Shown: in pieces, positions 1 through 64,000 of the stretch
How the letters are laid out: each line of letters opens with the position of its first letter
Numbering within the stretch: position 1 is the first letter of the stretch
Assembly: GCA_016219645.1 (NCBI GenBank)
Contig: JACRLR010000007.1
Span: forward strand, 186,001 to 250,000
DNA: 64,000 nucleotides
Direction: 5' to 3'
Source: Nitrospirota bacterium
Lineage (GTDB): Bacteria > Nitrospirota > Nitrospiria > Nitrospirales > Nitrospiraceae
Made by a program: the position numbers and the translations under genes
Notes under the pieces: model-generated
Told to the model about the DNA's origin: nothing
What the model saw: only the letters and a program-made list of their open reading frames with translations
The model's database searches: none

Positions 1-116
1 TCATGGCACGCAAGGCCCAGGTTCGCGACTTCGTTGTGTTTCACTTCTCTCCACGGTATACCGGTCAGGGTGAAGTATTGGAGCGGGAAGCGATGGATGC
101 GTTTCAAGGAATCTGA
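1..116 (+). CDS. C-terminal end of an RNase Z-like metallo-beta-lactamase protein (partial)
   Basis: The reading frame is open from the window edge to a TGA at 114-116, giving at least 37 residues. The visible tail contains FVVFHFSPRY followed by a short acidic helix ending in EAMDAF. This resembles the C-terminus of ribonuclease Z (tRNA 3'-processing endonuclease), where an HFSPRY-type segment closes the metallo-beta-lactamase fold. The catalytic core lies outside the window, so the call rests on this tail alone. The next gene begins 12 bp downstream on the same strand, so the two may be co-transcribed. Confidence 0.5.
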   Translation, partial: MARKAQVRDFVVFHFSPRYTGQGEVLEREAMDAFQGI

Positions 117-128
117 GGAGGACCTACA

Positions 129-467
129 GTGAATGACGTCATGAAGTATGCCCTGTACTTTCTGTTGGGGGGGACAATCGTCAGCCTCTCCACCTACCTC
201 GGCTCTCAAGGCAAGTCCTTCCTCGCTGCCTTTGCCAGCACCTTTCCCGCCATCACCGGCGCCACATTTGTGCTGATCTATCTGAACGGCGGCAACGAGG
301 CGATCGTGAGCTACGCAAAAAGCTTGCTGTGGTTCGTTCCGCCCTGGGTCGTCTATGTCATTGCCATGATCGTGGTCGTCCCCCGCTTCGGCTTCTGGCC
401 CGCCATGATCGGGTCCCTCGTGTTGTATTTGGGCTGTGTGGGGCTGGTGAAGATTGGCTTGAAATAA
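129..467 (+). CDS. Small integral membrane protein, DUF3147/GlpM-like
   Basis: This 112-aa protein is almost entirely hydrophobic, with four predicted membrane helices at about residues 5-25, 35-52, 65-88 and 90-110. Length and helix pattern match the DUF3147/GlpM-type inner-membrane proteins, whose function is unknown. The start is a GTG at 129 preceded by GAGGAGG with good spacing; that ribosome site overlaps the stop of the upstream RNase Z-like gene, which points to co-translation. There is no charged catalytic motif. The family name is a resemblance, not a certainty. Confidence 0.6.
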   Translation: MNDVMKYALYFLLGGTIVSLSTYLGSQGKSFLAAFASTFPAITGATFVLIYLNGGNEAIVSYAKSLLWFVPPWVVYVIAMIVVVPRFGFWPAMIGSLVLYLGCVGLVKIGLK

Positions 468-568
468 TCGACCGGGTCATTGGCGCTGGGCAGGTCCATG
501 TGACTGGAAATGCCGGCTAGCCCCCAAGGGGGATGGCGTCCCGACTGCCCGCTGAATACGGCCTGATC

Positions 569-895
569 CTACTGTGGCTCCACAACCACCGCTGTGCCCA
601 CGGCAGTGACCATCAGCATGCTGCTGTTGGCGCCGATCGTTTCATAGTCGATATCGATGCCGACGATGGCGTTGGCGCCCAGATGACGAGCCTGCTCGCG
701 CATTTCACCAAGTGCAATGTCTTTGGCCTTGCGTAGTTCGGCTTCATAGGCCGCCGATCGGCCGCCCACGATATCGCGAACCGACGCGAAAAAATCGCGG
801 AAGATGTTCGCGCCGAGGATGGCGTCTCCGGAGACCAACCCTAAATACTTGACTGCATGCTTTCCATCAATGCTCGGTGTTGTTGATAAAATCAT
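569..895 (-). CDS. YbjQ/UPF0145 family protein
   Basis: The 108-aa product starts [11 protein letters not shown] and continues with a glycine-rich [12 protein letters not shown] segment, an amphipathic helix rich in Arg/Ala/Glu, and [15 protein letters not shown] near the C-terminus. These are hallmarks of the YbjQ/UPF0145 putative heavy-metal-binding family, which forms a pentameric barrel-like fold and has no proven reaction. I chose the ATG at 895 over one 51 bp upstream because GGGAGGGAG lies just before it and family members begin at this point. It is convergent with the upstream membrane-protein gene and stands alone. Confidence 0.8.
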
Positions 896-1071
896 AACTC
901 CCTCCCGTTGTCCGGCCCATCCTCTCACTGTTGGAAGGAATCGCAAAGCCTTTCGCCGATTCCTCCGATACCAGAAGCGGCGGAGAAATTACAATTACCT
1001 AGGCACTCTTTTGGGGCTGTAGTATAACAACAGTTGACGGGCAAGACAGACCCATTGAGAAAGGACAGGCA

Positions 1072-1416
1072 ATGGCTGGATTTGTCATGCGAAAGAACAG
1101 CCGGCTCAAGAGACTGGTGCCAGTGCGATATCTTCGTGATGGGATCGCCGGTGAAGGAATCATAAAAGATCTCTCTCTGAGCGGGAGTTACATTACCGGG
1201 AATGAACCGGTCTCGATTGGAATGTCGCTCAACTTGCAAGTGTTTGTACCGGGAGACTCGGAGCCATTGCTGATCGATCACGCCGTCGTAAAATGGGTCA
1301 AGGGATCTGAATTTGGCGTAGATTTCGATACCTCCAGGCCAAAGGAAACCAAGCAACTCACCAAGGTCATCGCTTCACTGGTCAAAGCCCATCATGGCTC
1401 ACCCCGTAATGGATAA
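1072..1416 (+). CDS. PilZ domain protein (putative c-di-GMP receptor)
   Basis: This 114-aa single-domain protein has an Arg-rich N-terminus (RKNSRLKRLVPVRY), then DLSLSGSYI, then a beta-barrel ending in WVKGSEFGVDFD. The Arg cluster followed by a D-x-S-x-x-G motif is the cyclic-di-GMP binding signature of PilZ domains. An alternative ATG lies five codons in. It presumably relays c-di-GMP levels to a partner protein, but no partner is encoded alongside: its neighbours are a divergent YbjQ gene and the rpsB leader. Confidence 0.82.
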   Translation: MAGFVMRKNSRLKRLVPVRYLRDGIAGEGIIKDLSLSGSYITGNEPVSIGMSLNLQVFVPGDSEPLLIDHAVVKWVKGSEFGVDFDTSRPKETKQLTKVIASLVKAHHGSPRNG

Positions 1417-1838
1417 GTGGCGATCGAACAGCTCGGCTCAGGTCTCTGAATATCCACTCCATATAATAAAGGCATGGCCGGGTCCTCGGCCAAGCCAGCT
1501 GAGCAGGGGTTGGCCGATATAATACGCAGCTGCTGTCCCGCCAGCCTCCGTTACGCCCCGCCTGTCCCAGCAACCCCGCAACCAGCACCCGCAACAATGG
1601 AGAGAGGCCTGCTTTGCCACGAAGGAGATGGCCTGGCCTTGCCAAACTGACCGTGACCATGCTAGCGTGCCACGGTTATAGCGTTCGGGAGATGACCTTC
1701 TCCTCGTACAATTTCGTGCGGGGAGGAACAGCATAAAATTCATATCGACGTCACGGACGTCGCTCGACTTGAGAATAAGGGGGCAACCCCTCGCCTGTGA
1801 CAACAGGCGCTCTGCAAGTCTTGAGAGGAGGTGAAGGC
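1417..1838 (+). promoter_or_regulatory. Intergenic leader of the rpsB operon
   Basis: About 420 bp without a convincing gene. Near the 3' end are two consecutive stem-loops: GGGG-CAA-CCCC at about 1780-1790, and a perfect 7-bp stem CGCCTGT/ACAGGCG with a GACA loop at 1792-1809. The ribosome site GAGAGGAGGTGAAGG precedes the rpsB ATG at 1839. Because rpsB-tsf leaders in other bacteria carry S2-responsive structures, these hairpins could serve autoregulation; that is inference. GC-rich inverted repeats near 1476-1530 were also seen. No promoter can be assigned with confidence. Confidence 0.35.
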
Positions 1839-2612
1839 ATGGGAGTGGTTTCGATCAAGGAATTGTTGGAAGCCGGTGTCCATTTTGGACATCAAACGAA
1901 CCGATGGAACCCGAAGATGAAAAAGTTCCTCTTTGGAGAGCGCAACGGTATCTATATCATCGATCTTCAACAAACACTGGCTCGAATGGAGCAAGCCTAT
2001 GCCTTCGTCCGTGACACCGTGGCTTCAGGCCAATCGGTCCTGTTTGTCGGCACAAAACGGCAGGCTGCTGAAATCCTTCAGGAAGAAGCCTTACGCGCCA
2101 ATATGTTCTTCGTCAACCAACGCTGGCTCGGCGGGATGCTGACGAACTTTCAGACCATCCGGAAAAGTATCGATAAAATGAAAAAGCTGGAGGCCAAGCT
2201 GGCGGATCCCAGCCACTACGGGCTGAAGAAAAAAGAAGTCTTGAAGATGCAGAAGGAAATCGTAAAGCTTCAAAAGTATCTCAGCGGCATCAAGGATATG
2301 AGAGGTGTGCCGGGAGCCGTATTCGTACTCGACACACGCATAGAGCATATCGCCGTACAGGAAGCGGGTCGGCTGGAGATCCCCGTGATCGCAATCCTGG
2401 ACTCAAATTGCGAACCGGATCACATCACCTATCCGATTCCTGGAAACGACGACGCCATCCGTTCCATCAAGCTCATCACGTCGCGCATTGCGGACGCCTG
2501 CATTGAAGGCGCCCACTTGCGGGCGCAACGTGAAGAAGCAGAATTCAAGCCAGTACCGGCTGTAGGAGACAAGGCCGCACCCGTCAGCTTCGCGAGCGCA
2601 CCGGTTTCATAA
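1839..2612 (+). CDS. rpsB: 30S ribosomal protein S2
   Basis: The 257-aa protein begins [19 protein letters not shown], the classic S2 start, and carries [37 protein letters not shown], and [14 protein letters not shown] followed by [16 protein letters not shown]2 is a late-assembling protein of the small subunit needed for S1 binding. An upstream in-frame start at 1797 is rejected because GAGAGGAGGTGAAGG sits immediately before 1839. It is the first gene of a plus-strand run with tsf, pyrH, frr and alr. Confidence 0.98.
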
Positions 2613-2669
2613 CGCCGGGCACATGTATCAACGATTGCTTCCACTGTTTACGGAGAAGGACTGTCGCGT

Positions 2670-3266
2670 ATGGCTGGATCAAGTCAGCTGGTCAAAGAAT
2701 TAAGAGAAAGAACGGGCGCCGGCATCCTCGATTGCCAGAAGGCGCTCACTGAGAACAACGACGATATTGAGAAAGCCGTCGATTTCCTGCGCCAAAAAGG
2801 CTTGGCCGCGGCGCTCAAAAAATCCGGTCGCGAAACCAACCAAGGACTCATACACGCCTATATCCACATGGGTGGAAAAATCGGCGTGCTCATCGAAGTC
2901 AACTGTGAGACCGACTTTGTCGCCAGAAACGAGGCCTTTAAGTCGTTCGTCAACGACCTGGCTCTCCAGGTGGCTGCCGGGAAGCCCTCCTATGTCAGGA
3001 GGGAGGATATTCCCGCCTCGGTCATCGAAAAAGAACGATCGATTTATGAGGGTCAGGCCCAAGCCATGCTCAAGCCCCCCGCCGCATGGCCGAAGATCGT
3101 AGAGGGCAAGTTAGAGAAGTTCTACCAGGAATCCTGCCTGATCGAGCAATTCTTCATCAAGGACCCAGCGGTCACAATTAAGGATCTCCTTGCACAGAAG
3201 ATCGCCATCATCGGCGAGAACATGAACATCCGTCGCTTCACACGGTATCAATTAGGCGAAGCATGA
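2670..3266 (+). CDS. tsf: Elongation factor Ts (compact form)
   Basis: A 198-aa guanine-nucleotide exchange factor for EF-Tu. The N-terminal UBA-like domain has [20 protein letters not shown], followed by the core with [15 protein letters not shown], the conserved TDFVAR motif that contacts EF-Tu. The C-terminal part has [15 protein letters not shown]. The length matches the short Thermus-type EF-Ts with one dimerisation subdomain rather than the roughly 280-aa enterobacterial form. Its stop overlaps the pyrH start (ATGA), so the two are translationally coupled. Confidence 0.97.
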
Positions 3267-3988
3267 GCCCTGCCAACTATCGGCGCATCCTCCTCAAAGT
3301 GAGCGGAGAGATGTTAGCCGGTGAGCAGGGCTACGGTATCCAACCATCCATCCTTGAGGGCCTCGCCTCTGAAATCGCTTCCGTCGTGGCTCTTGATATC
3401 GAAGTCGCCGTGGTCATCGGCGGCGGCAATATCTTCCGCGGCATTGCCGCCAGCGCCTCCGGCATGGAACGAGCCTCCGCCGACTACATGGGGATGCTTG
3501 CGACAGTACTCAATGCCTTGGCTCTGCAAAACGCGCTTGAGCGCGCCGGCATTATCACGAGGGTGCAATCGGCGATCGAAATGCGGCAGCTGGCGGAGGG
3601 GTACATCCGTCGACGAGCCATTCGCCACCTTGAGAAAAAGCGCGTGGTCATTTTTGCAGGCGGGACCGGAAATCCCTACTTCTCAACCGATACTGCCGCA
3701 GCGCTCAGGGCGATGGAGATCGGCGCCCAGGTCATCGTGAAAGGGACCAAAGTCGACGGTATTTACGACGCCGACCCGGTGAAGAACCCCTCTGCCAAGA
3801 AGTATCACACGATCTCCTTTCTCTCGATCTTGAATCAGAATTTGAAAGTGATGGATGCCACGGCCATCAGTCTCTGCATGGATAATAATCTTCCACTGAT
3901 CGTGTTCAACCTGAAGGAACAGGGCAATTTCAAGCGCGTGGCCACCGGCGAAGCGATCGGCACCCTTGTCACCCCCGATCGCCGCTAA
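3263..3988 (+). CDS. pyrH: Uridylate kinase (UMP kinase)
   Basis: A 241-aa member of the amino-acid-kinase fold that phosphorylates UMP to UDP. Visible motifs: [10 protein letters not shown] at the N-terminus, [11 protein letters not shown] for phosphate binding, [36 protein letters not shown], and [12 protein letters not shown], all diagnostic of bacterial PyrH. It overlaps the end of tsf by 4 bp and is followed after 18 bp by frr, the usual order in bacteria. Confidence 0.97.
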
Positions 3989-4006
3989 CTGTCTGGGGAG
4001 TCTCTC

Positions 4007-4570
4007 ATGTCGAACCCTACAACCATACGCCAAAAGGTTACGGAAAAGATGGAGTCCGCACTGGAGCATCTCAAACGAGACTTGGCCGGCCTACGGACAG
4101 GGCGAGCCTCGGTTGCCCTTCTTGACGGTGTGCGGGTCGATTATTACGGCACGATGACCCCGCTGAAACAGGTGGCCAATATTTCGACCCCGGAGGCCCG
4201 CCTCATTACGATCCAGCCGTGGGAACCGGGCCTGATCAAGGAAATCGAGAAATCTCTGGCAGGATCGGGCCTCGGCGTCACACCGTCCAACGACGGCAAA
4301 ATCATCCGCATCCCGCTCCCGCCGCTCACGGAAGAACGCCGAAAGGATCTGAGCAAGATCTGCAAAAAGCACGGTGAAGATACAAAGGTGGTCGTGCGCG
4401 GGTTTCGTCGGGATGCCAACGAAGAGTTGAAGAAATTGCAAAAGGATGGGAAGTTAACCGAAGACGAGCTGCGAAAGGCTGAAGCCGACACCCAGAAACT
4501 CACAGACCAGTATGTTCAGAAGATCGACGAAGTCGTGAAGAAAAAAGACCTGGAAATCATGGAAGTGTGA
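4007..4570 (+). CDS. frr: Ribosome recycling factor
   Basis: The 187-aa length matches the family. Conserved stretches include LRTGRASVALLDGVRVDYYG in the hinge region, PLKQVANISTPEARLI, IEKSLAGSGLGVTPSNDGK, and IRIPLPPLTEERRKDL. RRF splits post-termination ribosomes together with EF-G. The last codons overlap the alr start (GTGTGA), which suggests coupling. Confidence 0.97.
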   Translation: MSNPTTIRQKVTEKMESALEHLKRDLAGLRTGRASVALLDGVRVDYYGTMTPLKQVANISTPEARLITIQPWEPGLIKEIEKSLAGSGLGVTPSNDGKIIRIPLPPLTEERRKDLSKICKKHGEDTKVVVRGFRRDANEELKKLQKDGKLTEDELRKAEADTQKLTDQYVQKIDEVVKKKDLEIMEV

Positions 4571-5724
4571 CCTCGATTTCTACCTTGCTGCCCACCTACG
4601 CCACCATCGATCTCGCGGCCCTGGCCCATAATCTCTCCCAGATCAAGCGCTACCTGTCACCAAGCTGCGAAGTGATGGCGGTCGTCAAGGCCAATGCGTA
4701 CGGGCATGGAGCGGTGGAGACTGCTCAAGCACTCTCCAGCCAAGGCGTTGGACGGTTTGCCGTCGCCTCGCTCGACGAGGGGATCGCACTCCGCCATGCC
4801 GGACTCTCAGCCTCTATCGTCGTTCTGGGAGCGCTCCTTGAAGAACAGGTACGAGACCTGGTCGCGTACCGGTTGACTCCGGTCGTCAGCGATAGGCTTA
4901 TTCTTCCCCGCTTGGCCAAGGCCGCCCATTCGCAGCCGGCTCCCTACCCCATTCACCTCAAGGTCGAAACCGGGATGGGACGGCTGGGATTTTCTCCGGA
5001 AGAGCTGCTCGCTCTCCTCGACGACCCAATCCTTCGAGGCCCTCTTCATATCGAGGGACTGATGACCCACCTCGCCGACGCAGACGGCACGGACAGCGCC
5101 TTCACAGAACGACAACTTAACCTATTCCGCTCCATGTTGAAGCAGATCCAACAACATGGTCTCACGATTCCGTTGCTGCATACGGCCAACAGCGCGGCAA
5201 TCGTCAGGTTTCCCGATGCCCACTTCTCTCTCGTGCGCCCCGGCATCATGCTCTACGGATACCATACCCTGCCGCCTTCTATTCCGGCTCCTGATCTCAA
5301 ACCAGTCCTCTCACTCCAGAGCACAATCGTCCAGCTCCGAGGCATTCCCCGGGGAGGAACCGTCAGCTACAACAGAACATTCGTTGCCGAGCGACCGACA
5401 CGTATCGCGGTGCTGCCGATCGGCTATGCCGACGGCTATAGCCGACGGCTCTCCCATCGCGCATCGGTTTTGATTCAGGGACGCCGGGCCCCGATCATCG
5501 GTCTGGTCTGCATGGATATGATCATGATCGATGTCACCGACCTTGGACCGGTGCGAGTAGGTGAGATCGTCACGCTGATCGGGCGACAGGGAGGAGAATC
5601 GATCCGGGCTGATGAAGTTTCTGGCTGGATGGACACGATCCCCTATGAGGTCCTCTGCGGGATAGGCCCTCGTGTGCCACGGATTTATCAATCCGCTGCG
5701 CGGGAGGAGCGGGACCACGAATAG
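4567..5724 (+). CDS. alr: Alanine racemase
   Basis: This 385-aa PLP enzyme interconverts L- and D-alanine for peptidoglycan. The PLP lysine lies in AVVKANAYGHGA near residue 41; LKVETGMGRLGF, THLADAD, HTANSAA and SLVRPGIMLYG follow the fold-III barrel pattern. The second catalytic tyrosine region is in GGTVSYNRTF, with LPIGYADGYSRRL after it. The start is the GTG at 4567 overlapping the frr stop; its place after frr (where uppS is common) links translation and wall genes in one run. Confidence 0.95.
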   Translation: MTSISTLLPTYATIDLAALAHNLSQIKRYLSPSCEVMAVVKANAYGHGAVETAQALSSQGVGRFAVASLDEGIALRHAGLSASIVVLGALLEEQVRDLVAYRLTPVVSDRLILPRLAKAAHSQPAPYPIHLKVETGMGRLGFSPEELLALLDDPILRGPLHIEGLMTHLADADGTDSAFTERQLNLFRSMLKQIQQHGLTIPLLHTANSAAIVRFPDAHFSLVRPGIMLYGYHTLPPSIPAPDLKPVLSLQSTIVQLRGIPRGGTVSYNRTFVAERPTRIAVLPIGYADGYSRRLSHRASVLIQGRRAPIIGLVCMDMIMIDVTDLGPVRVGEIVTLIGRQGGESIRADEVSGWMDTIPYEVLCGIGPRVPRIYQSAAREERDHE

Positions 5725-5738
5725 CCTCACTGTAACTC

Positions 5739-5976
5739 GCAGGATGTTCAAAAAGGCCAGTCTTCTCACCCGCTCAACCCTAGCGCGCCGAGACGCGCCT
5801 TGTCCCTGGCAAGGCCGCAGGCGAATTAAAACCGGAGGCGTACCCTCAGGGGCGCACGGTGCGACGAATAAGGAGCACCACGTCTGTGCGCGCCGCCGAG
5901 TGGTGAGGCGGCTGGGTCCCCGTTGAGGATTTTGATGAGCCGAGAACGCTGCTGGCGGATTTTTTCAGCATCCTGC
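5739..5976. repeat. Family A inverted-repeat element, copy 1
   Basis: An element of about 238 bp whose ends are inverted copies: GCAGGATGTTCAAAAA on the left and, read in reverse complement, GCAGGATGCTGAAAAAA on the right. The interior contains CACCCGCTCAACC, GCGCGCCGAGACGCGCC and GCAAGGCCGCAGGCG blocks shared with the other family A copies. The right end overlaps the TAG stop of the minus-strand FadL-type gene. It fills the whole gap between the convergent alr and fadL genes and may act as a bidirectional terminator. Confidence 0.75.
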
Positions 5977-7385
5977 TAATACACCATTCGAATCGACACA
6001 CTGCCGTTATACAGTGTCGTCCTGTATATCCCGTCGACGGTCGGATTGCGATTGCCGGTGACTGTACGGTCCTCGTACAGTCCGGCTTGAAACGAGAGAT
6101 CAACTCCAACTGATCTTGGCGTGAGCCAGCCCACGCCGAAATCTCCGCAGCGCATCAGGCCAAGAAACGATCCCTGCTCCTTGCACAATAGTCCAACCCC
6201 TCCCCCGACAACGTGGAGGTCCGCAGAAGGAATCCCTGGGTCATAGCTGAAATCGGGCATCTGATTCTGCTGATTGGTGTAGCCGGCCCGCAAGGCTACG
6301 ACCCAGTGCGGAAGCGACTCAAGCGCCAGCCACTTATATTCGGTTCCAAACATCACCGCATAGGTGCTACGCCAATTCTGCGGCTGTGCGATGGTTGCAC
6401 CGTTCCCCAAGGTCACATCGAGATTACTCACGGACTTCCACCCCACGTAATCCACGTCCATCTCTACTTTCCATTCCTGCTCACTCGTCCGAACCGGCCA
6501 AATCGCAATCGCTCCTGTGATGATCTGCGGTAGAACCAAGGTGGCTTTGGCATCCGACACGCTGGCTCCATTGGCCAATAACGCGCCGGTCAGATGGAGA
6601 GTCGCTTGACTGCGATAGACGATACCGATGTTTGCCAGTGGCTTCCCATCTGCATTACGCAGTGCCGTATAGAGTAAGCTGGCATTGAAGCCAGCCGCGG
6701 TGTCCTTGCCGTAGAGCTCTACCCTCGATCCCGCTGGAATTCCGAGCCCTCCTGGCCAGACCGATTGTCGCTCGACATGGCCTTCGCCAGCGAGTCCACT
6801 GAATGCATAGATATCAGCTCCCAGTCCCAGAGAAACATTCTCCGTCACCTTGTAGGCAACGGTCGGTTTGATATCCAGCAGCGGCAATGCGCTGAAAGTT
6901 GTGGCTGTCTTGAACGGCCCATCGCTTGGCCAACGAGTGAGCGAGCCGAAAGGCACAGTCAGGCCGATTCCGACAGATAAGTCACCTAAGGCTGTCAGCC
7001 CCAGACTCTGCAAATTCGCTGTGACGTATGCATGCACGGGAGGAGGCCAGGCCACCGTTCCGTTTCGATCGCCCCTTGCCGTGACTCCCGTAGGACTGGT
7101 GAAGTCTGTTGACCCGCCGGAAATCAGCCCGCCCCCCATGAACTGAAGCCCCCGTAACTGAGTCATGCCTGCCGGGTTGTAGTGCAGTGCCGAGGGATCG
7201 TCGGCTTGGGCGGCAAAGGCATTGCCCATTGCGGACGCGGCAGCTCCCTGCCCTTGAATACGAGGTACTTGTGCCGAGGCGATCCCAGACACGCAACCCA
7301 ACCACAGGCCTATCTGACAGATCCACGCTACCCGGATCCAAAGAACCAATCCGGCCCTGCAGCAACATCGGTCCCAGACTCTCAT
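5976..7385 (-). CDS. FadL/OmpP1/TodX-type outer-membrane transport protein
   Basis: A 469-aa beta-barrel protein. The N-terminal hydrophobic stretch (about residues 10-36) ending in SAQ is a signal peptide; then AMGNAFAAQADDPSALHYNPAGMTQL, the hallmark of the FadL family where an N-terminal hatch plugs the barrel. Many alternating strands follow, and the C-terminus ends SIRMVY with a terminal aromatic. The family carries hydrophobic compounds across the outer membrane; the substrate here cannot be read. It follows the hybrid kinase gene by 19 bp, so the two may be co-transcribed. The stop codon lies in a family A repeat. Confidence 0.87.
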   Translation of the reverse strand: MRVWDRCCCRAGLVLWIRVAWICQIGLWLGCVSGIASAQVPRIQGQGAAASAMGNAFAAQADDPSALHYNPAGMTQLRGLQFMGGGLISGGSTDFTSPTGVTARGDRNGTVAWPPPVHAYVTANLQSLGLTALGDLSVGIGLTVPFGSLTRWPSDGPFKTATTFSALPLLDIKPTVAYKVTENVSLGLGADIYAFSGLAGEGHVERQSVWPGGLGIPAGSRVELYGKDTAAGFNASLLYTALRNADGKPLANIGIVYRSQATLHLTGALLANGASVSDAKATLVLPQIITGAIAIWPVRTSEQEWKVEMDVDYVGWKSVSNLDVTLGNGATIAQPQNWRSTYAVMFGTEYKWLALESLPHWVVALRAGYTNQQNQMPDFSYDPGIPSADLHVVGGGVGLLCKEQGSFLGLMRCGDFGVGWLTPRSVGVDLSFQAGLYEDRTVTGNRNPTVDGIYRTTLYNGSVSIRMVY

Positions 7386-7404
7386 AGCCTTGGGCCCCTC
7401 TATC

Positions 7405-10326
7405 TCACGTAGCAGGATAGACTCGATTTCCTACCAACTCCGATGACGGCCGCTCAAGAGGGTGAAACCAATAATTCACAACCCGCTGCAGCTCGTCGAC
7501 ATCAAAAGGCTTCAGCATATAGGCCTGCGCACCCATACCGATCGCACGCACCGCCGATTCCTTGGAACCGGACGCCGTGACGACCACAATCGGGATCTGC
7601 TGATCCCATTTTCGAATTTCCCGCAACACTTCCATCCCGTCCATAGAGGGAATCCCAATGTCCAGAATCATGCCCCCGAACCTCTCAGCCCTCATGACCT
7701 CCACCGCTCGGACTCCATCGGCCACCAACTGGGCTCGATACCCCATGGCTCGGAAACGATCTTGTAAGAGTTGCCGAATATCCGGATCATCCTCGACAAC
7801 CAGGATGCAAGGCGCTTCAGTCGATACATCGCTGCGTGGCACTGCCATTGTGGGAAGTAACGGAATCGTGAAAGACAGTTCCGCGCCCTGTCCCAGTTCG
7901 CTCCGCGCGGTGATTGTGCCACCCTGTAACTCCACCAACGTCCGCACGATCGATAGACCCAAGCCCAGTCCTTTCGTTCCGGTCCTGGCCTGCTTGACGC
8001 GAAAGAATGGATCGAATATCTGATCAAGGAACTCTGGAGGAATGCCAGGCCCCGTATCATGCACGGAGACCCCGGCCAGCGTCTGATTCTCCTTCCTCAC
8101 CGTCACCAGGATGCGCCCGCCTTCCGGAGTAAACTTCACCGCATTCTGGAGCAAGTTCGTGACGATCTGAATCAGTCGATCGCGATCTGCCCAGACCATC
8201 AGCTGGACAGAAGACACGACCGCCTCCAATGTCTGCTGTTTGGCCTGGGCCAACAAACGCAATTGCTCGACAGCCTCCGCTACGCACGCCCCCAGATCGA
8301 TCTCGACAGGAACGAGATCTAACCTCCCGGATTGAATCGTCGTACGATCCAACAAGGCGTCGATCATACGAATCAACCGGTCTGAATTCTCCAACATCCG
8401 TGACAAATACCGCTGCTGCTTCTCATTGAGCGGCCCCGTCAATCCATCCAGCAGGTTCTGCAAGAATCCTTTGATCGAGGTCAACGGCGTCTTGAGTTCA
8501 TGTGAGACATGCGAGAGGAATTGAGACCGCAAACGATCTGCCTGCTCCAACTCAGCCGTGCGTTCGCGCACTTTGACTTCGAGCCCGACGTTCAGGTCTT
8601 CAATCTGTTCGTATGCGGAGGCGTTATCCAGCGCAATGGCAACTTGATGGGCCACCGTCATCATTAGCTCAAGATCGTCCTGCGTCAGACTATGTGCCCG
8701 TATCCGATCAACTGTCAGGCTTCCCAGAATCCGGTCTTTGACTTTCAACGGAACGGAAATCCAGGACTTGGTCTGCGTCAGGAGAGCGAACTGTCGATTC
8801 AACGGATGGATGCGATCCCACACCGACTGTACATCTCCAACCAGCAACGGCTGGCCTTGGAGCAGCACGACACCCTCTGGGCTCGTGGGATCGGTGACAG
8901 GGATTTCGCGAGCCCGAGCAAACGCCTGGATTTCAGGGGAGACGCCCAGCACCCGCGCATCCATGACAACGCGACGGATCGGATCGTAGAATGAAACCAT
9001 TGCCCGATCGTACTGCAGATCGCCGGTCAACGTTTCCAATACCTTCTGCATCAGTGCCTCTCGATCCAACGTCGAGCTAAAGAGTAATCCGGCTTGATGC
9101 AGGGCCGTCAGCTGCAGCACCTTTCGACGCAGCTCGACGCGTGTTTGTTCCTGCTCCAAATACGCTTCACGCAGTTCTTCATGCCGTGATTCCACGGACC
9201 TGATCTGTTCCTGAATCAGCGACTCGCGTTGCCGGCTTTCCAAGCGTAGATGCCAATTGATCAGCATCCTCGCGCCAAGCACGGGTATCAACCCGAGCAG
9301 AACGGCTTCGCTCAAGCCGGCCGATGGATTGATCAGACGAAGCCCCACGGCGAGAGCGAGGCCGGCTAACAGCCCGCAGACCGACCAGGTGACATACCAC
9401 TGCGACGGTGCAACCGTGGCGACCGGATCGATTGGCGCCATCGTCGCCGCTCGATTGCCGGCCCTCCGGTTGAACGAAGCCGCGCATTTCAGATCGCGCA
9501 AACGGGAGACGGACGCTCGAACCGATCCTGCCATCATGTGCCAAGCCTTGGAACGCCAGGTCGCCTGCCCTTCCGGCTGCCATCGGATGGACCACTGGCA
9601 CCACTCGTCGTCATGCGCGATGCAGGACATTTCCGTCAGCGTGGCTGGCGCCAGGCCGTGGACTCGAACCGGTACCGCCGCCATAATGCCTTGGGCAGCC
9701 TGACACACCATCTGCGCGCACCGTCTTCGATAGGGACCAAACTGACGAAGCGTGCGTTCGGAAAACTTCAAGGCCAAGGTGGCGGAAGTCGACGTGACGT
9801 GGACTACTCGGAATTCAATCGAACCGGACGCGAACTTGTTTCCGAAATAGGGAAACATGCCGTAGATTTGAGAGAGTGAAAATGGTCTGGCAAGGACCTG
9901 CATGATTGAAGACGCCTTCTCCATTCCACCCCGATACAGAAACTGAGGATCGCCGGACATGCGTTCACAGAACTCGTACAGATAGACCGTGAACTCATAG
10001 GAGTAGCTGTTCCACGCATTTTTCAGAAATTCCGGCGTCACGTGATAGACCGGATCTTTGATCCGTTGATTCAACAGGTGGCACAGATCTTCCACGGCCT
10101 GAGTCCCGGCTGAGGCCCCCCGCTCACGAGCCTGTGAGCTCTCGAGGTAGACGACGACCGCTCGAATACTCATCCCGCTCATGTCTCTGATTGTCTGTCC
10201 CTGCTCGTCCAATCCGAAGGGGCGAAATTCCATCACTTCCCGTTCAAGGATCGAGCGATCCTTCGAAAACAGCTCCTGGCCGGATCGTGCGGCAATGTTG
10301 AGTTCGTCCGCGATGCTGCTCTTCAT
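7405..10326 (-). CDS. Membrane hybrid sensor histidine kinase (V4R-like, GAF, HisKA, HATPase, REC)
   Basis: With the ATG at 10326 the protein is 973 aa. About residues 1-270 resemble a V4R/haem-NO-binding-like sensor module ending in SCIAHDDEWCQWSIRW. Two membrane helices follow (about 310-355), then a coiled coil, a GAF domain (about 415-565), HisKA with the phospho-His in FLSHVSHELKTPLTS, an HATPase domain (NLLQNAVKFTPEGG, HDTGPGIPPE, GLGLGLSIV), and a C-terminal receiver with phospho-Asp in GGMILDIGIPSMDG and the Lys of MLKPFD. An in-frame start 237 bp upstream gives 1052 aa, but its leader looks low-complexity. The ligand and output are unknown. Confidence 0.85.
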   Translation of the reverse strand: MKSSIADELNIAARSGQELFSKDRSILEREVMEFRPFGLDEQGQTIRDMSGMSIRAVVVYLESSQARERGASAGTQAVEDLCHLLNQRIKDPVYHVTPEFLKNAWNSYSYEFTVYLYEFCERMSGDPQFLYRGGMEKASSIMQVLARPFSLSQIYGMFPYFGNKFASGSIEFRVVHVTSTSATLALKFSERTLRQFGPYRRRCAQMVCQAAQGIMAAVPVRVHGLAPATLTEMSCIAHDDEWCQWSIRWQPEGQATWRSKAWHMMAGSVRASVSRLRDLKCAASFNRRAGNRAATMAPIDPVATVAPSQWYVTWSVCGLLAGLALAVGLRLINPSAGLSEAVLLGLIPVLGARMLINWHLRLESRQRESLIQEQIRSVESRHEELREAYLEQEQTRVELRRKVLQLTALHQAGLLFSSTLDREALMQKVLETLTGDLQYDRAMVSFYDPIRRVVMDARVLGVSPEIQAFARAREIPVTDPTSPEGVVLLQGQPLLVGDVQSVWDRIHPLNRQFALLTQTKSWISVPLKVKDRILGSLTVDRIRAHSLTQDDLELMMTVAHQVAIALDNASAYEQIEDLNVGLEVKVRERTAELEQADRLRSQFLSHVSHELKTPLTSIKGFLQNLLDGLTGPLNEKQQRYLSRMLENSDRLIRMIDALLDRTTIQSGRLDLVPVEIDLGACVAEAVEQLRLLAQAKQQTLEAVVSSVQLMVWADRDRLIQIVTNLLQNAVKFTPEGGRILVTVRKENQTLAGVSVHDTGPGIPPEFLDQIFDPFFRVKQARTGTKGLGLGLSIVRTLVELQGGTITARSELGQGAELSFTIPLLPTMAVPRSDVSTEAPCILVVEDDPDIRQLLQDRFRAMGYRAQLVADGVRAVEVMRAERFGGMILDIGIPSMDGMEVLREIRKWDQQIPIVVVTASGSKESAVRAIGMGAQAYMLKPFDVDELQRVVNYWFHPLERPSSELVGNRVYPAT

Positions 10327-10707
10327 ATACTGCTCTTTGTTTGTACCAACCCTTTGACCTGCAACGCCTCCAACATCTGTCCCTTTGTCATCACCGCCGC
10401 TTCCGCACAAACAATCCCGAGACTCAGCTGAATCGAAAGAGCGCGCAACCTCATGAGGGCGCGAAGTATACATAGGTACCCTGTCTTTGTAAATAGGAAC
10501 ACAATCTATTTCTATATCAAACCATACTAAGCGATGCTCCCCGCTCAATGGCGGCTTCGCCATCTAAGGCAATGCCTGCCCCGTTGTTGTCCCTATGCTT
10601 CACAAGCGAGGATAGGCGCCCGCAAACAGGACGTCAGTTACCTATAGATGGTAGGGTTCAAAGAAGAGCCCCAACGGAGGGCCCATGGTGGGAAGATGGC
10701 AATACAG
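10327..10707. other. Intergenic region upstream of the hybrid kinase
   Basis: About 380 bp. The kinase frame stays open to 10563, but that stretch has poor coding character and no clear ribosome site. The remainder, toward the thiamine-binding-like gene's stop at 10708, shows no gene, no long hairpin and no recognisable promoter. Confidence 0.4.
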
Positions 10708-11016
10708 TTAGCGCTTGACCGGTCGCTTGAGTTTCTTCTCGATGCTCGCGACCTTGCTCTGTAAACGCCCCGCATGACCCTGGCGGTAGTCGACTTTGAT
10801 CGTGCAGGAAATACGACCGCAATCTTTCTTCATCCGCTCATAACACTTCTTGACGACCGAAAACACCTCATCCCACTCCCCTTCAAGCACCGTCCCCATC
10901 GGGTTCAACCGGTAGTCCACACCACTCTTATCGATAATATCGAGCGAGCGCGCAACATATTTGCCGACACTCTCGCCCCTTCCCAACGGCGACATGCTGA
11001 ATTCTAATAAGACCAT
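10708..11016 (-). CDS. MTH1187/YkoF-type thiamine-binding-like protein (UPF0045)
   Basis: A 102-aa protein starting MVLLEFSMSPLGRGESVGKYVARSL, with YRLNPMGTVLEGEWDEVFSVVKKC in the centre. This is the pattern of the UPF0045/MTH1187 family, ferredoxin-like folds some of whose members bind thiamine. The ATG at 11016 is preceded by AAGGAG; an upstream ATG at 11049 lacks support. The C-terminal tail is unusually basic (KLKRPVKR). It lies 71 bp downstream of the precorrin-2 dehydrogenase gene on the same strand. The physiological ligand is not shown by the sequence. Confidence 0.8.
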   Translation of the reverse strand: MVLLEFSMSPLGRGESVGKYVARSLDIIDKSGVDYRLNPMGTVLEGEWDEVFSVVKKCYERMKKDCGRISCTIKVDYRQGHAGRLQSKVASIEKKLKRPVKR

Positions 11017-11036
11017 CGCGACTCCTTTCTCTATCC

Positions 11037-11099
11037 CCTCACGCCTCACCGCATACGCCCTCCCCCTGACCCCTCACGCCTTACGCCTCACGTCTTGAC
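11037..11099. repeat. Period-7 degenerate tandem repeat at the end of the precorrin-2 dehydrogenase gene
   Basis: On the minus strand the sequence reads in 7-bp units such as TGAGGCG, TAAGGCG and TGAGGGG, beginning exactly with the TGA stop codon of the upstream gene. Each unit carries a potential stop codon, so three consecutive units close all frames. Confidence 0.7.
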
Positions 11100-11720
11100 A
11101 GCCCGCTCATCCAGCCAGACCTTCGGGTACTGGACCTTGCCCAGCAGGCGAAACCCATCCAAAGCCTCGCGCAACAATTCCCGGCGCTTTTCGAAATCCG
11201 GCTCAGTCGCCTTTGCATGCTCCCGGAGCTGGCCGAGCCAATCCACAAATGCAGCAAACTCCTCACCGAAGATCTTCTCAAAATCCTCCTTCATAAAGCC
11301 TGACAAAGCCGGGGCGACCCCGCTCGTACTGATGGCCACACGCAAGTGGCCGCAGGCTACCACTGCCGGCATTGTGACCGTCGACGCCTCAGGCTGATCA
11401 ACCGACCACAAGAGAACCTTCTTCTCCCGTGCCTTCCCAAATAGTGCGCGAGAAAAATCCCGGTCCCCACGAACCATATTCAACACGAGAATCGCACTGT
11501 CGAGGTCGCTATCGCGAAAGTGGCGCCCACGGTGCAGAACTTTTGCCGACGCGGCTAATTCTTTCAGCCTGTCATGTAACACCGGCGCCACCACGGTCAC
11601 CTTCGCCCCTGCCTCCAACAAACGCTGGGTCTTTTCCGCTGCTTCTTCGTCCCCCCCGAGCACGAGCACCGGGTAGCCTCTCACGTCGAGAGACAATGGA
11701 AAGCCAGGATTTGCAGCCAT
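11088..11720 (-). CDS. Precorrin-2 dehydrogenase / sirohydrochlorin ferrochelatase-type protein (CysG N-terminal domain)
   Basis: A 210-aa protein with an N-terminal Rossmann fold (YPVLVLGGDEEAAEKTQRLLEAGAKVTVVAP), the middle VLNMVRGDRDFSRALFGKAREK, then STVTMPAVVACGHLRVAISTSGVAPALSGFMKEDFE, typical of the Met8p/CysG-N family. These enzymes oxidise precorrin-2 with NAD and can insert iron to make sirohaem, needed for nitrite and sulfite reductases. It lacks the SUMT methyltransferase half, so the methylation step must be encoded elsewhere. The stop codon lies in a period-7 repeat. Confidence 0.9.
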   Translation of the reverse strand: MAANPGFPLSLDVRGYPVLVLGGDEEAAEKTQRLLEAGAKVTVVAPVLHDRLKELAASAKVLHRGRHFRDSDLDSAILVLNMVRGDRDFSRALFGKAREKKVLLWSVDQPEASTVTMPAVVACGHLRVAISTSGVAPALSGFMKEDFEKIFGEEFAAFVDWLGQLREHAKATEPDFEKRRELLREALDGFRLLGKVQYPKVWLDERAVKT

Positions 11721-11771
11721 AACGGTTCCTCCTCATTCGATAATGGGACGTATCATACAACACCCTGTGAA

Positions 11772-11939
11772 GGAATGGTCAATGGTCGATGGTGAATGCC
11801 TACGGAGGAGATGAGATGGGGCTGGGCAGAAATAACTGTTGAACGGTCAATGCTTAATGGTCAATGACGGGCGGGGATACAATCTGAAAGAGATGGGAGA
11901 ATAAGACTGAACATTCACCATTGACCATTCAACATTCAG
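11772..11939. repeat. Period-7 repeat arms forming a long imperfect hairpin
   Basis: Units of AATGGTC type occur at 11774-11798 and 11841-11866 and their complements (CATTCAC, CATTGAC, CATTCAA) at 11909-11939. The spacing is 7 bp throughout with point variation, and the left and right arms can pair. The element fills the gap between the precorrin-2 dehydrogenase start and the HNH gene stop. Confidence 0.7.
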
Positions 11940-11941
11940 AT

Positions 11942-12487
11942 CTACGTGTCGGCGGGGTCGGCGTCCAATTCCATGTTCCAATAGAAATAGTCACGCCAGC
12001 TGTCCGGGGTATTTCGAATCCCGATGGTAATGGTCACAATAGGATTCCAGCGCGGCTTCACCGGCTTCTTCAAGAGCCGCATCCCGGCTTCCTCCGGCGT
12101 GCGACCGCTCTTCTTGTTGTTGCAACGCCAACAGGCGGTCACGATATTTTCCCAGGTCTTTCGCCCTCCCTTGGCGATCGGAACGACGTGATCGAACGTC
12201 AGTTCCTCGGTCCGGAACTTGTGACGGCAGTACTGGCAGGCATAGCCATCTCGCGTAAAGATATTGATGCGTGAAAATTTCACCGCCCGGTGGGCATCCT
12301 TGAGCCTCACCAGTTTGAGGAGCCGCATGACTGAAGGAAGTTTAAAGGATATCGATACCGCGTGGACTTCTCGGTCGTAGACTTCGAGGACTTCAACCTT
12401 ACCCTGCCAAAGAAGCGCAATCGCCTTTTGCCAATTGACGACCCTCAGGGGTTCGTACGTCGCGTTGAGCAGAAGGGTCATTTCCAT
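11942..12487 (-). CDS. HNH endonuclease family protein
   Basis: The 181-aa product has an N-terminal LLLNATYEPLRVVNWQKAIALLWQGK segment typical of a widespread bacterial HNH subfamily. The nuclease core follows: CQYCRHKF, then LTFDHVVPIAKGGRKTWENIVTACWRCNNKKSGR. The two CxxC pairs bind a structural zinc, and the DH...N...N/H residues form the HNH metal site. The C-terminus has a short Trp/Tyr-rich tail. The ATG at 12487 is preferred because GAGG precedes it. The substrate is unknown; no methylase or mobile element sits next to it. Confidence 0.85.
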   Translation of the reverse strand: MEMTLLLNATYEPLRVVNWQKAIALLWQGKVEVLEVYDREVHAVSISFKLPSVMRLLKLVRLKDAHRAVKFSRINIFTRDGYACQYCRHKFRTEELTFDHVVPIAKGGRKTWENIVTACWRCNNKKSGRTPEEAGMRLLKKPVKPRWNPIVTITIGIRNTPDSWRDYFYWNMELDADPADT

Positions 12488-12654
12488 AGAACAACCTCAT
12501 CGCAACCGAGGCTCCTTGTGTGAGAGGGCCTAGGTATAGTATTCAATCGCGTAGCTTCTCTATGCCATAAGCTTTGGTTGAAATCAAGCCAGAGGCCGGT
12601 CTTTGGAAAGTGCTTCTTCCCTCGGTTGTTCCGCTTAGAAGAAGGATCAGCTCC

Positions 12655-12975
12655 GTGCCAGTTTTTTTTACCGTCGCGACAGTTGAAGAAATCCCTCGGG
12701 GAACCGGACGTGTCGTCGAAGTCCAAGGAGTCTGGATTGCGCTGTTCAACGTCGACGGATCCTTCTATGCCGTCGACAACACCTGCCCGCATGCAGGAGG
12801 ACCGCTCGGAGAAGGCCAGCTGGACGGTTGCGTCGTCCAATGTCCCTGGCATGGATGGCGATTCAATGTGCAAACCGGTCAACGACCGGAGAATCCCGAC
12901 ATCACCGTCGCCTGCTGCATAGTCCAAATTGAAGGGAATCAGATTCAGGTGGCTCTACCGGAGAACTTCACTTAA
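12655..12975 (+). CDS. Rieske [2Fe-2S] ferredoxin-like protein
   Basis: A 106-aa soluble protein consisting of one Rieske domain: NTCPHAGGPLGEG (C-x-H) and QCPWHGWRFN (C-x-x-H) supply the two Cys and two His cluster ligands. The start is the GTG at 12655, with AAGGA eight bases upstream; a longer frame from a TTG at 12574 lacks a ribosome site. It resembles the small-subunit (NirD-like) or ring-hydroxylating ferredoxin components, moving electrons to an oxygenase or nitrite reductase. No partner enzyme is adjacent. Confidence 0.88.
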   Translation: MPVFFTVATVEEIPRGTGRVVEVQGVWIALFNVDGSFYAVDNTCPHAGGPLGEGQLDGCVVQCPWHGWRFNVQTGQRPENPDITVACCIVQIEGNQIQVALPENFT

Positions 12976-12978
12976 CCC

Positions 12979-13065
12979 AGTCTGTCTGGTTCATCTGGTT
13001 TGTTTTGTTCATTTAGTTGGTTTTGTTTAACCAAACAAACGAGACAAACCAAATAAACCTAATAA
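12979..13065. repeat. Period-9 tandem repeat hairpin, copy 1
   Basis: The left arm runs in 9-bp units such as CTGTCTGGT, TCATCTGGT and TTGTTTTGT; the right arm in complementary units AACCAAACA, AACGAGACA and AACCAAATA. The arms meet at about 13029, so the transcript can fold into a long T/G-A/C stem. It lies between the convergent Rieske and 153-aa protein genes and may terminate both. Confidence 0.75.
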
Positions 13066-13072
13066 CGGTCTG

Positions 13073-13534
13073 CTAGGGCGTAGGATCTGGCGCTTTGGGT
13101 GTAATTCCATCGGCCGCGAGGGAGGCGGCATTGACCTTCTTCAATGCAAGATCGGCATGCCAGATGAACTCCCGCTCGAACCATTGACCGGTTGTTCCTT
13201 GGTCCCGCAGTTGAACACGGATTTCGTACAGATCCCCCTCGACTTGCTTCACCCGCCACTCGCCCAACCGCGCGACCCGATTACGTTCGCTCATGGAACG
13301 CACGTGCTCCGTCAACGCCTCGAGAATTGTGGGATAGCCCTGAGCCCGATGGTTTTGCACCAACGTAAGAGCCTCGGCGCCTCGACCCTCTACGACAGGA
13401 TTCAGCGAAGGAGGCTTCATCCAGAGATAGTAGAATACGCCAGACAGGAGCAATGCCAGGGCCGCAAGGCGAAGAAGCTTCACCATCGTGGGAGAGACAG
13501 GCGCCGGATGGCCTGAGGGATGATTCGGCGGCAT
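13073..13534 (-). CDS. Single-pass membrane-anchored protein of unknown function
   Basis: I do not recognise a family. The 153-aa product starts MPPNHPSG, has one membrane helix at about residues 18-38 (LLRLAALALLLSGVFYYLWM), then a soluble domain with LTEHVRSMSERNRVARLGEW and QWFEREFIWHADLALKKVNAASL. The soluble part has a beta-rich VEGDLYEIRVQLRDQG segment of a kind seen in periplasmic domains. The ATG at 13534 with AGGA upstream is chosen over one 60 bp earlier. Probably periplasmic and anchored in the inner membrane. Confidence 0.6.
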   Translation of the reverse strand: MPPNHPSGHPAPVSPTMVKLLRLAALALLLSGVFYYLWMKPPSLNPVVEGRGAEALTLVQNHRAQGYPTILEALTEHVRSMSERNRVARLGEWRVKQVEGDLYEIRVQLRDQGTTGQWFEREFIWHADLALKKVNAASLAADGITPKAPDPTP

Positions 13535-13744
13535 GAAAATCCTATGACTAGAAATCGATGGGAGGAATCGAAGCCGCGCATGATTGCGCCGCATCTTAGG
13601 AAGAGCGCCGGCAGGATGTCAATTCATGACGACTTCGAACAATCGGATGAGTGCCCTCCGCCGAAGCTTGTGCGCGCGAAAGCGGTTATGTTACAAATAT
13701 CCGTCCAGTCGTCTGACATGCTCTCCTAGAGCGACAATTCACCA

Positions 13745-14188
13745 ATGAAATTCTTTCTCTACGGGGACCATCTCAACCCCACACAACTGAAACGTCGCGC
13801 GCCGGAACACCGGTTCCTCATGCTGGCAGCCCTCCCCGAACATACGATCAAATTTTGCCGATGGTCGTCGCAGTGGCGCTGCGGCCTCGCCAGCGTCATT
13901 CCGTCACCGGGAGAACAGGTCTGGGGAGCAGTCTTTGAGGTAACCGACGAAGATCTCAAGCTAATGGACCTCTTCGAGGAAGATGTCCCAGCGAACGCCT
14001 TTCGCCAGGTCCAAGTCACTGTCGTGACAGAAGCTGGCGAGAAAGTGCTCGTGACAACCTATGCCGCTACACCGATCGGAAAATTCAAACCAAAAGCGCA
14101 TTACCTTGATTGGGTCATGAAGGGCCTCAAACATTGGAAGTTGCCCGAAGAAGCCATCGAGACATGGAAGTCGTACGCGCCGCAGTAA
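13745..14188 (+). CDS. Gamma-glutamylcyclotransferase-like (AIG2/GGCT fold) protein
   Basis: The 147-aa protein begins MKFFLYGDHLNPTQLKRRAP, matching the FxYGSNL phosphate-loop of the GGCT family with a D-H substitution. It continues with GEQVWGAVFEVTDEDLKLMDLFEE, where the catalytic glutamate of the family is expected. These enzymes cyclise gamma-glutamyl peptides to 5-oxoproline or act on other amines. The altered first loop leaves the substrate open. It has no obvious operon partner. Confidence 0.7.
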   Translation: MKFFLYGDHLNPTQLKRRAPEHRFLMLAALPEHTIKFCRWSSQWRCGLASVIPSPGEQVWGAVFEVTDEDLKLMDLFEEDVPANAFRQVQVTVVTEAGEKVLVTTYAATPIGKFKPKAHYLDWVMKGLKHWKLPEEAIETWKSYAPQ

Positions 14189-14205
14189 ACCCAGAGCATA
14201 TGGCG

Positions 14206-14305
14206 TATAGCCTATAGCTGATGGAGGGATTGGAGTCGGGGCTTCACTACAGAACTCAGACCCAATTTCCTGCTATCGGCGCATTAGCTATGCGCCATTC
14301 GCTCT
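14206..14305. repeat. Period-7 type inverted arms upstream of the 2Fe-2S protein gene
   Basis: The words CATATGG, CGTATAG, CCTATAG and, after a spacer, complementary GCTATCG, GCATTAGCTATGCG form a loose 7-bp-period inverted repeat. It is the only feature between the GGCT-like gene and the ferredoxin gene. Confidence 0.4.
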
Positions 14306-14323
14306 TTTCATGTAGGAGATCTC

Positions 14324-14650
14324 ATGCCAAAACCAAAGCACCACATCGTCGTCTGTACTAACTCTCGCCCTCCCGGCCATCCAAAGCCATCCTGCGGCAG
14401 CGCCGGAGCAGCCTCCCTCCTCATGGCCTTTAATATGGGGCTCATGCAGAAAGGCGTGATGCCGGGTGAAGTCCTCGTCAGCGGCTCCTCCTGCCTCGGC
14501 CCTTGCGAGCAGGGACCGACCGTCGTCGTCTATCCGGACGCCACCTGGTATTCGAAAGTCACAGAAGCCGACGTGGCCACCATCATCGATGAACACATCA
14601 AAGGCGGAAAGCCGGTTGCGAAGCTGAATCCGGACGCAGTGTGGAAGTAG
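14324..14650 (+). CDS. Thioredoxin-like [2Fe-2S] ferredoxin
   Basis: A 108-aa single-domain protein. Four cysteines sit in the pattern of thioredoxin-like ferredoxins: CTNSRPPGHPKPSC (C-x12-C) near the N-terminus and CLGPC (C-x3-C) at about residue 58, with GPTVVVYPDATWY after it. This is the fold of the clostridial-type 2Fe-2S ferredoxin and NuoE-like proteins. The ATG has AGGAG five bases upstream. It presumably shuttles electrons in the cytoplasm; the partner is not indicated by its neighbours. Confidence 0.88.
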   Translation: MPKPKHHIVVCTNSRPPGHPKPSCGSAGAASLLMAFNMGLMQKGVMPGEVLVSGSSCLGPCEQGPTVVVYPDATWYSKVTEADVATIIDEHIKGGKPVAKLNPDAVWK

Positions 14651-14671
14651 CTCTCGTAACCGCTCAATAAA

Positions 14672-14841
14672 AGGATGATCAAAAAGGTCAACCTTCTCAC
14701 CCACCCAGCCCTGGCGCGCCGAGACTCGCCATTCCGCAGGCTAGGCCGCAGCCGATGGAAGCACCGCAGGCGTAGCCTCTGGGCTACGTTGAGGATGCTT
14801 TCGAGGCGAGACCGACGCTGGCGGCCTTTTTCAGCATCCTG
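14672..14841. repeat. Family A inverted-repeat element, copy 2
   Basis: About 170 bp bounded by AAGGATGATCAAAAAGGTC and a right end reading CTTTTTCAGCATCCT. The interior has CACCCACCCAGCCCTGGCGCG and GCTGGCGGCC blocks shared with copy 1. It lies between the ferredoxin and MogA-like genes and runs into the latter's 5' end. Confidence 0.75.
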
Positions 14842-14852
14842 TGAGACACGAA

Positions 14853-15365
14853 ATGGGTAGCCACACAGCTCACGAACATAAATCCCATGCACCCGGCTCC
14901 ATCGGGTGCATGGTCATTACCTGCAGCGACAGCCGCACGCAGGAAACCGACAGCAGTGGCCAGCGCATCATGCACCTGCTTAAAGATGCCGGCCATACGG
15001 TCGTGGCCTATCATCTCGTGAAAGACGAACCGTCCAAGATCAAAGCCAAGGTCAAAGCCGCCCTGACCGACAAGAAGATCCAGGCCATCATCATCAACGG
15101 CGGCACCGGTATCTCGAAGCGGGATTCAACCTTTGAAGCGGTCGATGCGATGTTGGAGAAGCGCCTGGTGGGATTCGGTGAGATCTTCCGCTACTTGACC
15201 TACCAGGACATCGGCTCCCCTGCCATCATGAGCCGCGCCACCGCCGGCATCATTAAAGGCCGCGTGCTCTTCTCTACCCCCGGCTCAGAAAACGCCGTGC
15301 GTCTGGCGATGGAAAAACTGATTCTGCCGGAACTCGGCCACCTGGTGAAAGAACTGACGAAGTAA
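14853..15365 (+). CDS. MogA/MoaB-type molybdopterin adenylyltransferase
   Basis: A 170-aa protein with IGCMVITCSDSRTQETDSSGQ, IIINGGTGISKRDSTFEAV, and SRATAGIIKGRVLFSTPGSENAVRLAM, the molybdopterin-binding motifs of the MoaB/MogA family that activates molybdopterin before metal insertion. Nitrite- and nitrate-metabolising bacteria need this cofactor for molybdoenzymes. The ATG at 14853 is chosen: a GTG at 14841 lies within the end of a family A repeat. The extra N-terminus (HTAHEHKSHAPGS) is His-rich, which is unusual. Confidence 0.88.
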   Translation: MGSHTAHEHKSHAPGSIGCMVITCSDSRTQETDSSGQRIMHLLKDAGHTVVAYHLVKDEPSKIKAKVKAALTDKKIQAIIINGGTGISKRDSTFEAVDAMLEKRLVGFGEIFRYLTYQDIGSPAIMSRATAGIIKGRVLFSTPGSENAVRLAMEKLILPELGHLVKELTK

Positions 15366-15367
15366 CC

Positions 15368-15452
15368 GTTAGGCATAAGGGGTAAGGCGTGAGGGGCGGT
15401 GTTTGAAGATAGTCCACACGCCTAACGCCTTACGTTTCACGCCTTACGTCTT
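15368..15452. repeat. Period-7 repeat hairpin between convergent genes
   Basis: The left arm has TTAGGCA, TAAGGGG, TAAGGCG, TGAGGGG-type units; the right arm CGCCTAA, CGCCTTA, CGTTTCA, CGCCTTA. The arms are complementary, so transcripts from either side could form a terminator-like stem. Located between the MogA-like gene (+) and the CBS gene (-). Confidence 0.7.
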
Positions 15453-15453
15453 C

Positions 15454-15888
15454 CTAGTCCTGCATAATCTTCGGTTCCGAATACTGCGCCTCCGGCGGAA
15501 TCTTCGATTGCGCATACCATTTATAAAACATCAACAGATCCCGCACGGAAACCACCCCTACAATCTCCCCTGCTTTGGTCACCGCGAGATGGCGCACGCC
15601 TAAGTCAGCCATCATATCCTGAGCATCATCAACCGACTCACTCCCCTCTATGGTGCAGATGGGCGCCGTCATAATCTTCTCGACGGTCAACTTGCCAAGG
15701 GGTTTATTGGTTGAGACAGCGCGTCGGACGATATCCGTATCGGTGACGATCCCGACCAGCTTCTTCCCCTTCTTCACAAACAACGAGCCTACCCGCGCCG
15801 CCTTCATTTTCTTGGCCGCGCTTACAATCGATACGGTGGGGCCCACAGTCTTGGGCTGCTTTCTCATGATTTTTTCTATGGTAGACAT
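15454..15888 (-). CDS. CBS-pair domain protein
   Basis: The 144-aa product is a tandem CBS (Bateman) module: first repeat around IMRKQPKTVGPTVSIVSAAKKM with GSLFVKKGKKLVGIVTDTDIVRR, second around IMTAPICTIEGSESVDDAQDMM with VRHLAVTKAGEIVGVVSVRDLL. Such pairs bind adenosine nucleotides and regulate partner proteins; no effector domain is attached. It begins at ATG 15888 after GGGGAG. Confidence 0.92.
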   Translation of the reverse strand: MSTIEKIMRKQPKTVGPTVSIVSAAKKMKAARVGSLFVKKGKKLVGIVTDTDIVRRAVSTNKPLGKLTVEKIMTAPICTIEGSESVDDAQDMMADLGVRHLAVTKAGEIVGVVSVRDLLMFYKWYAQSKIPPEAQYSEPKIMQD

Positions 15889-15972
15889 ACTCTCCCCTTT
15901 CTATTCCTGACAAATTACATGAGAACAATCCGCCGGCGTGCATTCATCATGGTTCTAGGATAATGGCCCAAC

Positions 15973-16149
15973 AAGGATGCTCAAAACAGTCAATCTTTTT
16001 CACCCGCCCAACCCCGGCGGATACTTCACCCACCCACCCTGAAGCTGCCAAGACAGCCTCTTCGCACAAGGACGCGCCTCGTCCCGGGCAAGGCCGCAGG
16101 GAGACAGGCGACTGAGAACGAAGCTGGAAGCCGTTTTCAACATCATGCC
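15973..16149. repeat. Family A inverted-repeat element, copy 3
   Basis: About 177 bp starting AAGGATGCTCAAAACAGTCA and ending GTTTTCAACATCATGCC. Interior blocks CACCCGCCCAACCCCGG and GGCAAGGCCGCAGG match the other copies. The right end covers the TGA stop of the dehydrogenase gene. Confidence 0.7.
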
Positions 16150-17174
16150 ACCGTCAGTACAATTTTGCCAAAGAACTGCCGCTGTAACATCAAGTCCTGC
16201 GCCTGGCGAGCTTCCTGAAGTGGAAATGTGCGGTCAATCACCGGGATCAGCCGACCCTGTCTCACTAGCTCGGCAGCCTTCACCAATTCCGCGCGCGTGC
16301 CCATATAGGCCCCCTTGATCGTCAGCTGGCGGGCGTACATATAGCGCAGATTGAGTTTCACGTCTCCTCCGGTCGTCGCACCGCACGTGATCAACCGTCC
16401 ACCCTTCGCCAGAGACTCCAAGCAGCTGTCCCAGACATCCGGCCCGATATGTTCGATCACGACGTCGACGCCATGTCGCTCGGTCAGCGCCTTTACGCGC
16501 TCCGCAACCTTTTCTTTCGAATGGTTGATGACAGCATCGGCCCCCAGGTTCTTGGCCTTGGGAACCTTTTCCTCAGACCCAACGGTCGTGATCACATGGG
16601 CCCCGGCGAGTTTGGCCATCTGAACCGCCATCATCCCGACGCCGCTCCCCGCTCCCATGACCAACACTGTTTCGCCCTGTTGGAGTCCTGCCAGAGCAAA
16701 CAGCATGTGCGATGCGGTCACCGACACGAGAGGAAAGGCTGCGGCCTGTTCAAATGAAATGTGATCGGGAATCGGCAACAGATTGCGGAACGGCACCTTG
16801 ACATACTCGGCATAGCCGCCATGGACCACTGCGCCGAGCAGTCCGTAAGAACGGCAGAAATTGTCTCGCCCGGCGAGACAGGCATTGCAGCGCCAGCAAC
16901 TGAGACCGGGAGAGACACAGACACGTTGACCGGCTGTGAACCCTTCGACCTGGGAACCGATTTGCTCCACGGTCCCGGCCACATCCGATCCTACTATATG
17001 GGGCATGACCAGGGGATAGGCCGGATTCCCCTCACGGGTCCAAATATCAAGATGGTTCAAGGCGCAGGCCTTCACCCGCACAAGAACATCTTCCGGACCG
17101 ATCATCGGCTCCGGAAAATCCTCATAGGACAGCTTATGCGTTCCCCCATGCTCACGAAATATTACAGCTTTCAT
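16143..17174 (-). CDS. Zinc-dependent MDR-family alcohol dehydrogenase/quinone oxidoreductase-like
   Basis: A 343-aa medium-chain dehydrogenase. The N-terminal catalytic domain has ACALNHLDIWTREG and PHIVGSDVAG. The structural zinc lobe is intact, with four Cys in CWRCNACLAGRDNFC. The nucleotide fold has VMGAGSGVGMMAVQMAKLAGA, where GxGxxG binds NAD(P). The GHE catalytic-zinc motif is replaced by GSD, as in acryloyl/crotonyl-reductase-like subfamilies, so the substrate may be an enone or quinone rather than a simple alcohol. Not in an operon. Confidence 0.88.
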   Translation of the reverse strand: MKAVIFREHGGTHKLSYEDFPEPMIGPEDVLVRVKACALNHLDIWTREGNPAYPLVMPHIVGSDVAGTVEQIGSQVEGFTAGQRVCVSPGLSCWRCNACLAGRDNFCRSYGLLGAVVHGGYAEYVKVPFRNLLPIPDHISFEQAAAFPLVSVTASHMLFALAGLQQGETVLVMGAGSGVGMMAVQMAKLAGAHVITTVGSEEKVPKAKNLGADAVINHSKEKVAERVKALTERHGVDVVIEHIGPDVWDSCLESLAKGGRLITCGATTGGDVKLNLRYMYARQLTIKGAYMGTRAELVKAAELVRQGRLIPVIDRTFPLQEARQAQDLMLQRQFFGKIVLTVA

Positions 17175-17213
17175 AAATCTCCTAGCTTTCAGCAGTCAGC
17201 CATTAGTTTTTCC

Positions 17214-17516
17214 CGCAGGATGGTCAAAACGGTAACCTTCTCACCCTCCCAACCCCGGCGGATACTTCACCCACCCAGCCCTCAGCGCGCCAAGACGCGC
17301 TTTATCCCGAGCGAGGGCCTTCTGGTTCCCTAACTTCCCCGGAGGGGGCAGGCAGATTGTTCTTCACTGCGCGCATCGAGCGACCACCGCTTTATCGTGG
17401 GGGCTCTGCGAGCAAGAAGAACGGTCTGCCTCCTCCCTCGCATTCTTCTTAGGCCGCGCGTTGCACGAGCAAGGGGATCGTCCCATCCACCCCATCCCTC
17501 ATTTTCATCATCCTGC
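17214..17516. repeat. Family A inverted-repeat element, copy 4 (long form)
   Basis: About 300 bp bounded by GCAGGATGGTCAAAACGG and a right end ATTTTCATCATCCTGC. It carries the family's CACCCTCCCAACCCCGG and GCGCGCCAAGACGCGC blocks plus about 130 bp of extra interior sequence, with no gene. A short period-7 stretch (TTTCAGC, AGTCAGC) precedes it at 17188-17206. Its right end touches the TAG stop of the PhzF gene. Confidence 0.65.
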
Positions 17517-18445
17517 TAGAACTTCAGCACCCCTTCCACTGTCATGACACACTGCCCACCCACCTTCACGGTTTGAATGATGTCGTCATCCGACTCGACC
17601 TGTACGAAAATTTGCGATGGACGCTCGATCTCATAGCCCTGCTCGACGAGGATTTCCGTCACTGGGGCCACGTCGACCACGCCGTTCTGCACCAGATAGG
17701 CCCCCAGCGCCCCGCTGGCGCTGCCGGTCGCGGGGTCTTCGAGTATCCCGATCGAGGGAGCAAACATGCGCGTATGAACGGTCGCAGAGGGCTCGACAGT
17801 CACCGTCGTAAAGACTACGATGCCGGTGGCCCCGAAGCGATGGCAGATGTCCATGATCGCGGAGGCGTCCGGCTGAATCGAGCGAACAGCCGTGAGGGTC
17901 CGCGCCGGTACAATCAATACTGGTAGTCCGGTGGAGACCACCTCGATCGGCCACTTCGTGTCGGCGATCATATGTTTTGCCATGCCGAGCGCGCTGGCGA
18001 TCTTATAGAGATCCTCCATGTCATCCACCGGCCCCAGGAACTCCGGCTTCGGCTGCGTCATGACCACCCGCTCCACCAGTCCACCCTCGGCATGGAGTTC
18101 GACCGGAAACAGTCCGATATTGCATTCTTGCATGAATCGCGTCACCGGTTCTTTGGCTGAGATGATTCCCAGCTCGGCAAGCACGAAGAAGGTTCCCAGG
18201 ACCGGATGGCCGGCAAACGGAATTTCCTGCGTGGGGGTGAAAATCCTAAGCCTGATCACCGCTGCCTTGTCCGTCGGAGGCAGCACGAACACGGTCTCGG
18301 AGAGGTTCATCTCCCTGGCAATCTGTTGCAGTTGAACGTGGGTGAGGCCCTGCGCGTCGGGGAAAACTGCGACCGGGTTGCCGCCAAAGGGCAGCCCGGT
18401 GAACACATCGGCTTGATAGAACTTGAGGGCCCGGCGGTCAGACAT
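17516..18445 (-). CDS. PhzF-family isomerase/epimerase
   Basis: The 309-aa protein opens with YQADVFTGLPFGGNPVAVFPDA and has the catalytic glutamate in MNLSETVFVLPP, then FTPTQEIPFAGHPVLGTFFVL and, in the second half, DPATGSASGALGAYLVQNG. These are the signature blocks of the PhzF/YddE diaminopimelate-epimerase-like fold. PhzF itself isomerises DHHA in phenazine synthesis, but no other phenazine gene is present, so the substrate is unknown. It is divergent from the small J-domain-like gene. Confidence 0.9.
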   Translation of the reverse strand: MSDRRALKFYQADVFTGLPFGGNPVAVFPDAQGLTHVQLQQIAREMNLSETVFVLPPTDKAAVIRLRIFTPTQEIPFAGHPVLGTFFVLAELGIISAKEPVTRFMQECNIGLFPVELHAEGGLVERVVMTQPKPEFLGPVDDMEDLYKIASALGMAKHMIADTKWPIEVVSTGLPVLIVPARTLTAVRSIQPDASAIMDICHRFGATGIVVFTTVTVEPSATVHTRMFAPSIGILEDPATGSASGALGAYLVQNGVVDVAPVTEILVEQGYEIERPSQIFVQVESDDDIIQTVKVGGQCVMTVEGVLKF

Positions 18446-18530
18446 GCCTACTCCCTGCCGGAATGGTCATATTGCCCTCTTGCCAGCTTGGACGATTGAC
18501 AGACTCACATCCCTTTGTCAGACTCGGCCC

Positions 18531-18791
18531 ATGTCTGATGTGACTCAAAAAGACGTGGACCGCGCTCTAGAGGTACTGGAGCTCACACTCCCCGTCACCT
18601 CTGAAACCCTCACCCGCGCCAGGCGGGTATCGCTGTACAATTGGGACCCGGCCCGCTACGCCAACCTGACCAACAATCCCAAGCAATACACACAGGCCTA
18701 TAAGAAGGCCGAAGAGATGACCAAACTCGTTGAAGCGTCCTACGCTCTACTCACGGCTGTGCTCGTCCCGGACGACGCACCCCCCGGATGA
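18531..18791 (+). CDS. Small degenerate J-domain-like protein
   Basis: This 86-aa protein has the helix pattern of a DnaJ domain: VDRALEVLELTLPVTSETLTRARR (helices I-II) and YTQAYKKAEEMTKLVEASYALL (helix III), joined by YNWDPARYANLTNN. In a true J domain the turn holds HPD, which drives DnaK ATPase; here it reads WDP, so DnaK stimulation is doubtful. An upstream start at 18423 would overlap the PhzF gene and is rejected. The stop codon lies in a family A repeat. Confidence 0.55.
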   Translation: MSDVTQKDVDRALEVLELTLPVTSETLTRARRVSLYNWDPARYANLTNNPKQYTQAYKKAEEMTKLVEASYALLTAVLVPDDAPPG

Positions 18792-18906
18792 TGAAAACGC
18801 CATCTAACTGCGTTCTCAGCTCGTCAAAATCCTCAACGTACCCCTGAGGGTACGCCTCCGGTTTCGACTCGCCTGCGGCCTTGTTATATGACGTTTCGAT
18901 CATCCG
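18785..18906. repeat. Family A-like inverted repeat spanning two convergent stop codons
   Basis: Ends CGGATGATGAAAACG and, in reverse complement, CGGATGATCGAAACG face each other over about 122 bp. The left end contains the TGA of the J-like gene and the right end contains the TGA of the radical SAM gene, so the element supplies both stops. The interior has TACCCCTGAGGGTACGCC (a short palindrome) and GCCTGCGGCC. Confidence 0.75.
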
Positions 18907-20855
18907 CGCCCATGAGAGACGACTCGACTCATGCCTTCGCTGCCATCCTCGCTTCCATTCTTCGCGACCGGCCAGGTGATCAAGCCAGACACACCCTCCG
19001 CTGCGCCAACAGCCGCAGGCTGTTTCGCGTAGATCTGCGGCAACTGATTCGTCCCGAATTTCGAGATGTAGAGAAAGACATGCTCGCGCGAGTTCACACG
19101 CACGGCCCAGGGATGAAAATCCTTCCTGTAGAACTCCTCGCAGAGTTGCATCGCCTCCAGACAAGAAAGAGTGCTGGGGTCGTTCAACGTGTAGTAGTAG
19201 TCCAGGGGTAGATCATACTCCTCCTGCTTGTGAATCGTAATCCCGAACTTTTCCGGATTGCGCACCATCAGCGTATGGCGATAGGCCACGAAGTAGAACA
19301 GCTCCAGCGAATGAATGACCGGCTGGTTCTCGATGACGAACTGGCGGGTCTCCATCGCTTCGTCGAGCGTTTCGCCAGGGAATCCATAAAAGGCCATCAC
19401 ATGGTTCCAAATCCCCGCTTGCGCCGCCATCTGGAGGTTGCGTTGGATCACGCTCTTCTTGGCATGCTTGTCCATGAGGTTCAACACTCGCTCGCTGGCC
19501 GACTCCATCCCATAATAGAGAGTGCAACAGCCGGCCTTCGACGCGAGATCCCAGGTTTCCTGGTCTTGGAGCGTTTCTTCAAACCGGATCAACGTCGTCC
19601 ACTTGATTCCAACCTGCTGATCCACCAGCAGCTGCGAGACCTTCTTGAAGAGCGCCGGTGGATAGGATTCATCGGAGAACAGGAAATGGCGGCAGTGATA
19701 CTTGTCCCGAAGCGCCTTGATCTGCTCGACCACTTGTTGCACCGGCACGCCCCGATACTGGTCGAAGTAGCCCTGTCCATGGTCGCAGAAGGTGCAGCGG
19801 CCCCAATAGCAGCCGCGCGTCGCCAAGTAGGGAATGATCAACTCCGGCACGAAGTAGCGATTCAGCGGCAATCCGTCGAAGTCCGGCAGGGGCAGCGCAG
19901 GCGTCTTTTCTGTGTAGACCTCGGGACTCCGGTGCAGGCCTGAGGCATCGCGATAGATCAAATTCGGCACGGAGGCGATGGCCCGCTCGCCGTTCAACGC
20001 TTCGATGAGCCACAGCAGGGCATGCTCGCCCTCATAAAGGATCGCCGAGTCGAACACGTCCGTGAAGAACTGCTCCTGCTTCGCCAGATCCTCCTGCAAC
20101 CGCGTGATCACGTTGCCGCCCACCACCACATGGATCTGCGGGAATGTCTCCTTGATCATCTTGCCAAACGTGAGGCCTGCGAGGAGCTGCATCTGCGTCC
20201 CGATCGAAATCCCGACCACATCCGGCTTCTCATTCGCCACCCCCGGCATGACCAGCTGGTTACAGAGATCCCGATAGACGTTCACCTGCTCATCGTCCAA
20301 ACAGGCCAATACTTCCTTGGATACTCCGGGCCGATAGCCCAGATTGCTCTCCATCGGATAGAAGACAAGGGAGGCCGGGTAGTAGGCAGCTGAGATGTAT
20401 TGCATCGCTTCGCGGAAGCAGTTCAACGCGCCTTCCAGTATCTCGGCCTGGTAGAAACGGTCGCCGCGCACAATCAGCTTGGCATCCTCGGCCCGGTCCG
20501 CGAGATCGAACACATCGACGGCATAGGCCTGTTCCACCACCGCCTTGTGATCGACTTCCTGCTCCGTCAGCGTCCCTGCCTTCTCCTTATCTTGTAGTGG
20601 CTTGAGCTGCATCCCCAACCGGGCCTTCACCCAGATCAGGAACTCCATGCTGAAGAAGTGATCCCACATCCCGATATTGATGTCGCGCTGGATAACCGTA
20701 TGGCCCGCCTCCCGCAGCACGGCAGTCAAAGAGGGCAAGGCGAGATAGGGAGCCGTCGGCACCCACTCAGGCGGAAAGAGCAGCATGACCTTCGACTTTT
20801 TCCGTGTGCCGTTGGTCAGCGGAGCGAGACCAGCTATTTGGACCAGATCAGTCAT
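18900..20855 (-). CDS. B12-binding domain radical SAM protein (copy 1)
   Basis: A 651-aa protein. The N-terminal part has VMLLFPPEWVPTAPYLALPSL and a cobalamin-binding-like fold (DVVGISIGTQMQLL, VVVGGNVITRL). The radical SAM core follows with TRGCYWGRCTFCDHGQGY: the cluster cysteines are spaced CX4CX2C rather than the usual CX3CX2C. Then CCTLYYGMESASERVL and MAFYGFPGETLDEA, typical of the barrel's later strands. The nearest known types are BchE-like methylases and cyclases. It is about 90 bp downstream of its paralogue, separated by a period-7 hairpin. Confidence 0.87.
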   Translation of the reverse strand: MTDLVQIAGLAPLTNGTRKKSKVMLLFPPEWVPTAPYLALPSLTAVLREAGHTVIQRDINIGMWDHFFSMEFLIWVKARLGMQLKPLQDKEKAGTLTEQEVDHKAVVEQAYAVDVFDLADRAEDAKLIVRGDRFYQAEILEGALNCFREAMQYISAAYYPASLVFYPMESNLGYRPGVSKEVLACLDDEQVNVYRDLCNQLVMPGVANEKPDVVGISIGTQMQLLAGLTFGKMIKETFPQIHVVVGGNVITRLQEDLAKQEQFFTDVFDSAILYEGEHALLWLIEALNGERAIASVPNLIYRDASGLHRSPEVYTEKTPALPLPDFDGLPLNRYFVPELIIPYLATRGCYWGRCTFCDHGQGYFDQYRGVPVQQVVEQIKALRDKYHCRHFLFSDESYPPALFKKVSQLLVDQQVGIKWTTLIRFEETLQDQETWDLASKAGCCTLYYGMESASERVLNLMDKHAKKSVIQRNLQMAAQAGIWNHVMAFYGFPGETLDEAMETRQFVIENQPVIHSLELFYFVAYRHTLMVRNPEKFGITIHKQEEYDLPLDYYYTLNDPSTLSCLEAMQLCEEFYRKDFHPWAVRVNSREHVFLYISKFGTNQLPQIYAKQPAAVGAAEGVSGLITWPVAKNGSEDGSEGMSRVVSHGRG

Positions 20856-20859
20856 AGTT

Positions 20860-20941
20860 CGTTAGGCGTGAAACGTGAGGCGTCAGGCGCAATTCCGGAA
20901 TCGCATCCTCGCCCCTTACGTCTCACCCCTTACCCCTTACG
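20860..20941. repeat. Period-7 hairpin between the two radical SAM genes
   Basis: Left units TTAGGCG, TGAAACG, TGAGGCG, TCAGGCG; right units CCTTACG, TCTCACC, CCTTACC, CCTTACG. The arms are complementary around an AT-richer loop near 20890-20905. It takes up nearly the whole spacer. Confidence 0.7.
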
Positions 20942-20948
20942 GTATCCA

Positions 20949-22799
20949 TCACATTTTCCCCGCCAGCGTCGGCGCCGCGCCCTGTATCTTCGCCGCTTGA
21001 TATTGCAGATCCGGCAGCTTCTGCAGCCCAAACCGCGCGACGTACAGAAAGATGTATTCACGGATGAACAGGCGCAGGTCCCAGCCCGGATTGTGCTTCT
21101 GTTCGAATTCCTGGAACACCCGCTCCGCCTCTTCGATGCTCATCCCGTTCTTCACCGTATAGTAGTAGTCGAGCGCCAGGTCCCAGTCCGGGTTCTTATA
21201 GGCAGTCACGCCCCACTTCTCCGGATGTTTCGCCACCGGATTGTGCCGGCCCAAGTCGAAGGTGCCAAACCCCAGCGAATGGACATGGTCCTTGTTCGCT
21301 TCGAGGAATTGTACCGACTGCCAGGCCTCCTCTCTCGTCTCGCCGGGAAAACCGAAGAAGCCCATGCAGTGATTCCAGATGCCGGCCTCCGCCGTGTACT
21401 TGAGGTGCTGCGTCATGATCTCGGTCGTCGTCGCCTTGTCCATCAACTGCAGCACCCGCTCGACGCCCGACTCGTACCCGAAGTGGAGATAGCGGCAGCC
21501 GGACTCCTTCGCATCCTGCCAGACAGCATCCTCCAACAGACTCTTCTCGAACCGCATGTGCGTGGTCCAGACGATACCCATCTGGCTTTCAATTAAACCA
21601 CGCGCAAGCTTGCGAAACAGCGCAGGCGGATAGGACTCGTCGGTGAAATGGAAATGCCTGGCGCCATACTTGTCGCGGAGATAGGTGATGTCGGCTAGAA
21701 TGTCCTGAATCTTCTTCGTCCGGTAGCCGGCCGTATAGCCCTCGCCATGGTCGCAGAACTCGCAACGGCCCCAATAACAACCTCGCGTCGCCAGGTAGGG
21801 CAGGATCTTCGTCGGCACGAAGTATTTATGGAGCGGCAGGCCGTCGAAGTCCGGCGGCGGCAGCGTCGCCATATCTTCCGCGTAGCTCGTCGCCGATGTA
21901 TGGACGCCGGTTTCATCCTTATAGATGGTGTTGGGCACATCAGCCAGACTCCCCTTTGCCCCGACCGCCGATACCAGCTGTACAAAAGCCGTCTCCCCTT
22001 CATAGACCACTGCGCTATCGAAGTATTGGAACAGCGGCGACTGAGGCAGCACATCGCGCAGGCGCGTGACCGTATTGCCGCCGATCGTCACGTGGATGTG
22101 GGGGAACTGCTGCTTGATGAGGGCACAGAAGGTCATCGTTGAGAACATCTGCTGCTGCAAGACAATTGAGATACCAATAACGTCAGGTTTCTCGGCTTCG
22201 ATCGCCGGCTTTACCAGATGTTCGAATACGTCGCGGTAGATGTTCACCTGTGTATCGTTCACTGCGTCCATGATTTCGGACGAGACGAAAACCTTGTAGG
22301 ACAGATCTGTCTCCATCGGCGGCATGCAGATCCGCGCCGGCGCATAGACCATCGAAATCACTGATGTCACTTCACGAAATACTTGAAGTGCCCACTCTAA
22401 CTTATCGATATCATAAAATATTTCTCCTCTGACTACCGCCTTCGCCTTCTCTGCATTCTTAATTAATTCGTCGATCTTCTGACGGGTCACATCGCAGAGC
22501 GCGATCTGCAAATCCATCTCAGTTTCGCTCAACTCCCGCTTCCTGGAGAGCTTGCGGAGCCGGTCGAGCTGCTGCGGCACCCGGCGCAGGACTTTCTTCA
22601 AAAAATCCTCGCTGAAGTACCAGTCCCACATCTCCAGATTGATGTCTTTTTGGAAAACAGTATGGCCCGCCTGGCGGAGGACAGCGGTGAGGGAGGGAAG
22701 ACTGAGATAGGGTTCGGAGGGATACCAATCGGGCGGGTAGATGAGCAGCACCTTCATCTTCCGGCCACTGCTGGCTTCAGAGGCTTCACGATGGAGCAT
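20949..22799 (-). CDS. B12-binding domain radical SAM protein (copy 2)
   Basis: 616 aa from the ATG at 22799, chosen because AAAGGAG lies six bases upstream; an ATG at 22847 lacks this. Architecture and many segments match the downstream copy: VLLIYPPDWYPSEPYLSLPSL, VIGISIVLQQQMFS, HVTIGGNTVTRL, then TRGCYWGRCEFCDHGEGY with the same CX4CX2C spacing, and MGFFGFPGETREEA. The pair arose by duplication and probably acts on related substrates. No substrate, RiPP precursor or partner enzyme is adjacent. Confidence 0.87.
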   Translation of the reverse strand: MLHREASEASSGRKMKVLLIYPPDWYPSEPYLSLPSLTAVLRQAGHTVFQKDINLEMWDWYFSEDFLKKVLRRVPQQLDRLRKLSRKRELSETEMDLQIALCDVTRQKIDELIKNAEKAKAVVRGEIFYDIDKLEWALQVFREVTSVISMVYAPARICMPPMETDLSYKVFVSSEIMDAVNDTQVNIYRDVFEHLVKPAIEAEKPDVIGISIVLQQQMFSTMTFCALIKQQFPHIHVTIGGNTVTRLRDVLPQSPLFQYFDSAVVYEGETAFVQLVSAVGAKGSLADVPNTIYKDETGVHTSATSYAEDMATLPPPDFDGLPLHKYFVPTKILPYLATRGCYWGRCEFCDHGEGYTAGYRTKKIQDILADITYLRDKYGARHFHFTDESYPPALFRKLARGLIESQMGIVWTTHMRFEKSLLEDAVWQDAKESGCRYLHFGYESGVERVLQLMDKATTTEIMTQHLKYTAEAGIWNHCMGFFGFPGETREEAWQSVQFLEANKDHVHSLGFGTFDLGRHNPVAKHPEKWGVTAYKNPDWDLALDYYYTVKNGMSIEEAERVFQEFEQKHNPGWDLRLFIREYIFLYVARFGLQKLPDLQYQAAKIQGAAPTLAGKM

Positions 22800-23461
22800 A
22801 ATGAGCTCCTTTGAAGCCCGCTCGCCCTTCGAGTACTCAACTCTCATAAGAAATCTGGTCCCTCTTTCGTGCCTATTATACTGCCGCGGAACGACCTGAA
22901 AGAGTCAGAAAGCCAAGGGGTTAGCCTAAGAAGAGCACATTGTACGGGGGGTGGAGATTCAGATGCAAGAGTGGGGGATGTAGGGGGTGACCAGGTACTT
23001 TCCTATGCTCGCTGCCCGCGCACACAAGAGCCTATTGGACTTACGGAGTATGGGCGGTGCTCGGTCAATGCGCGCAGTTTGGAAAATACCTGGTCACCCC
23101 CTCCAACTCAGGAGGATATGGAGAAAGCGGCTTCCTCGATGCGCGCAGTAGAGGACCATCTGCCCACTCCCGCCAATACAATTCCACAATTCCATGTGCT
23201 CGCGCAAACGCGGTCGCAGACTCCCCTCGTTAGACGCGAGTCCTATGGAAAAGCACCAGCCTCCTCTAGTACTGACGGAAAAGCAAGGAAACGAGCGTTT
23301 GGCTAAAAGCTGCGCATAGGCATGGACCGTCTGACCCTGAAAAAGTAGAATGACTCCATTGATCAATTCCAGCACCATGTGAAGAGGTTGATGCGGGAAC
23401 CGACAGAGACTATCTTGTGATGTACAATTGAACCATATCGTTCCGAATCACCATTGTTCTT
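22800..23461. other. Gene-poor spacer with one long inverted repeat
   Basis: About 660 bp. Frames on both strands look non-coding. The main structure is an inverted repeat: a 21-bp arm GGGGGTGACCAGGTACTTTCC at about 22983-23003 and its near-complement at 23081-23101, separated by 77 bp. It resembles a REP doublet. Nothing else was recognised. Confidence 0.55.
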
Positions 23462-23863
23462 GTGCTGTCGATCGTCTGTCTCGCAGGACCACAAAAGGGT
23501 CTCGTAGTAGTCTCTTCAGCAGAGGAGCAACAGATGCCGAACCAGCCTGGCCTCACACCCTACACACCAACGAAAATCGAATGGTTGGCCTTAACAGTGA
23601 ACGCTCAACTTCAGTATGAGCGACATGCTGAAGATCTGTATGAGGTGTTCGTTGTTCAAGCAGATCACGAGACCTTGGAGCTCCTCATTCGGTATCACCC
23701 AGGACCAAGCCGCCGGGCGTACAGCCCTACTAATCTCGCAGTGATGCAGAGCAAAATTAAGACTACCCGGGATTTAATCATGACCACGGCAAAACGCTAT
23801 GGGTGGGATAAGTGGGTAAGGATTCGGGAGCCGGTCGAAATATCTCCACCGTTACAGAGATGA
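23462..23863 (+). CDS. Small secreted protein of unknown function
   Basis: The 133-aa reading starts at a GTG with a hydrophobic stretch (LSIVCLAGPQKGLVVVSSAEE) that could be a signal peptide, but no good ribosome site precedes it; an ATG at 23534 would give a cytoplasmic form. The mature part has QYERHAEDLYEVFVVQADHETLELLIRYHPGP and KTTRDLIMTTAKRYGWDKWVRI. I recognise no family. Coding character (acidic and basic mix, few rare codons) is reasonable, so it is probably real. Confidence 0.45.
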   Translation: MLSIVCLAGPQKGLVVVSSAEEQQMPNQPGLTPYTPTKIEWLALTVNAQLQYERHAEDLYEVFVVQADHETLELLIRYHPGPSRRAYSPTNLAVMQSKIKTTRDLIMTTAKRYGWDKWVRIREPVEISPPLQR

Positions 23864-23888
23864 ACTAGGGACAAGAAATGTGGACAGG

Positions 23889-24194
23889 CTACTTTTCTAG
23901 CAACTTCCTCGGCCTCCCCTGCTTCCGCATCGTGGATTCCAACCCCAGCGTCGTGGCAATGCTCGCTTGCCAGTCTTCCCTTCCGAATGGCTGCTGCCGA
24001 TTCACGCGGGTCGGCAACGTGACCAGTTCATGATCTAACAGCGGTTGATTGATCCATTGAACCCACTCGGGCGGCGACTCGATAGGCAAGGGATCGCTCA
24101 GATGCGGGAATCGAAGACTGGATCAGGGTCAGTCCATGGCATGCTCAACCAAGCCAGCGCGGACAGGATTGCGAAGGACGTAGCGGGGAATTGT
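23889..24194 (-). pseudogene. C-terminal relic of a REP-associated tyrosine transposase (RAYT, Y1_Tnp)
   Basis: In one frame the minus strand reads RYVLRNPVRAGLVEHAMD, then two in-frame TGA codons where the family has W-P-W, then SSLR, ending TLGLESTMRKQGRPRKLLEK. That is the C-terminal third of a RAYT/IS200-like transposase. The N-terminal HUH and tyrosine region is missing; sequence upstream of 24194 belongs to the metallothionein gene. The stop codon lies in a REP-like word (AAAAGTAGCCTGTCC), as is usual for RAYTs. Dead by truncation and two stops. Confidence 0.75.
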
Positions 24195-24219
24195 ATTGTA
24201 GACCCCATGAGGGTTCGAC

Positions 24220-24363
24220 CTATTGAGGCTTTACTCCGCATCCCTTGTGGGCACAGGAGCAGGGAACGCTGGATTTCTCCTCTCGGCAATTGGATGAACA
24301 AAATTCCTTCCCCGGCTCTGCCTGACAGGTACAGCGCGGGTTCGCACACGACTTTTCAGCCAT
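24220..24363 (-). CDS. Bacterial metallothionein-like Cys-rich protein
   Basis: A 47-aa protein too short for standard ORF lists. Eight cysteines and one histidine are arranged as CANPRCTC, FCSSNC and CSCAHKGC. The CxC, CxxxC and CxCxHxxC spacing matches the SmtA/BmtA family of zinc- and copper-chelating metallothioneins. The ATG at 24363 has AAGGAG upstream. Such proteins buffer Zn, Cd or Cu in the cytoplasm. It lies just upstream of the RAYT relic. The window's many exported copper enzymes make metal buffering plausible, but the metal is not shown. Confidence 0.85.
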   Translation of the reverse strand: MAEKSCANPRCTCQAEPGKEFCSSNCREEKSSVPCSCAHKGCGVKPQ

Positions 24364-24505
24364 GATGTGTCTCCTTCTTCGATTGAGATCCTTGCGAGGA
24401 CAGCAAGACAGGCAAGCCCTCCTGCCTGTCGCTCAGGAGACTACTCGATATCGCCGAGTTGGCGCCTCCGAGTCCTTCTCCTCATCAACGCTCTAATCGA
24501 CCGCG

Positions 24506-24919
24506 CTATGCACCGAGGTGTTTTTTGAGAGTCGGAGAATCCTTGATAGCTGGATTCGCAGGAGCCAGTGCTATGGCCTGCTTGAAGGCGGCGGTCGCTT
24601 CATCGTGCTTTCCCATCTTGTCGAAGCTGAGGCCCAAGTTATACTGGGCTTCCGCCGACTTCGGATCTGACTTGAGCGCTTTCTGAAACCGATCGATCGC
24701 GACATCCATGTTGCCCTGCTTGTATTGGCTCACTCCTTCGTCATTGTCCGCTTGACCAGGCGACCCAACCGCAGAGGTGAGAGCCTCGTCAGACATGGGG
24801 GCAGTCGCAGCCGTGCCAGTCTTTGCCGCGGGCGCATAAGGTTTCTCAGAATCACAAGACGCGACGGTGATGGCAAGACCCGCAAAAATGACACTCAGTG
24901 CTAGAGATACCTGTTTCAC
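24506..24919 (-). CDS. TPR-repeat lipoprotein
   Basis: 137 aa from the GTG at 24919, which follows GGGAGGTG. The signal sequence KQVSLALSVIFAGLAITVASC ends in a lipobox (VASC). A spacer rich in Ala, Thr and Pro follows, then two TPR units: NDEGVSQYKQGNMDVAIDRFQKAL and AEAQYNLGLSFDKMGKHDEATAAFKQAI. It is probably an outer- or inner-membrane-anchored periplasmic scaffold. Longer in-frame starts lie upstream but lack ribosome sites. Confidence 0.82.
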   Translation of the reverse strand: MKQVSLALSVIFAGLAITVASCDSEKPYAPAAKTGTAATAPMSDEALTSAVGSPGQADNDEGVSQYKQGNMDVAIDRFQKALKSDPKSAEAQYNLGLSFDKMGKHDEATAAFKQAIALAPANPAIKDSPTLKKHLGA

Positions 24920-25426
24920 GATACACCTCCCATTAGACATAGATGAATACCTGAGTACATAGTGGCTCAATCTGGCAGATCTCGTCTGATCAATACTGCT
25001 CACTCGCCCGGTGATATTGAGTCCATGCTGAACAGATGAGTCGGGTCGGAAAAGAAAAGGGGAAATCAAAAGGGCACAGGCTACTTTTCCGGGAGAAGAG
25101 GAAGATGTCAGAATTCATTTCGCAGCGCGTGGCAGGGATCTAGTTGATCAGGTTTCTTACCCCCTGCTTGCTTCGGCGACGGGCATGCCCCCTCGTCCCC
25201 GCTTGACTGAGCGATCTCTGAGCGCGTAGCATGCGGGCTAGGCGTTTCAGCCACGCCGACTGTCCTATCCCTCGCGCTTCCCGGTCCTTCCTAACGCGAC
25301 CGATTCTCCAGTCTCCGCCGCTCCAACGCCGGCATTGCCTGAGTTCTCTTCATGAAGCCCTCATGGTACACAGACCAGTCTGAGGGCGTATGGATTCACT
25401 GATGCCCATATAAAGGAGGAATCGTG
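24920..25426. other. Spacer between the TPR lipoprotein and a small DNA-binding-like gene
   Basis: About 500 bp with no convincing gene. A REP-like word (CACAGGCTACTTTTCC) occurs at about 25076-25091. At 25405-25423 the ribosome site AAAGGAGGAATC belongs to the next gene. Confidence 0.4.
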
Positions 25427-25636
25427 ATGGTACTGCAAAGACCCATTACCGACCGAATCTTTGAAGCCCTCCGAATCTCCCCTGAATGTGAGTTCGAGGC
25501 CTTAGTAACCCGCTACCCAGAATTCACCGCGAATGAATTCTTGGCCGAAGTGAGTCGCTTAAGCCGGGCCGGGCAGGTGAAAATTATGAGAGGAGTAGGA
25601 ACCTTTACAATCAAACATACTCCGGTGGTCAAATGA
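25427..25636 (+). CDS. Small winged-helix-like protein of unknown function
   Basis: A 69-aa protein: ITDRIFEALRISPECEFEALVTRYPEFTANEFLAEVSRLSRAGQVKIMRGVGTFTI. The helix-helix-helix-hairpin layout (FTANEFLAEVSRLSRAGQV then a beta wing KIMRGVGTFTI) looks like a minimal winged helix-turn-helix. AGGAGG precedes; I take the ATG at 25427 rather than the GTG three bases before. The DNA target is unknown. Confidence 0.6.
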   Translation: MVLQRPITDRIFEALRISPECEFEALVTRYPEFTANEFLAEVSRLSRAGQVKIMRGVGTFTIKHTPVVK

Positions 25637-25858
25637 CTATCGGAGGCAGCTGGTCTTTCCGGCCTTTCTAGTTCGGCGGACAAGAGAAACAAGATCGCTC
25701 GCTTCTTCAGGACAGCATTAACCTCACTTTCCGCCCCGGCCTCAATAGTCCGGGAACCAGAATCGGCAAGAATGTAATCCTTTCAAGAGGGCTTTGCTCA
25801 ACCCGTAGAATCGGACTCGTTAGTCGGCGTATTGTTTGCGTGCTACAGTCACTGACCG

Positions 25859-26857
25859 GTGAAGATCGCGAGGACCATTGCATTCCGCTGGCTATGCCTT
25901 CTCTTGTTCGTATCGATAGTCTCGCCTCCGGTCAAGGGGATGGCGGCTATAACTGCGTATGTCGCAACCACACAGAATCTAGACCTCAATCAGGTTCACT
26001 TCGTGGTTGTGGCCTCACCGGAAGTGCGCGCTCGGTTGTACGATCGGACGATGACGCTCTTTTCGAAGGCCGGTCTTCCCCTACCCCATGCAGGTGACTC
26101 GCACACTCCGGCCGCAGCGACGCTCACACTCACACTCGATCCTCATCCACTCGATGCCTCCTGTCCAGGCAAAGTCCTGTACAAGCCCTCCCTCCTTCTC
26201 GTCGAGCCGGTCATCATCCAAAGAAGCTCCGTGGTCATGAACGACACGACTTGGCTACTGGAAACCCGCGCGCAGGTCCGGAATCCGGTGGAAATCTCGA
26301 CGCTTGAGACGGACTTAGATCGCCTCATTCAGCAGTTCATTACAGACTACAAAGCGGGAAACCCTGAGTGGCAATCACAGGGAACTCCCTCCAATCCCAA
26401 GAGGCCATGTGCTGATCATGAGCCAACAAGCCCGACCCTCTCGGAAGCGAATGATGCGCAGGCCAACTCCAGCTTGAGACACCTCAATGTCGACACATTG
26501 CAGATACATATCTCAGCAGGACGATCTGGGCAGCCGCTCGCGATTAGAGCGATCCAGCATCTGAGGGAGGCAGGGCTTTCGGTTCCCCTTGATGGGAGGG
26601 GGAATGGTGCCGTCACACTCGGCGTTGAATTGACCCAGCATTCTATCGAAGACCAATGCCCTGGCAACGTGCTGTATGAGTCCGGGCTATACCTCGTTGA
26701 AGAAGTCCGGATCAAACGAAGCCCACAAGTTTCCATCTGGAGTGACACGTGGCTCCGGGAGACAATGCAGATCGTGGCTCCGGTTCCGCTTCGGCAGTTA
26801 GAGGCTGATCAAGATGCGCTACTGAAGCAATTCATCCGCTCGTTTCAGGCCAGATAA
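25859..26857 (+). CDS. Secreted protein with two tandem related domains, unknown function
   Basis: This 332-aa product starts at a GTG and has a signal peptide (FRWLCLLLFVSIVSPPVKG). Two homologous units follow: about residues 40-165 (VHFVVVASPEVR...DASCPGKVLYKPSLLLVEPVIIQRS...TTWLLETR) and about 205-330 (LQIHISAGRSGQ...DQCPGNVLYESGLYLVEEVRIKRS...DTWLRETM). Each has a lone Cys in a CPG motif, which may pair. The units end alike (DLDRLIQQFI / DQDALLKQFI). I recognise no family. Probably periplasmic. Confidence 0.65.
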   Translation: MKIARTIAFRWLCLLLFVSIVSPPVKGMAAITAYVATTQNLDLNQVHFVVVASPEVRARLYDRTMTLFSKAGLPLPHAGDSHTPAAATLTLTLDPHPLDASCPGKVLYKPSLLLVEPVIIQRSSVVMNDTTWLLETRAQVRNPVEISTLETDLDRLIQQFITDYKAGNPEWQSQGTPSNPKRPCADHEPTSPTLSEANDAQANSSLRHLNVDTLQIHISAGRSGQPLAIRAIQHLREAGLSVPLDGRGNGAVTLGVELTQHSIEDQCPGNVLYESGLYLVEEVRIKRSPQVSIWSDTWLRETMQIVAPVPLRQLEADQDALLKQFIRSFQAR

Positions 26858-26941
26858 CAATCCGAGAGATACTTGCTCCTGACCGCGTTTTCTGCTCCCA
26901 TACGTTATGCTGACGTATCACAGGGGGCTCATCATCGATGT

Positions 26942-27022
26942 GGAACAAGAAAAGGGGACAGGCTACTTTCTTATACAAGCTCAAAGACTGCTAGAAAAGT
27001 AGCCTGTCCCCTTTTCTTGTCC
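26942..27022. repeat. REPIN-like palindrome (GGGGACAGGCTACTTT)
   Basis: Two arms of about 29 bp, GGAACAAGAAAAGGGGACAG continuing GCTACTTTCT at 26942-26971, and the near-exact complement at 26993-27022, flank a 21-bp loop. The same core word occurs at the RAYT relic (23881-23899), at about 25076, 27679 and 28386. This is the arrangement of REP doublets mobilised by RAYT transposases. Confidence 0.8.
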
Positions 27023-27053
27023 CAAGTTAAAATTCGATGGCCATACGTGAAAG

Positions 27054-27224
27054 CTACCGATCCACGCGATTGAGGGGGTTGGAACCCAGCCGTGCTATTC
27101 GTCGTTCATCTTCAATTCTATTTAGTTTCTGAACATACGCATTCAACATGACTAGCCCAAGGATAACCGCCACCCCGAGAAAGGCCCATATGATGTCTCC
27201 CAAAACCCAATTTGTATCCTCCAT
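27054..27224 (-). CDS. Small single-span membrane protein
   Basis: A 56-aa protein, MEDTNWVLGDIIWAFLGVAVILGLVMLNAY followed by a charged tail QKLNRIEDERRIARLG. One membrane helix at about residues 10-30 with the positive tail inside. AGGAGG stands upstream of the ATG at 27224. It resembles small structural subunits of membrane complexes, but I recognise no family. Confidence 0.55.
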   Translation of the reverse strand: MEDTNWVLGDIIWAFLGVAVILGLVMLNAYVQKLNRIEDERRIARLGSNPLNRVDR

Positions 27225-27747
27225 CAGAGAACCTCCTTGTTGAGCGAGTTCTTCGATACACTGTCCGGCCACAGGTTCAGTTCGGTTACGCCCAAATCAG
27301 CTGTCAAGACTTCGCCGCGACTCAAAAAGCCGGTCACCGCAGCAGCGACAACCCCTACACAGATTTCAACTAATGCGATCGAGAGGCGCAGGGAGGAAGC
27401 ACGAATAGCGGAGGCAACAGCGAGGGCGAGCCATCGGGTTGCGCTAAAAAAGATTGATCCCACCGGCGAGTCCCTCCGTTCCGGCCTGGGTGGAACTGCG
27501 AGGCCGGGTGCCTCCATGCCGGCGGCAATCCTATGGCTACGGCAGTAGTAGCGTAGGAGTCATCAGCCTGGCCGAGGCGGTTATACGGGGGACTCCATCC
27601 CCTGTGCTTAACAAGTATATATGAAATAGTCAGAGAATGGTTTAGTTTTTTACCGGCTCAAATGGTCTGACACAATTAGCCTGTCCCCTTTCCTCTCCGC
27701 GGCGCGGCGCGTGGCGGGCCAGCGCCTTCACTACTTCACTTCATCCT
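27225..27747. other. Spacer with no confidently supported gene
   Basis: About 520 bp. Open frames exist on both strands (97 aa minus, 103 aa plus), overlapping each other, neither with a convincing family resemblance. A REP-like fragment (TAGCCTGTCCCCTTT) occurs at about 27679-27693 and a GC-rich palindrome CCGCGGCGCGGCG at 27697-27709. Confidence 0.35.
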
Positions 27748-28089
27748 CTACTCTCGCGGAAACCACTTTTGCTGAAACCCGGCTAAGATTTGTTCTGCGC
27801 GCGCCAGGTCTGCTTCCGCAACCAGTACCACACACATGGGCAAGTCCCGCTTCTCGCCTAACGTTAGCGGCACTGGTTCTGCCTGAGTCGGTGGAACGAA
27901 CCGAATCTTTTCCCCCGTCAACGCGTTCAGGAAATCGGTATGGAGGTCTGGGTCACACGGCACATTCAGCTTCCCCATCGCGGGCACCTCGCCCACTTGT
28001 CTCCTGGCGTATTTTTTAGAGAGCCCAATCGCTATGGTAGCGATCACTGCAATCACGACAATGCCGATAAGATTGGCTATTAGCTCCAT
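27748..28089 (-). CDS. Membrane-anchored protein of unknown function
   Basis: A 113-aa protein with one N-terminal membrane helix (LIANLIGIVVIAVIATIAIGL) and a soluble tail: KYARRQVGEVPAMGKLNVPCDPDLHTDFLNALTGEKIRFVPP and LPMCVVLVAEADLARAEQILAGFQQKW. The last segment resembles the ferredoxin-like hairpin of DUF2007-type proteins, but this is weak. Starts at ATG 28089. Confidence 0.55.
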   Translation of the reverse strand: MELIANLIGIVVIAVIATIAIGLSKKYARRQVGEVPAMGKLNVPCDPDLHTDFLNALTGEKIRFVPPTQAEPVPLTLGEKRDLPMCVVLVAEADLARAEQILAGFQQKWFPRE

Positions 28090-28116
28090 GTCTACCCCTG
28101 TCCCCCTATTTCTCTA

Positions 28117-28325
28117 ACAGGCTGTTGACAAAGTCCGCCAGCGGCGTTCTCGCGGCGCTCAGAGGCTCAACGTACTGCAGAGAGTATGCTTCGCCTCGTC
28201 GCTTGCTGCGGCCTTGCTGGACGGCCTTTCTGAACAGCCTGCGATGGCTTCTGAACGGATCTGCGAGTATCCGCGCCTTCTGTTTCTGTCATGCTCAAGT
28301 AGTTTGTCAACACCCTGCTAACAGA
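28117..28325. repeat. Family A-like inverted-repeat element (CAGGCTGTTGA subtype)
   Basis: The left end AACAGGCTGTTGACAAAGTCC at about 28116-28136 pairs with CTTTCTGAACAGCCTG at 28227-28242, and more loosely with TTGTCAACACCCTGCTA at 28305-28321. The interior has GCGGCGTTCTCGCGGCG and GCTGCGGCCTTGC. A truncated left end of the same subtype occurs at 31585 and 54018. Confidence 0.65.
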
Positions 28326-28521
28326 CTGGAAGCATACCCCAACAGACCTCATATATCGAGTGGCGTACAATGGGAGCGTCGCAAAACAAGAAAAGGGAAC
28401 AGGCTAAACCGGCCCACTTTCTTGAACACCTCAAAAATGGGACAATGTCAGCGGCCAAGTTTCGTGGACACCCGGTTACGGCTCATGGGGAGAAGAGCGG
28501 GGGCTCGCTCAAGGGGTCAAC

Positions 28522-29160
28522 ATGGATGCGAGTTTTTGGCACCAACGATGGCGCACCAATGAGATCCCGTTCCACGAGCATGCAGTCAACCAGCAACTGC
28601 TCAAACATTTCTCCGCTCTTTCATTGGCCAAGGCCGGCCGGGTGTTTGTGCCGCTGTGCGGCAAGTCTCTTGATATAGGCTGGTTGCTGTCCCGCGGCCA
28701 TGCGGTCGCCGGCGCGGAACTGAGCGAGATTGCCGTGCAGCAGCTTTTCGTCGAGCTTGGCATGGAACCCAGCATCGTGGAGCTCGGCACCGTACGGCAC
28801 TACCACGGACAGAAGATCGACATCTTTGTGGGTGACATCTTTCAGGTCTCGCGCGAAATGCTGAGTCCTGTCGACGCCGTCTATGACCGGGCGGCGCTAG
28901 TCGCGCTCCCAGCAGAGGTCCGCCAACGCTATGCGGCGCACCTCATGGAAATCACAGCCACTGCGCCCCAATTACTCATTTGTTATGAGTATGACCAGGC
29001 CCTGCAGGCGGGGCCTCCATTTTCAGTCGGTCGCAAGGAACTCCATCGCCACTATCGCGAGAGTTATCGACTCACGCTGCTGGACAGTGCGGACGTAGCC
29101 GGTGGTTTAAAAGGTAAATGCCCGGCGAAAGAGAACGTCTGGCTGCTGAATAAACGGTAA
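28522..29160 (+). CDS. Thiopurine S-methyltransferase family protein
   Basis: 212 aa beginning MDASFWHQRWRTNEIPFHEH, the TPMT start, then RVFVPLCGKSLDIGWLLSRGHAVAGAELSEIAVQQLF, the SAM-binding loop of this methyltransferase class, DIFVGDIF, DAVYDRAALVALP, and a C-terminal KENVWLLNKR. Bacterial TPMTs methylate thiols, selenium or tellurium oxyanions. AGGGG precedes the ATG. No operon partner; the genes around it are unrelated. Confidence 0.9.
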   Translation: MDASFWHQRWRTNEIPFHEHAVNQQLLKHFSALSLAKAGRVFVPLCGKSLDIGWLLSRGHAVAGAELSEIAVQQLFVELGMEPSIVELGTVRHYHGQKIDIFVGDIFQVSREMLSPVDAVYDRAALVALPAEVRQRYAAHLMEITATAPQLLICYEYDQALQAGPPFSVGRKELHRHYRESYRLTLLDSADVAGGLKGKCPAKENVWLLNKR

Positions 29161-29397
29161 AGAAGGACCGGTGTCAGGCCCCATGTCCCCGTGCGTCGCA
29201 GGCCGGCTTTTCCCCATAATCGAGTCTACACACCTGGCTCAAGAGGCTACGGGCGCTCATCATGCGTAAGCTCGGTCGCGGCGTGCGCGAACTGCGCGCA
29301 TGCGAATGATCCGCCAGAAGCGTCTCCGCCGGAATTTGCCATAAAACTTTTCGATGGGCCGAGGGTGATCTATAGTTCTCCTACTGGAGGACACACG

Positions 29398-30090
29398 ATG
29401 AATCAGCCGGTCCGTTACGTCGCAATGGTCTTTGCACTATTGATCTCCACCGGGGAGGCGTTTGCGCTGGACACACTCCTCTCCCCACTCTACATCGGGG
29501 GCAAGATTGGGGTATCCCTGATGTCAGCAAACGATATTGCCAACACATCGTCAGTCGCATCTCTCACAAAAACAGATTCTCACGACACCGTCGTGCCGGT
29601 CGGGGCAGCGATCGGTTACAACTGGCGCAAACACGGAGTTTCTCTCCGTACTGAGTTTGAGTATCTCAATCGGTCAAACTTTGGCTACACCTCGATTCCA
29701 GTTTTTACCAGTTCTTTTACCCCGATCGGCTTGACCAGCAAGATAATAAGCCAGACGCTGTTCGCCAACGTCTTTTATGACTTTCACAATGCGACCCTGT
29801 TTACCCCTTTTCTCGGAGGAGGCATTGGTGCTGCGATCAACAAATCGACGACCACTCTGAATGTCATCGGCTCACCTGTCTTCGACACGTTCGAGACAAC
29901 TGATACAAGATTTGCGTGGCACGTCGGCGCCGGTGTCGCGGTTCAGGTCACCGAGATCATGCTCTTGGAACTGAGTTACCGCCACACAGACCTTGGAGGC
30001 GCCGTATGGGGCAATAAGGGCGCCCTCGAGCTGACGACTAACAGCCTCCATGCGAACGAGTTTCTCTTTGCCGCACGGTTACAGTTCTAG
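29398..30090 (+). CDS. Outer-membrane beta-barrel protein (opacity/OmpA-like porin)
   Basis: 230 aa from the ATG at 29398, which has GGAGG upstream; an earlier start at 29191 is unsupported. A signal peptide (VAMVFALLISTGEAFA) is followed by LYIGGKIGVSLMSAND and alternating amphipathic strands, VFYDFHNATLFTPFLGGGIGAAIN, WHVGAGVAVQVTEIMLLELSYRHTDLG, and a C-terminal FLFAARLQF ending in Phe, the barrel assembly signal. An eight-stranded small porin is likely. Confidence 0.8.
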   Translation: MNQPVRYVAMVFALLISTGEAFALDTLLSPLYIGGKIGVSLMSANDIANTSSVASLTKTDSHDTVVPVGAAIGYNWRKHGVSLRTEFEYLNRSNFGYTSIPVFTSSFTPIGLTSKIISQTLFANVFYDFHNATLFTPFLGGGIGAAINKSTTTLNVIGSPVFDTFETTDTRFAWHVGAGVAVQVTEIMLLELSYRHTDLGGAVWGNKGALELTTNSLHANEFLFAARLQF

Positions 30091-30254
30091 AAATCTGCGC
30101 AGGAGAAGAACAAGCGGACATACAGCCTGCGCTTCTCTCATGTGGACTCCGGCCTAGTATCTATATTGCCGCCTCCGCCATTCCAATTGGACTTTCAAAT
30201 TCCTTGGCGCTTAGGATAGAATTTTGCCGTCAATTTGGAAAAGGAGAGCTGCCC

Positions 30255-30848
30255 ATGACCATATTCAGAAAGTCGCCTACCCTCGTGTTGTCGGGAATTC
30301 TGGTCATAGCAGTCGCCGTCACAGCGTCCATTTCACCGGCATTTGGCGAGGGTGGCGCGCGGCGGGACGTGGTGCGTCACGCCGCTGAGCTGGCGCGCGC
30401 AGAAAACGCCGCACCTTCCTCCTTATCCCAACACGCGACGATCATGGATGTAGATGGGACGGTGCATCGTAAAGGCACAAATGGCTGGACCTGCATGCCC
30501 GACAATCCCAACACACCAGGCAAAGACCCTATGTGTATGAACGAACCGTGGCTCAATTTTAAGGATGCGTTGAAGAATAAGACGAAGCCGACTCACAGGC
30601 AAGTCGGTATCGCATATATGCTGCAAGGCGACAGCCCCGTGAGCAATACAGATCCCTATGCGAAGGAACCGAAGCCGGGAGACGACTGGGTAGAAGGAGT
30701 CGGTGCACACATCATGGTTCTCGTACCTGACGTGGAGACACTGAATAACCTGTCGACTGACTCTAAAAACGGAGGGCCATGGGTCATGTGGGCCAACACC
30801 CCCTATGCCCACTTGATGATCCCAATCGATAGTTACCCATCGCAGTAG
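30255..30848 (+). CDS. Secreted protein of unknown function
   Basis: 197 aa from the ATG at 30255 after AAGGAG. A signal peptide (VLSGILVIAVAVTASISPAFG) leads into an Arg/Ala-rich linker, then NGWTCMPDNPNTPGKDPMCMNEPWLNFKDAL, with two Cys likely to form a disulfide, GIAYMLQGDSPVSNTDPYA, and WVEGVGAHIMVLVPD with GGPWVMWANTPYAHLMIPI. The composition suggests a compact periplasmic domain. I recognise no characterised family. Confidence 0.65.
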   Translation: MTIFRKSPTLVLSGILVIAVAVTASISPAFGEGGARRDVVRHAAELARAENAAPSSLSQHATIMDVDGTVHRKGTNGWTCMPDNPNTPGKDPMCMNEPWLNFKDALKNKTKPTHRQVGIAYMLQGDSPVSNTDPYAKEPKPGDDWVEGVGAHIMVLVPDVETLNNLSTDSKNGGPWVMWANTPYAHLMIPIDSYPSQ

Positions 30849-30862
30849 TGCCGGCAGCAACT

Positions 30863-31073
30863 TAGCCCGCATTATTCATAACTCTTCTGCTGCAATCGCC
30901 GATCCGCTGTTGCGACAAGCCGGCGGCCGGCGGGCTCGCCCCTCAGACGGTCAACATACCGTAGGAGACAGACACCCCGCGTAGATGCGGGGAAAGGTAT
31001 CAGTCCCCAGCGCGCCGGTCTCACGACGCAGCTTGGCGATTTCGCCATGAACCGTCATGGATCATGCGGGCTA
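30863..31073. repeat. Family B inverted-repeat element, copy 1
   Basis: 211 bp with terminal inverted repeats TAGCCCGCATTATTCAT and ATGGATCATGCGGGCTA. The interior shares CTGCAATCGCCGATCCGCTG and GGCCGGCGGGCTCGCCCCTC with copy 2. MITE-like in size and form. It lies just upstream of the 82-aa membrane protein gene. Confidence 0.8.
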
Positions 31074-31144
31074 GACCTGCCAGGTCCGAAAAAGTAGAAT
31101 GTCCAGATTTTTCACACAATGCAGGAAAAAAGGACGCCTACCCG

Positions 31145-31393
31145 ATGGAAGTCTTGGAACTGTTTGTCTGTGTGCTCGGCCTAGCGTTCGGCGCGGTATT
31201 GGTCTATGGACTCAAACAGCAGTGGCAGTGGATCTACGATCCACCAGAATGGATGTTTGCGATCTATTTCCCTACAGTCATCAAGATGATGTGGGGCCCC
31301 AAACATGTTCCTCGGTTTGCCTATTTGACCGCCTACGGCTATATCATCCTGAGTATCATCTGCCTGACAGGATCCTTGCTCGACATGCTCTAG
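31145..31393 (+). CDS. Small membrane protein enclosed by two family B repeats
   Basis: 82 aa from the ATG at 31145: MEVLELFVCVLGLAFGAVLVYGLK (first helix), QWQWIYDPPEWMFAIYFPTVIKMMWGPKH (amphipathic loop rich in Trp), and LTAYGYIILSIICLTGSLL (last helix). I recognise no family. The frame is open further upstream to 31064, but that part overlaps the repeat spacer. Its TAG stop is formed by the first three bases of the downstream family B copy. Confidence 0.6.
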   Translation: MEVLELFVCVLGLAFGAVLVYGLKQQWQWIYDPPEWMFAIYFPTVIKMMWGPKHVPRFAYLTAYGYIILSIICLTGSLLDML

Positions 31394-31584
31394 CCCGCAT
31401 TATTCATGAACACTTCTGTTGCAATCGCCGATCCGCTGCTGCGATGAGCCTCCGGCCGGCGGGCTCGCCCCTCGGACCCGATGCGTACTGCATGCGTACG
31501 CATCGGGTCCTCCGGGCTCCGCGCGCCGTTCTCGCGACGCGGCTCAGCGATTTCACGACGAACCGTCATGAATAATGCGGGCTA
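31391..31584. repeat. Family B inverted-repeat element, copy 2
   Basis: 194 bp, ends TAGCCCGCATTATTCATGAA and CATGAATAATGCGGGCTA. Same orientation and shared interior as copy 1, but with its own central palindrome (GATGCGTACTGCATGCGTAC). It begins at the stop codon of the 82-aa gene. Confidence 0.8.
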
Positions 31585-31700
31585 GCAGGCTGTTGAGAAA
31601 GTCCGCCAGCGAGATTGAGTAGGTTAAGGTTCAGGCTAAGGTTGAGAAAACAAAGAGCCTGGTCGATACTTAACCTTAACCTCGACCTCAGCCTTCTTCA
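31585..31700. repeat. Family A-like end carrying a period-6 repeat
   Basis: Begins with GCAGGCTGTTGAGAAAGTCC, the family A subtype end seen at 28118. It then runs into 6-bp units GGTTAA, GGTTCA, GGCTAA, GGTTGA at 31621-31646 and their complements TTAACC, TTAACC, TCGACC, TCAGCC at 31670-31693. Confidence 0.6.
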
Positions 31701-31741
31701 GACGCTGCGGCCTTGCCCGCCGACGCCCCGCTGCCCTCCAT

Positions 31742-31784
31742 AAAAAAACGGGCTTGATACCCGCTCCTGAGATATCAGGCCCGT
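31742..31784 (-). terminator. Rho-independent terminator of the VPLPA-CTERM gene
   Basis: Read on the minus strand: ACGGGC-C-TGATA, a 15-bp loop region, TATCA-A-GCCCGT, then TTTTTTTA. The 11-bp interrupted stem plus a T7 tract is a standard intrinsic terminator, 22 bp after the stop of the gene ending at 31807. Confidence 0.85.
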
Positions 31785-31806
31785 ATTAAAAGAGGCTTCT
31801 GGTCGT

Positions 31807-32502
31807 CTACGCTCGAGGCTCGCGAAGGTTTCGCAAACCACCAGCGCCAAGACCAACCAGCGCAATGAGACCGACGCCGAATAAGATGGCTGATGCCGGC
31901 AAGGGCGTCGCGATCAACGTACCAAATGAACCCTTGACCACATTCCCGTCCGTCTCGTTCCCAAAGATCAGCCGCCATTGATTGCTCGCAAATGAACTCA
32001 AGCCCGGTGGGGATGTATTATCCAGGAGATCCAGGGCATTCGAAAGATTCACGTTACCCAAAGCATTTCCGGACGGGTCGGTGAACGACATCAGGAAACT
32101 GGAAGGAGATGTCATATTGATTGCCGAACCTGTCACGGTAGTGAATGCCGTAAAATTATCGACCCCGCCCATTGGAGGGCTGTTCGTGATAACGACACCA
32201 TTGGACCCTAGGACATACGAAGCGGAGTAGGCCCCGATATGCAGGTTCAGTCCTGTCACTACGGTGTTCAGGTAGACCCCCGTTCCCGGAACAATCGGGG
32301 AAGCCCCTGACTCGAATGTGATGTCGCCTGAGATGCTACCAGAGCCTATGGTCGGGAACAGCACCCCGCTCACGTCACTCACCGACCCTGTAAACGAGAA
32401 GTTGACAGGGGACGCTTCAGTAGGTCCGGCTACAAGCCACGAACAGAGCACGATCGCCGGCAGGAACAACCAGGTGATCAACAACTGCTTCATGGTCCTC
32501 AT
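31807..32502 (-). CDS. VPLPA-CTERM sorting-domain exported protein
   Basis: 231 aa. A signal peptide (LLITWLFLPAIVLCSWLVAGPTEA) is followed by a Ser/Thr/Gly-rich beta domain (VNFSFTGSVSDVSGVLFP; SGDITFESGASP). The C-terminus TPLPASAILFGVGLIALVG then GLGAGGLRNLREPRA is the tripartite PLPA motif, membrane helix and Arg cluster recognised by exosortase-type enzymes. AAGGAG lies upstream of the ATG. No exosortase gene is in the window, so the processing enzyme must be elsewhere. Function beyond surface or EPS association cannot be read. Confidence 0.85.
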   Translation of the reverse strand: MRTMKQLLITWLFLPAIVLCSWLVAGPTEASPVNFSFTGSVSDVSGVLFPTIGSGSISGDITFESGASPIVPGTGVYLNTVVTGLNLHIGAYSASYVLGSNGVVITNSPPMGGVDNFTAFTTVTGSAINMTSPSSFLMSFTDPSGNALGNVNLSNALDLLDNTSPPGLSSFASNQWRLIFGNETDGNVVKGSFGTLIATPLPASAILFGVGLIALVGLGAGGLRNLREPRA

Positions 32503-33143
32503 GCAAAGACTCCTTCGTAAAGGTTATACTTGTTTACAACATGTGTATAAGATGTTTATAAAGCAAACTCTGCGCCGCAGGATTTACGTGCTAACATATT
32601 GACATGCAATGCTTTACGAAAAATTGTCAGAGGGTGTTTTTTGTACACCACCGTGGAGCCTGATCAATTCAGAATCAAGCCGGTGGGAAGGGTAGTCTGG
32701 CCGCCCTCCTGCTTGCGGAACGCGCACGGGCTCGCCTGTCTGGTTGACTTGTCTTTCTGGTCTGTCTGGTTCTCCTGAATGAATTTCCAGTCCGATCAAC
32801 CAGACAAACCAGATAGACGAGATAGACCAGATGAACCAGCATTCGTTGGACGCGAGCAGGGAAGAACGATCGTTGCTTGCGTGCTTCAGCCTTGCCCGCG
32901 GCAACGGCGCCTCTATGGGTAAAGAGACTGTCTCGGCAAACTCAGGGCGGGCGGGTGAAGTAGTTGCCGATGAGATGTTCCCATATGGGCAAAAAAGGAC
33001 TTGCAAAGGAAGAGCATGATGGGTACGATTCGCGCCAGGCTACTTAGAGTGCGAGTGCTTCGACAGACCGCGGATTACGGCTACAAGGGACTGGACCGCA
33101 CCCCACAACAAGGGTCATTACAACACAACCGGAAGGAGCCGCA
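32503..33143. other. Divergent intergenic region between the VPLPA-CTERM and peroxidase genes
   Basis: About 640 bp. An AT-rich stretch at 32520-32610 (GTTTACAAC, TGTTTATAAAG) is the likely promoter for the VPLPA gene. A period-9 hairpin occupies 32734-32839. The rest to 33143 shows no gene; the ribosome site GGAAGGAG precedes the peroxidase. Confidence 0.4.
32734..32839. repeat. Period-9 tandem repeat hairpin, copy 2
   Basis: Left arm made of CTGTCTGGT-type words, right arm of 9-bp units AACCAGACA, AACCAGATA, GACGAGATA, GACCAGATG. The arms pair around a short loop at about 32775-32795. Confidence 0.75.
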
Positions 33144-34265
33144 ATGAAGCTACCCATACCGAATACCGAACTCCCACCGTCAACCCCAATTCGAAAAGCA
33201 GTTGGGGATTCGCTCGGACTGAGCAAACGCGTTCTTGGAGGCCTCGCCATGTGCGCAGTGGGAATGTTGTCGTCCTGGGCGGCACTGGACGCACATGCTG
33301 TCGTAGCGAACGAGTATAAGTTCAAGCTTCCCTTGGGTTTGGATGAGACCGGCATTAGCATTCCTGCCGATAATCCTATTACGACTCAGAAAGTCGAGTT
33401 AGGCAGGATTCTGTTTTTCGACAAACGATTATCGAACGACAATACGGTTGCCTGCGCAAATTGCCACCTACCGCAATTCGGCTTTACGGACGGTCAACCG
33501 GTCGCCACAGGCATCCGGGGCCAGAAGGGCGGCCGCAGCGCGCCGGCATCCATCAACCGCGTATTCAGCAGCGTGCAATTTTGGGACGGGAGGGCTGCCA
33601 CATTGGAAGATCAATCGATCGGGCCCTTTACGAACCCGATCGAGCATGGCTTTGCCAACTACGAAGTCATGATTACAAAGATGAAGAAGATCCCAGGCTA
33701 CAAAACGATGTTCCTCCAAACCTTCGGCGACGATATCACGATTGAAAATGTCGGCAAGGCCATCGCCAGTTTCCAACGCACCATCCTGTCAGGCAATAGC
33801 CCCGCAGACCGATTTGACCTGGGCGGTGAGACACAGGCCATTTCACCAGCTGCGCAACGGGGCCTCCTCCTGTTCCGGGACAAGGCCCGCTGCACGAAGT
33901 GCCATTCCGGCTTCAACTTCACCGACGAAAAGTTCCACAATCTCGGCATCGGCTGGGACGACAACAAAGTGGACCTTGGCCGGTATCTGGTCACCAAGAA
34001 TGCGGAGGACATCGGCGCATTTAAGACCCCGACCCTGCGGGAGATCAGCAGAACCGCTCCCTATATGCATGACGGCCGCTTCAAGACCCTCGACGATGTC
34101 GTGAACTTTTACAATCAGGGAGGCGTGAAGAACCCGCATCAGGATCCCTTGATCCTCCCGCTTGAACTGACGAAGGAAGAGAAGCAGGATCTCGTGCAGT
34201 TTCTCAAGACCCTGACCGGCGAAGGCTGGAAACACATCGCCGCGCCCACCAAATTCCCAGAGTAG
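33144..34265 (+). CDS. Di-haem cytochrome c peroxidase (CcpA/MauG family)
   Basis: 373 aa. An N-terminal signal/anchor (GLAMCAVGMLSSWAALDAHA) exports it to the periplasm. Two haem c sites: VACANCHLPQFGFTD at about residue 110 and ARCTKCHSGFNFTD at about 252; the TAPYMHDGRFKTLDDVVNFYNQGG block is typical of bacterial CCPs. It reduces H2O2 with cytochrome c electrons, or in MauG relatives oxidises a protein. Convergent with the secretion operon; a hairpin follows its stop. Confidence 0.93.
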   Translation: MKLPIPNTELPPSTPIRKAVGDSLGLSKRVLGGLAMCAVGMLSSWAALDAHAVVANEYKFKLPLGLDETGISIPADNPITTQKVELGRILFFDKRLSNDNTVACANCHLPQFGFTDGQPVATGIRGQKGGRSAPASINRVFSSVQFWDGRAATLEDQSIGPFTNPIEHGFANYEVMITKMKKIPGYKTMFLQTFGDDITIENVGKAIASFQRTILSGNSPADRFDLGGETQAISPAAQRGLLLFRDKARCTKCHSGFNFTDEKFHNLGIGWDDNKVDLGRYLVTKNAEDIGAFKTPTLREISRTAPYMHDGRFKTLDDVVNFYNQGGVKNPHQDPLILPLELTKEEKQDLVQFLKTLTGEGWKHIAAPTKFPE

Positions 34266-34298
34266 AACCGCATCGGCACAGCGGCTTCAGCTCAGATA

Positions 34299-34332
34299 GC
34301 GGCATCAACTCCGGTTGATGCCGCACTCCCTT
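34299..34332 (+). terminator. Hairpin terminator after the cytochrome c peroxidase gene
   Basis: A perfect 10-bp stem GCGGCATCAA/TTGATGCCGC with a CTCCGG loop, then ACTCCCTTTA. The T run is short, so it may be a weak terminator. It lies between the convergent peroxidase gene and the last pseudopilin gene. Confidence 0.65.
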
Positions 34333-34413
34333 TACTGTGAACAGAGCGCCAGAACATTCCGGATAGCGGTGCAACCACAGGTCGGGCCGCTGGCTTGGCT
34401 CGTTCAGCGGCGG

Positions 34414-35052
34414 CTACTTCTCCTTTTCCTCGCCATCGTAAACCGAGCTCTCCGACGAAAGACCGGACGGAGGGGCACCGGCTGCGCCCTGGGTGCCGGG
34501 GGCAGGAACGCCCTGTGCCCCGAATGCATGGACAAACTTCCAGTCCGCATACCGCGGCTTATTCGTGAAGGATTTGTCCGCAGGCTGAAAGTTGCCTGTC
34601 TTGATCGGGGCCTCGTCCGAGAGGCTATACACCCCGATAATACCGCCGTTCGGGAGCCTCACCAGTCCCCATCGTTTCTTTCCAGTGATCGGGTCCGCGT
34701 ATATTTTCCGCAAGTGGCGAACGGTGCCAGGATAGCGCGGATCTTTAAGCAGATCCTCGAGACGGCGCGGGTATTCCTTCTGAGGCCCTTTGGGATTCAG
34801 GTAGTACTGACTGATGGCCGTTCGGAACTGGCCGCCGACAAACAGCAACTCCCGCTCTTTCTGACGGGTTTGCGCAAAGCTCCACACCACTCCTGCCAGG
34901 GCCAGCTGAACCCCGATCAGCGCAACTGCAAGCAGAACCCCGATATAGGTAAACCCCTCCTGCGATCGTATCGACCGGCATCCCCGACAGACCCTCAGCT
35001 GGCGCAAAGCTGGTCCCTTTCGGCCATCACCAGTCACGGTAGGAGCCCCCAC
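34414..35052 (-). CDS. Pseudopilin-like protein lacking Glu5 (GspK-like)
   Basis: Up to 212 aa. A prepilin-type segment lies near residue 33: QEGFTYIGVLLAVALIG, with the Gly-Phe cleavage site but Gly instead of Glu at mature position 5. Loss of Glu5 is a feature of GspK tip pseudopilins. The soluble part has EYPRRLEDLLKDPRYPGTVRHLRKIYADPITGKKRWGLV and a disordered Pro/Gly/Ser tail. Start is uncertain: GTG at 35052 or 35037, both overlapping the preceding gene. Last gene of the secretion operon. Confidence 0.7.
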   Translation of the reverse strand: MGAPTVTGDGRKGPALRQLRVCRGCRSIRSQEGFTYIGVLLAVALIGVQLALAGVVWSFAQTRQKERELLFVGGQFRTAISQYYLNPKGPQKEYPRRLEDLLKDPRYPGTVRHLRKIYADPITGKKRWGLVRLPNGGIIGVYSLSDEAPIKTGNFQPADKSFTNKPRYADWKFVHAFGAQGVPAPGTQGAAGAPPSGLSSESSVYDGEEKEK

Positions 35053-35416
35053 CCGTGGCTGTCCCTTCCGCGCCGCTTTTCACATCGTAGACGCCTCCCT
35101 TCTCAGGATCGTCAGGCGGAATCACACGCCAGCTCTCCGACGTCTCCGTAAGCGGATCGATCGGAATCGCGCGGAGGTATTTCTTCGTGGCCAAATCTTG
35201 GAGTTGGTCCGGATACCTCCCGACGTCGCCGAAATACTTATCCAGCGCGTCCCGCATGATCCAAAGGTTCTCCTTCATGACGACTTCTTTCGATCGTTGG
35301 ACGCTGGAGAAATAGCGGGGCACGGCCAAGGTCAGCAGCGTCGAGATGATGGCCAGGACCACCAGCAGCTCGATCAGCGTAAATCCCTCTGTGCCCTTTC
35401 GATCAACTGGCTTCAT
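35027..35416 (-). CDS. Type II secretion pseudopilin
   Basis: 129 aa from the ATG at 35416. The prepilin peptidase site is EGFTLIELLVVLAIISTLL with Glu at mature position 5, then VPRYFSSVQRSKEVVMKENLWIMRDALDKYFGDVGRYPDQL, a GspG/H-like stem. It ends GGGSYRDW. A 389-aa frame upstream is an artefact covering the previous gene. Processed by a prepilin peptidase not encoded here, it would join the periplasmic pseudopilus. Confidence 0.85.
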   Translation of the reverse strand: MKPVDRKGTEGFTLIELLVVLAIISTLLTLAVPRYFSSVQRSKEVVMKENLWIMRDALDKYFGDVGRYPDQLQDLATKKYLRAIPIDPLTETSESWRVIPPDDPEKGGVYDVKSGAEGTATGGGSYRDW

Positions 35417-35430
35417 TGCATCACGACCCA

Positions 35431-35916
35431 CTACCACTTCGAATAGGGAATGCCGTTCAATCCGATTCCCTTGTTTCGGGAATACACATCGAAAACATCG
35501 TTGCCGGGACTCGGTTCTTCCGCCGGGCTCTCGTAGCTCCGGAGTCCCCAGGTCTCCGCCGCAGGCACGGATGGATCTGGATGTAACGGATCGCGCGGGA
35601 GGCGGCGCAAGTAGATAATGCGCTTCTTCTTCTGACTCGTCTGATCGACGACTCCCTCCGTAAGGTCCTTCAGCGATTTCGGATACCCGGAATCCGTCGT
35701 ACCCTTGGCAATGCGTCCGGCATCGAAATCTCGCCGGTGGACGTCGATCGCCTCGCGGATCTGCAGCAGCGACTGTCTGAGTTCTTGCTCTTTGCTGCGC
35801 TGCGAGACGAGGCTGGCAAGGGGCATGGCGGCCGAAGCCAGCACTCCGACGATCGCCACAGTCATGACCATCTCCACCAGCGTAAAGCCCCGCTCTGCTC
35901 GGATTCGCTCGTTCAT
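35431..35916 (-). CDS. Type II secretion pseudopilin
   Basis: 161 aa, MNERIRAERGFTLVEMVMTVAIVGVLA: a short basic leader, cleavage before Phe, and Glu5. The stem helix runs through RSKEQELRQSLLQIREAIDVHRRDF, and the globular part has GYPKSLKDLTEGV and RIIYLRRLPRDPLHPD, then ETWGLRSYESPAEEPSPGNDVFDVYS. It overlaps the end of gspD by 4 bp (ATGA) and precedes the next pseudopilin by 14 bp. Confidence 0.87.
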   Translation of the reverse strand: MNERIRAERGFTLVEMVMTVAIVGVLASAAMPLASLVSQRSKEQELRQSLLQIREAIDVHRRDFDAGRIAKGTTDSGYPKSLKDLTEGVVDQTSQKKKRIIYLRRLPRDPLHPDPSVPAAETWGLRSYESPAEEPSPGNDVFDVYSRNKGIGLNGIPYSKW

Positions 35917-38069
35917 GGAGCCTGTCCCGCGCTTTCTGTTCCTTCAGCCGGAATCGGCTCATTTTTAGCCGGAACTTCTTTAGCCGGAACCTCTGAGGCA
36001 TCTTCGGCGGCGCCTTTTTTCGTTCCTTCCGAGTCCGTAGCAGGGGGAGACTCATTTCGAGCCGGGCTTTCAGGAGGACTTCCAGCCGCGGGAGGCACAG
36101 TGACTGCCTTACGGCCGTTGGCTCTCTTCCCGCCAACCGGGACTGTGGCAGAAGTCGGCTCATTTTGGGCTGCGCCCTCGGAAGGATTTCCAACAACGGC
36201 AGGCCCCACCGTCACAGCAGCAGGCAGCCCGGCGGTCCCCCTCGTGTCCACGATGGCCCTGCGCTCGTTGTCACCGATCTTGACCGTCAAGGGATTGCCT
36301 CGCGAGCTTTCTGTGCCGTACAAAATTTCCGACGACGCACTATTGGGGCGCTTGCCGTGTCGGATGACATGGGGTGTGATCGACAACGCAATTTCCACTT
36401 TATTCTTATCACTCTTGTTAGACGAGAAGAGCCGCCCGAGGACCGGAAAACTACTGAGCCCCGGCACCTTGCTGGCCGTCTCACGTTCAGCGTCGCTGAT
36501 CAGCCCTGCCAGGATTTGGGTTTCGCCATCCCGCAATCGCAACACGGTCGAGGCCGACCGCGTGCCGACCTGATAGGACAAGCTTGTCCCCTGCTGGACC
36601 TCTTTGACAATGTTACTGATTTCCAGGTTTATCTTCATGGACACTTCGTCGTCCCGATAGATTGTCGGCTCCACATCGAATTTCAACCCGATATCGAGGT
36701 ACGTCACACTGCCGGTCACCACACTGCCGGTTCCGCCGATGATCGGCGTCACCGCGTTTGTGAAGACAGGAACACGTTCTCCGATGTGAACCTTGGCCTT
36801 TTCGTAATTCCTCGCTCTGATCCGCGGGCTGGAGAGGATATTGACATTGGAGTCTTCCCTTTTAAGATTAATTGTCGCTGCGAGACTCGATATACCTGTG
36901 TGCGGCCGATCGAATATGAGACTCTGGAGTGTCTGGACCGCCGCAGTTCCTGTGGCCCCGACGGGGCCGAGAATGTTGAGGTTGACCTGGTTGGGATACT
37001 TGATACCGATCTCTTGCAGCTTTGAGCGCGCGATCTCCACGATATCCACTTCCATCATGACTTCCGAATCCTCCAGGTCGAGTGAAAGGAGGAGCTTCTC
37101 GGCCATGCGGACCACCTCCGGCGTATCCCTCATCACGAGCAACCTCGCATGCTCGTCGATGAACAGGGACTTGGTGTCCAGCATCACCTTCAGCAGGCTC
37201 ATCGCCTGCTTCGGGTCCGCGTTCGTGAGGTGGAAGGATTTGACCATCTGCTCTTCGTAGCGCCGGCGTTTGTCCGGCGTGTCGGGATAAATCAAGAGGA
37301 TGTTATCGGCCAAGATTTTCTTCTCCAGTGTATGCTGGGCGAGCACCATGTCCAGCGCCGACTCGATCAGCATATCCTTGACAAAAATGTTCGTCTTGGC
37401 ATCGCTCTTCACGTCTTTGTCGAGCACGAAATTGATACCGCTGGTGCGCGAGAGCGCCTCGAAGACCATGCCCAACGGGGACTCGCGGAACTGCAGCACA
37501 GCGATTCGATCCGCCTTCAAGAGCAACTTCGGCTTGACCGGCTCGGGAGGCGGGCTTTGCGAGAGAATACGGTCCAGCATCTGTTTCGCTTCGAAGTTGC
37601 TCGGGTCTGTGCCCAAGATATGCTCCAGTTGCGCCTGAGCTTCCTTGAGCTCATTGTGGTCGATCAGATCCTTGGCCATTCGGATCTCGAGCTGGTTCAT
37701 TTCCGCATTCTTTGTCGACTCAAGGCCTGCCATCGCTTGCTCATTGGCTTTATCCAGTTCCAGCACATGCTCATAGATCCGGCGAGCCCCCGCGAAGTCC
37801 GAAGCAAGGCGGGCTGCATCCGCTTCCTGAAGAACGCGCTGGACGACATATTTTCGCGTCATGCGCAACTGGGTCTTCATAAATGCGCTATCCGGGTCTT
37901 TTCGCACCGCGTCCTCGATCTTAGCCAGCCCGACATCCAAACGCCCGGCGTTGATGTCCGACATCCCCTCGTTGAATAGCTGGGTGGCGCTGCAGCCGGC
38001 GAGCCAACTCGCGAGGAACGCACAGCCGAGTATGCGTGTCCAGAACGTGCCACGAGTAGAGAGTGTCAT
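35913..38069 (-). CDS. gspD: Type II secretion secretin with N-terminal TPR region
   Basis: 718 aa. A lipoprotein signal (LGCAFLASWLAGC) anchors it. Residues about 30-170 form TPR-like repeats, followed by an STN/N0-like domain (IAVLQFRESPLGMVFEALSRTSGINFVLDKDV), N1-type domains (HLTNADPKQAMSLLKVML), then the secretin core (NVNILSSPRIRARNYEKAKVHIGERVPVF) and signature VPGLSSFPVLGRLFSSN. A 130-residue Pro/Ala/Glu-rich tail is extra. Forms the outer-membrane export pore. The TPR front end is found in MshL/PilQ-like and Geobacter-type secretins rather than classical GspD. Confidence 0.93.
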   Translation of the reverse strand: MTLSTRGTFWTRILGCAFLASWLAGCSATQLFNEGMSDINAGRLDVGLAKIEDAVRKDPDSAFMKTQLRMTRKYVVQRVLQEADAARLASDFAGARRIYEHVLELDKANEQAMAGLESTKNAEMNQLEIRMAKDLIDHNELKEAQAQLEHILGTDPSNFEAKQMLDRILSQSPPPEPVKPKLLLKADRIAVLQFRESPLGMVFEALSRTSGINFVLDKDVKSDAKTNIFVKDMLIESALDMVLAQHTLEKKILADNILLIYPDTPDKRRRYEEQMVKSFHLTNADPKQAMSLLKVMLDTKSLFIDEHARLLVMRDTPEVVRMAEKLLLSLDLEDSEVMMEVDIVEIARSKLQEIGIKYPNQVNLNILGPVGATGTAAVQTLQSLIFDRPHTGISSLAATINLKREDSNVNILSSPRIRARNYEKAKVHIGERVPVFTNAVTPIIGGTGSVVTGSVTYLDIGLKFDVEPTIYRDDEVSMKINLEISNIVKEVQQGTSLSYQVGTRSASTVLRLRDGETQILAGLISDAERETASKVPGLSSFPVLGRLFSSNKSDKNKVEIALSITPHVIRHGKRPNSASSEILYGTESSRGNPLTVKIGDNERRAIVDTRGTAGLPAAVTVGPAVVGNPSEGAAQNEPTSATVPVGGKRANGRKAVTVPPAAGSPPESPARNESPPATDSEGTKKGAAEDASEVPAKEVPAKNEPIPAEGTESAGQAP

Positions 38070-38665
38070 GTTGCAGACCCCATGCTAATGGTTTGCTTGC
38101 GATCCAACGGCAGGTAGGTGAAGTTCAGTTGCCCCCCCTCCTCGCCGTCGATGGAATACAGGGAGTCGAGGGTTTCTCCGACCTCAACGGTGTACAGTTT
38201 GTTATCCTTGATCAGAAAATAGATCGTCTGCCCGGACGGGTGCCGCTGGACTCCGGCAAATTTGAACGGGAAGGGCGGAGTCGGAATCACGACAGGCGGC
38301 GGCAGGTCTACCACGATCGGTTCAGCCGGCATGTCTGGGATCAGCTCAACGATCACAGAACTTGGCGGCAGAGAGCGATGCGGGGTCGCGGATTGCGATC
38401 CGGCCTTTTTTGATTTCCCCTTCGCGCGGGGCTCGTCCTGTTGAGAAGGGGAAGAAGATAATGGGGACGAGCTCTCCTTTCTCATGCCGTCTGGAAACAT
38501 ATCGTACACACCCTTCCCGGTCACTCGCTGATTTAACTTGCTGAGATCGAGACCGAGATTCCCCTGAGGACTTGCCGTCTGGCTGCCTGCGGACCCGACG
38601 GCAGCCTCCAGGAGGATCACCAGGATGGAAGCGAGCATCACGTATGTTGACGCGGAGGCAACCAT
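38066..38665 (-). CDS. PilP/GspC-like inner-membrane periplasmic protein
   Basis: 199 aa. One N-terminal membrane helix (VMLASILVILLEAAVGSAG), a disordered Ser/Lys/Pro linker, then a small beta domain: PFKFAGVQRHPSGQTIYFLIKDNKLYTVEVGETLDSLYSIDG. This FAGV...GxxxYFLI...VxxGxxLD layout resembles the HR domain of GspC and PilP, which contacts the secretin's N0 domain. Its place between the PilO-like gene and gspD supports that role. It overlaps both neighbours at start and stop. Confidence 0.75.
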   Translation of the reverse strand: MVASASTYVMLASILVILLEAAVGSAGSQTASPQGNLGLDLSKLNQRVTGKGVYDMFPDGMRKESSSPLSSSPSQQDEPRAKGKSKKAGSQSATPHRSLPPSSVIVELIPDMPAEPIVVDLPPPVVIPTPPFPFKFAGVQRHPSGQTIYFLIKDNKLYTVEVGETLDSLYSIDGEEGGQLNFTYLPLDRKQTISMGSAT

Positions 38666-39453
38666 CAGCTGTCTCTCCGTAAAAATAGCGTGAAGCTGAC
38701 CGTCGTCTTTGCCTGAGCACCGCCCATCATATTCTTCTCAACATCCACCTTTGCGAGAGCCGCACTGGGAACCTCGGCCAGCACCGCCCTCAGGAACTGG
38801 CGTACGTTTGGATAGGGGCCAACCAATGGCAACGCGGCTTCATAGCGAATCAGACGGCCTGAATGGTCGTCGATCACATGATAATGGCCGGCCTGTAACA
38901 CCAGACGCTGCTTTTCCGCCAATTGATTGATCTTCCGCAACGTCTCCGGGACTTCCTTGGCGGGAGGGAAAATGGCATAGAAGTCAGACAGTTGTTCTTT
39001 GGGAGTGCGGGGAGCCACAGCAGGGGCTGCACCAGGTCTCTGGACACGCACCAGAGATGCATCGAGTTCTTCCAATATCTGCGCCTGTTCTGCCTCCATG
39101 GTGAGTACGGCAGACAGGTACAACATCACCGCAAATGCGCAGAGGCCCAGGCCGACAGTGCCCGAAACACCCAATCGCTGCACCCACAGCTTGAGAGCCC
39201 ATCCCATGTGCGCCACTGACGGCACAGGTCGCTTGGTCTTGGAACGCTGTCCCAAGAGTGTAGGAACCCACCTGGGCTGCGCTCCAGACAGCTGGTCTCG
39301 TGTGGCTTCTTTGAGAGACGTCATCCGACCGGCCAGGATCTCGATCCAATGAATCGGCAGCCGGCGTAGAACGCGAGCCTTCCGGGCCTGCGGCGCAGGG
39401 TCGGTGGCTGCCGATGCAGCCCCTGTCGATCTAAGGAAGCCGCCGAAGTTCAT
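38665..39453 (-). CDS. PilO/GspM-like inner-membrane protein
   Basis: 262 aa from the ATG at 39453, which overlaps the upstream stop (ATGA). A cytoplasmic N-terminus (about 110 residues), a membrane helix (GTVGLGLCAFAVMLYLSAVL), a coiled coil, then a ferredoxin-like periplasmic domain: FYAIFPPAKEVPETLRKINQLAEKQRLVL and YEAALPLVGPYPNVRQFLRAVL. This matches PilO, here with a longer cytoplasmic part. The 470-aa frame extending upstream to 40077 is a shadow of the two preceding genes. Confidence 0.8.
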   Translation of the reverse strand: MNFGGFLRSTGAASAATDPAPQARKARVLRRLPIHWIEILAGRMTSLKEATRDQLSGAQPRWVPTLLGQRSKTKRPVPSVAHMGWALKLWVQRLGVSGTVGLGLCAFAVMLYLSAVLTMEAEQAQILEELDASLVRVQRPGAAPAVAPRTPKEQLSDFYAIFPPAKEVPETLRKINQLAEKQRLVLQAGHYHVIDDHSGRLIRYEAALPLVGPYPNVRQFLRAVLAEVPSAALAKVDVEKNMMGGAQAKTTVSFTLFLRRDS

Positions 39454-39995
39454 GTTCGCACTCTCCACTCTGCCACGATAGAAAACCGCACCGGCTTCCC
39501 GTGATCCTTGTCTTCCCTCTGGTGGCGGCTGAGATAGGCATGATCGATGATCTCGAATTCCGTCAACTGCGTCACGAAGTCCAACAACACATCGAAGTCG
39601 GCCGATCGTCCATCGATCACCACTCGCTGCTCGCCGACGTCCGGATGGATGGCCATGAGGGCGATTTGATCGCTGTGCCGGCCCCACACCTCTTCTACCG
39701 CGATGAAGAGCGGATCCCACGGAATGGTGAGTTGTCCCAACACGGTTTGGGATTCCTTGATGTCGGCGCGAAACGTCTTGAGCTCCTCCGTCAACTTTTC
39801 CTTTCCCACGCGCTCCCGGCCCGTCTGTTGCCTGACTTCCTCGATTTTCTCCATCACAAGGGCAGTTTCTTCCGAGAGATACCAGTAGTACGATCCGGTC
39901 ACCGTGACGAGAAACAGGCCGAAGCCCAGCCAGGCAGCTCCCTGTCTGGTCCACCACACTGCCCGGTTGGTATAGTCGAGTCTTAAAGGATGCAT
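39450..39995 (-). CDS. PilN-like inner-membrane assembly protein
   Basis: 181 aa. Short cytoplasmic LRLDYTNRAVWWTRQ, one membrane helix (GAAWLGFGLFLVTVTGSYYWYL), coiled coil (EEVRQQTGRERVGKEKLTEEL), and periplasmic domain with WDPLFIAVEEVWGRHSDQIALMAIHPDVG and DFDVLLDFVTQLTEF. The first-residue pattern (RLDY) is a degenerate form of the PilN motif that binds PilM. It overlaps the upstream PilM/GspL-like gene by 13 bp. Confidence 0.8.
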   Translation of the reverse strand: MHPLRLDYTNRAVWWTRQGAAWLGFGLFLVTVTGSYYWYLSEETALVMEKIEEVRQQTGRERVGKEKLTEELKTFRADIKESQTVLGQLTIPWDPLFIAVEEVWGRHSDQIALMAIHPDVGEQRVVIDGRSADFDVLLDFVTQLTEFEIIDHAYLSRHQREDKDHGKPVRFSIVAEWRVRT

Positions 39996-40837
39996 GAGAA
40001 ATGGCTCGCCTCCTCAACCACCTGAGGGCATACGTCAGGCGCCCTCTTCCTGTTGCTGTTGCGATCGTGTTCAACAAGAAATCTCACGGGAAGTCCCAGG
40101 GACGTCGACTCGGTTCCCACACGGGAAGGCGCCAAGAGATACAGGGCGCCGGCCGCGGCGGACTCCTCGCCGATCAGTTGCTCCCTCGAAAGCCAGAGAG
40201 AGAGTTCCGATGCCCAGTCGCCCTGTGTCCGCCAACGCCTCAGCGCAACCCAGCGGTCGCGGCCCAGGAGGGCTCCGCACAGCATGCCGCTCTCGACAGT
40301 CACAAACCACTGAACCTCTTCCCGAAAGTGCTGCTGCCAACGGTTGAACGATGCCATGAGCAGCGGTTCCACACTCAAGAGCTTCATGTGGCTCGCCGCC
40401 GCCGCCAGGGACACCCGGGTCACGAGAGACTCGTCCAGCGCGCTGGCGACATGAGATTCGCCGGGCCTGTTGAGGCTCATCCGGATCGCCCAGTTCTTGG
40501 CAACCGGACCATGGGTCACAGCAAAGTGGCGCCGGGCGAGCACCAGATGCTCCTTCTCGTTGCTCAAGTCGTCGCTCCAGGGCACCAGAACATAGCGTAC
40601 GAAATGGTTGGAGAGGATGATCCGGAGTGACGCTCCCCGCCACTGGGGATTGGCCTTTAGGTGGCTCTCCAGCGCGGCGGCAGCCGACTCCCAACCGGCG
40701 GAACCCTCGGACGAGCCGGACACAGGGACTGTGATCGTCGTCATCGGTGCCGGGCGCAAGCCGCGGGGCCTGTGCCCCACCAGCAACCGGTCCGGGCCCA
40801 GGAAGATGCTGACCTGGTCAGCCCACAAAGGTAACAC
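39983..40837 (-). CDS. PilM/GspL-like actin-fold cytoplasmic protein
   Basis: 284 aa from a GTG at 40837 that overlaps gspE by 20 bp. Segments ADQVSIFLGPDRLLVGHRP and RGASLRIILSNHFVRYVLVPWS are as in GspL cytoplasmic domains; VSLAAAASHMKLLSVEPLLMASFNRW and WFVTVESGMLCGALLGRDRWVALRRW follow. GspL normally carries its own membrane segment and periplasmic domain; here these are separate (PilN-like gene), the type IV pilus-style split. Its partner would be the GspE ATPase. Confidence 0.78.
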   Translation of the reverse strand: MLPLWADQVSIFLGPDRLLVGHRPRGLRPAPMTTITVPVSGSSEGSAGWESAAAALESHLKANPQWRGASLRIILSNHFVRYVLVPWSDDLSNEKEHLVLARRHFAVTHGPVAKNWAIRMSLNRPGESHVASALDESLVTRVSLAAAASHMKLLSVEPLLMASFNRWQQHFREEVQWFVTVESGMLCGALLGRDRWVALRRWRTQGDWASELSLWLSREQLIGEESAAAGALYLLAPSRVGTESTSLGLPVRFLVEHDRNSNRKRAPDVCPQVVEEASHFSCIL

Positions 40838-42515
40838 GGTTGATCTCCTCCAACGTGGTGATGCCGTGACGAACGAGATCCATGGCAGAGTCCCGGAGAA
40901 AACGAGTACCGGTTGCCCGCGCCGTATCTTTGATCCGGCGGATTGGTTCTTTCGCGATGATCTGCTCGCGGATCTCGTCGGTGAGCAACAGCACCTCTGC
41001 GATGGCCCTGCGCCCTTTGTATCCGGTGCCGTAACAGTCTTTGCATCCGCGGCCGGTTTGAAAGTTGAAGCCCGCTGTCTCCGCGTCGGCCAGCCGTGAC
41101 GCGGCCAGAAGTTTGCTGTCAGGACGGTAGGGCTCGATGCAATGGGGACAGAGGATGCGCAAGAGACGTTGTGCGATGACCCCGTTCAACGCCGAGACGA
41201 AATTATAGGGCTCCACGCCCATGTGGATGAAGCGCCCGATAATGTCCAGCACGTTGTTGGCATGGACCGTCGCCAAGACCAGGTGTCCTGTGAGCGCTGA
41301 CTGGACGGCAATCTGAGCGGTTTCCGAATCCCGGATTTCCCCAACCATGATCTTGTCCGGGTCATGGCGCAGGATCGAACGCAGGCCGCGGGAGAAGGTC
41401 AAGCCCTTCTTTTCGTTGACGGGAATCTGCAGTATCCCCGGCAGCTGATATTCCACCGGATCTTCGATCGTGATGATTTTGTCCTTGCCCTGGTTCAGCT
41501 CATTGAGCACGGCGTAGAGAGAGGTCGTTTTCCCGCTCCCGGTCGGGCCTGTGACCAACATCAAGCCGTAGGGCTCGGAGGCAAGCCCGCGGATCTGGGT
41601 GACCGTCCGCTCGTCGAAACCGATCATATCCAGCCGGAGCCCCTGACTCTGCTGCGATAAAGACTGCTTGTCCAGAATACGAATCACCGAGTCCTCTCCA
41701 TGGATGCTGGGCATCACCGACACCCGGAAATCCACCGCGCGGCCCAGGACGGCCAGCTTGAAGCGTCCGTCTTGGGGAATCCGGCGTTCCGAGATGTCCA
41801 GTTCCGACATCACCTTGATGCGAGAGATCGCCTGCTCGGCCATTTCCTTCCCCTCCACCACCTTTACTTTCAAGAGCACCCCGTCGATGCGATACTTGAT
41901 CGTGAGGTCCGAGGTTCCCGCTTCAAGATGGATGTCGCTGGCGCCGAGCTTGAACGCATCATAGATCGTCGAATGCACCAGCTTGACCACGGGGCTGGTC
42001 CCCTCACTGATCGATTTGATCGAGAGATCCTCGATAGCCTCGGACACCCGGCGCCGCTCCGGATCGAGCTCGAGGACGTCATCCATCGCGCGGGCTCCTG
42101 CCTCATACTTTGCAAACATCGCCAGCAGCGTGACACGATGGACCAGGACCCACCGAGCGGATTCCCGTAGCTGTTCATTCGCCCAGGCCTGTCTGGCCGG
42201 ATCGAACGGATCGCAAAACGCCACACAGAGCAGGCCCTGTTCGTCGTGGAACGGCAGGCATTCATGCGCGACCGTCTCGGGATAGGAAATCCTGCTGAAA
42301 TCCGCCTCGCAGGCTTGGAGGGCCTCATGGCTCAAAAACGGGTAGTGCAGGGTCGCGGCCAGTTTCTCGGCAAACTCGTCGTGGTTCAGCTGAAACTGAT
42401 CGTCCAGCGCCTCGATCACCCGCCGCTTCGCGCGAACAGCATCGGCCTTGGCGAGCGCCAGTTCGCCAAGCGAGAACACATCCTTGGCGCCGATGGCCTG
42501 TTCAGTCCGGCTCAT
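40818..42515 (-). CDS. gspE: Type II secretion ATPase
   Basis: 565 aa. An N-terminal MshEN/GspE-N region (FAEKLAATLHYPFLSHEAL), then the core: ASDIHLEAG, Walker A GPTGSGKTTSLYAVLNELN, Asp box ITIEDPVEYQLPGI, Walker B LRHDPDKIMVGEIRDSETA, His box TGHLVLATVHANN. The C-terminal zinc module has LCPHC and GCKDCYGTGYKGR. It powers pseudopilus assembly at the inner membrane. Starts in an ATGA overlap with gspF. Confidence 0.96.
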   Translation of the reverse strand: MSRTEQAIGAKDVFSLGELALAKADAVRAKRRVIEALDDQFQLNHDEFAEKLAATLHYPFLSHEALQACEADFSRISYPETVAHECLPFHDEQGLLCVAFCDPFDPARQAWANEQLRESARWVLVHRVTLLAMFAKYEAGARAMDDVLELDPERRRVSEAIEDLSIKSISEGTSPVVKLVHSTIYDAFKLGASDIHLEAGTSDLTIKYRIDGVLLKVKVVEGKEMAEQAISRIKVMSELDISERRIPQDGRFKLAVLGRAVDFRVSVMPSIHGEDSVIRILDKQSLSQQSQGLRLDMIGFDERTVTQIRGLASEPYGLMLVTGPTGSGKTTSLYAVLNELNQGKDKIITIEDPVEYQLPGILQIPVNEKKGLTFSRGLRSILRHDPDKIMVGEIRDSETAQIAVQSALTGHLVLATVHANNVLDIIGRFIHMGVEPYNFVSALNGVIAQRLLRILCPHCIEPYRPDSKLLAASRLADAETAGFNFQTGRGCKDCYGTGYKGRRAIAEVLLLTDEIREQIIAKEPIRRIKDTARATGTRFLRDSAMDLVRHGITTLEEINRVTFVG

Positions 42516-43702
42516 TGGATACTCCCGGCGAGTTCGAACATAGGGAAATACATGAGGAGCACGATCGTGCCAATCACGAGGCCGATGGCAGCCATCAGAG
42601 CAGGCTCGATCAGTTTCGTCACCCAGTCCAGCGCGCGAGCGATGTCTTCGTCGTAGAAGACCGCGATCCGTTCCATCATCTCGCCCATCTGGCCCGTCCG
42701 CTCTCCGACACGCAACATACGATGGGCGACCGGAGTGGTCAGACCGTGCGATTCCATCGCCTGGGAGATCGACTTCCCTTCACGAAGATCCCGCACCGCC
42801 GCTTCAAGTGGCCCGCGCAAGGAGAGGGGAAGAATGCCGGAGACCATCCCGATGGCGGCCACGATCGGGATACCACCCTTCACCAGCATGCCCAACGTGC
42901 GATAGAAGCGCGCCAGATCGAATATTTGGAGCCGGCTCCCGATCGCGGGGATCGACCGAAGCTGTGAAAGGATCCGTGCTTTGACTGCCGGCAGCGTGAG
43001 TCCGAAGGCGGAGGCGATCCCAGCCAACAGCAGGCAGCCCATAACCAGGAGCCCCTGCTCCTCCATCACCTTCCCCCACTCCAGCAAGAGCTGCGACAAG
43101 AACGGAAGATCCTTGCCTGCATCCTCATAGATGCGGCTGAACTTGGGCACCACATACATCAACAAAAACAGCATCACGAGTCCACCGACGACGAGCAGCA
43201 CGACCGGATAGATCGAGGCACTCACGAGTTTTTTGCGAACCAGCTCCAGTTGCACCTGGTAGGCGATGTATCGGGACAGGGCCTCGCGGAGATCGCCGGT
43301 TCTCTCGCTCGCGCGAATCGTCGCGACATAAAGCGCAGGAAAGCTGGAGGGCAACTGTTCGACCGACGAGGAGAAGGTGAGCCCTTCTCGCAGTTTGGCC
43401 AGAATCTGTTCCAGCACCTGCTTCAAATCCGGATGGCGCTCTTTTTCCCGAAGCGTCTCGAGCGCTTCGACCAACGACAGGCCGGCCCCCAGCAGGGCGA
43501 TCAGCTCTTGACTGAACAGGGTCAGGGGGAAATTCGTCCGTCGTTTGAGATAGGCAGCCAACCCAGCCCGCTTCGAATGGAGCGTCAGCACCTCGTAGCC
43601 CAGCCGCTCGACCTGCCGGCGAGCATCGTCGGCATCGACGGAGTCGATGTTCAGCTCCACCACCGTATCCAGCGACTGCATGGCCTTGACGTGGTACTGC
43701 AT
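42512..43702 (-). CDS. gspF: Type II secretion inner-membrane platform protein
   Basis: 396 aa, with the two GspF domains: LFSQELIALLGAGLSLVEALETL and LARFYRTLGMLVKGGIPIVAAIG, each followed by a four-helix bundle, and three membrane helices (about 165-190, 215-240, 370-392). The N-terminus (VVELNIDSVDADDARRQVERLGYEVL) is the usual cytoplasmic lead. Six bases after gspG. It couples the ATPase to pseudopilin extraction. Confidence 0.95.
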   Translation of the reverse strand: MQYHVKAMQSLDTVVELNIDSVDADDARRQVERLGYEVLTLHSKRAGLAAYLKRRTNFPLTLFSQELIALLGAGLSLVEALETLREKERHPDLKQVLEQILAKLREGLTFSSSVEQLPSSFPALYVATIRASERTGDLREALSRYIAYQVQLELVRKKLVSASIYPVVLLVVGGLVMLFLLMYVVPKFSRIYEDAGKDLPFLSQLLLEWGKVMEEQGLLVMGCLLLAGIASAFGLTLPAVKARILSQLRSIPAIGSRLQIFDLARFYRTLGMLVKGGIPIVAAIGMVSGILPLSLRGPLEAAVRDLREGKSISQAMESHGLTTPVAHRMLRVGERTGQMGEMMERIAVFYDEDIARALDWVTKLIEPALMAAIGLVIGTIVLLMYFPMFELAGSIQ

Positions 43703-43708
43703 GGTCCT

Positions 43709-44170
43709 CTACCAGTTCGTGATGTCTTCGTTATCGACCGTTCCACCAGGCTGCGCATCTTTGCCGAACGACCAGAGATCGAACTCGCTATGTTCCCCGG
43801 GGAATTTATACGAATAGGGACGGCCCCAGGGATCCGTAGGAAGGGCTTTCTTCAGGTAGGGCCCGGCCCATTTCGCCTCATCCGCCGGTTTGACCATGAG
43901 GGCGGCCAATCCCTGTTCGGTCGAGGGATAGTGGCCGACGTCCAGACGATATTGATCGAGGGCTTGCTCCACCGCAGTCAGTTGGGCGCGGGCCGTCTTC
44001 GCCTCTGATTTGCCGATTTGCGAAAAGTATCGAGGCCCGACGAATCCGGCGAGTAAACCGATAATCACCATCACGACAAGCAGTTCCAGAAGGGTAAATC
44101 CCCCCTCCTTCTTGCGATCGGACAGGGCAAGGCGCCCGGGACAGCGTAGATGTGGCGTAGCGATTTCCAT
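43709..44170 (-). CDS. gspG: Type II secretion major pseudopilin
   Basis: 153 aa from the ATG at 44170, with AAAGGAG upstream. An unusually long leader of about 24 residues ends KKEGG before FTLLELLVVMVIIGLLAGFVGPRYF, with Glu5. The C-terminal domain has DQYRLDVGHYPSTEQGLAALM, WAGPYLKKALPTDPWGRPYSYKFPG, and a Ca-binding-type tail FDLWSFGKDAQPGG, all diagnostic of GspG. First gene of the 11-gene operon; the shared upstream element lies about 120 bp before it. Confidence 0.96.
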   Translation of the reverse strand: MEIATPHLRCPGRLALSDRKKEGGFTLLELLVVMVIIGLLAGFVGPRYFSQIGKSEAKTARAQLTAVEQALDQYRLDVGHYPSTEQGLAALMVKPADEAKWAGPYLKKALPTDPWGRPYSYKFPGEHSEFDLWSFGKDAQPGGTVDNEDITNW

Positions 44171-44290
44171 AGTGGCTCCTTTGAGTGATGTGGTCCTATG
44201 TTCCTTATCAACCGTTTGAACGAAGTCCCCTGGCCTCCAGTGATCTGGTAATAGGCTGATAAGCGATAGTATGGGGGGTCGGGAAATCGC

Positions 44291-44326
44291 ACAATACCCT
44301 CTCTGGTAGGGCAAAGCCCCTTCGTT
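44291..44326 (-). promoter_or_regulatory. Shared upstream element, copy before gspG
   Basis: On the minus strand: GAAGGGGC-TTT-GCCCTAC followed by CAGAGAGGGTATTG. This is the least conserved full copy of the palindrome-plus-CTGTGGAATAG element found upstream of five transcription units. Confidence 0.55.
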
Positions 44327-44395
44327 CGAGGGACCGGACAGGCAACAAAAGTAGGGGATAGGACGTACGACTGCTGAGAATGGGGGGGGGCTAAT

Positions 44396-44452
44396 TTCGA
44401 GTTTCGAGTTATCGGATTGATCTAAACCTAGAACCTAGAAACCCGAAACTTC
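44396..44452. repeat. Period-7 hairpin covering the end of the first Sco gene
   Basis: Left units TTTCGAG, TTTCGAG; right units AACCTAG, AACCTAG, AAACCCG, AAACTTC. On the minus strand the last codons of the Sco gene (VSGF and stop) are written by these units. Confidence 0.75.
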
Positions 44453-45085
44453 CCTGCCGTTTCGGCTGATTCGGAGCACCGTCATAGCAATCTGCCGGGG
44501 ATCCATGAGGGCCGGCAGGGACGACCACCGGTTCGTCGTATCGTTCCCGACAATGACGACCCCGGCATGTTGCGTCTTGTCTGCATCGACAGCCGGATCA
44601 AGGTCATACAGGCCCAGCTTCCAGCGCAGCTTCTCGATCTCCGCCTCATCCCCTGTCAGGAAATACCACCCTGGGAATTGCCCGAAGCGAGCGGCATACT
44701 CTTTCAGCGTCTTCGGCCTGTCTACCGCCGGGTCCAGAGAGATCGAGAGCAGAAACAGATCACGCCCGATCCGGTCTCCCAGCAGCCCGTGCACCAACGC
44801 AAGATTCGCTGTGGTCGGACTACAACTCTTCTCACAGCTCGTGTAGATGAAGTTGACGAGGACCGTTTTCCCCTTCACCAAGTCGTCATAGAAACGAACC
44901 GACCGGCCTTCTTGCGTCAACAGGAAGATGTTGGGGAAGACAGGGATAGGCGCCGTGAGATCCTCGCGCGCGTCATGGCCTGCGTCGGGAGGCCGGATCG
45001 GCGCACAGGCGCAGGCGAGCCAAAGTCCTGCGCAGGCCATGATGATCCAGGCTCCCGGCAACCGGCGGACAGCCCGCATGCTCAC
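44435..45085 (-). CDS. Sco1/SenC-type copper chaperone lipoprotein
   Basis: 216 aa from a GTG at 45085 that overlaps the stop of the upstream oxidase (GTGA). The N-terminus (WIIMACAGLWLACACAP) is a signal with a lipobox-like LACAC. The thioredoxin-like Sco domain has KTVLVNFIYTSCEKSCSPTTANL (CxxxC copper ligands) and DADKTQHAGVVIVGN (His ligand). Sco proteins deliver copper to, or reduce thiols of, copper sites. Translational coupling to a multicopper oxidase suggests it metallates that enzyme. The last codons lie in a period-7 repeat. Confidence 0.9.
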   Translation of the reverse strand: MSMRAVRRLPGAWIIMACAGLWLACACAPIRPPDAGHDAREDLTAPIPVFPNIFLLTQEGRSVRFYDDLVKGKTVLVNFIYTSCEKSCSPTTANLALVHGLLGDRIGRDLFLLSISLDPAVDRPKTLKEYAARFGQFPGWYFLTGDEAEIEKLRWKLGLYDLDPAVDADKTQHAGVVIVGNDTTNRWSSLPALMDPRQIAMTVLRISRNGREVSGF

Positions 45086-47106
45086 GATTGATTGCCCCTC
45101 TTGTTCATATCGAACTCGCACTCAGGGAAGCCGACACCTCTTCCGTTGACTCGATCTAGATCCCCCGCGACGTCGAAGTAGATGCGCTGCTCTTCTTCCA
45201 ATTCAGTGCAATCGGGAACGACTCCGGATACCTCCGGATCAATTCTGGCTTCCCCATCGAGCAGGCTGCGCTGCCCGAATGGCCTGGGGTCATGGAACCC
45301 CATCATGCGCATGTCCTCGTGCTCAACATTATGGCAATGGAAAGAAAAGGGACCGGTGAAGGTGCGGAACTTGATCAACACCTTCGCTATTTCACCCCCG
45401 TGCAGGTTGACCAAATCGCTGTTAAACGACCGCTCGAACGGAGGTGTCTTCCCATTGAGACTCTTGATCTGAAACCCCTCAAGATGCGTATGAAACGGGT
45501 GCCACCAGCCGCCTCCACCATTTTCAAAGGTCCACTGTTCGGTGGTGCCAAGCTCGGGGACCGCATCCGCTCGTCTCGGATTGAAGAACCGATTGTTGAT
45601 CGTCCAGGCCCCCAGTGAACGGTCCGACACGAAGGTCCGAGCTGCGACAACATCATTGTCGGAAATCGGCGCCCACTGATCTCGAATGACCGTGCCGTCA
45701 TCGATGATGACATCGTTGGCCACCGGAGCCCCGGTGACGACAAACTTCATCAGCTGGGTCGGTTTGTTGGGGTCCACCCCATCCCCCTTGCGCCCGCTGG
45801 TTTGAATCATGATGTTCTCGAGAAACACCTCGTCAGGCGCGTTTCTGAAGTCGATGACCACATCATGGCGTTGGCCGCTGGCCAGTTCGAAGTTCTTCAC
45901 CAGACCGGCCCTGGGGAAGAGCCAACTGTCGGCCCCGAATACGAGAAAGGGCTGGCCGCTGCTCAGCCGCAATTGATAGACCCGCGCGTTCGAAGCGTTC
46001 AGGATTCGAAAACGGTACTTACGCCGCTGCACTTGCAAAAACGGCTGCACCGTCCCGTTGACCGTAAACACATCGCCCAGGCGGCCATCGTGGTTGAAGA
46101 AATCGTAGAACAGCGTCCCGTCCGCGTTGAACCGTTGATCGGTCAGGGCCAGCCCGATATCGAACCCTTGAAACGTATCAGGCAGGACCCGGTCCTCGAT
46201 CAACTGTTCTTCCCGCTCGTCGAACATGAGGTAAAACCCTGCCAGGCCCCGGCTCACGTTGAACCCGGTGATATCCATCGCATGGTCGTGGTACCACAGT
46301 GTGGAGGGAGTCCAGGTCGGATCGAATGCACCTGTACAAATGCCCGCCCGCCGATCCGGTTGGGTCACACGCGGTTCAATGTTGGGCCAGTAATAGTCTC
46401 GCGCCTCGCCTGCCAAGACATAGAAGTCAGGAGCGCCGTCCGCATGGGCCGGAACGTGGGAGCCGTGAAGATGGACTGACGCCTCGATATCGTGGCCGGT
46501 CGTGTTGATGGGTGAGCGATCTTTTGTGCGGTGGTTTTCGAAGCGGGCCACCACCGGTTCCCGGAAACGCGCCAGGAAGGTCGGGCCAGGTGTTCGCCCC
46601 GGACCTCCTGCAAAGATGTCTCGATAGGCGAAAATCGGCGTGTCGACTCCCGGAAAGAACGACTGGACTGTCTCTTCGATGGCGATACGATATTCTTTCT
46701 CATGGGTATGGCTGGAGAAGCGGTTCCAGTCCGGGCAGGGAAAACCGGGAACCCGACCGTCAAACTCCGGGGCGATACCATGAGCCACATCGTCGAACCG
46801 TCCGTGGGGCACAGAGGGCCTCCCGCTTGGCCCCCCTGGGCGCGGATACTGGCCCGGCGCTGGTGAGAGAGTCCCACGCGGCCGGGACTGGGCAATCGAG
46901 GGGATAAACAGCGGTTGTGAAAATGGCCTGTAGCCGAAGACTGTTCCGCTCCTGCTGCTGCCGGAAGAAGAAGGGCCGCTCTTGGCTAAGGCTTCCCCTG
47001 GTCCGTTCAGGAAGGGAATCGGAAGCCGCCCCTGGCCGAGCGTGAAGGCGCCAAGGGTTGCGAGGCTATATTTGACGAGATTTCGTCGGTTGATGGGTTG
47101 GGACAT
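45082..47106 (-). CDS. Tat-exported multicopper oxidase
   Basis: 674 aa from ATG 47106, GGAGA upstream. A twin-arginine signal NRRNLVKYSLATLGAFTLG directs the folded, copper-loaded enzyme to the periplasm. The four copper motifs are complete: VHLHGSHVPAHADG, LWYHDHAMDITGFNV, WWHPFHTHLEGFQI, and FHCHNVEHEDMRMMGF. Ten residues after the T1 Cys is Met, so a methionine-ligated type 1 site is expected. Related to CotA/bilirubin-oxidase-like three-domain enzymes that oxidise phenols, Cu(I) or Mn(II); the substrate is not determined by sequence. No Ig modules. Confidence 0.93.
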   Translation of the reverse strand: MSQPINRRNLVKYSLATLGAFTLGQGRLPIPFLNGPGEALAKSGPSSSGSSRSGTVFGYRPFSQPLFIPSIAQSRPRGTLSPAPGQYPRPGGPSGRPSVPHGRFDDVAHGIAPEFDGRVPGFPCPDWNRFSSHTHEKEYRIAIEETVQSFFPGVDTPIFAYRDIFAGGPGRTPGPTFLARFREPVVARFENHRTKDRSPINTTGHDIEASVHLHGSHVPAHADGAPDFYVLAGEARDYYWPNIEPRVTQPDRRAGICTGAFDPTWTPSTLWYHDHAMDITGFNVSRGLAGFYLMFDEREEQLIEDRVLPDTFQGFDIGLALTDQRFNADGTLFYDFFNHDGRLGDVFTVNGTVQPFLQVQRRKYRFRILNASNARVYQLRLSSGQPFLVFGADSWLFPRAGLVKNFELASGQRHDVVIDFRNAPDEVFLENIMIQTSGRKGDGVDPNKPTQLMKFVVTGAPVANDVIIDDGTVIRDQWAPISDNDVVAARTFVSDRSLGAWTINNRFFNPRRADAVPELGTTEQWTFENGGGGWWHPFHTHLEGFQIKSLNGKTPPFERSFNSDLVNLHGGEIAKVLIKFRTFTGPFSFHCHNVEHEDMRMMGFHDPRPFGQRSLLDGEARIDPEVSGVVPDCTELEEEQRIYFDVAGDLDRVNGRGVGFPECEFDMNKRGNQS

Positions 47107-47127
47107 GATGGTTCTCCGTGGTTTCGA

Positions 47128-47263
47128 GTTGCAGGTTGCAAGTAGCAAGTGGCGAGTAGCAAGTAGCCCGATCGATCAGAAGCTCAAAACATGAACCCCA
47201 AAACTTCTCCACGGGTCACGCTCCGCGCCTCACGCCTTACGTTTCACGTCTCACGCTTCACGG
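47128..47263. repeat. Two period-7 arrays between the lipoprotein and oxidase genes
   Basis: 47128-47168 has CAGGTTG, CAAGTAG, CAAGTGG, CGAGTAG, CAAGTAG. 47222-47263 has CGCCTCA, CGCCTTA, CGTTTCA, CGTCTCA, CGCTTCA. In the second, minus-strand reading starts with the TGA stop of the lipoprotein gene. Confidence 0.7.
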
Positions 47264-49282
47264 ACAGGTAGGAGCGCCTCCGGATGTCCCGACTCCGAGA
47301 CAGCTGACCCCGAAATCAGGAGTAAACAGACTGTTTCCATTCACTTCCAGTCGTTCGATCGACGCGTTCATCGGTCTATTGGAATTGTCGGGGATAGAGT
47401 TCAGTACTGTAACCGACGGGCCTCCGACCTTTATAGTTACCGTGTAGTAAAAAGCCGTGACCCCGTGACTACCGGTATAGCCTGCAATGGCAAAGGTGGT
47501 GTCACTGGTCCCCCTGTTGATCAGGGTCACGCCCAAAAATGTGAACTCCGGTTGATTAAGTCTCGGCAGTCCATGACTGTCTATGGTCACCGTCGAGTCC
47601 CCTCGCACGATGATGGCCGAGCCACTTAAAGTCGAGAATGCATTTGGACCTTCATTGGTCCAGATGCCTGGCTGCGTGACGTTGTAGCCACCCCTTGTGA
47701 GATCGTCAAATCCAAAAGTCACGCCACTTGCCGCCGTAGCCTGGTTCACGTTGATGGTGAAGGTCTGGATGGTTGCCAGACTAACGCTGCTGTTGTCTTG
47801 CGCCTGCACAGTCACAACATTCGGCCCGACCTGACCCGCCGCCGCGGTCCAACTGATCACCCCCGTGCTGTCGATGGTCACCCCGGCTGGAATCGGCGCC
47901 ACCAGGCTATAGGTCAGCGTATCGCCGTTCGCATCCGTGGCAATTACGGTCGTGGTATAAGTCGTTTGCACAAATGCCGGTGGTAGCACAGTCGGGGTAA
48001 TGAAGACTGGTGCAGCCGGCGCGACGGTCGCCGCCACCTTCACAGTGAAGGACTGGCTAGCCGCGAGGCTGCCGTCCGACACCTGCACGCTCACTGGGTT
48101 GTCACCTACCTGGGCCACTGGTGTCCAGGCAATCAGGCCCGATACCGGATCGATGCTCATGCCGAACGGGGCCGGTTCCACCAGGCTATAGGTCAGCGTA
48201 TCGCCGTTCGCATCGGTGGCATTCACGTCGTAGCTGTATGCCACACCCTGAGTCCCTACCAGGGTCGGTGTTGAAGTGATGACAGGGGCTGCGTTGGTCG
48301 CCACATGCGTCGCTGTCAGGATTCCGTTCGCTAACTCGCCATCAACAGACAGCTTGACACCCTCGACAATCTCATCGATCGTGCCGCCTCGAAACTCCGT
48401 GCTTGGAGTCGTTTGCACATGGGCTGTCCCGATAAAGAAATTTCCAGGACCTACAACCTGGGTCACGAATCCTTCCACCTCGAACTCGTCCGCCTGCTGC
48501 ACAACCTGATTCTCAGGCTCGATCTTCGTCGCAATAAGGGTCGTCGTTGCGGAATCAAAGTTCGTTCCCTTCACCTCAACAAAGAGTCCGTTCCAGGCAT
48601 TGCCGGTCGGATTCGGCATGTCGATTGTGATCGTATTGTTGTCATAAACAACGTTTAACACGCCGATCTGGAAGGTCTTGGTACCAGCATCGTGGTTCTT
48701 TGCAAAACCCCTCACCTCAGGCGTGACAGTCCCTACAGCCTTTTTCTCGATGAAGGTCGCCTGGATCTCGCCGGTCGGCCTGATATACCCGTTCACCTCG
48801 ACAGAGTCTTTCCCCACCAAGAGACTCAGAATGTTTTGTCCTGAAATATTGCTGTCGATCAACGTGCCGCGATCCACCAGGACCGTCCGGCCCATCACCA
48901 CCAGACTTGATCCATCGGCGGCGATTGACTGCACCAAGCCTTCCACTGCATCCTTCTGCACCAACGTGCCGGCTACCCACTTGTTGCCGTCGAAGGAACC
49001 AGTGACCGTGACCGTCATCCCCTGCTTGAGCCCGCATGTCGTGGTGGGATTGACAGTGCACCGCTCTGTGATGCCGTCATGCCGCACTTCTACATCATTC
49101 GCCTCGAACCTCTTGCCGTTCACAAACACACTGCCGAATCCGGTAACCGTGCCTGAGGCCGCGGCAGATCCGCTGGTGCTGCCTGTTGCTGGACTCGACG
49201 ACCCCCCGCCGCCGCAGCCGCTGAGCAATCCGACTAAGCCAACTGCACCGAGAAAACTGAACAGCATCGATGACCGTTGCAT
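47258..49282 (-). CDS. DUF5666 lipoprotein with two Ig-like modules
   Basis: 674 aa from ATG 49282. Lipobox LLSGC, a Gly/Ser linker, then repeated DUF5666-type OB-like domains (GTVTGFGSVFVNGKRFEANDVEV; EVRGFAKNHDAGTKTFQIG; EVEGFVTQVVGPGNFFIG). Two cadherin-like Ig modules follow (APVITSTPTLVGTQGVAYSYDV and a second with TYTTTVIATDANGDTLTYSL), and a C-terminal beta domain of about 150 residues. Probably an outer-membrane or surface-anchored carrier. It shares the Ig module type with the exported oxidase and peroxidase and has the shared promoter element upstream. Confidence 0.85.
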   Translation of the reverse strand: MQRSSMLFSFLGAVGLVGLLSGCGGGGSSSPATGSTSGSAAASGTVTGFGSVFVNGKRFEANDVEVRHDGITERCTVNPTTTCGLKQGMTVTVTGSFDGNKWVAGTLVQKDAVEGLVQSIAADGSSLVVMGRTVLVDRGTLIDSNISGQNILSLLVGKDSVEVNGYIRPTGEIQATFIEKKAVGTVTPEVRGFAKNHDAGTKTFQIGVLNVVYDNNTITIDMPNPTGNAWNGLFVEVKGTNFDSATTTLIATKIEPENQVVQQADEFEVEGFVTQVVGPGNFFIGTAHVQTTPSTEFRGGTIDEIVEGVKLSVDGELANGILTATHVATNAAPVITSTPTLVGTQGVAYSYDVNATDANGDTLTYSLVEPAPFGMSIDPVSGLIAWTPVAQVGDNPVSVQVSDGSLAASQSFTVKVAATVAPAAPVFITPTVLPPAFVQTTYTTTVIATDANGDTLTYSLVAPIPAGVTIDSTGVISWTAAAGQVGPNVVTVQAQDNSSVSLATIQTFTINVNQATAASGVTFGFDDLTRGGYNVTQPGIWTNEGPNAFSTLSGSAIIVRGDSTVTIDSHGLPRLNQPEFTFLGVTLINRGTSDTTFAIAGYTGSHGVTAFYYTVTIKVGGPSVTVLNSIPDNSNRPMNASIERLEVNGNSLFTPDFGVSCLGVGTSGGAPTCP

Positions 49283-49350
49283 GGAATGACCCTCTGGTGA
49301 ATGCATCCATCTAGCGCTGGCACAAGATACAGTTCCTATTCAAGGGGGGG

Positions 49351-49373
49351 CTATACCACAAAAGAAGGGGTAG
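49351..49373 (-). promoter_or_regulatory. Shared upstream element, copy before the DUF5666 lipoprotein
   Basis: Minus strand: CTACCCCTTCTTTTGTGGTATAG. It keeps the CCCTnC and CTnTGGnATAG parts, but the left palindrome arm is lost. About 70 bp upstream of the start. Confidence 0.5.
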
Positions 49374-49375
49374 TG

Positions 49376-50404
49376 TTATTGCTGTGATTGTGGCGCTACG
49401 TCGAGGTGGGAAGGTCCGGCCAGCCGCGCCATTCTGTTGTCCAGATAGGCCAGTAGGTCTCCCACGTCCGCCTCCGACAGGCCCAGGTTTGGCATCACGA
49501 CGCCGGGGAACTTTGCTGAGAGCGCCACAGCGATCGGATCCTTCTTCGCCCGCATCACATTGGGCGCTTGAAGAAACTCAGAGAGCCAGGCTCGATCTCT
49601 ACGAGTGGTCACGCCCTGAAGATCCGGCCCGACAAGATCGCCCTGGCCGATTGTGTGACAGGAGGAACAGGCCTTGATAAAGAGGGCTTGGCCCGGCTGG
49701 TTCACATAGGGGACCGGCGACATATCGGCGTAGGCGGTTCCTGGGGCATTCCCCTTCTTAGCGCGGAAAGCAGGATCCATATTCAGCATCACCAGGGCAA
49801 GCTGCCCGGTATCCTGAAACAGGGAGGTGCGCTCCCAATCATCGGTCGCGCCGTTTCCCGCCATCGCATCGTTTTTGTGATCCGATAAACCCTTTCCGCG
49901 CTCTCCGAGTTTGTAGCGGGCGACGGCGATATCTTCCGGCTTGCCGGTCAGAAACAGCCAGCCTGGCCCTGCGTGAAAGGCCTTGGCATGCTGCCTCAGC
50001 ACCGCCGGCGTGTCATGTTCCGGATCGAGCGTGATCGAGTAGAGAAAGATGTCGCGCCCCACATGGTCTCCCAAGGCCTTCTGCAACTGCGCCATACGGG
50101 CCGTCACGAGGGGACAGACTTCTTTGCAACTGGCATAGATGAAGTTGATCAGGACGATCTTGTTCTTGATCAAGTCGTCGTACAGCCGGACGGTCTGCCC
50201 GTCCTGGGTCACAAGCGGCACATTCGGGATGTAGGATGCGCCCCAGTTCCCGGCCGACACAGGAGCGGCGAAAAGCGTTGCGCAGAAAATCCAGAGGAGC
50301 AGCGCACGGATCGTGAAGCGTGATGCGTGAAGCGTAAAGCGCGAAACCTGAGACGTGACGCGTGAGGCGTGAAGCGTGAAACGCGGGGGAGTTGCGAGTT
50401 GCAT
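49376..50404 (-). CDS. Sco-type copper protein fused to cytochrome c
   Basis: 342 aa. Residues about 8-34 (FTLHASR/VTSQVSR/FTLHASR) are encoded by a period-7 DNA repeat and form an Arg-rich front to a signal sequence (ALLLWIFCATLFAAPVSA). The Sco domain has VLINFIYASCKEVCPLV (CxxxC) and a His in SDHKNDAMAGN. A class I cytochrome c follows: CSSCHTIGQGDLVGPDL with axial Met in VVMPNLGLSEADV. No other in-frame start exists between the repeat and the signal helix, so the repeat appears to be translated. Likely links copper-site maturation to electron transfer. Confidence 0.85.
   Translation of the reverse strand: MQLATPPRFTLHASRVTSQVSRFTLHASRFTIRALLLWIFCATLFAAPVSAGNWGASYIPNVPLVTQDGQTVRLYDDLIKNKIVLINFIYASCKEVCPLVTARMAQLQKALGDHVGRDIFLYSITLDPEHDTPAVLRQHAKAFHAGPGWLFLTGKPEDIAVARYKLGERGKGLSDHKNDAMAGNGATDDWERTSLFQDTGQLALVMLNMDPAFRAKKGNAPGTAYADMSPVPYVNQPGQALFIKACSSCHTIGQGDLVGPDLQGVTTRRDRAWLSEFLQAPNVMRAKKDPIAVALSAKFPGVVMPNLGLSEADVGDLLAYLDNRMARLAGPSHLDVAPQSQQ
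50311..50386. repeat. Period-7 array inside the Sco-cytochrome c gene
   Basis: On the minus strand eleven units: CGTTTCA, CGCTTCA, CGCCTCA, CGCGTCA, CGTCTCA, GGTTTCG, CGCTTTA, CGCTTCA, CGCATCA, CGCTTCA, CGATCCG. This strand lacks stop codons, and three units (21 bp) encode a heptapeptide. Confidence 0.85.
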
Positions 50405-50479
50405 GTCTCGAGTTTCTAGTGTTGTTCGGGGACTGGGCCAGGCGCCTGCCAGAGGCAGGTGCCTGGCCCTTCAATCCGG

Positions 50480-50521
50480 CAACTTTCTACTTGCCACTTA
50501 CTACTCGCTACTTACTATTTC
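50480..50521. repeat. Period-7 array at the end of the oxidase-Ig gene
   Basis: On the minus strand it reads TAGAAA, TAGTAAG, TAGCGAG, TAGTAAG, TGGCAAG, starting with the TAG stop codon of the upstream gene. Every unit holds a stop codon. Confidence 0.75.
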
Positions 50522-53500
50522 TACGCCGCCACCGACACGAAGAAGCTCTGTTCGGTCGTGAGGCCAGCGGTGTCACTCGCTCGCACCCGGATCCGGATAC
50601 TCCCCGCCACTGTCGGCGTCCAGGTGACAACGCCCGTTGTCGCGTGGACGAAGAAATTATTGGGGTTGCCGCCCCCCGCACGGTAGGTGATGGCGTCGCC
50701 GTTGGCGTCCGTGGCATGCACCGTATAGTTGTAGGGCACTCCCACCTTGCCGGTGGTAGGCGGCCGCGAGTCGATGACCGGCGCCGCATTGCCAGCCACG
50801 GTCACCGTGAATGCCTGCTGGGCAAACAGGCCGCCCGGATCCGTCACTCGCACCGTCACAGGAAACGATCCGTTCACCGTGGGCGTCCAACTGATCAGCC
50901 CTGTCGCCTGGTTGATCGTCATGCCGGCTGGAATCGGCGCCACCAGCCGATAGGTCAGGGTGCCACCGTTGGCGTCCGTGGCGTTCACATCGTAGCGATA
51001 GGCAGTGCCGACCTTCGCCGTCAGTATCGGCGTCGAGGTGATCACCGGCGCGACTGCCGTCAGCCCCACCGTGAGGGTAAAGGACTGGGTCGCGAAGAGG
51101 GATTTCGGGTCCGCCACCCGGACAGTCACCTGATTGGCACCCATCTGATCCGATGTCGGCGTCCAGGTGATTTGCCCTGTCGCCCCATTGATGCCCATCC
51201 CAACCGGCGCATTGTCCAGGCTGTAGGTCAAGGTATCGCCATTCGCATCCGTGGCATTCACATCGTAGCTGTACACCGCCCCCACCGTCGCTGCCAGGAT
51301 CGGTGTGGAGCTGATGACCGGCGCGGCCGAAACCGTCACCTGGTTCCCTAATGGATTGCCCTCGACCAACACATCCGGCGTCATATAGGTGCAACCGTCC
51401 GGCGTAGGAATTGGCGTCGGAATAATGTCCGCATGCAGGTTCGAGGATTTGGGATTGTCCTTATCCGTCAGGACCTGGTAGCGCATCAACAGGGCAAAGT
51501 CTTCGTGGACCGTATTGTGGCAATGGTTCACGTAGGCGCCGCCATATTCCCCGAAGCGCACCTGGAACTTGACCGACCCACTGGGCCGGAGCCGCCAGAC
51601 ATCCTTGCGAACCAGGCTCTCTGTGGCTGGGATGGAATCGTTGCCGCGATTCATCGTCACGCCCTCTTCGAAGTGGAGGTGGATCGGATGGTCCCAGCCT
51701 CCGCCGCCGTTCTGATAGGTCCAGTGCTCGACCTCCCCCGGTTTCGGGATCAAGAGCGAGATACGATTGGCATTCATCGAATGAGGCGTCTCCCCGTTGA
51801 CCTTGATGGTCCAGGGAAAGGGCATGTCCTCGGGGCAATCAGGATTGCACTGTCCCGTGATGGGATCCCGCGAATCCCCGTTCCCGCTTCTCCCAAACTC
51901 GACATGGCGCTCGCGCACCGGTGCCACGATCGGAATCTGCTCGGTCAAGGTCGAGGGCACCCGGCTCGGATCTTGGTCGCTTGCGCGATGGATGTGGCCC
52001 GGCACATCCACGCTCTCGAGCTCGCTCACAATCTGGAATTGCATCACAGGGCCAACGGCCGGGTCCACCAGCGGATCCGGAGACTGCCACTGAGCCAGGG
52101 CCTGCGCCAGCGACAGGGCCCCGTCCGGTTTATTCCCGCTGATTTGCTTCAACAGATTCACCAGGGTGATCTTGTCGCCGATCTGGTAGCGGGAGAAATC
52201 CACGACAATGTCGTAGCGCTCCGCCGTGCCCTGCTGATCCAGCCGCGTCAGGGTGATCGGACGGACCGTGAAGTTCCCGTCGTTGGCAATGAATTGGAAC
52301 GGGACGAAGTTGCCGTCCTCATCTGCCAAGGCCAACTGAATGAACCGCGACATGGAGCCATTGATGAGGCGGAATCGATACTTTCTTGGCAAGACCTCCA
52401 TGTAAGGCTGCCAGGCCTGGTTGACAGTCAACAGATCGCCCACGAACCCCTCGGTGGTGAAGATGTCAAATCGACATTGGGCGTCCTGATCCGTCCCCAG
52501 ATCGGCGATGAAGAGGTTCACGTCGAAATCGAGGTTCCCATAATCCAGCAGGCTGCCGCTGGGAAGCCGGAGATTCACACCGTCGTCGAGCGTTTCGTTG
52601 CCGCGATCCGGCCCGCTGTAGTAGTTCATCATCGCCGCCATCCCCTTGTAGACATTCTCGGCGGTGAAGAAGAACCGGTGGTCATGGAACCAGAGCGTGC
52701 CTTGTAGCTCGCGCCAGTCGCCCGGCACCTGGATCAATCCGCCTTGTCCATCAGGGCCGGAGGCGCGACGATCTGTCGCATCCCGATTGATCATGTCGTG
52801 GCGCGCCAGGGTTGTGCCCCAATGGTAGTCGTAGAAGGTTCCGGGGAAGTGAAAGGCGTTGGAGGCGCCGTCGCTCTCCGCCCCGTTATGCGCATTGTGG
52901 AAATGTGTCGAGGGCTCATTGCGGCCGAACCCGCCGTTGTTGGTGCGGTCCACTGGCAGATTGTTGTAGGCCCGCATGATGATGGGCTCCCCATAGCGCC
53001 CCTTCAGGAGAGGGATCGGGAAGTGGCCCTTTGCTCCAAACCCTTCGAAACTGTACATGGGCCACATCTTGTTCGCTTCCTGGTCCGGCCAGGCCGGGTG
53101 GAACTTGGTCCCAGTGGCACATTCGCCAAACGCCAGGGCGTAGCCGACTTGCGGAAAAAACTCCTTCCAGCGCTGATGCCCGAACCACTCACCGGGCGGG
53201 CGTCCTTCCATGGGGCCCCGCTTGGTGACGGGGTTGATAAAGGGGTTCGACGAGGTATTGCCGGCCTGGTGCGCGCTGAAGTCCGTGTGCCAGGAGAGCC
53301 GCTTCGCGGTCGGATCTCCTCCGCTGGGCCAAGCCGCCTCCCACTCGCCGTTCGGCCGTACGATTTTCGTCAGGGGCGTCGGCGGAACATAGGAGAGCCG
53401 ATTCAAGGGCTGCGCAAAGGGCAACGCACTCCCGACCGGCGATCGCGGAACGCCGGTCGGAACCTGGGCGAAGGCGCTTTTGGCAAAGGGGCTTAAGCCG

Positions 53501-53670
53501 TTCTTGGCCAATAACAATCCTGCCGAGGTGATGAGTCCCCACTTGATCAGATCCCGCCGGTTGATCTGGCCATGGGAGAGCGCTTTGACAATCTCCCAGC
53601 GGTTGTTCCGCGCGTTTTCTGCTTCTCGCACACGTCTCTTCGATGCATCAGGCGGTAAATATGTTGCCAT
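50521..53670 (-). CDS. Tat-exported multicopper oxidase with three C-terminal Ig-like modules
   Basis: 1049 aa, AAGGAGG upstream. Twin-arginine signal NRRDLIKWGLITSAGLLLA. Copper motifs: STHFHNAHNGAESDG, LWFHDHRFFFTAENVY, WDHPIHLHFEEGVTM, NHCHNTVHEDFALLM. Ten residues after the T1 Cys is Leu, unlike the Met in the two sister enzymes, so a three-coordinate, higher-potential T1 site is expected. From about residue 775, three He_PIG/cadherin-like modules follow (APVISSTPILAATVGAVYSY, APVITSTPILTAKVGTAYRY, APVIDSRPPTTGKVGVPYNY). Resembles the very large secreted OmpB-type oxidases of Geobacter. Confidence 0.93.
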   Translation of the reverse strand: MATYLPPDASKRRVREAENARNNRWEIVKALSHGQINRRDLIKWGLITSAGLLLAKNGLSPFAKSAFAQVPTGVPRSPVGSALPFAQPLNRLSYVPPTPLTKIVRPNGEWEAAWPSGGDPTAKRLSWHTDFSAHQAGNTSSNPFINPVTKRGPMEGRPPGEWFGHQRWKEFFPQVGYALAFGECATGTKFHPAWPDQEANKMWPMYSFEGFGAKGHFPIPLLKGRYGEPIIMRAYNNLPVDRTNNGGFGRNEPSTHFHNAHNGAESDGASNAFHFPGTFYDYHWGTTLARHDMINRDATDRRASGPDGQGGLIQVPGDWRELQGTLWFHDHRFFFTAENVYKGMAAMMNYYSGPDRGNETLDDGVNLRLPSGSLLDYGNLDFDVNLFIADLGTDQDAQCRFDIFTTEGFVGDLLTVNQAWQPYMEVLPRKYRFRLINGSMSRFIQLALADEDGNFVPFQFIANDGNFTVRPITLTRLDQQGTAERYDIVVDFSRYQIGDKITLVNLLKQISGNKPDGALSLAQALAQWQSPDPLVDPAVGPVMQFQIVSELESVDVPGHIHRASDQDPSRVPSTLTEQIPIVAPVRERHVEFGRSGNGDSRDPITGQCNPDCPEDMPFPWTIKVNGETPHSMNANRISLLIPKPGEVEHWTYQNGGGGWDHPIHLHFEEGVTMNRGNDSIPATESLVRKDVWRLRPSGSVKFQVRFGEYGGAYVNHCHNTVHEDFALLMRYQVLTDKDNPKSSNLHADIIPTPIPTPDGCTYMTPDVLVEGNPLGNQVTVSAAPVISSTPILAATVGAVYSYDVNATDANGDTLTYSLDNAPVGMGINGATGQITWTPTSDQMGANQVTVRVADPKSLFATQSFTLTVGLTAVAPVITSTPILTAKVGTAYRYDVNATDANGGTLTYRLVAPIPAGMTINQATGLISWTPTVNGSFPVTVRVTDPGGLFAQQAFTVTVAGNAAPVIDSRPPTTGKVGVPYNYTVHATDANGDAITYRAGGGNPNNFFVHATTGVVTWTPTVAGSIRIRVRASDTAGLTTEQSFFVSVAA

Positions 53671-53767
53671 GAAATCCCCCCTCCTTAGTTGAGGGACGTC
53701 TGCTCAGCCGGCCAAAGAGCGAACATCGCCATGAAGATGAATGATGAAACCAGTTACTCTTTCTCTC

Positions 53768-53878
53768 GTTTGGTCTATCTCGCCAGGTGGTTTGTTTGGT
53801 TGATTTGGTTTGTTTGGTTTCTTTCGTGCTTCGGACCAAACCAAATAAACCAGATCAACCAACCAGCCAGGCCCGCCT
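53768..53878. repeat. Period-9 tandem repeat hairpin, copy 3
   Basis: Left units GTGGTTTGT, TTGGTTGAT, TTGGTTTGT, TTGGTTTCT; right units ACCAAACCA, AATAAACCA, GATCAACCA. The loop is at about 53820-53832. It lies between the shared element and the oxidase-Ig start, so it would form in the 5' leader of that mRNA. Confidence 0.75.
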
Positions 53879-53971
53879 CAGACGTACAGACAAGTAAAAG
53901 GTAACTAAGTTTTCAGTAAAAGTTGATTAAAGTTACCCCGGGTGCACAATAGAACTCCGTACGACGCGATG

Positions 53972-54006
53972 CCTACTCCGCAGAGGTAGGGGGCACCCCC
54001 TACGAA
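53972..54006 (-). promoter_or_regulatory. Shared upstream element, copy before the oxidase-Ig gene
   Basis: A perfect 8-bp inverted repeat GTAGGGGG-CA-CCCCCTAC, followed on the minus strand by CTCTGCGGAGTAGG. About 300 bp upstream of the start. The palindrome suggests a dimeric regulator and the GGAGTAG part an ECF-like -35 or activator box; neither is proven. Confidence 0.65.
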
Positions 54007-54296
54007 ATAGTTATTGACAGCTGATGTTGCAAAAGTCCGCCAAATGGCCTGGCTCAGCTGTTTGCGGCATTGCCTGCCCTTGTTCTCAGCCGCAATGTCC
54101 GGGAAGGTTACGGCGCAGGTTGAGGTTGAGATAACAAATTCCAGACGGAGGCCAGCGAAAGAAAAAGCGGGAATAGTGATGATGAACGGGGCACGGTGAA
54201 GCGTGAGGCGTGAGAAAGGCAGGTTGGGGCTTTACGGTACGGAACGACGGTGCTACCATGTGAGTACATTATGAGACCTGTTACGGAGGTGTGGGC

Positions 54297-54524
54297 ATGA
54301 TCAAAAAGCTGACGAAGCACGGCAACAGTCTGGCCCTTGTGCTCGATCGCGGAGTCCTGGATCTCTTGGAGATCAATGCAGACACTCCTCTCAACATCAA
54401 AACAGACGGGAAATGTCTCATCGTGACACCGGCTCAGACTCCCGCGCGGCGGAAAAGGTTTCAAGCGGCGTTGGTAAAGGTGAATCGACAGTACGGTCCA
54501 GCGCTGAAAAAGCTGGCGGAGTAG
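54297..54524 (+). CDS. AbrB/MazE-type antitoxin
   Basis: 75 aa from the ATG at 54297, GGAGG upstream. MIKKLTKHGNSLALVLDRGVLDLL and TPLNIKTDGKCLIVTP show the swapped-hairpin DNA-binding fold of AbrB/MazE antitoxins. The basic C-terminus (ARRKRFQAALVKVNRQYG) would wrap the toxin. It is 3 bp before the Doc gene on the same strand. It would bind its own promoter. Confidence 0.88.
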   Translation: MIKKLTKHGNSLALVLDRGVLDLLEINADTPLNIKTDGKCLIVTPAQTPARRKRFQAALVKVNRQYGPALKKLAE

Positions 54525-54527
54525 AGG

Positions 54528-54914
54528 ATGAATTTACAATTCTTGACCCTCGATGAGGTCATGGAGATCCATCGCGATCAGATTGAACGATACGGCGGTA
54601 CGCTTGGGGTTCGCGATGTTGCGCTTCTACAGTCAGCTCTGGCGGCGCCCCAGTCCGGGTTTGGCGATCAGTATCTTCACGGCGATCTCTTCGAGATGGC
54701 ATCGGCCTATCTCTTTCACGTGGTGCAGAACCATCCGTTTCTCGACGGAAATAAACGTGTCGGGACAGCCGCAGCGCTCACATTCCTGGAACTGAACGGG
54801 GTGGAGACTAAGATCCCCTACCATGCTCTTGTGGCCACGGTGCTCGCCGTCGCCCAGGGGGAAACAGAAAAGTCCGCCATCGCAGACTTCCTCCGAGAAC
54901 ATACCAAGTCATAG
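54528..54914 (+). CDS. Doc-type Fic-domain toxin (death on curing)
   Basis: 128 aa, the usual Doc length. LTLDEVMEIHRDQIERYGGTLGVRDVALLQSAL is the Doc N-terminus; the active-site loop is HPFLDGNKRVG (HxFxDGNKR), with the catalytic His and the Asn-Lys-Arg that bind nucleotide. Doc phosphorylates EF-Tu in phage P1; Fic relatives adenylylate proteins. Here the antitoxin is AbrB-like instead of Phd. The pair is the only plus-strand gene set in the 34.4-63.7 kb run, so it looks inserted. Confidence 0.9.
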   Translation: MNLQFLTLDEVMEIHRDQIERYGGTLGVRDVALLQSALAAPQSGFGDQYLHGDLFEMASAYLFHVVQNHPFLDGNKRVGTAAALTFLELNGVETKIPYHALVATVLAVAQGETEKSAIADFLREHTKS

Positions 54915-54984
54915 CTCGCCGGCGTTACATCCGCGTTGCTGCGGCGACCCGCTGCGCTTGCGCGTGAAGCGGGACAGGCGCGGC

Positions 54985-55049
54985 CCGCAGGCTGAAGTCC
55001 GAAGGCTGAAGGTCAGAGTCTGAAGTTCCGAACACTTCAGCTTCAGCCT
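54985..55049. repeat. Period-7 hairpin after the toxin gene
   Basis: Units AGGCTGA, AGTCCGA, AGGCTGA, AGGTCAG, AGTCTGA on the left and CACTTCAGCTTCAGCC on the right are complementary. It is followed by REP-like palindromes. Confidence 0.6.
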
Positions 55050-55090
55050 ATCTCACTTGTTCTGTGCGTCTGTTTGCGGGTCTTCGGACA

Positions 55091-55127
55091 GGGACAGGCA
55101 CCGCCGAGGACGGCGGAGCCAGTCCCC
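55091..55127. repeat. REP-like palindrome (GGGACAGGCACC type)
   Basis: GGGACAGGCACCGCCG, then CGGCGGAGCCAGTCCCC: an imperfect stem. A second example occurs at 55201-55247 and a third at 58374-58408, all with the GGGACAGGC / GCCTGTCCC ends also seen in the 26.9 kb REP doublet. Confidence 0.7.
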
Positions 55128-55129
55128 AC

Positions 55130-55160
55130 AAAAAAACGGGGCCACGTTTCCGTGGCCCCG
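55130..55160 (-). terminator. Rho-independent terminator of the 835-aa Ig-protein operon
   Basis: Minus strand: perfect stem CGGGGCCACG/CGTGGCCCCG with a GAAA loop, followed directly by TTTTTTT. It lies about 95 bp after the stop at 55253. Confidence 0.92.
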
Positions 55161-55200
55161 CCCGTTCACTTACCGTACTGCTTACTCCTACCGTCAAAAC

Positions 55201-55247
55201 CGGGACAGGCACCCCCCAAAGTCAGGCGACGGGGGGAGCCTGTCCCC
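55201..55247. repeat. REP-like palindrome
   Basis: GGGACAGGCACCCCCC and GGGGGGAGCCTGTCCCC form an inverted repeat around AAAGTCAGGCGAC. It abuts the stop of the 835-aa gene. Confidence 0.75.
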
Positions 55248-55252
55248 AACGC

Positions 55253-57760
55253 TTACGGAACCACGGTCACGTTGAACGTCCTGGTCGAGGTCGCACCGGC
55301 TGCATCGGTCACCCGCAACTGGAACGTTCTCGCACCAATCTGCCCCACGGTCGGGGTCCAGGTGAACCGACCGGTCAAGGGATTGATGGTCGTCGGCCCC
55401 AACGGCGCTGTCCCGTTCGGCTGAATAGAGATCGCAAAGGTCAGCACCTGGCCGGTATTCGGATCGTTGGCAAACGGCTGATACACATACTGTACTCCCA
55501 CCTTTGCGGTCGTCGCTTGCGTGACTGTGGCAAAGGAGGGAGAGCCATTCACACCGATGACGTAGGCCTGCTTATCATAGAGGCCGCCGCTGTCCGTGAC
55601 TGTGACGGTCACGCCCTGTGCCGGCGCCTGCGCCTCTGTCGGATTCCAGCTGATCAGGCCAGCTCCAGGCCCGGACGCCACGATGCTCATTCCTGACGGT
55701 GGGGACCCACCCAACGTATAGGTCAGGTTCGCAGCCCCTCCGTCATCCGTTGCCACGACCTGGTAATTATAGATGATGTTTCCCGCCGCATTTGCCACCA
55801 GATTCGGCGTGGAGGTAATGAGCGGCGGCAGGTTTGACGCCGGTATGTCTGCTACAGGAGTGATCGGGATCGGGCCGGGATTTGTCGGAGGCCAGGCCAG
55901 AACCGTCGTATTGCCGTTGGCCTTGCCGGTCGCATCCACGTACGAGAGGATGCGGTCCGCTACCCTTGGGAGAGATGTTTGAGTAAAGGCTGGGTCATTA
56001 TAGGCCCCTAGTGGGAGGCTCGCCTGGATCCTCGGGTCAAGGAGTTCAAACGGGAAGGGTGTGAGGGGTTGCGCCGTGGTCTCGCAGACTCCCTCGGGGA
56101 AACAGCCTCCAGGACTCAGTCTCCGGTCCAGGTTCCAGGGAAGGCCCGTGAAGCCGTGTGGGGTCGCAGTCGCATCCAGATCGATCTCGTCGAACTCCGG
56201 GAAGGAAACGCCCCCTAAGCCTACGCCGAAAGGAAAGAGGTATTGCCCATGCGTCGCTTCATTGCCGTTGATATCCAGTGTTTTGAGAATCCTCGGGCCA
56301 GGCAACGCGCCATGCACGCCACCTGCGAAGAGATCGGCCATCTCATGGCCAGTGCGAGCCTGGATCTCGTGCGGAATCGGAGCCAGGATGCCGAACATGT
56401 TGCTGGTGTTGCCCGTAACGTTGTTGCAAGGGATGACTCCGTTAGTGTGCATCCTTGGATCCCCGATGAGGTGGGCGCAGGGGTCCAGCCTGGGATCAGC
56501 GCCGACAACGAAATCTATGTCGTGGCGGATCTTGAAAATATTGGGGATACCAACTATGCCTTGCGCGCCACAAGTCCCTGGCCCGCCGGCGATGTCGCAC
56601 CCCCTGACCGTGGCCAAGGGCAGTTCATGGGCTTCGTTATTCGTCGGGTCGTAATGTAAACTCCAGATCAAGACATCTTCCGGCGCCCTCGTGGCAAAGC
56701 CGATGATCAGGGTCCTGACCCTCTGGTTCTGGAAACCTGCTGCGTCAATCTCCACTTCCGCCAGGAACATGTAGTCCGGCTGGTCAGGCGCGGGACTGGT
56801 GGTGAGCGCCTTACGATCCGTAGACGAATGGGCAGACAGGAACCGCACGCCGTTGATCCTCTCGAAGTTGCCCTCCACTGTCATGCTGTCGCCCAGCATG
56901 ATGGGGGCGAAGCGACGGGAGTCAGCGACAGGGTTGCCGTTGTTGACTGTGCGATTGGTCGTGGGACAGAGCAGGTCGCCCGTGCCGTTGCTCAAAGCAG
57001 CGGTGACAAGAGTTTCTGTCACATTATTATTCGTGTTGAGATCCAGCGCGTCAGTGAAGGTACGGGAAACCGTACTCGGAATACAGACAGGATATCCGGT
57101 CGTGTAGGTGTTGGTATAGTTGTCCCCATCGAGCGTAAACCGGGGATCGGGGCTGCAGTTGTTCTGACCGGCCACGCAACCAGGGCCGGACTGGACCGTA
57201 TGGCGGCCGTCAGGATCGTTGAGACGAACCATCACGCCGGTCGTCGGGTCGTTGAGAATCCCGTTCATCCTGAAATAGCCATTATCGTAGTTGATGTAGG
57301 TTACAGTGCCTGAAACCGCGTCAATCCCCTTCTGGATGAAGACGTCGCCGGCGATCACGTTGCCATTGCTCGTGCGATTGGCATGGATGAGGGCATAACC
57401 AGGCTGACCGCTGGTGTTGCAAAACGGGCTATCTGCCCTCGCAAGGCCGCTCTGTCCTAACGCGGGGCAGAGCCCAGGAGCTGTTGCCAAGAACTCTTGC
57501 AGAGTCTGCCGATTGGCCGGCAAGTCCATCAGGAGATTTCTCGGAATAATCACTTTCTGCCCACCCACCTCGATGGTGCCGCCGGACCAGTGGTCGCCTG
57601 GAGTATCGAGCGTAATGCGGTCGATCACACCGTCGATGATCGTTGCGGTCGCTTGGGCCTTAGCTTCGCCCGGCGCTCCCAGGATGCCACCTAGCCCGAA
57701 CAGCGCCAGCGCAAGGCCGGCTGCCTTCGGAGAGAGACAGGAATTGCGTGGTTGCTTCAT
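55253..57760 (-). CDS. Large secreted protein with two C-terminal Ig-like modules
   Basis: 835 aa with a signal peptide (AAGLALALFGLGGILGAPGEAKA). The first 620 residues are a domain I do not recognise, beginning ATIIDGVIDRITLDTPGDHWSGGTIEVGG and containing six or more Cys, and YMFLAEVEIDAAGFQNQRVRTLIIG. Two Ig modules follow (PPLITSTPNLVANAAGNIIYNYQ and a second from SPSFATVTQATTAKVGVQYVYQ). No haem or copper motif. The signal peptide is nearly the same as that of the 91-aa gene upstream. Probably an exported structural or binding partner of the oxidases. Confidence 0.8.
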   Translation of the reverse strand: MKQPRNSCLSPKAAGLALALFGLGGILGAPGEAKAQATATIIDGVIDRITLDTPGDHWSGGTIEVGGQKVIIPRNLLMDLPANRQTLQEFLATAPGLCPALGQSGLARADSPFCNTSGQPGYALIHANRTSNGNVIAGDVFIQKGIDAVSGTVTYINYDNGYFRMNGILNDPTTGVMVRLNDPDGRHTVQSGPGCVAGQNNCSPDPRFTLDGDNYTNTYTTGYPVCIPSTVSRTFTDALDLNTNNNVTETLVTAALSNGTGDLLCPTTNRTVNNGNPVADSRRFAPIMLGDSMTVEGNFERINGVRFLSAHSSTDRKALTTSPAPDQPDYMFLAEVEIDAAGFQNQRVRTLIIGFATRAPEDVLIWSLHYDPTNNEAHELPLATVRGCDIAGGPGTCGAQGIVGIPNIFKIRHDIDFVVGADPRLDPCAHLIGDPRMHTNGVIPCNNVTGNTSNMFGILAPIPHEIQARTGHEMADLFAGGVHGALPGPRILKTLDINGNEATHGQYLFPFGVGLGGVSFPEFDEIDLDATATPHGFTGLPWNLDRRLSPGGCFPEGVCETTAQPLTPFPFELLDPRIQASLPLGAYNDPAFTQTSLPRVADRILSYVDATGKANGNTTVLAWPPTNPGPIPITPVADIPASNLPPLITSTPNLVANAAGNIIYNYQVVATDDGGAANLTYTLGGSPPSGMSIVASGPGAGLISWNPTEAQAPAQGVTVTVTDSGGLYDKQAYVIGVNGSPSFATVTQATTAKVGVQYVYQPFANDPNTGQVLTFAISIQPNGTAPLGPTTINPLTGRFTWTPTVGQIGARTFQLRVTDAAGATSTRTFNVTVVP

Positions 57761-57852
57761 GATGCCGCTCCTTTTAAGATGATTGTGAAAACTGATACGT
57801 GATTCCGTTCATGACGCTCGTTCCGATCGATCCTTCTTACGCTCACATCCTA

Positions 57853-58128
57853 TTAGTTCGTCTGCGGCCGCGGCTGCTTTGGCGCAAAATCCTTCTGACA
57901 GCCGTTGTTGCTGCTGCGCGGGCATTTCCGGTCATTGGTTCCGCGGCTGACGCGCGTTGCTGCGTAGTTGCCTGTGCCGGCACGATCCATGACAAAGGAT
58001 TGCGATAGGGCCGGCTGAGCTGCCTTGGCCTCGCCATACGATCCCAAGCCCAGGATCGCACTGAACCCGAAGAGAGCCAGCGCCAGGCCGGCTACTTTCG
58101 GTGAGAGTGAGGAGGTGTGCCGCTTCAT
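57853..58128 (-). CDS. Small exported protein sharing its signal peptide with the next gene
   Basis: 91 aa from ATG 58128, AAGGAG upstream. The leader SLSPKVAGLALALFGFSAIL closely matches the 835-aa neighbour's CLSPKAAGLALALFGLGGIL. The mature part of about 52 residues is polar and basic: QSFVMDRAGTGNYAATRVSRGTNDRKCPRSSNNGCQKDF, with two Cys. I recognise no family. It may be a small secreted partner, or what is left of a larger duplicate. Confidence 0.65.
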   Translation of the reverse strand: MKRHTSSLSPKVAGLALALFGFSAILGLGSYGEAKAAQPALSQSFVMDRAGTGNYAATRVSRGTNDRKCPRSSNNGCQKDFAPKQPRPQTN

Positions 58129-58187
58129 GGTGACGCTCCTTTTCTGATGAAGGTGAATGCTGTTCCTGATTCGGTTCATGCGCGTTT

Positions 58188-58300
58188 CACGTTTCTGGTT
58201 TCTAGTTTCTGGTTGCAGATTTCTTTTTTTTCGATCATGTGCACATCGATCCGGCCACTTGCTACTCGCCACTTACCACTCGCCACTTCGCGGCACCCAC
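58188..58300. repeat. Two period-7 arrays upstream of the small exported protein
   Basis: 58190-58225: TTTCTGG, TTTCTAG, TTTCTGG, TTGCAGA. 58255-58292: CACTTGC, TACTCGC, CACTTAC, CACTCGC, CACTTCG. The second is the same family as the array at 61914. Confidence 0.7.
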
Positions 58301-58323
58301 CCTATGACAGCCCCGCAACCGGT

Positions 58324-58359
58324 TCCTATTCCACAGCAGTAGGGCCTTACCCTACGAAC
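58324..58359 (-). promoter_or_regulatory. Shared upstream element, copy before the 91-aa/835-aa genes
   Basis: Minus strand: GTAGGG-TAAGG-CCCTAC, TG, then CTGTGGAATAGGAACC. The palindrome and the box are both intact. About 200 bp upstream of the 91-aa start and downstream of the peroxidase-Ig gene, so it starts a new transcript. Confidence 0.65.
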
Positions 58360-58373
58360 GGGTTGTTGACAGG

Positions 58374-58408
58374 GGGGACAGGCGCCAATCAGAAGGGCGC
58401 CTGTCCCC
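58374..58408. repeat. REP-like palindrome
   Basis: GGGGACAGGCGCC and GGGCGCCTGTCCCC, loop AATCAGAA. A strong stem just after the stop of the peroxidase-Ig gene (58414); it could serve as its terminator although no T tract follows. Confidence 0.75.
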
Positions 58409-58413
58409 GACAC

Positions 58414-61056
58414 TTACGGTGCAACAGTTACGTAGAAAGTCTGAATCGCGGCCAGATTCCCTGAATCGATCGCCCGCAGCCTGATACGAATGCTCCCCGC
58501 CGCCGTCGGTATCCAGGTGACGACACCTGTCGTGGCGTTGACCGACAGGTTCACAGGATTCCCCGTCAGCCCACTGAAGACAATGGGGCCGCCGTTCACA
58601 TCTGTCGCTTGCACCGTGTAGTTGTACGGCACACCGACCTTCCCGGTCGTAGGCGGCTTCGACGTGATGACCGGCGCGACATTCGCCGCGACGTTCACGG
58701 TCAAGATCTGCGTCGTATACAAGCCACCAGCATCTGTTACCCGTACATTCACGGCATTGGCGCCGACTTGAGTCGAGGACGGCACCCAACTGATCTTTCC
58801 CGTGGCTGAGTTGATCGTCATCCCCGCCTTGATCGGGGCCACCAAACTATAGGCAAGGCTGTCGTTGGGAAGATTCGGATCGGTCGCGAGCACTTGGTGG
58901 CTGTACGGAGTCCCCGTCACACCGTTCGCCGGCGTCGAAGGCATGAACGATGGAGCCTCATTCGCCGGGAGGAAGGGCTGGAGGCAGGACATACCCTTGG
59001 CCGGTCGCCCCCCAGCACCGACGGAGGGGAGCAGGGCGATCTGATCGTCCAATTTTCCATTATTGTCTGCATCGAGGTTGGAGTGGCCGTTGGTATTGCT
59101 CAAGGAGGGATGGTCGAAGGGCGCTTTTTCGCAACGCACCCGCTCATCGGTCAAGGACTTCAAGAAGACCACAAGATCTGACTGCTCCTGGGCTGTGAGC
59201 CCCAAGGGTTGAATGTCGATATCCAAATTGCTCGGGTTATTTCCCCACTCAGGGCTGTGGTCGAACCCTGTCGTATCGCTGGCGATCGGTCCGCGGCGAT
59301 TGCCGCCCCTGTTATAGAATTCCACGACCTGTTCTAACGTCGCCATGCTGCCGTCATGCATGTAGGGACCGGTCAGCTCTACGTTGCGGAGGCCAGGTGT
59401 CTTGAAGGCTCCATCCACTGCGTCGCGTGCCAGAGGGCCCGCAATCGGAGCACAAGGATTCACTTCCAACATACAGGGATTCACGACGAAGGAATCCGGA
59501 ATGATCGCCCCTGCGAGCGACTGTTTGAGCAGCCGCGCGAAGGACAGAGGATTGCCGAAGGGATCGTCCGCACCGACCCCCAGATCCCGGTTCGTCGGAG
59601 TCACGCCGATGTTGTAGAACCCGTTGTCGTAGATCGCGATCTGCTGGTTCCCCATGAACATTCGTTCAATGACACTTTCCTGATTCGCGGTCTGGGTGAA
59701 CTGCAAGTTCAAGCCGGCGCCGGTGAAGTCCGGACCCTTATGGCACGCGACGCATCTGCCCTTGCCCATGAAGATACTCATCCCGTTGACCTGCTGCTGC
59801 GACAGCGCGGCAAGATTGGGTGGAGTCGCTGTATCTACGACAAAGTTGGTACCGATGTTGGTGGCCGTCACGGTGCCGACGAACCCGTCGAACTTCGTCT
59901 GGTCCGAGATGAGCGTGGACTCGTACATCATGATCGCCAACCCCCAGAACAGGGCGAAATTCTGCTCCATCAACGTGTAGCCATCAACGGAAGCGTAGCC
60001 GGGGGCGAGCCAGTACTTGTCGTGGAACGAAGCCTGAATCAAGGAGGAATAGGTCACGCCCGCCTTGAGCCCGGTCCCGCCGGTCCCGTTATCCGCGTAG
60101 GGCCCCAACACACTGTCGTCGAGTTCGACTTTTTGCCCGAACAGCGGCTTCGGAATATGAGTCAAGAGTTTACGGGCAATCAGGTTGAATGTCCGGTTGG
60201 CACAGGAGGATTCAAGGGTGCTGAGCGGGGGCCCCACGGCCTGCGACGCCAGCGCCGCATTTTCCAGGTCCATCACTTCGGGAACGATGGAACCGTCCGC
60301 CTGCCGGACAAGAATACGCGCATTGGGATCCCGGCGGCCGAAGGGATTGACCCCGTTGAAATGGTTGTTCGCCCTGCCGTCCCAGAAGGAACGGAGTTGG
60401 AAAATGGCGTTGATCGTGGTCGGTGTATTGCGGGGCTCGACGTTGCGGGCCAGCTTTCCATTCACGCTGAAAATGCTCCCTGTGTCTAACGAGCATTCCT
60501 CTTGGCCCTGGCTGCGAAACTCGATGAAATTGCCCCCGAACGTGCCCTGCGAAGACGTGATGTCGGTCGAATCGAACAGGATGGCGGAATCCCGATCCAG
60601 CGGGTTGCTCAGGACGTGGAACGGATAGTCGGCTGCCTTCAGCAGATAATTCGGCCCGCCGCCTCCGGTCCTGGTCGGCTTGAAAGTTGTGTCCTCAGGC
60701 ACAGCCCTCAGCCCGGGGTTCAGCTGATTCTTCGTCCGATTGTCTGCGCCGGCGTGGAAATGGCAGCTCGCGCAGGCGTTCCCGTCGCTGCCTGCCTGTT
60801 GATCCCAGAAGAAGGCTTTGCCCAGGACGATCGCCATCTGACGATTTTTGATGACGGTGTCGAGGGCCTTGGGGAGGGGGGGCTGGACCCCTTTCAAACT
60901 GCCTGACCCAGGCGCGACCGGATTCAAGGGACCAGGTGGGAGCGGTGGTATCGGGCAGATCTGTTGCGCGACCGCCGCGCCGGCCGTCACGACCACGCCG
61001 ACCAGAATCCAGATCAGCTGCATTCTCGAACGTCGGAATTTTGTGAAGATATTCAT
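58414..61056 (-). CDS. Di-haem cytochrome c peroxidase-like protein with two Ig-like modules
   Basis: 880 aa from ATG 61056 (GAGGAG upstream). A signal sequence (LIWILVGVVVTAGAAVAQ), then a CCP/MauG-like domain expanded to about 590 residues: NACASCHFHAGADNR (first haem c), RSFWDGRANNHFNG, GRCVACHKGPDFTGAG (second haem c) and TGPYMHDGSMATLEQVVEFYNRGG. After residue about 690 come two Ig modules; the second (APVITSKPPTTGKVGVPYNYT) is nearly the same as the last module of the oxidase-Ig protein. A role in peroxide-dependent oxidation outside the cell is inferred. Spaced 53 bp after a Sco gene. Confidence 0.9.
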   Translation of the reverse strand: MNIFTKFRRSRMQLIWILVGVVVTAGAAVAQQICPIPPLPPGPLNPVAPGSGSLKGVQPPLPKALDTVIKNRQMAIVLGKAFFWDQQAGSDGNACASCHFHAGADNRTKNQLNPGLRAVPEDTTFKPTRTGGGGPNYLLKAADYPFHVLSNPLDRDSAILFDSTDITSSQGTFGGNFIEFRSQGQEECSLDTGSIFSVNGKLARNVEPRNTPTTINAIFQLRSFWDGRANNHFNGVNPFGRRDPNARILVRQADGSIVPEVMDLENAALASQAVGPPLSTLESSCANRTFNLIARKLLTHIPKPLFGQKVELDDSVLGPYADNGTGGTGLKAGVTYSSLIQASFHDKYWLAPGYASVDGYTLMEQNFALFWGLAIMMYESTLISDQTKFDGFVGTVTATNIGTNFVVDTATPPNLAALSQQQVNGMSIFMGKGRCVACHKGPDFTGAGLNLQFTQTANQESVIERMFMGNQQIAIYDNGFYNIGVTPTNRDLGVGADDPFGNPLSFARLLKQSLAGAIIPDSFVVNPCMLEVNPCAPIAGPLARDAVDGAFKTPGLRNVELTGPYMHDGSMATLEQVVEFYNRGGNRRGPIASDTTGFDHSPEWGNNPSNLDIDIQPLGLTAQEQSDLVVFLKSLTDERVRCEKAPFDHPSLSNTNGHSNLDADNNGKLDDQIALLPSVGAGGRPAKGMSCLQPFLPANEAPSFMPSTPANGVTGTPYSHQVLATDPNLPNDSLAYSLVAPIKAGMTINSATGKISWVPSSTQVGANAVNVRVTDAGGLYTTQILTVNVAANVAPVITSKPPTTGKVGVPYNYTVQATDVNGGPIVFSGLTGNPVNLSVNATTGVVTWIPTAAGSIRIRLRAIDSGNLAAIQTFYVTVAP

Positions 61057-61109
61057 GGTGCTCCTCGTACGACTTGTGCCTCTGTGTGTGGAGATAAGAG
61101 GGTCCTGGT

Positions 61110-61775
61110 TCATGCCGGCACCTGCTGGGGGCCACTCACCCACCTAACGGACTTAACGATTTCCCTCGGTTCCGACAGAGCCGGACAGGCAGCCCAGCGG
61201 TCGAACCGTTCGTTGCCATACAGGACGACTCCGATATGCTGGGTCTTGTCTGCATCGACGACCGGATCCAGATCACGGAGGCCCAATCTGCGCCTCAGCG
61301 TTGTGATATCCGCCAGCGACCCGGTCAGAAACGTCCAGCCAGGCTGGACACTATAGTTCTTGGCATAGTCGCGTAAGACTTGAGGGCTATCATGTTCGGG
61401 ATCCAGGGAGATCGAGTACATGAACACATCCCGGCCGACACGGTCGCCGAACAGCTGTTGAACACGAACCAGATTGGCGGTGAAGGTCGGACAACTGTTC
61501 GTGCAGGTGGCATACATGAAGTTGATCAATACGACTTTGCCCTTCACGAGATCCTGGTAGAACCGCACATCCCTTCCTTCATGCGTGGTGAGCACAACGT
61601 CCGGAAAGCGCGCAGCGCTCGGACCGTCTGCCGTTGCCGGTCTTTGTACCGGCGCCGGTGTCGGCTTCGGCATCGGTGCCGTCGTCGGCTTCTCCTCGGC
61701 CAGGCCTGCCGTTGCGGCCATCGCCGTCTGGATGAGAGAGATCCCCATGCTGGCTAGGAACGCGCGTCGTTTCAT
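61110..61775 (-). CDS. Sco1/SenC-type copper protein
   Basis: 221 aa. The leader MKRRAFLASMGISLIQTAMAATAGLA starts with Lys-Arg-Arg, Tat- or Sec-like. A Pro/Thr/Ala linker leads to the Sco domain: KVVLINFMYATCTNSCPTFTANL (CxxxC), SISLDPEHDSPQVLRDYAKN, and DADKTQHIGVVLYGN with the third ligand His. Lies between a multicopper oxidase gene and a di-haem peroxidase gene, which fits a copper-delivery role. More like the Sco at 44.4 kb than the cytochrome fusion. Confidence 0.92.
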   Translation of the reverse strand: MKRRAFLASMGISLIQTAMAATAGLAEEKPTTAPMPKPTPAPVQRPATADGPSAARFPDVVLTTHEGRDVRFYQDLVKGKVVLINFMYATCTNSCPTFTANLVRVQQLFGDRVGRDVFMYSISLDPEHDSPQVLRDYAKNYSVQPGWTFLTGSLADITTLRRRLGLRDLDPVVDADKTQHIGVVLYGNERFDRWAACPALSEPREIVKSVRWVSGPQQVPA

Positions 61776-61805
61776 GACAACTCCTCCGATGGCTCGATCA
61801 CATAA

Positions 61806-61965
61806 AGGTTAAGGTTGAGGCTAAGGTTGAGCTGAAGAGCTTCGGAGTCTTCGCTCGACCTGAACCTTCACCTGCTCTTCCGTCTCCCGTGTCTCGTTTT
61901 ATCTCGTTCCGGCCACTTGCCACTTGCTACTCACCACTTACCACTCGCTACTTGCCACTCGCCTC
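61806..61965. repeat. Period-6 hairpin and period-7 array between the oxidase and Sco genes
   Basis: 61807-61831: GGTTAA, GGTTGA, GGCTAA, GGTTGA, with complements GACCTGAACCTTCACC at 61857-61872. 61914-61965: CACTTGC, CACTTGC, TACTCAC, CACTTAC, CACTCGC, TACTTGC, CACTCGC, CTC. The latter, on the minus strand, begins with the TGA stop of the oxidase gene. Confidence 0.8.
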
Positions 61966-63655
61966 AGGGCACCACGTCGAACCGCAACATCATCGCGTGG
62001 TCCTCGTGAAGCGTGTTGTGGCAATGCATGACGTACTTGCCCAAGAAGGTCCTGAACCGGATATAGATCTTCACTTCATCCCCCGGCTCAAGCACAACGA
62101 CGTCGTGACGGCCTTGCTCTTCAAGGCCCGGGACCTCGCCGTTGCGCAGGAGGATCCGGAATTCTTCCAGGTGAATGTGGATGGGATGGGCCCAGCCTCC
62201 TCCGCCATTCTTGAGGGTCCAGATTTCCGGCTGACCCTGTTTGATGGTGAAGGTGGGGATGTCGCCGTCGAAGAAATTGCCGTTGATGGCCCACGCACCG
62301 TTCGTCCGCTCGAACCGAAATGTCCGCTGGTGCTGCTGCGCTGTGGCCAGATCCATCACCGGCATCTGGCGCAAGGTGGATGGGACCTGGCTGAAGTCCT
62401 CCTCGGCGCCGACTGCGTCACGATCCACGATGAATTTGAGGACCGGCGATCCGGGATGGAGCAACTTGCCCGTCGGCTTCCGCCCGTCCTTCTGCTCCAG
62501 GTTATTCTCGAGGATAATCTCGGTGCCGATGGGATACTCGGAAAAGTCGATGATGACATCCCGCCGGTTGGCGACACCCAACCCGACGTGCTCAACCAGC
62601 AGCGGTGACTCCAACAGATTGCCGTCGGTGGCGATGAGGGTCATCCGCCTGTGATTGCTCAGCGAGAATTCATAAAACCGCGAAGGCCCTCCGTCGAGCA
62701 ACCGGAAGCGATACTTCCGCCTGGCGACATTGAAATAGGGTTGAATCTTTCCATTGACCGCCCACTTGTCCCCCAGGAATCCGTCGAAATTGAAGGGGTC
62801 GAACCATAACTGGCCCGAACTGTCGAACGCCTTGTCCGTGAACATGAGCGGGACGTCGAAGGCGCCGCTCGGCAATCGCAGGGCCTGCGGATTGGGGTCC
62901 TGCTCGTTGCCGGAATCCACGTCGTCGAAGTAGAAATGGAAACCGGCGAGACCGCGGTAGACGTTCTGGGACGTAAAGTCCACGCGATGGTCGTGGTACC
63001 AGAGAGTGCCGAGGGCCTCACGCGGATCGTTGCCCGCCAAGACGATCGGAAAATGATGGTCTCTGTATTGGCCCGAGATGAGGAAGCTGGTCGGGTGTCC
63101 GTCACTGAATGATTCCTGGTGCCCGTTGTGGTTGTGGGTCGAGGTCTCCGGCACGCCGAGGCCGACATGGTTGATCGGCAGTTGATTACGGAACCGCACG
63201 ATCTTCGGCTGCCCGTACCGCGCGATCATCGTCGGACCAGGGGTGATGCCTTCGAACCCCCAAATCTCCTGAGGGGGAAGTTCGGGATGAAAACTGTGCA
63301 TGCCAGGCTTGATATCGATCTGATAGAGTTCATTCACCGGACCCGGGTCTGACCCGAACCCCTTATTCAGCTGGTGCTCCGCCTGATTGACCGGTGGAGT
63401 CAGACTCGCCACTTGCGGGAGAATCGGCGGGATCGACAATGGCACGACCCAGGGTGTCGTGGCCGGACTCTTGCCCCCCGGCATCCCCTGTAATCCCTCC
63501 GGTATGGGCATTGGATCCGTCCCGGGCGGCGGTGGTGGAGGAGGGGGCGGGCAGACTTCCTGAGCGCGTGCGTACTTCAGCAGGCCCAAGCCGGCCAAGG
63601 TGGCGCCTCCGGTCACCAGACTCCATTTCATGAAACCGCGACGTGAACTCTTCAT
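61964..63655 (-). CDS. Tat-exported multicopper oxidase (563 aa)
   Basis: AGGAGG precedes ATG 63655. Twin-arginine signal SSRRGFMKWSLVTGGATLAGLG, then a poly-proline run of nine residues interrupted by Gly. Copper motifs: THNHNGHQESFSDGH, LWYHDHRVDFTSQNVY, WAHPIHIHLEEFRI, MHCHNTLHEDHAMML, with Met ten residues after the T1 Cys. The motif set matches the other two oxidases, and this is the shortest of the three, without Ig modules. Followed by Sco and peroxidase-Ig genes, probably one transcript. Confidence 0.93.
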   Translation of the reverse strand: MKSSRRGFMKWSLVTGGATLAGLGLLKYARAQEVCPPPPPPPPPGTDPMPIPEGLQGMPGGKSPATTPWVVPLSIPPILPQVASLTPPVNQAEHQLNKGFGSDPGPVNELYQIDIKPGMHSFHPELPPQEIWGFEGITPGPTMIARYGQPKIVRFRNQLPINHVGLGVPETSTHNHNGHQESFSDGHPTSFLISGQYRDHHFPIVLAGNDPREALGTLWYHDHRVDFTSQNVYRGLAGFHFYFDDVDSGNEQDPNPQALRLPSGAFDVPLMFTDKAFDSSGQLWFDPFNFDGFLGDKWAVNGKIQPYFNVARRKYRFRLLDGGPSRFYEFSLSNHRRMTLIATDGNLLESPLLVEHVGLGVANRRDVIIDFSEYPIGTEIILENNLEQKDGRKPTGKLLHPGSPVLKFIVDRDAVGAEEDFSQVPSTLRQMPVMDLATAQQHQRTFRFERTNGAWAINGNFFDGDIPTFTIKQGQPEIWTLKNGGGGWAHPIHIHLEEFRILLRNGEVPGLEEQGRHDVVVLEPGDEVKIYIRFRTFLGKYVMHCHNTLHEDHAMMLRFDVVP

Positions 63656-64000
63656 AGCGGCGCCTCCTGACTAAGCTTCATCCGGTTGCTCATTCTCCGT
63701 ACCTTGCCTCTGTCCGCTCGACTGCTGCCTGCGCTCTGACTGAAGGGCTGGCCCTGTTGTCAATCACTTTTTTATGAACTTTTTATTTGTTGATGGTGTC
63801 TGGTATCTCATGGAATTACCGTGATCGACTATTCCACAGAAGCAGGGAGGGACCTACTAAAGGGGGGGAAGGGGGGAGACCTGTGTGAAAGGCAAGTTTA
63901 TTTGGTTTATTTCGTTTATTTGGTTGAATCTGACCAGAGAATCCAAACAAATAAAACAAACCACATGAACCAGATCAGCTGAAGATCGAGGATCCGCAGG
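63656..64000. promoter_or_regulatory. Upstream region of the third oxidase, including a shared element and a period-9 repeat
   Basis: 63829-63857 holds the shared element (minus strand: AGTAGGTCCCTCCCTGC, TT, CTGTGGAATAG), about 180 bp before the start. 63896-63979 is a period-9 hairpin: TTTATTTGG, TTTATTTCG, TTTATTTGG on the left, AAACAAATA, AAACAAACC, ACATGAACC on the right. An AT-rich stretch at 63768-63800 may contain the core promoter. No gene is seen. Confidence 0.55.

Follow-up and report, generated by a model that had tools for sequence, protein, structure and literature searches.

Can a short tandem repeat that otherwise lies mostly between genes become the beginning of a protein? 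The question is raised by an open reading frame at positions 49376–50404 (minus strand) of the window, the whole 64,000-nucleotide stretch of Nitrospirota DNA that was analyzed. The frame specifies a Sco1/SenC and cytochrome c protein of 342 amino acids, probably an exported copper and heme protein, in which the n-region of the signal peptide is encoded by the repeat. Pfam searches identified a SCO1-SenC domain at residues 64–163 (5e-20) and a Cytochrom_C domain at residues 237–323 (4.9e-10). Both domains are located in a single chain and each exceeds the curated Pfam cut-off, as in a SCO1/SenC-cytochrome c fusion, and the CxxxC (CKEVC) and CxxCH (CSSCH) motifs can be read directly. The translation opens with MQLATPPRFTLHASRVTSQVSRFTLHASRFTIRALLLWIFCATLFAAPVSA. 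Codons 8–31 of the gene comprise a degenerate CGCTTCA tandem array that precedes the hydrophobic stretch of a putative Sec signal peptide, the helix ALLLWIFCATLFAA (50264–50305, minus strand), which is followed in the translation by a likely cleavage site after PVSA and before Gly. The Sec features recognizable by eye are arginines at positions 8, 15, 22, 29 and 33, the helix, and the VSA–G junction, with an n-region that is unusually long. The wider neighborhood includes multicopper oxidases (one with Ig-like domains), a DUF5666 protein and three Sco-type proteins, namely the one under study and two others, which cluster at window positions 44444–53670 and 61272–61643; this may be a locus for respiration or detoxification that is linked to copper.

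The array occupies positions 50311–50383 on the minus strand and codes for RFTLHASRVTSQVSRFTLHASRFT. Downstream of the ATG at 50404 the units read CGTTTCA, CGCTTCA, CGCCTCA, CGCGTCA, CGTCTCA, GGTTTCG, CGCTTTA, CGCTTCA, CGCATCA and CGCTTCA, followed by a partial CGATCCG, and TRF reported a period of 7 with 9.9 copies and 77% matches at 50312–50380. The preliminary description of this DNA had counted eleven CGCTTCA-type units: their in-frame placement stands, but the count is ten plus a partial eleventh. It had also placed a stop codon in every unit of the opposite strand, where TGA or TAA is found in nine of the ten full units; the read strand, as it had stated, is free of stops, and this is so in every frame. 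The encoded peptide contains Arg but no acidic residues. Because the unit length of 7 cannot be divided by 3, each frame yields the same RFTLHAS heptapeptide. Alternative-frame ORFs across the array, such as 50013–50474, were dismissed as mechanical products of an array in which all frames are open. The repeat of the Sco array is far above the level of chance: the 3.65-Mb genome contains 210 occurrences of TTCACGNTTCACG, with up to one mismatch, compared to five of the reversed control, and the window holds seven period-7 arrays compared to 0.05 in shuffled sequences. The commonest array period in the window is 7, with its multiple 14. Another such array, of non-coding AGTAGCA/GTAAGTA-type heptads, was detected by TRF at 50482–50517 (minus strand) in the spacer that separates the Sco gene from the multicopper-oxidase gene upstream of it.

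The ATG (50402–50404, minus strand) is the sole canonical in-frame start upstream of the signal helix according to the ORF list and the orthologue comparison. No in-frame ATG, GTG or TTG occurs between the upstream stop codon and 50404, or between the array and the helix, which bears out its earlier designation as the only upstream start. The codon sits within heptads of a second, GAAACTC-type family (gaaactc gagacat gcaactc gcaactc; 50389–50416, minus strand), a context that is shared by three orthologues (L002–L004; agaaactcgaaacatgaaactcgaaact in the L004-like form). Composites of CTCGAAAC with TTCACG units recur at other sites in the genus, for the most part not in predicted genes, and some contain a CGAGATACGCTTCACG segment as in the leader of a further orthologue (L005). 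Across seven genes that were compared, including the repeat-free L066, no Shine-Dalgarno-like motif was evident before the start (within 20 nt for ATG 50404), and no sigma-70-like promoter was found on the minus strand in the stretch scanned near the Sco gene. We therefore infer initiation at ATG 50404 from the open frame and from conservation. The lack of a Shine-Dalgarno-like motif at this codon would also suit an array that is a 5′ untranslated region, with the protein beginning at a non-canonical codon just before the helix (ATC at 50311, CTG at 50302 or similar). Such an arrangement gains further from the frequent location of arrays directly upstream of starts elsewhere, as 17 of the 71 CGCTTCA arrays in the genome (G000) lie within 60 bp of a predicted same-strand start. 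However, the array itself also is devoid of a Shine-Dalgarno-like motif.

A search of the genus, sampled as one genome per species, recovered five more copies of the Sco-cytochrome c gene, in genomes that correspond to Nitrospira sp. CG24E, L.E.N.18, WB-IL-04, RSF3 and CG24C. All five possess the repeat, in frame, ahead of the same helix, with the leaders MKQATSPRFMLHASRFTSQVSRFTICALLL (L002), MKLETSLRFTLHASRFTICALLL (L003), MKLETPQRLTPHVSRFTSEVSRFTLHVSRFTSEAPRLTLCALLL (L004), MRDTLHASCFTICALLL (L005) and MSRSVRHTTLGAFLQDTLHAPRFTICALLL (L006). The helix is kept in the six Nitrospira orthologues and in L066. Where the ATGs are homologous, the distance from ATG to helix is 99 nt in the window gene, 78 in L002, 57 in L003 and 120 in L004, so that the four lengths step by exactly 21 nt, or three units. 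The two remaining orthologues use other ATGs located 39 and 78 nt from the helix, also in frame; the residues before the helix thereby vary from 13 to 40 between species. Four frame-preserving lengths would arise by chance alone about once in 27 trials, assuming independent changes. The length of the non-coding AGTAGCA/GTAAGTA-type array, which lies another ~80 bp upstream, is not the same in the window and in L002, the difference being 28 nt (four units), and thus frame-breaking changes occur where nothing is read. An untranslated array would have no need to keep the frame to the upstream ATG, and the ATC codon proposed as its downstream start is CTC in L004.

The same lengths bear on whether the gene is a phase-variable contingency locus in which gain or loss of one 7-nt unit would shift the frame and turn the exported protein off. 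A 7-nt unit between start and body is suited to this purpose, and simple sequence repeats near N-termini are a known design as noted in a passage of PMC4692102 that cites Lin and Kussell. Nevertheless, the array is degenerate (77% matches), which limits slippage, all orthologues are in the on frame, and the genes with homologous ATGs differ by multiples of 21 nt. Maturation proteins of the Sco type are not known as typical surface antigens subject to phase variation. Phase variation is considered extremely improbable.

The repeat is absent from the homologues of Methylococcales, Polaromonas and Acidobacteria that were compared. The closest repeat-free relative, L066 from a Nitrospiraceae genome, has a short leader, MRRRIVILALLL, with a conventional n-region and a mere trace of the repeat, GGCTTCACG, ahead of its ATG. 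A single origin of the repeat in Nitrospira is weakly favored by the Sco tree (57/82 for the split from L066). The preliminary description had suspected that the 5′ end of the gene was taken over from a repeat and had proposed that orthologue N-termini be compared. That comparison supports the capture, with in-frame repeats in five of five close orthologues, length steps of 21 nt and a repeat-free relative with a short n-region. Two outcomes that would have told against it also were sought: neither a conserved alternative start downstream nor the same leader without the repeat was found among the orthologues, the outgroup leader being short.

A parallel case is provided by two tandem lipoprotein genes of the same genome (L031) in which a coding CGCTTCA repeat lies ahead of the lipobox helix. 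The family is nearly universal in the genus (31 of 32 genomes). Repeat-free members resemble MAPSPQHSARTLSHKPSLLLALLCVVATAC, and in most of them 30 residues lead to the lipobox Cys; repeat-bearing members, for example MALSPQQSHVPRFTLHVSRFTSSALRFTLHASRFTKSLLALLCVISTAC, keep the M..SP.H-like start and the helix with 37 to 52 or more residues to the Cys. The ATG side and the helix are common to the empty and the repeat-bearing forms. Strongly supported branches of the lipoprotein tree force at least three changes of state and the parsimony count is five. The family has gained the repeat several times, in the segment that separates the conserved ATG from the conserved lipobox helix. Because the homologous start is upstream of the inserted repeat, the lipoproteins constitute the strongest evidence that the repeat is translated, and the conserved ATG in that position again argues against an untranslated array, which is regarded as very unlikely for the Sco gene. 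Two other features of the lipoprotein genes were observed. A second, unrelated-looking repeat, GTTCGACAGGCTCACCGTCCCGAGCCAAGTCGAGGGACG, coding for VRQAHRPEPSRG, breaks up the n-region heptads in frame in the lipoprotein gene of one genome (L154, G018). In addition, a TGTGCTAGATTC-type element (fuller form CTATCGTCTGTGCTAGATTC) is conserved ~10 nt before the lipoprotein ATG in L152–L155, L158 and L160–L162. It resembles an extended -10 promoter element, and the conserved CTATCGTCTGTGCTAGATTC may be the promoter of a leaderless mRNA.

The distribution of CGCTTCA arrays was assessed from pattern hits and genome stretches. No predicted gene covers 51 of the 71 arrays, and a large part of the remainder touch gene edges. 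The gene caller was of a simple codon-usage type that cuts off N-termini encoded by repeats and labels some edges wrongly; for this reason the arrays of the Sco and lipoprotein genes are themselves among those scored as outside. An inverted CGTGAA partner is present within 120 bp of 42 of the 71 arrays (G000), and thus some copies are palindromic. Taken with the 17 start-adjacent arrays, this suggests hairpin elements near gene borders. Arrays that open ORFs such as L057 and L195 were omitted from the coding count as the ATG follows the repeat. The earlier claim that the repeat is non-coding elsewhere is correct for most copies, but fails for at least two lipoprotein genes (L031) and for internal loops of a HerA-like ATPase (L140:1088–3685, minus strand) and a nitroreductase-family protein (L142:1353–3128, minus strand). 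In these two genes, found in G000 and assigned by Pfam, the CGCTTCA repeat or its reverse complement lies in frame; the loops vary between species and 7 is the best period in many, not all, of the sequences aligned.

In-frame heptads also are present in the Lhr-type helicase (Pfam WH_Lhr), which has at least five variable loops that contain them (orthologues L228–L257; the G000 copy is L234). The best short period among those tested (4 to 12) was 7 in the DNA of every loop measured. The unit differs by species, including RFTLHASRFT, SPLTPHASPLTP, ALSTQHSAL, SAISHQPSAIS and GEGLGVRGE, and one loop is reduced to PMP, an empty site, in several genomes. Overall, the repeat has the properties of a protein-coding dispersed repeat: intergenic and in-frame copies in unrelated genes are accompanied by orthologues with empty sites. 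The Sco leader is one instance of a wider habit of the genus that the preliminary description had overlooked.

In all likelihood, the start of the Sco gene was assembled from intergenic heptad repeats and its first ~33 codons are real coding sequence. Homology, preservation of the frame, a repeat-free relative and parallel cases are demonstrated for this leader; translation from ATG 50404, export and cleavage are probable, and the leader may be nearly neutral. The origin of the leader can be envisaged as follows. In an ancestor of these Nitrospira species, units of the CGCTTCA type that lay at the 5′ end would have fused in frame to the signal helix and displaced the old short n-region. In the window lineage, the start would have been supplied by an ATG inside the adjoining GAAACTC-type heptad. 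The array then may have gained and lost units, with only three-unit (21 nt) changes surviving. A leader of this type would be tolerated because it is stop-free in all frames and contains Arg but no acidic residues, and an n-region recognized by the Sec system has few requirements other than net positive charge. It should leave with the signal peptide and the mature protein therefore would be unchanged. A long repeat leader also could be kept for a function of its own, such as tuning of translation or a delay of export by virtue of the longer signal-peptide region. Some repeat is retained in six of six Nitrospira orthologues, and the best in-genome matches to the array peptide are coding copies, the Sco gene and lipoprotein copy 1, as a selected function might predict. 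Against this, the region before the helix ranges in length between 13 and 40 residues, the start codon is a different one in two species, and L066 and some lipoprotein relatives have no repeat. A selected function is very unlikely.

The best reading of these patterns is that mostly intergenic heptads turn coding at permissive sites, that is, signal-peptide n-regions and loops. The chances are evenly balanced that an ongoing process in Nitrospira makes or copies interchangeable 7-bp repeats that fill permissive sites of many proteins in frame, with the unit swapped between species. If so, short intergenic repeats would be a steady supply of new protein sequence in the genus. Genes with and without the repeat, with the same flanking ATG and helix and steps of 21 nt only, form a natural comparison set for the passage from non-coding repeat to protein. 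The repeats also call for caution in Nitrospira, a main nitrifier, as they shape the annotation of start sites and the alignment of loops. They pose testable questions as well, about the preference for a 7-bp period and the swapping of units. Literature searches returned no account of heptad repeats in Nitrospira or of repeats that serve as signal-peptide n-regions.

The Rickettsia palindromic elements are the nearest functional parallel, and the STRR, TAACTGA and GGGNATC heptamers the nearest in form. Cyanobacterial STRR are 7-bp tandem units that are dispersed, mostly intergenic and occasionally inside a functional gene. The Nitrospira repeat likewise consists of tandem 7-bp units dispersed in the genome, a likeness from which no kinship is claimed. 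The units and the phylum differ, and the case of an STRR inside a functional gene cited in PMC2858038 is an RNA gene (Vioque, 1997) whereas a signal peptide is involved in Nitrospira. The TAACTGA heptamers of Beggiatoaceae are described in PMC4679880 as lying mainly between genes and a short way upstream of start codons, with few copies in ORFs, chiefly near protein ends, and a single readable orientation. The intergenic bias, start proximity, few in-ORF copies and one-orientation read-through are shared with Nitrospira. However, the unit differs, and the account of in-ORF copies in section 15 of that paper does not set repeat-bearing orthologues beside repeat-free ones, whereas the Nitrospira coding copies were compared across species. 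The GGGNATC heptamers of Xanthomonas and Nostoc also are dispersed and over-represented in non-coding DNA near ORFs, but are of G-quadruplex type and reported as under-represented in coding regions (PMC4692102). Rickettsia palindromic elements are ~150-bp palindromes with a conserved ORF (Ogata et al., 2000, 2002, reviewed in PMC10969869). The Sco site instead has a short degenerate 7-bp array and no ~150-bp palindrome was seen there; more generally, the Nitrospira unit is 7 bp, the arrays are short and degenerate, the frame is irrelevant within an array, and a given protein site has different units in different species. What the two systems have in common is an intergenic repeat family that also is found in frame in unrelated protein genes, where the added peptide is tolerated (PMC10969869).
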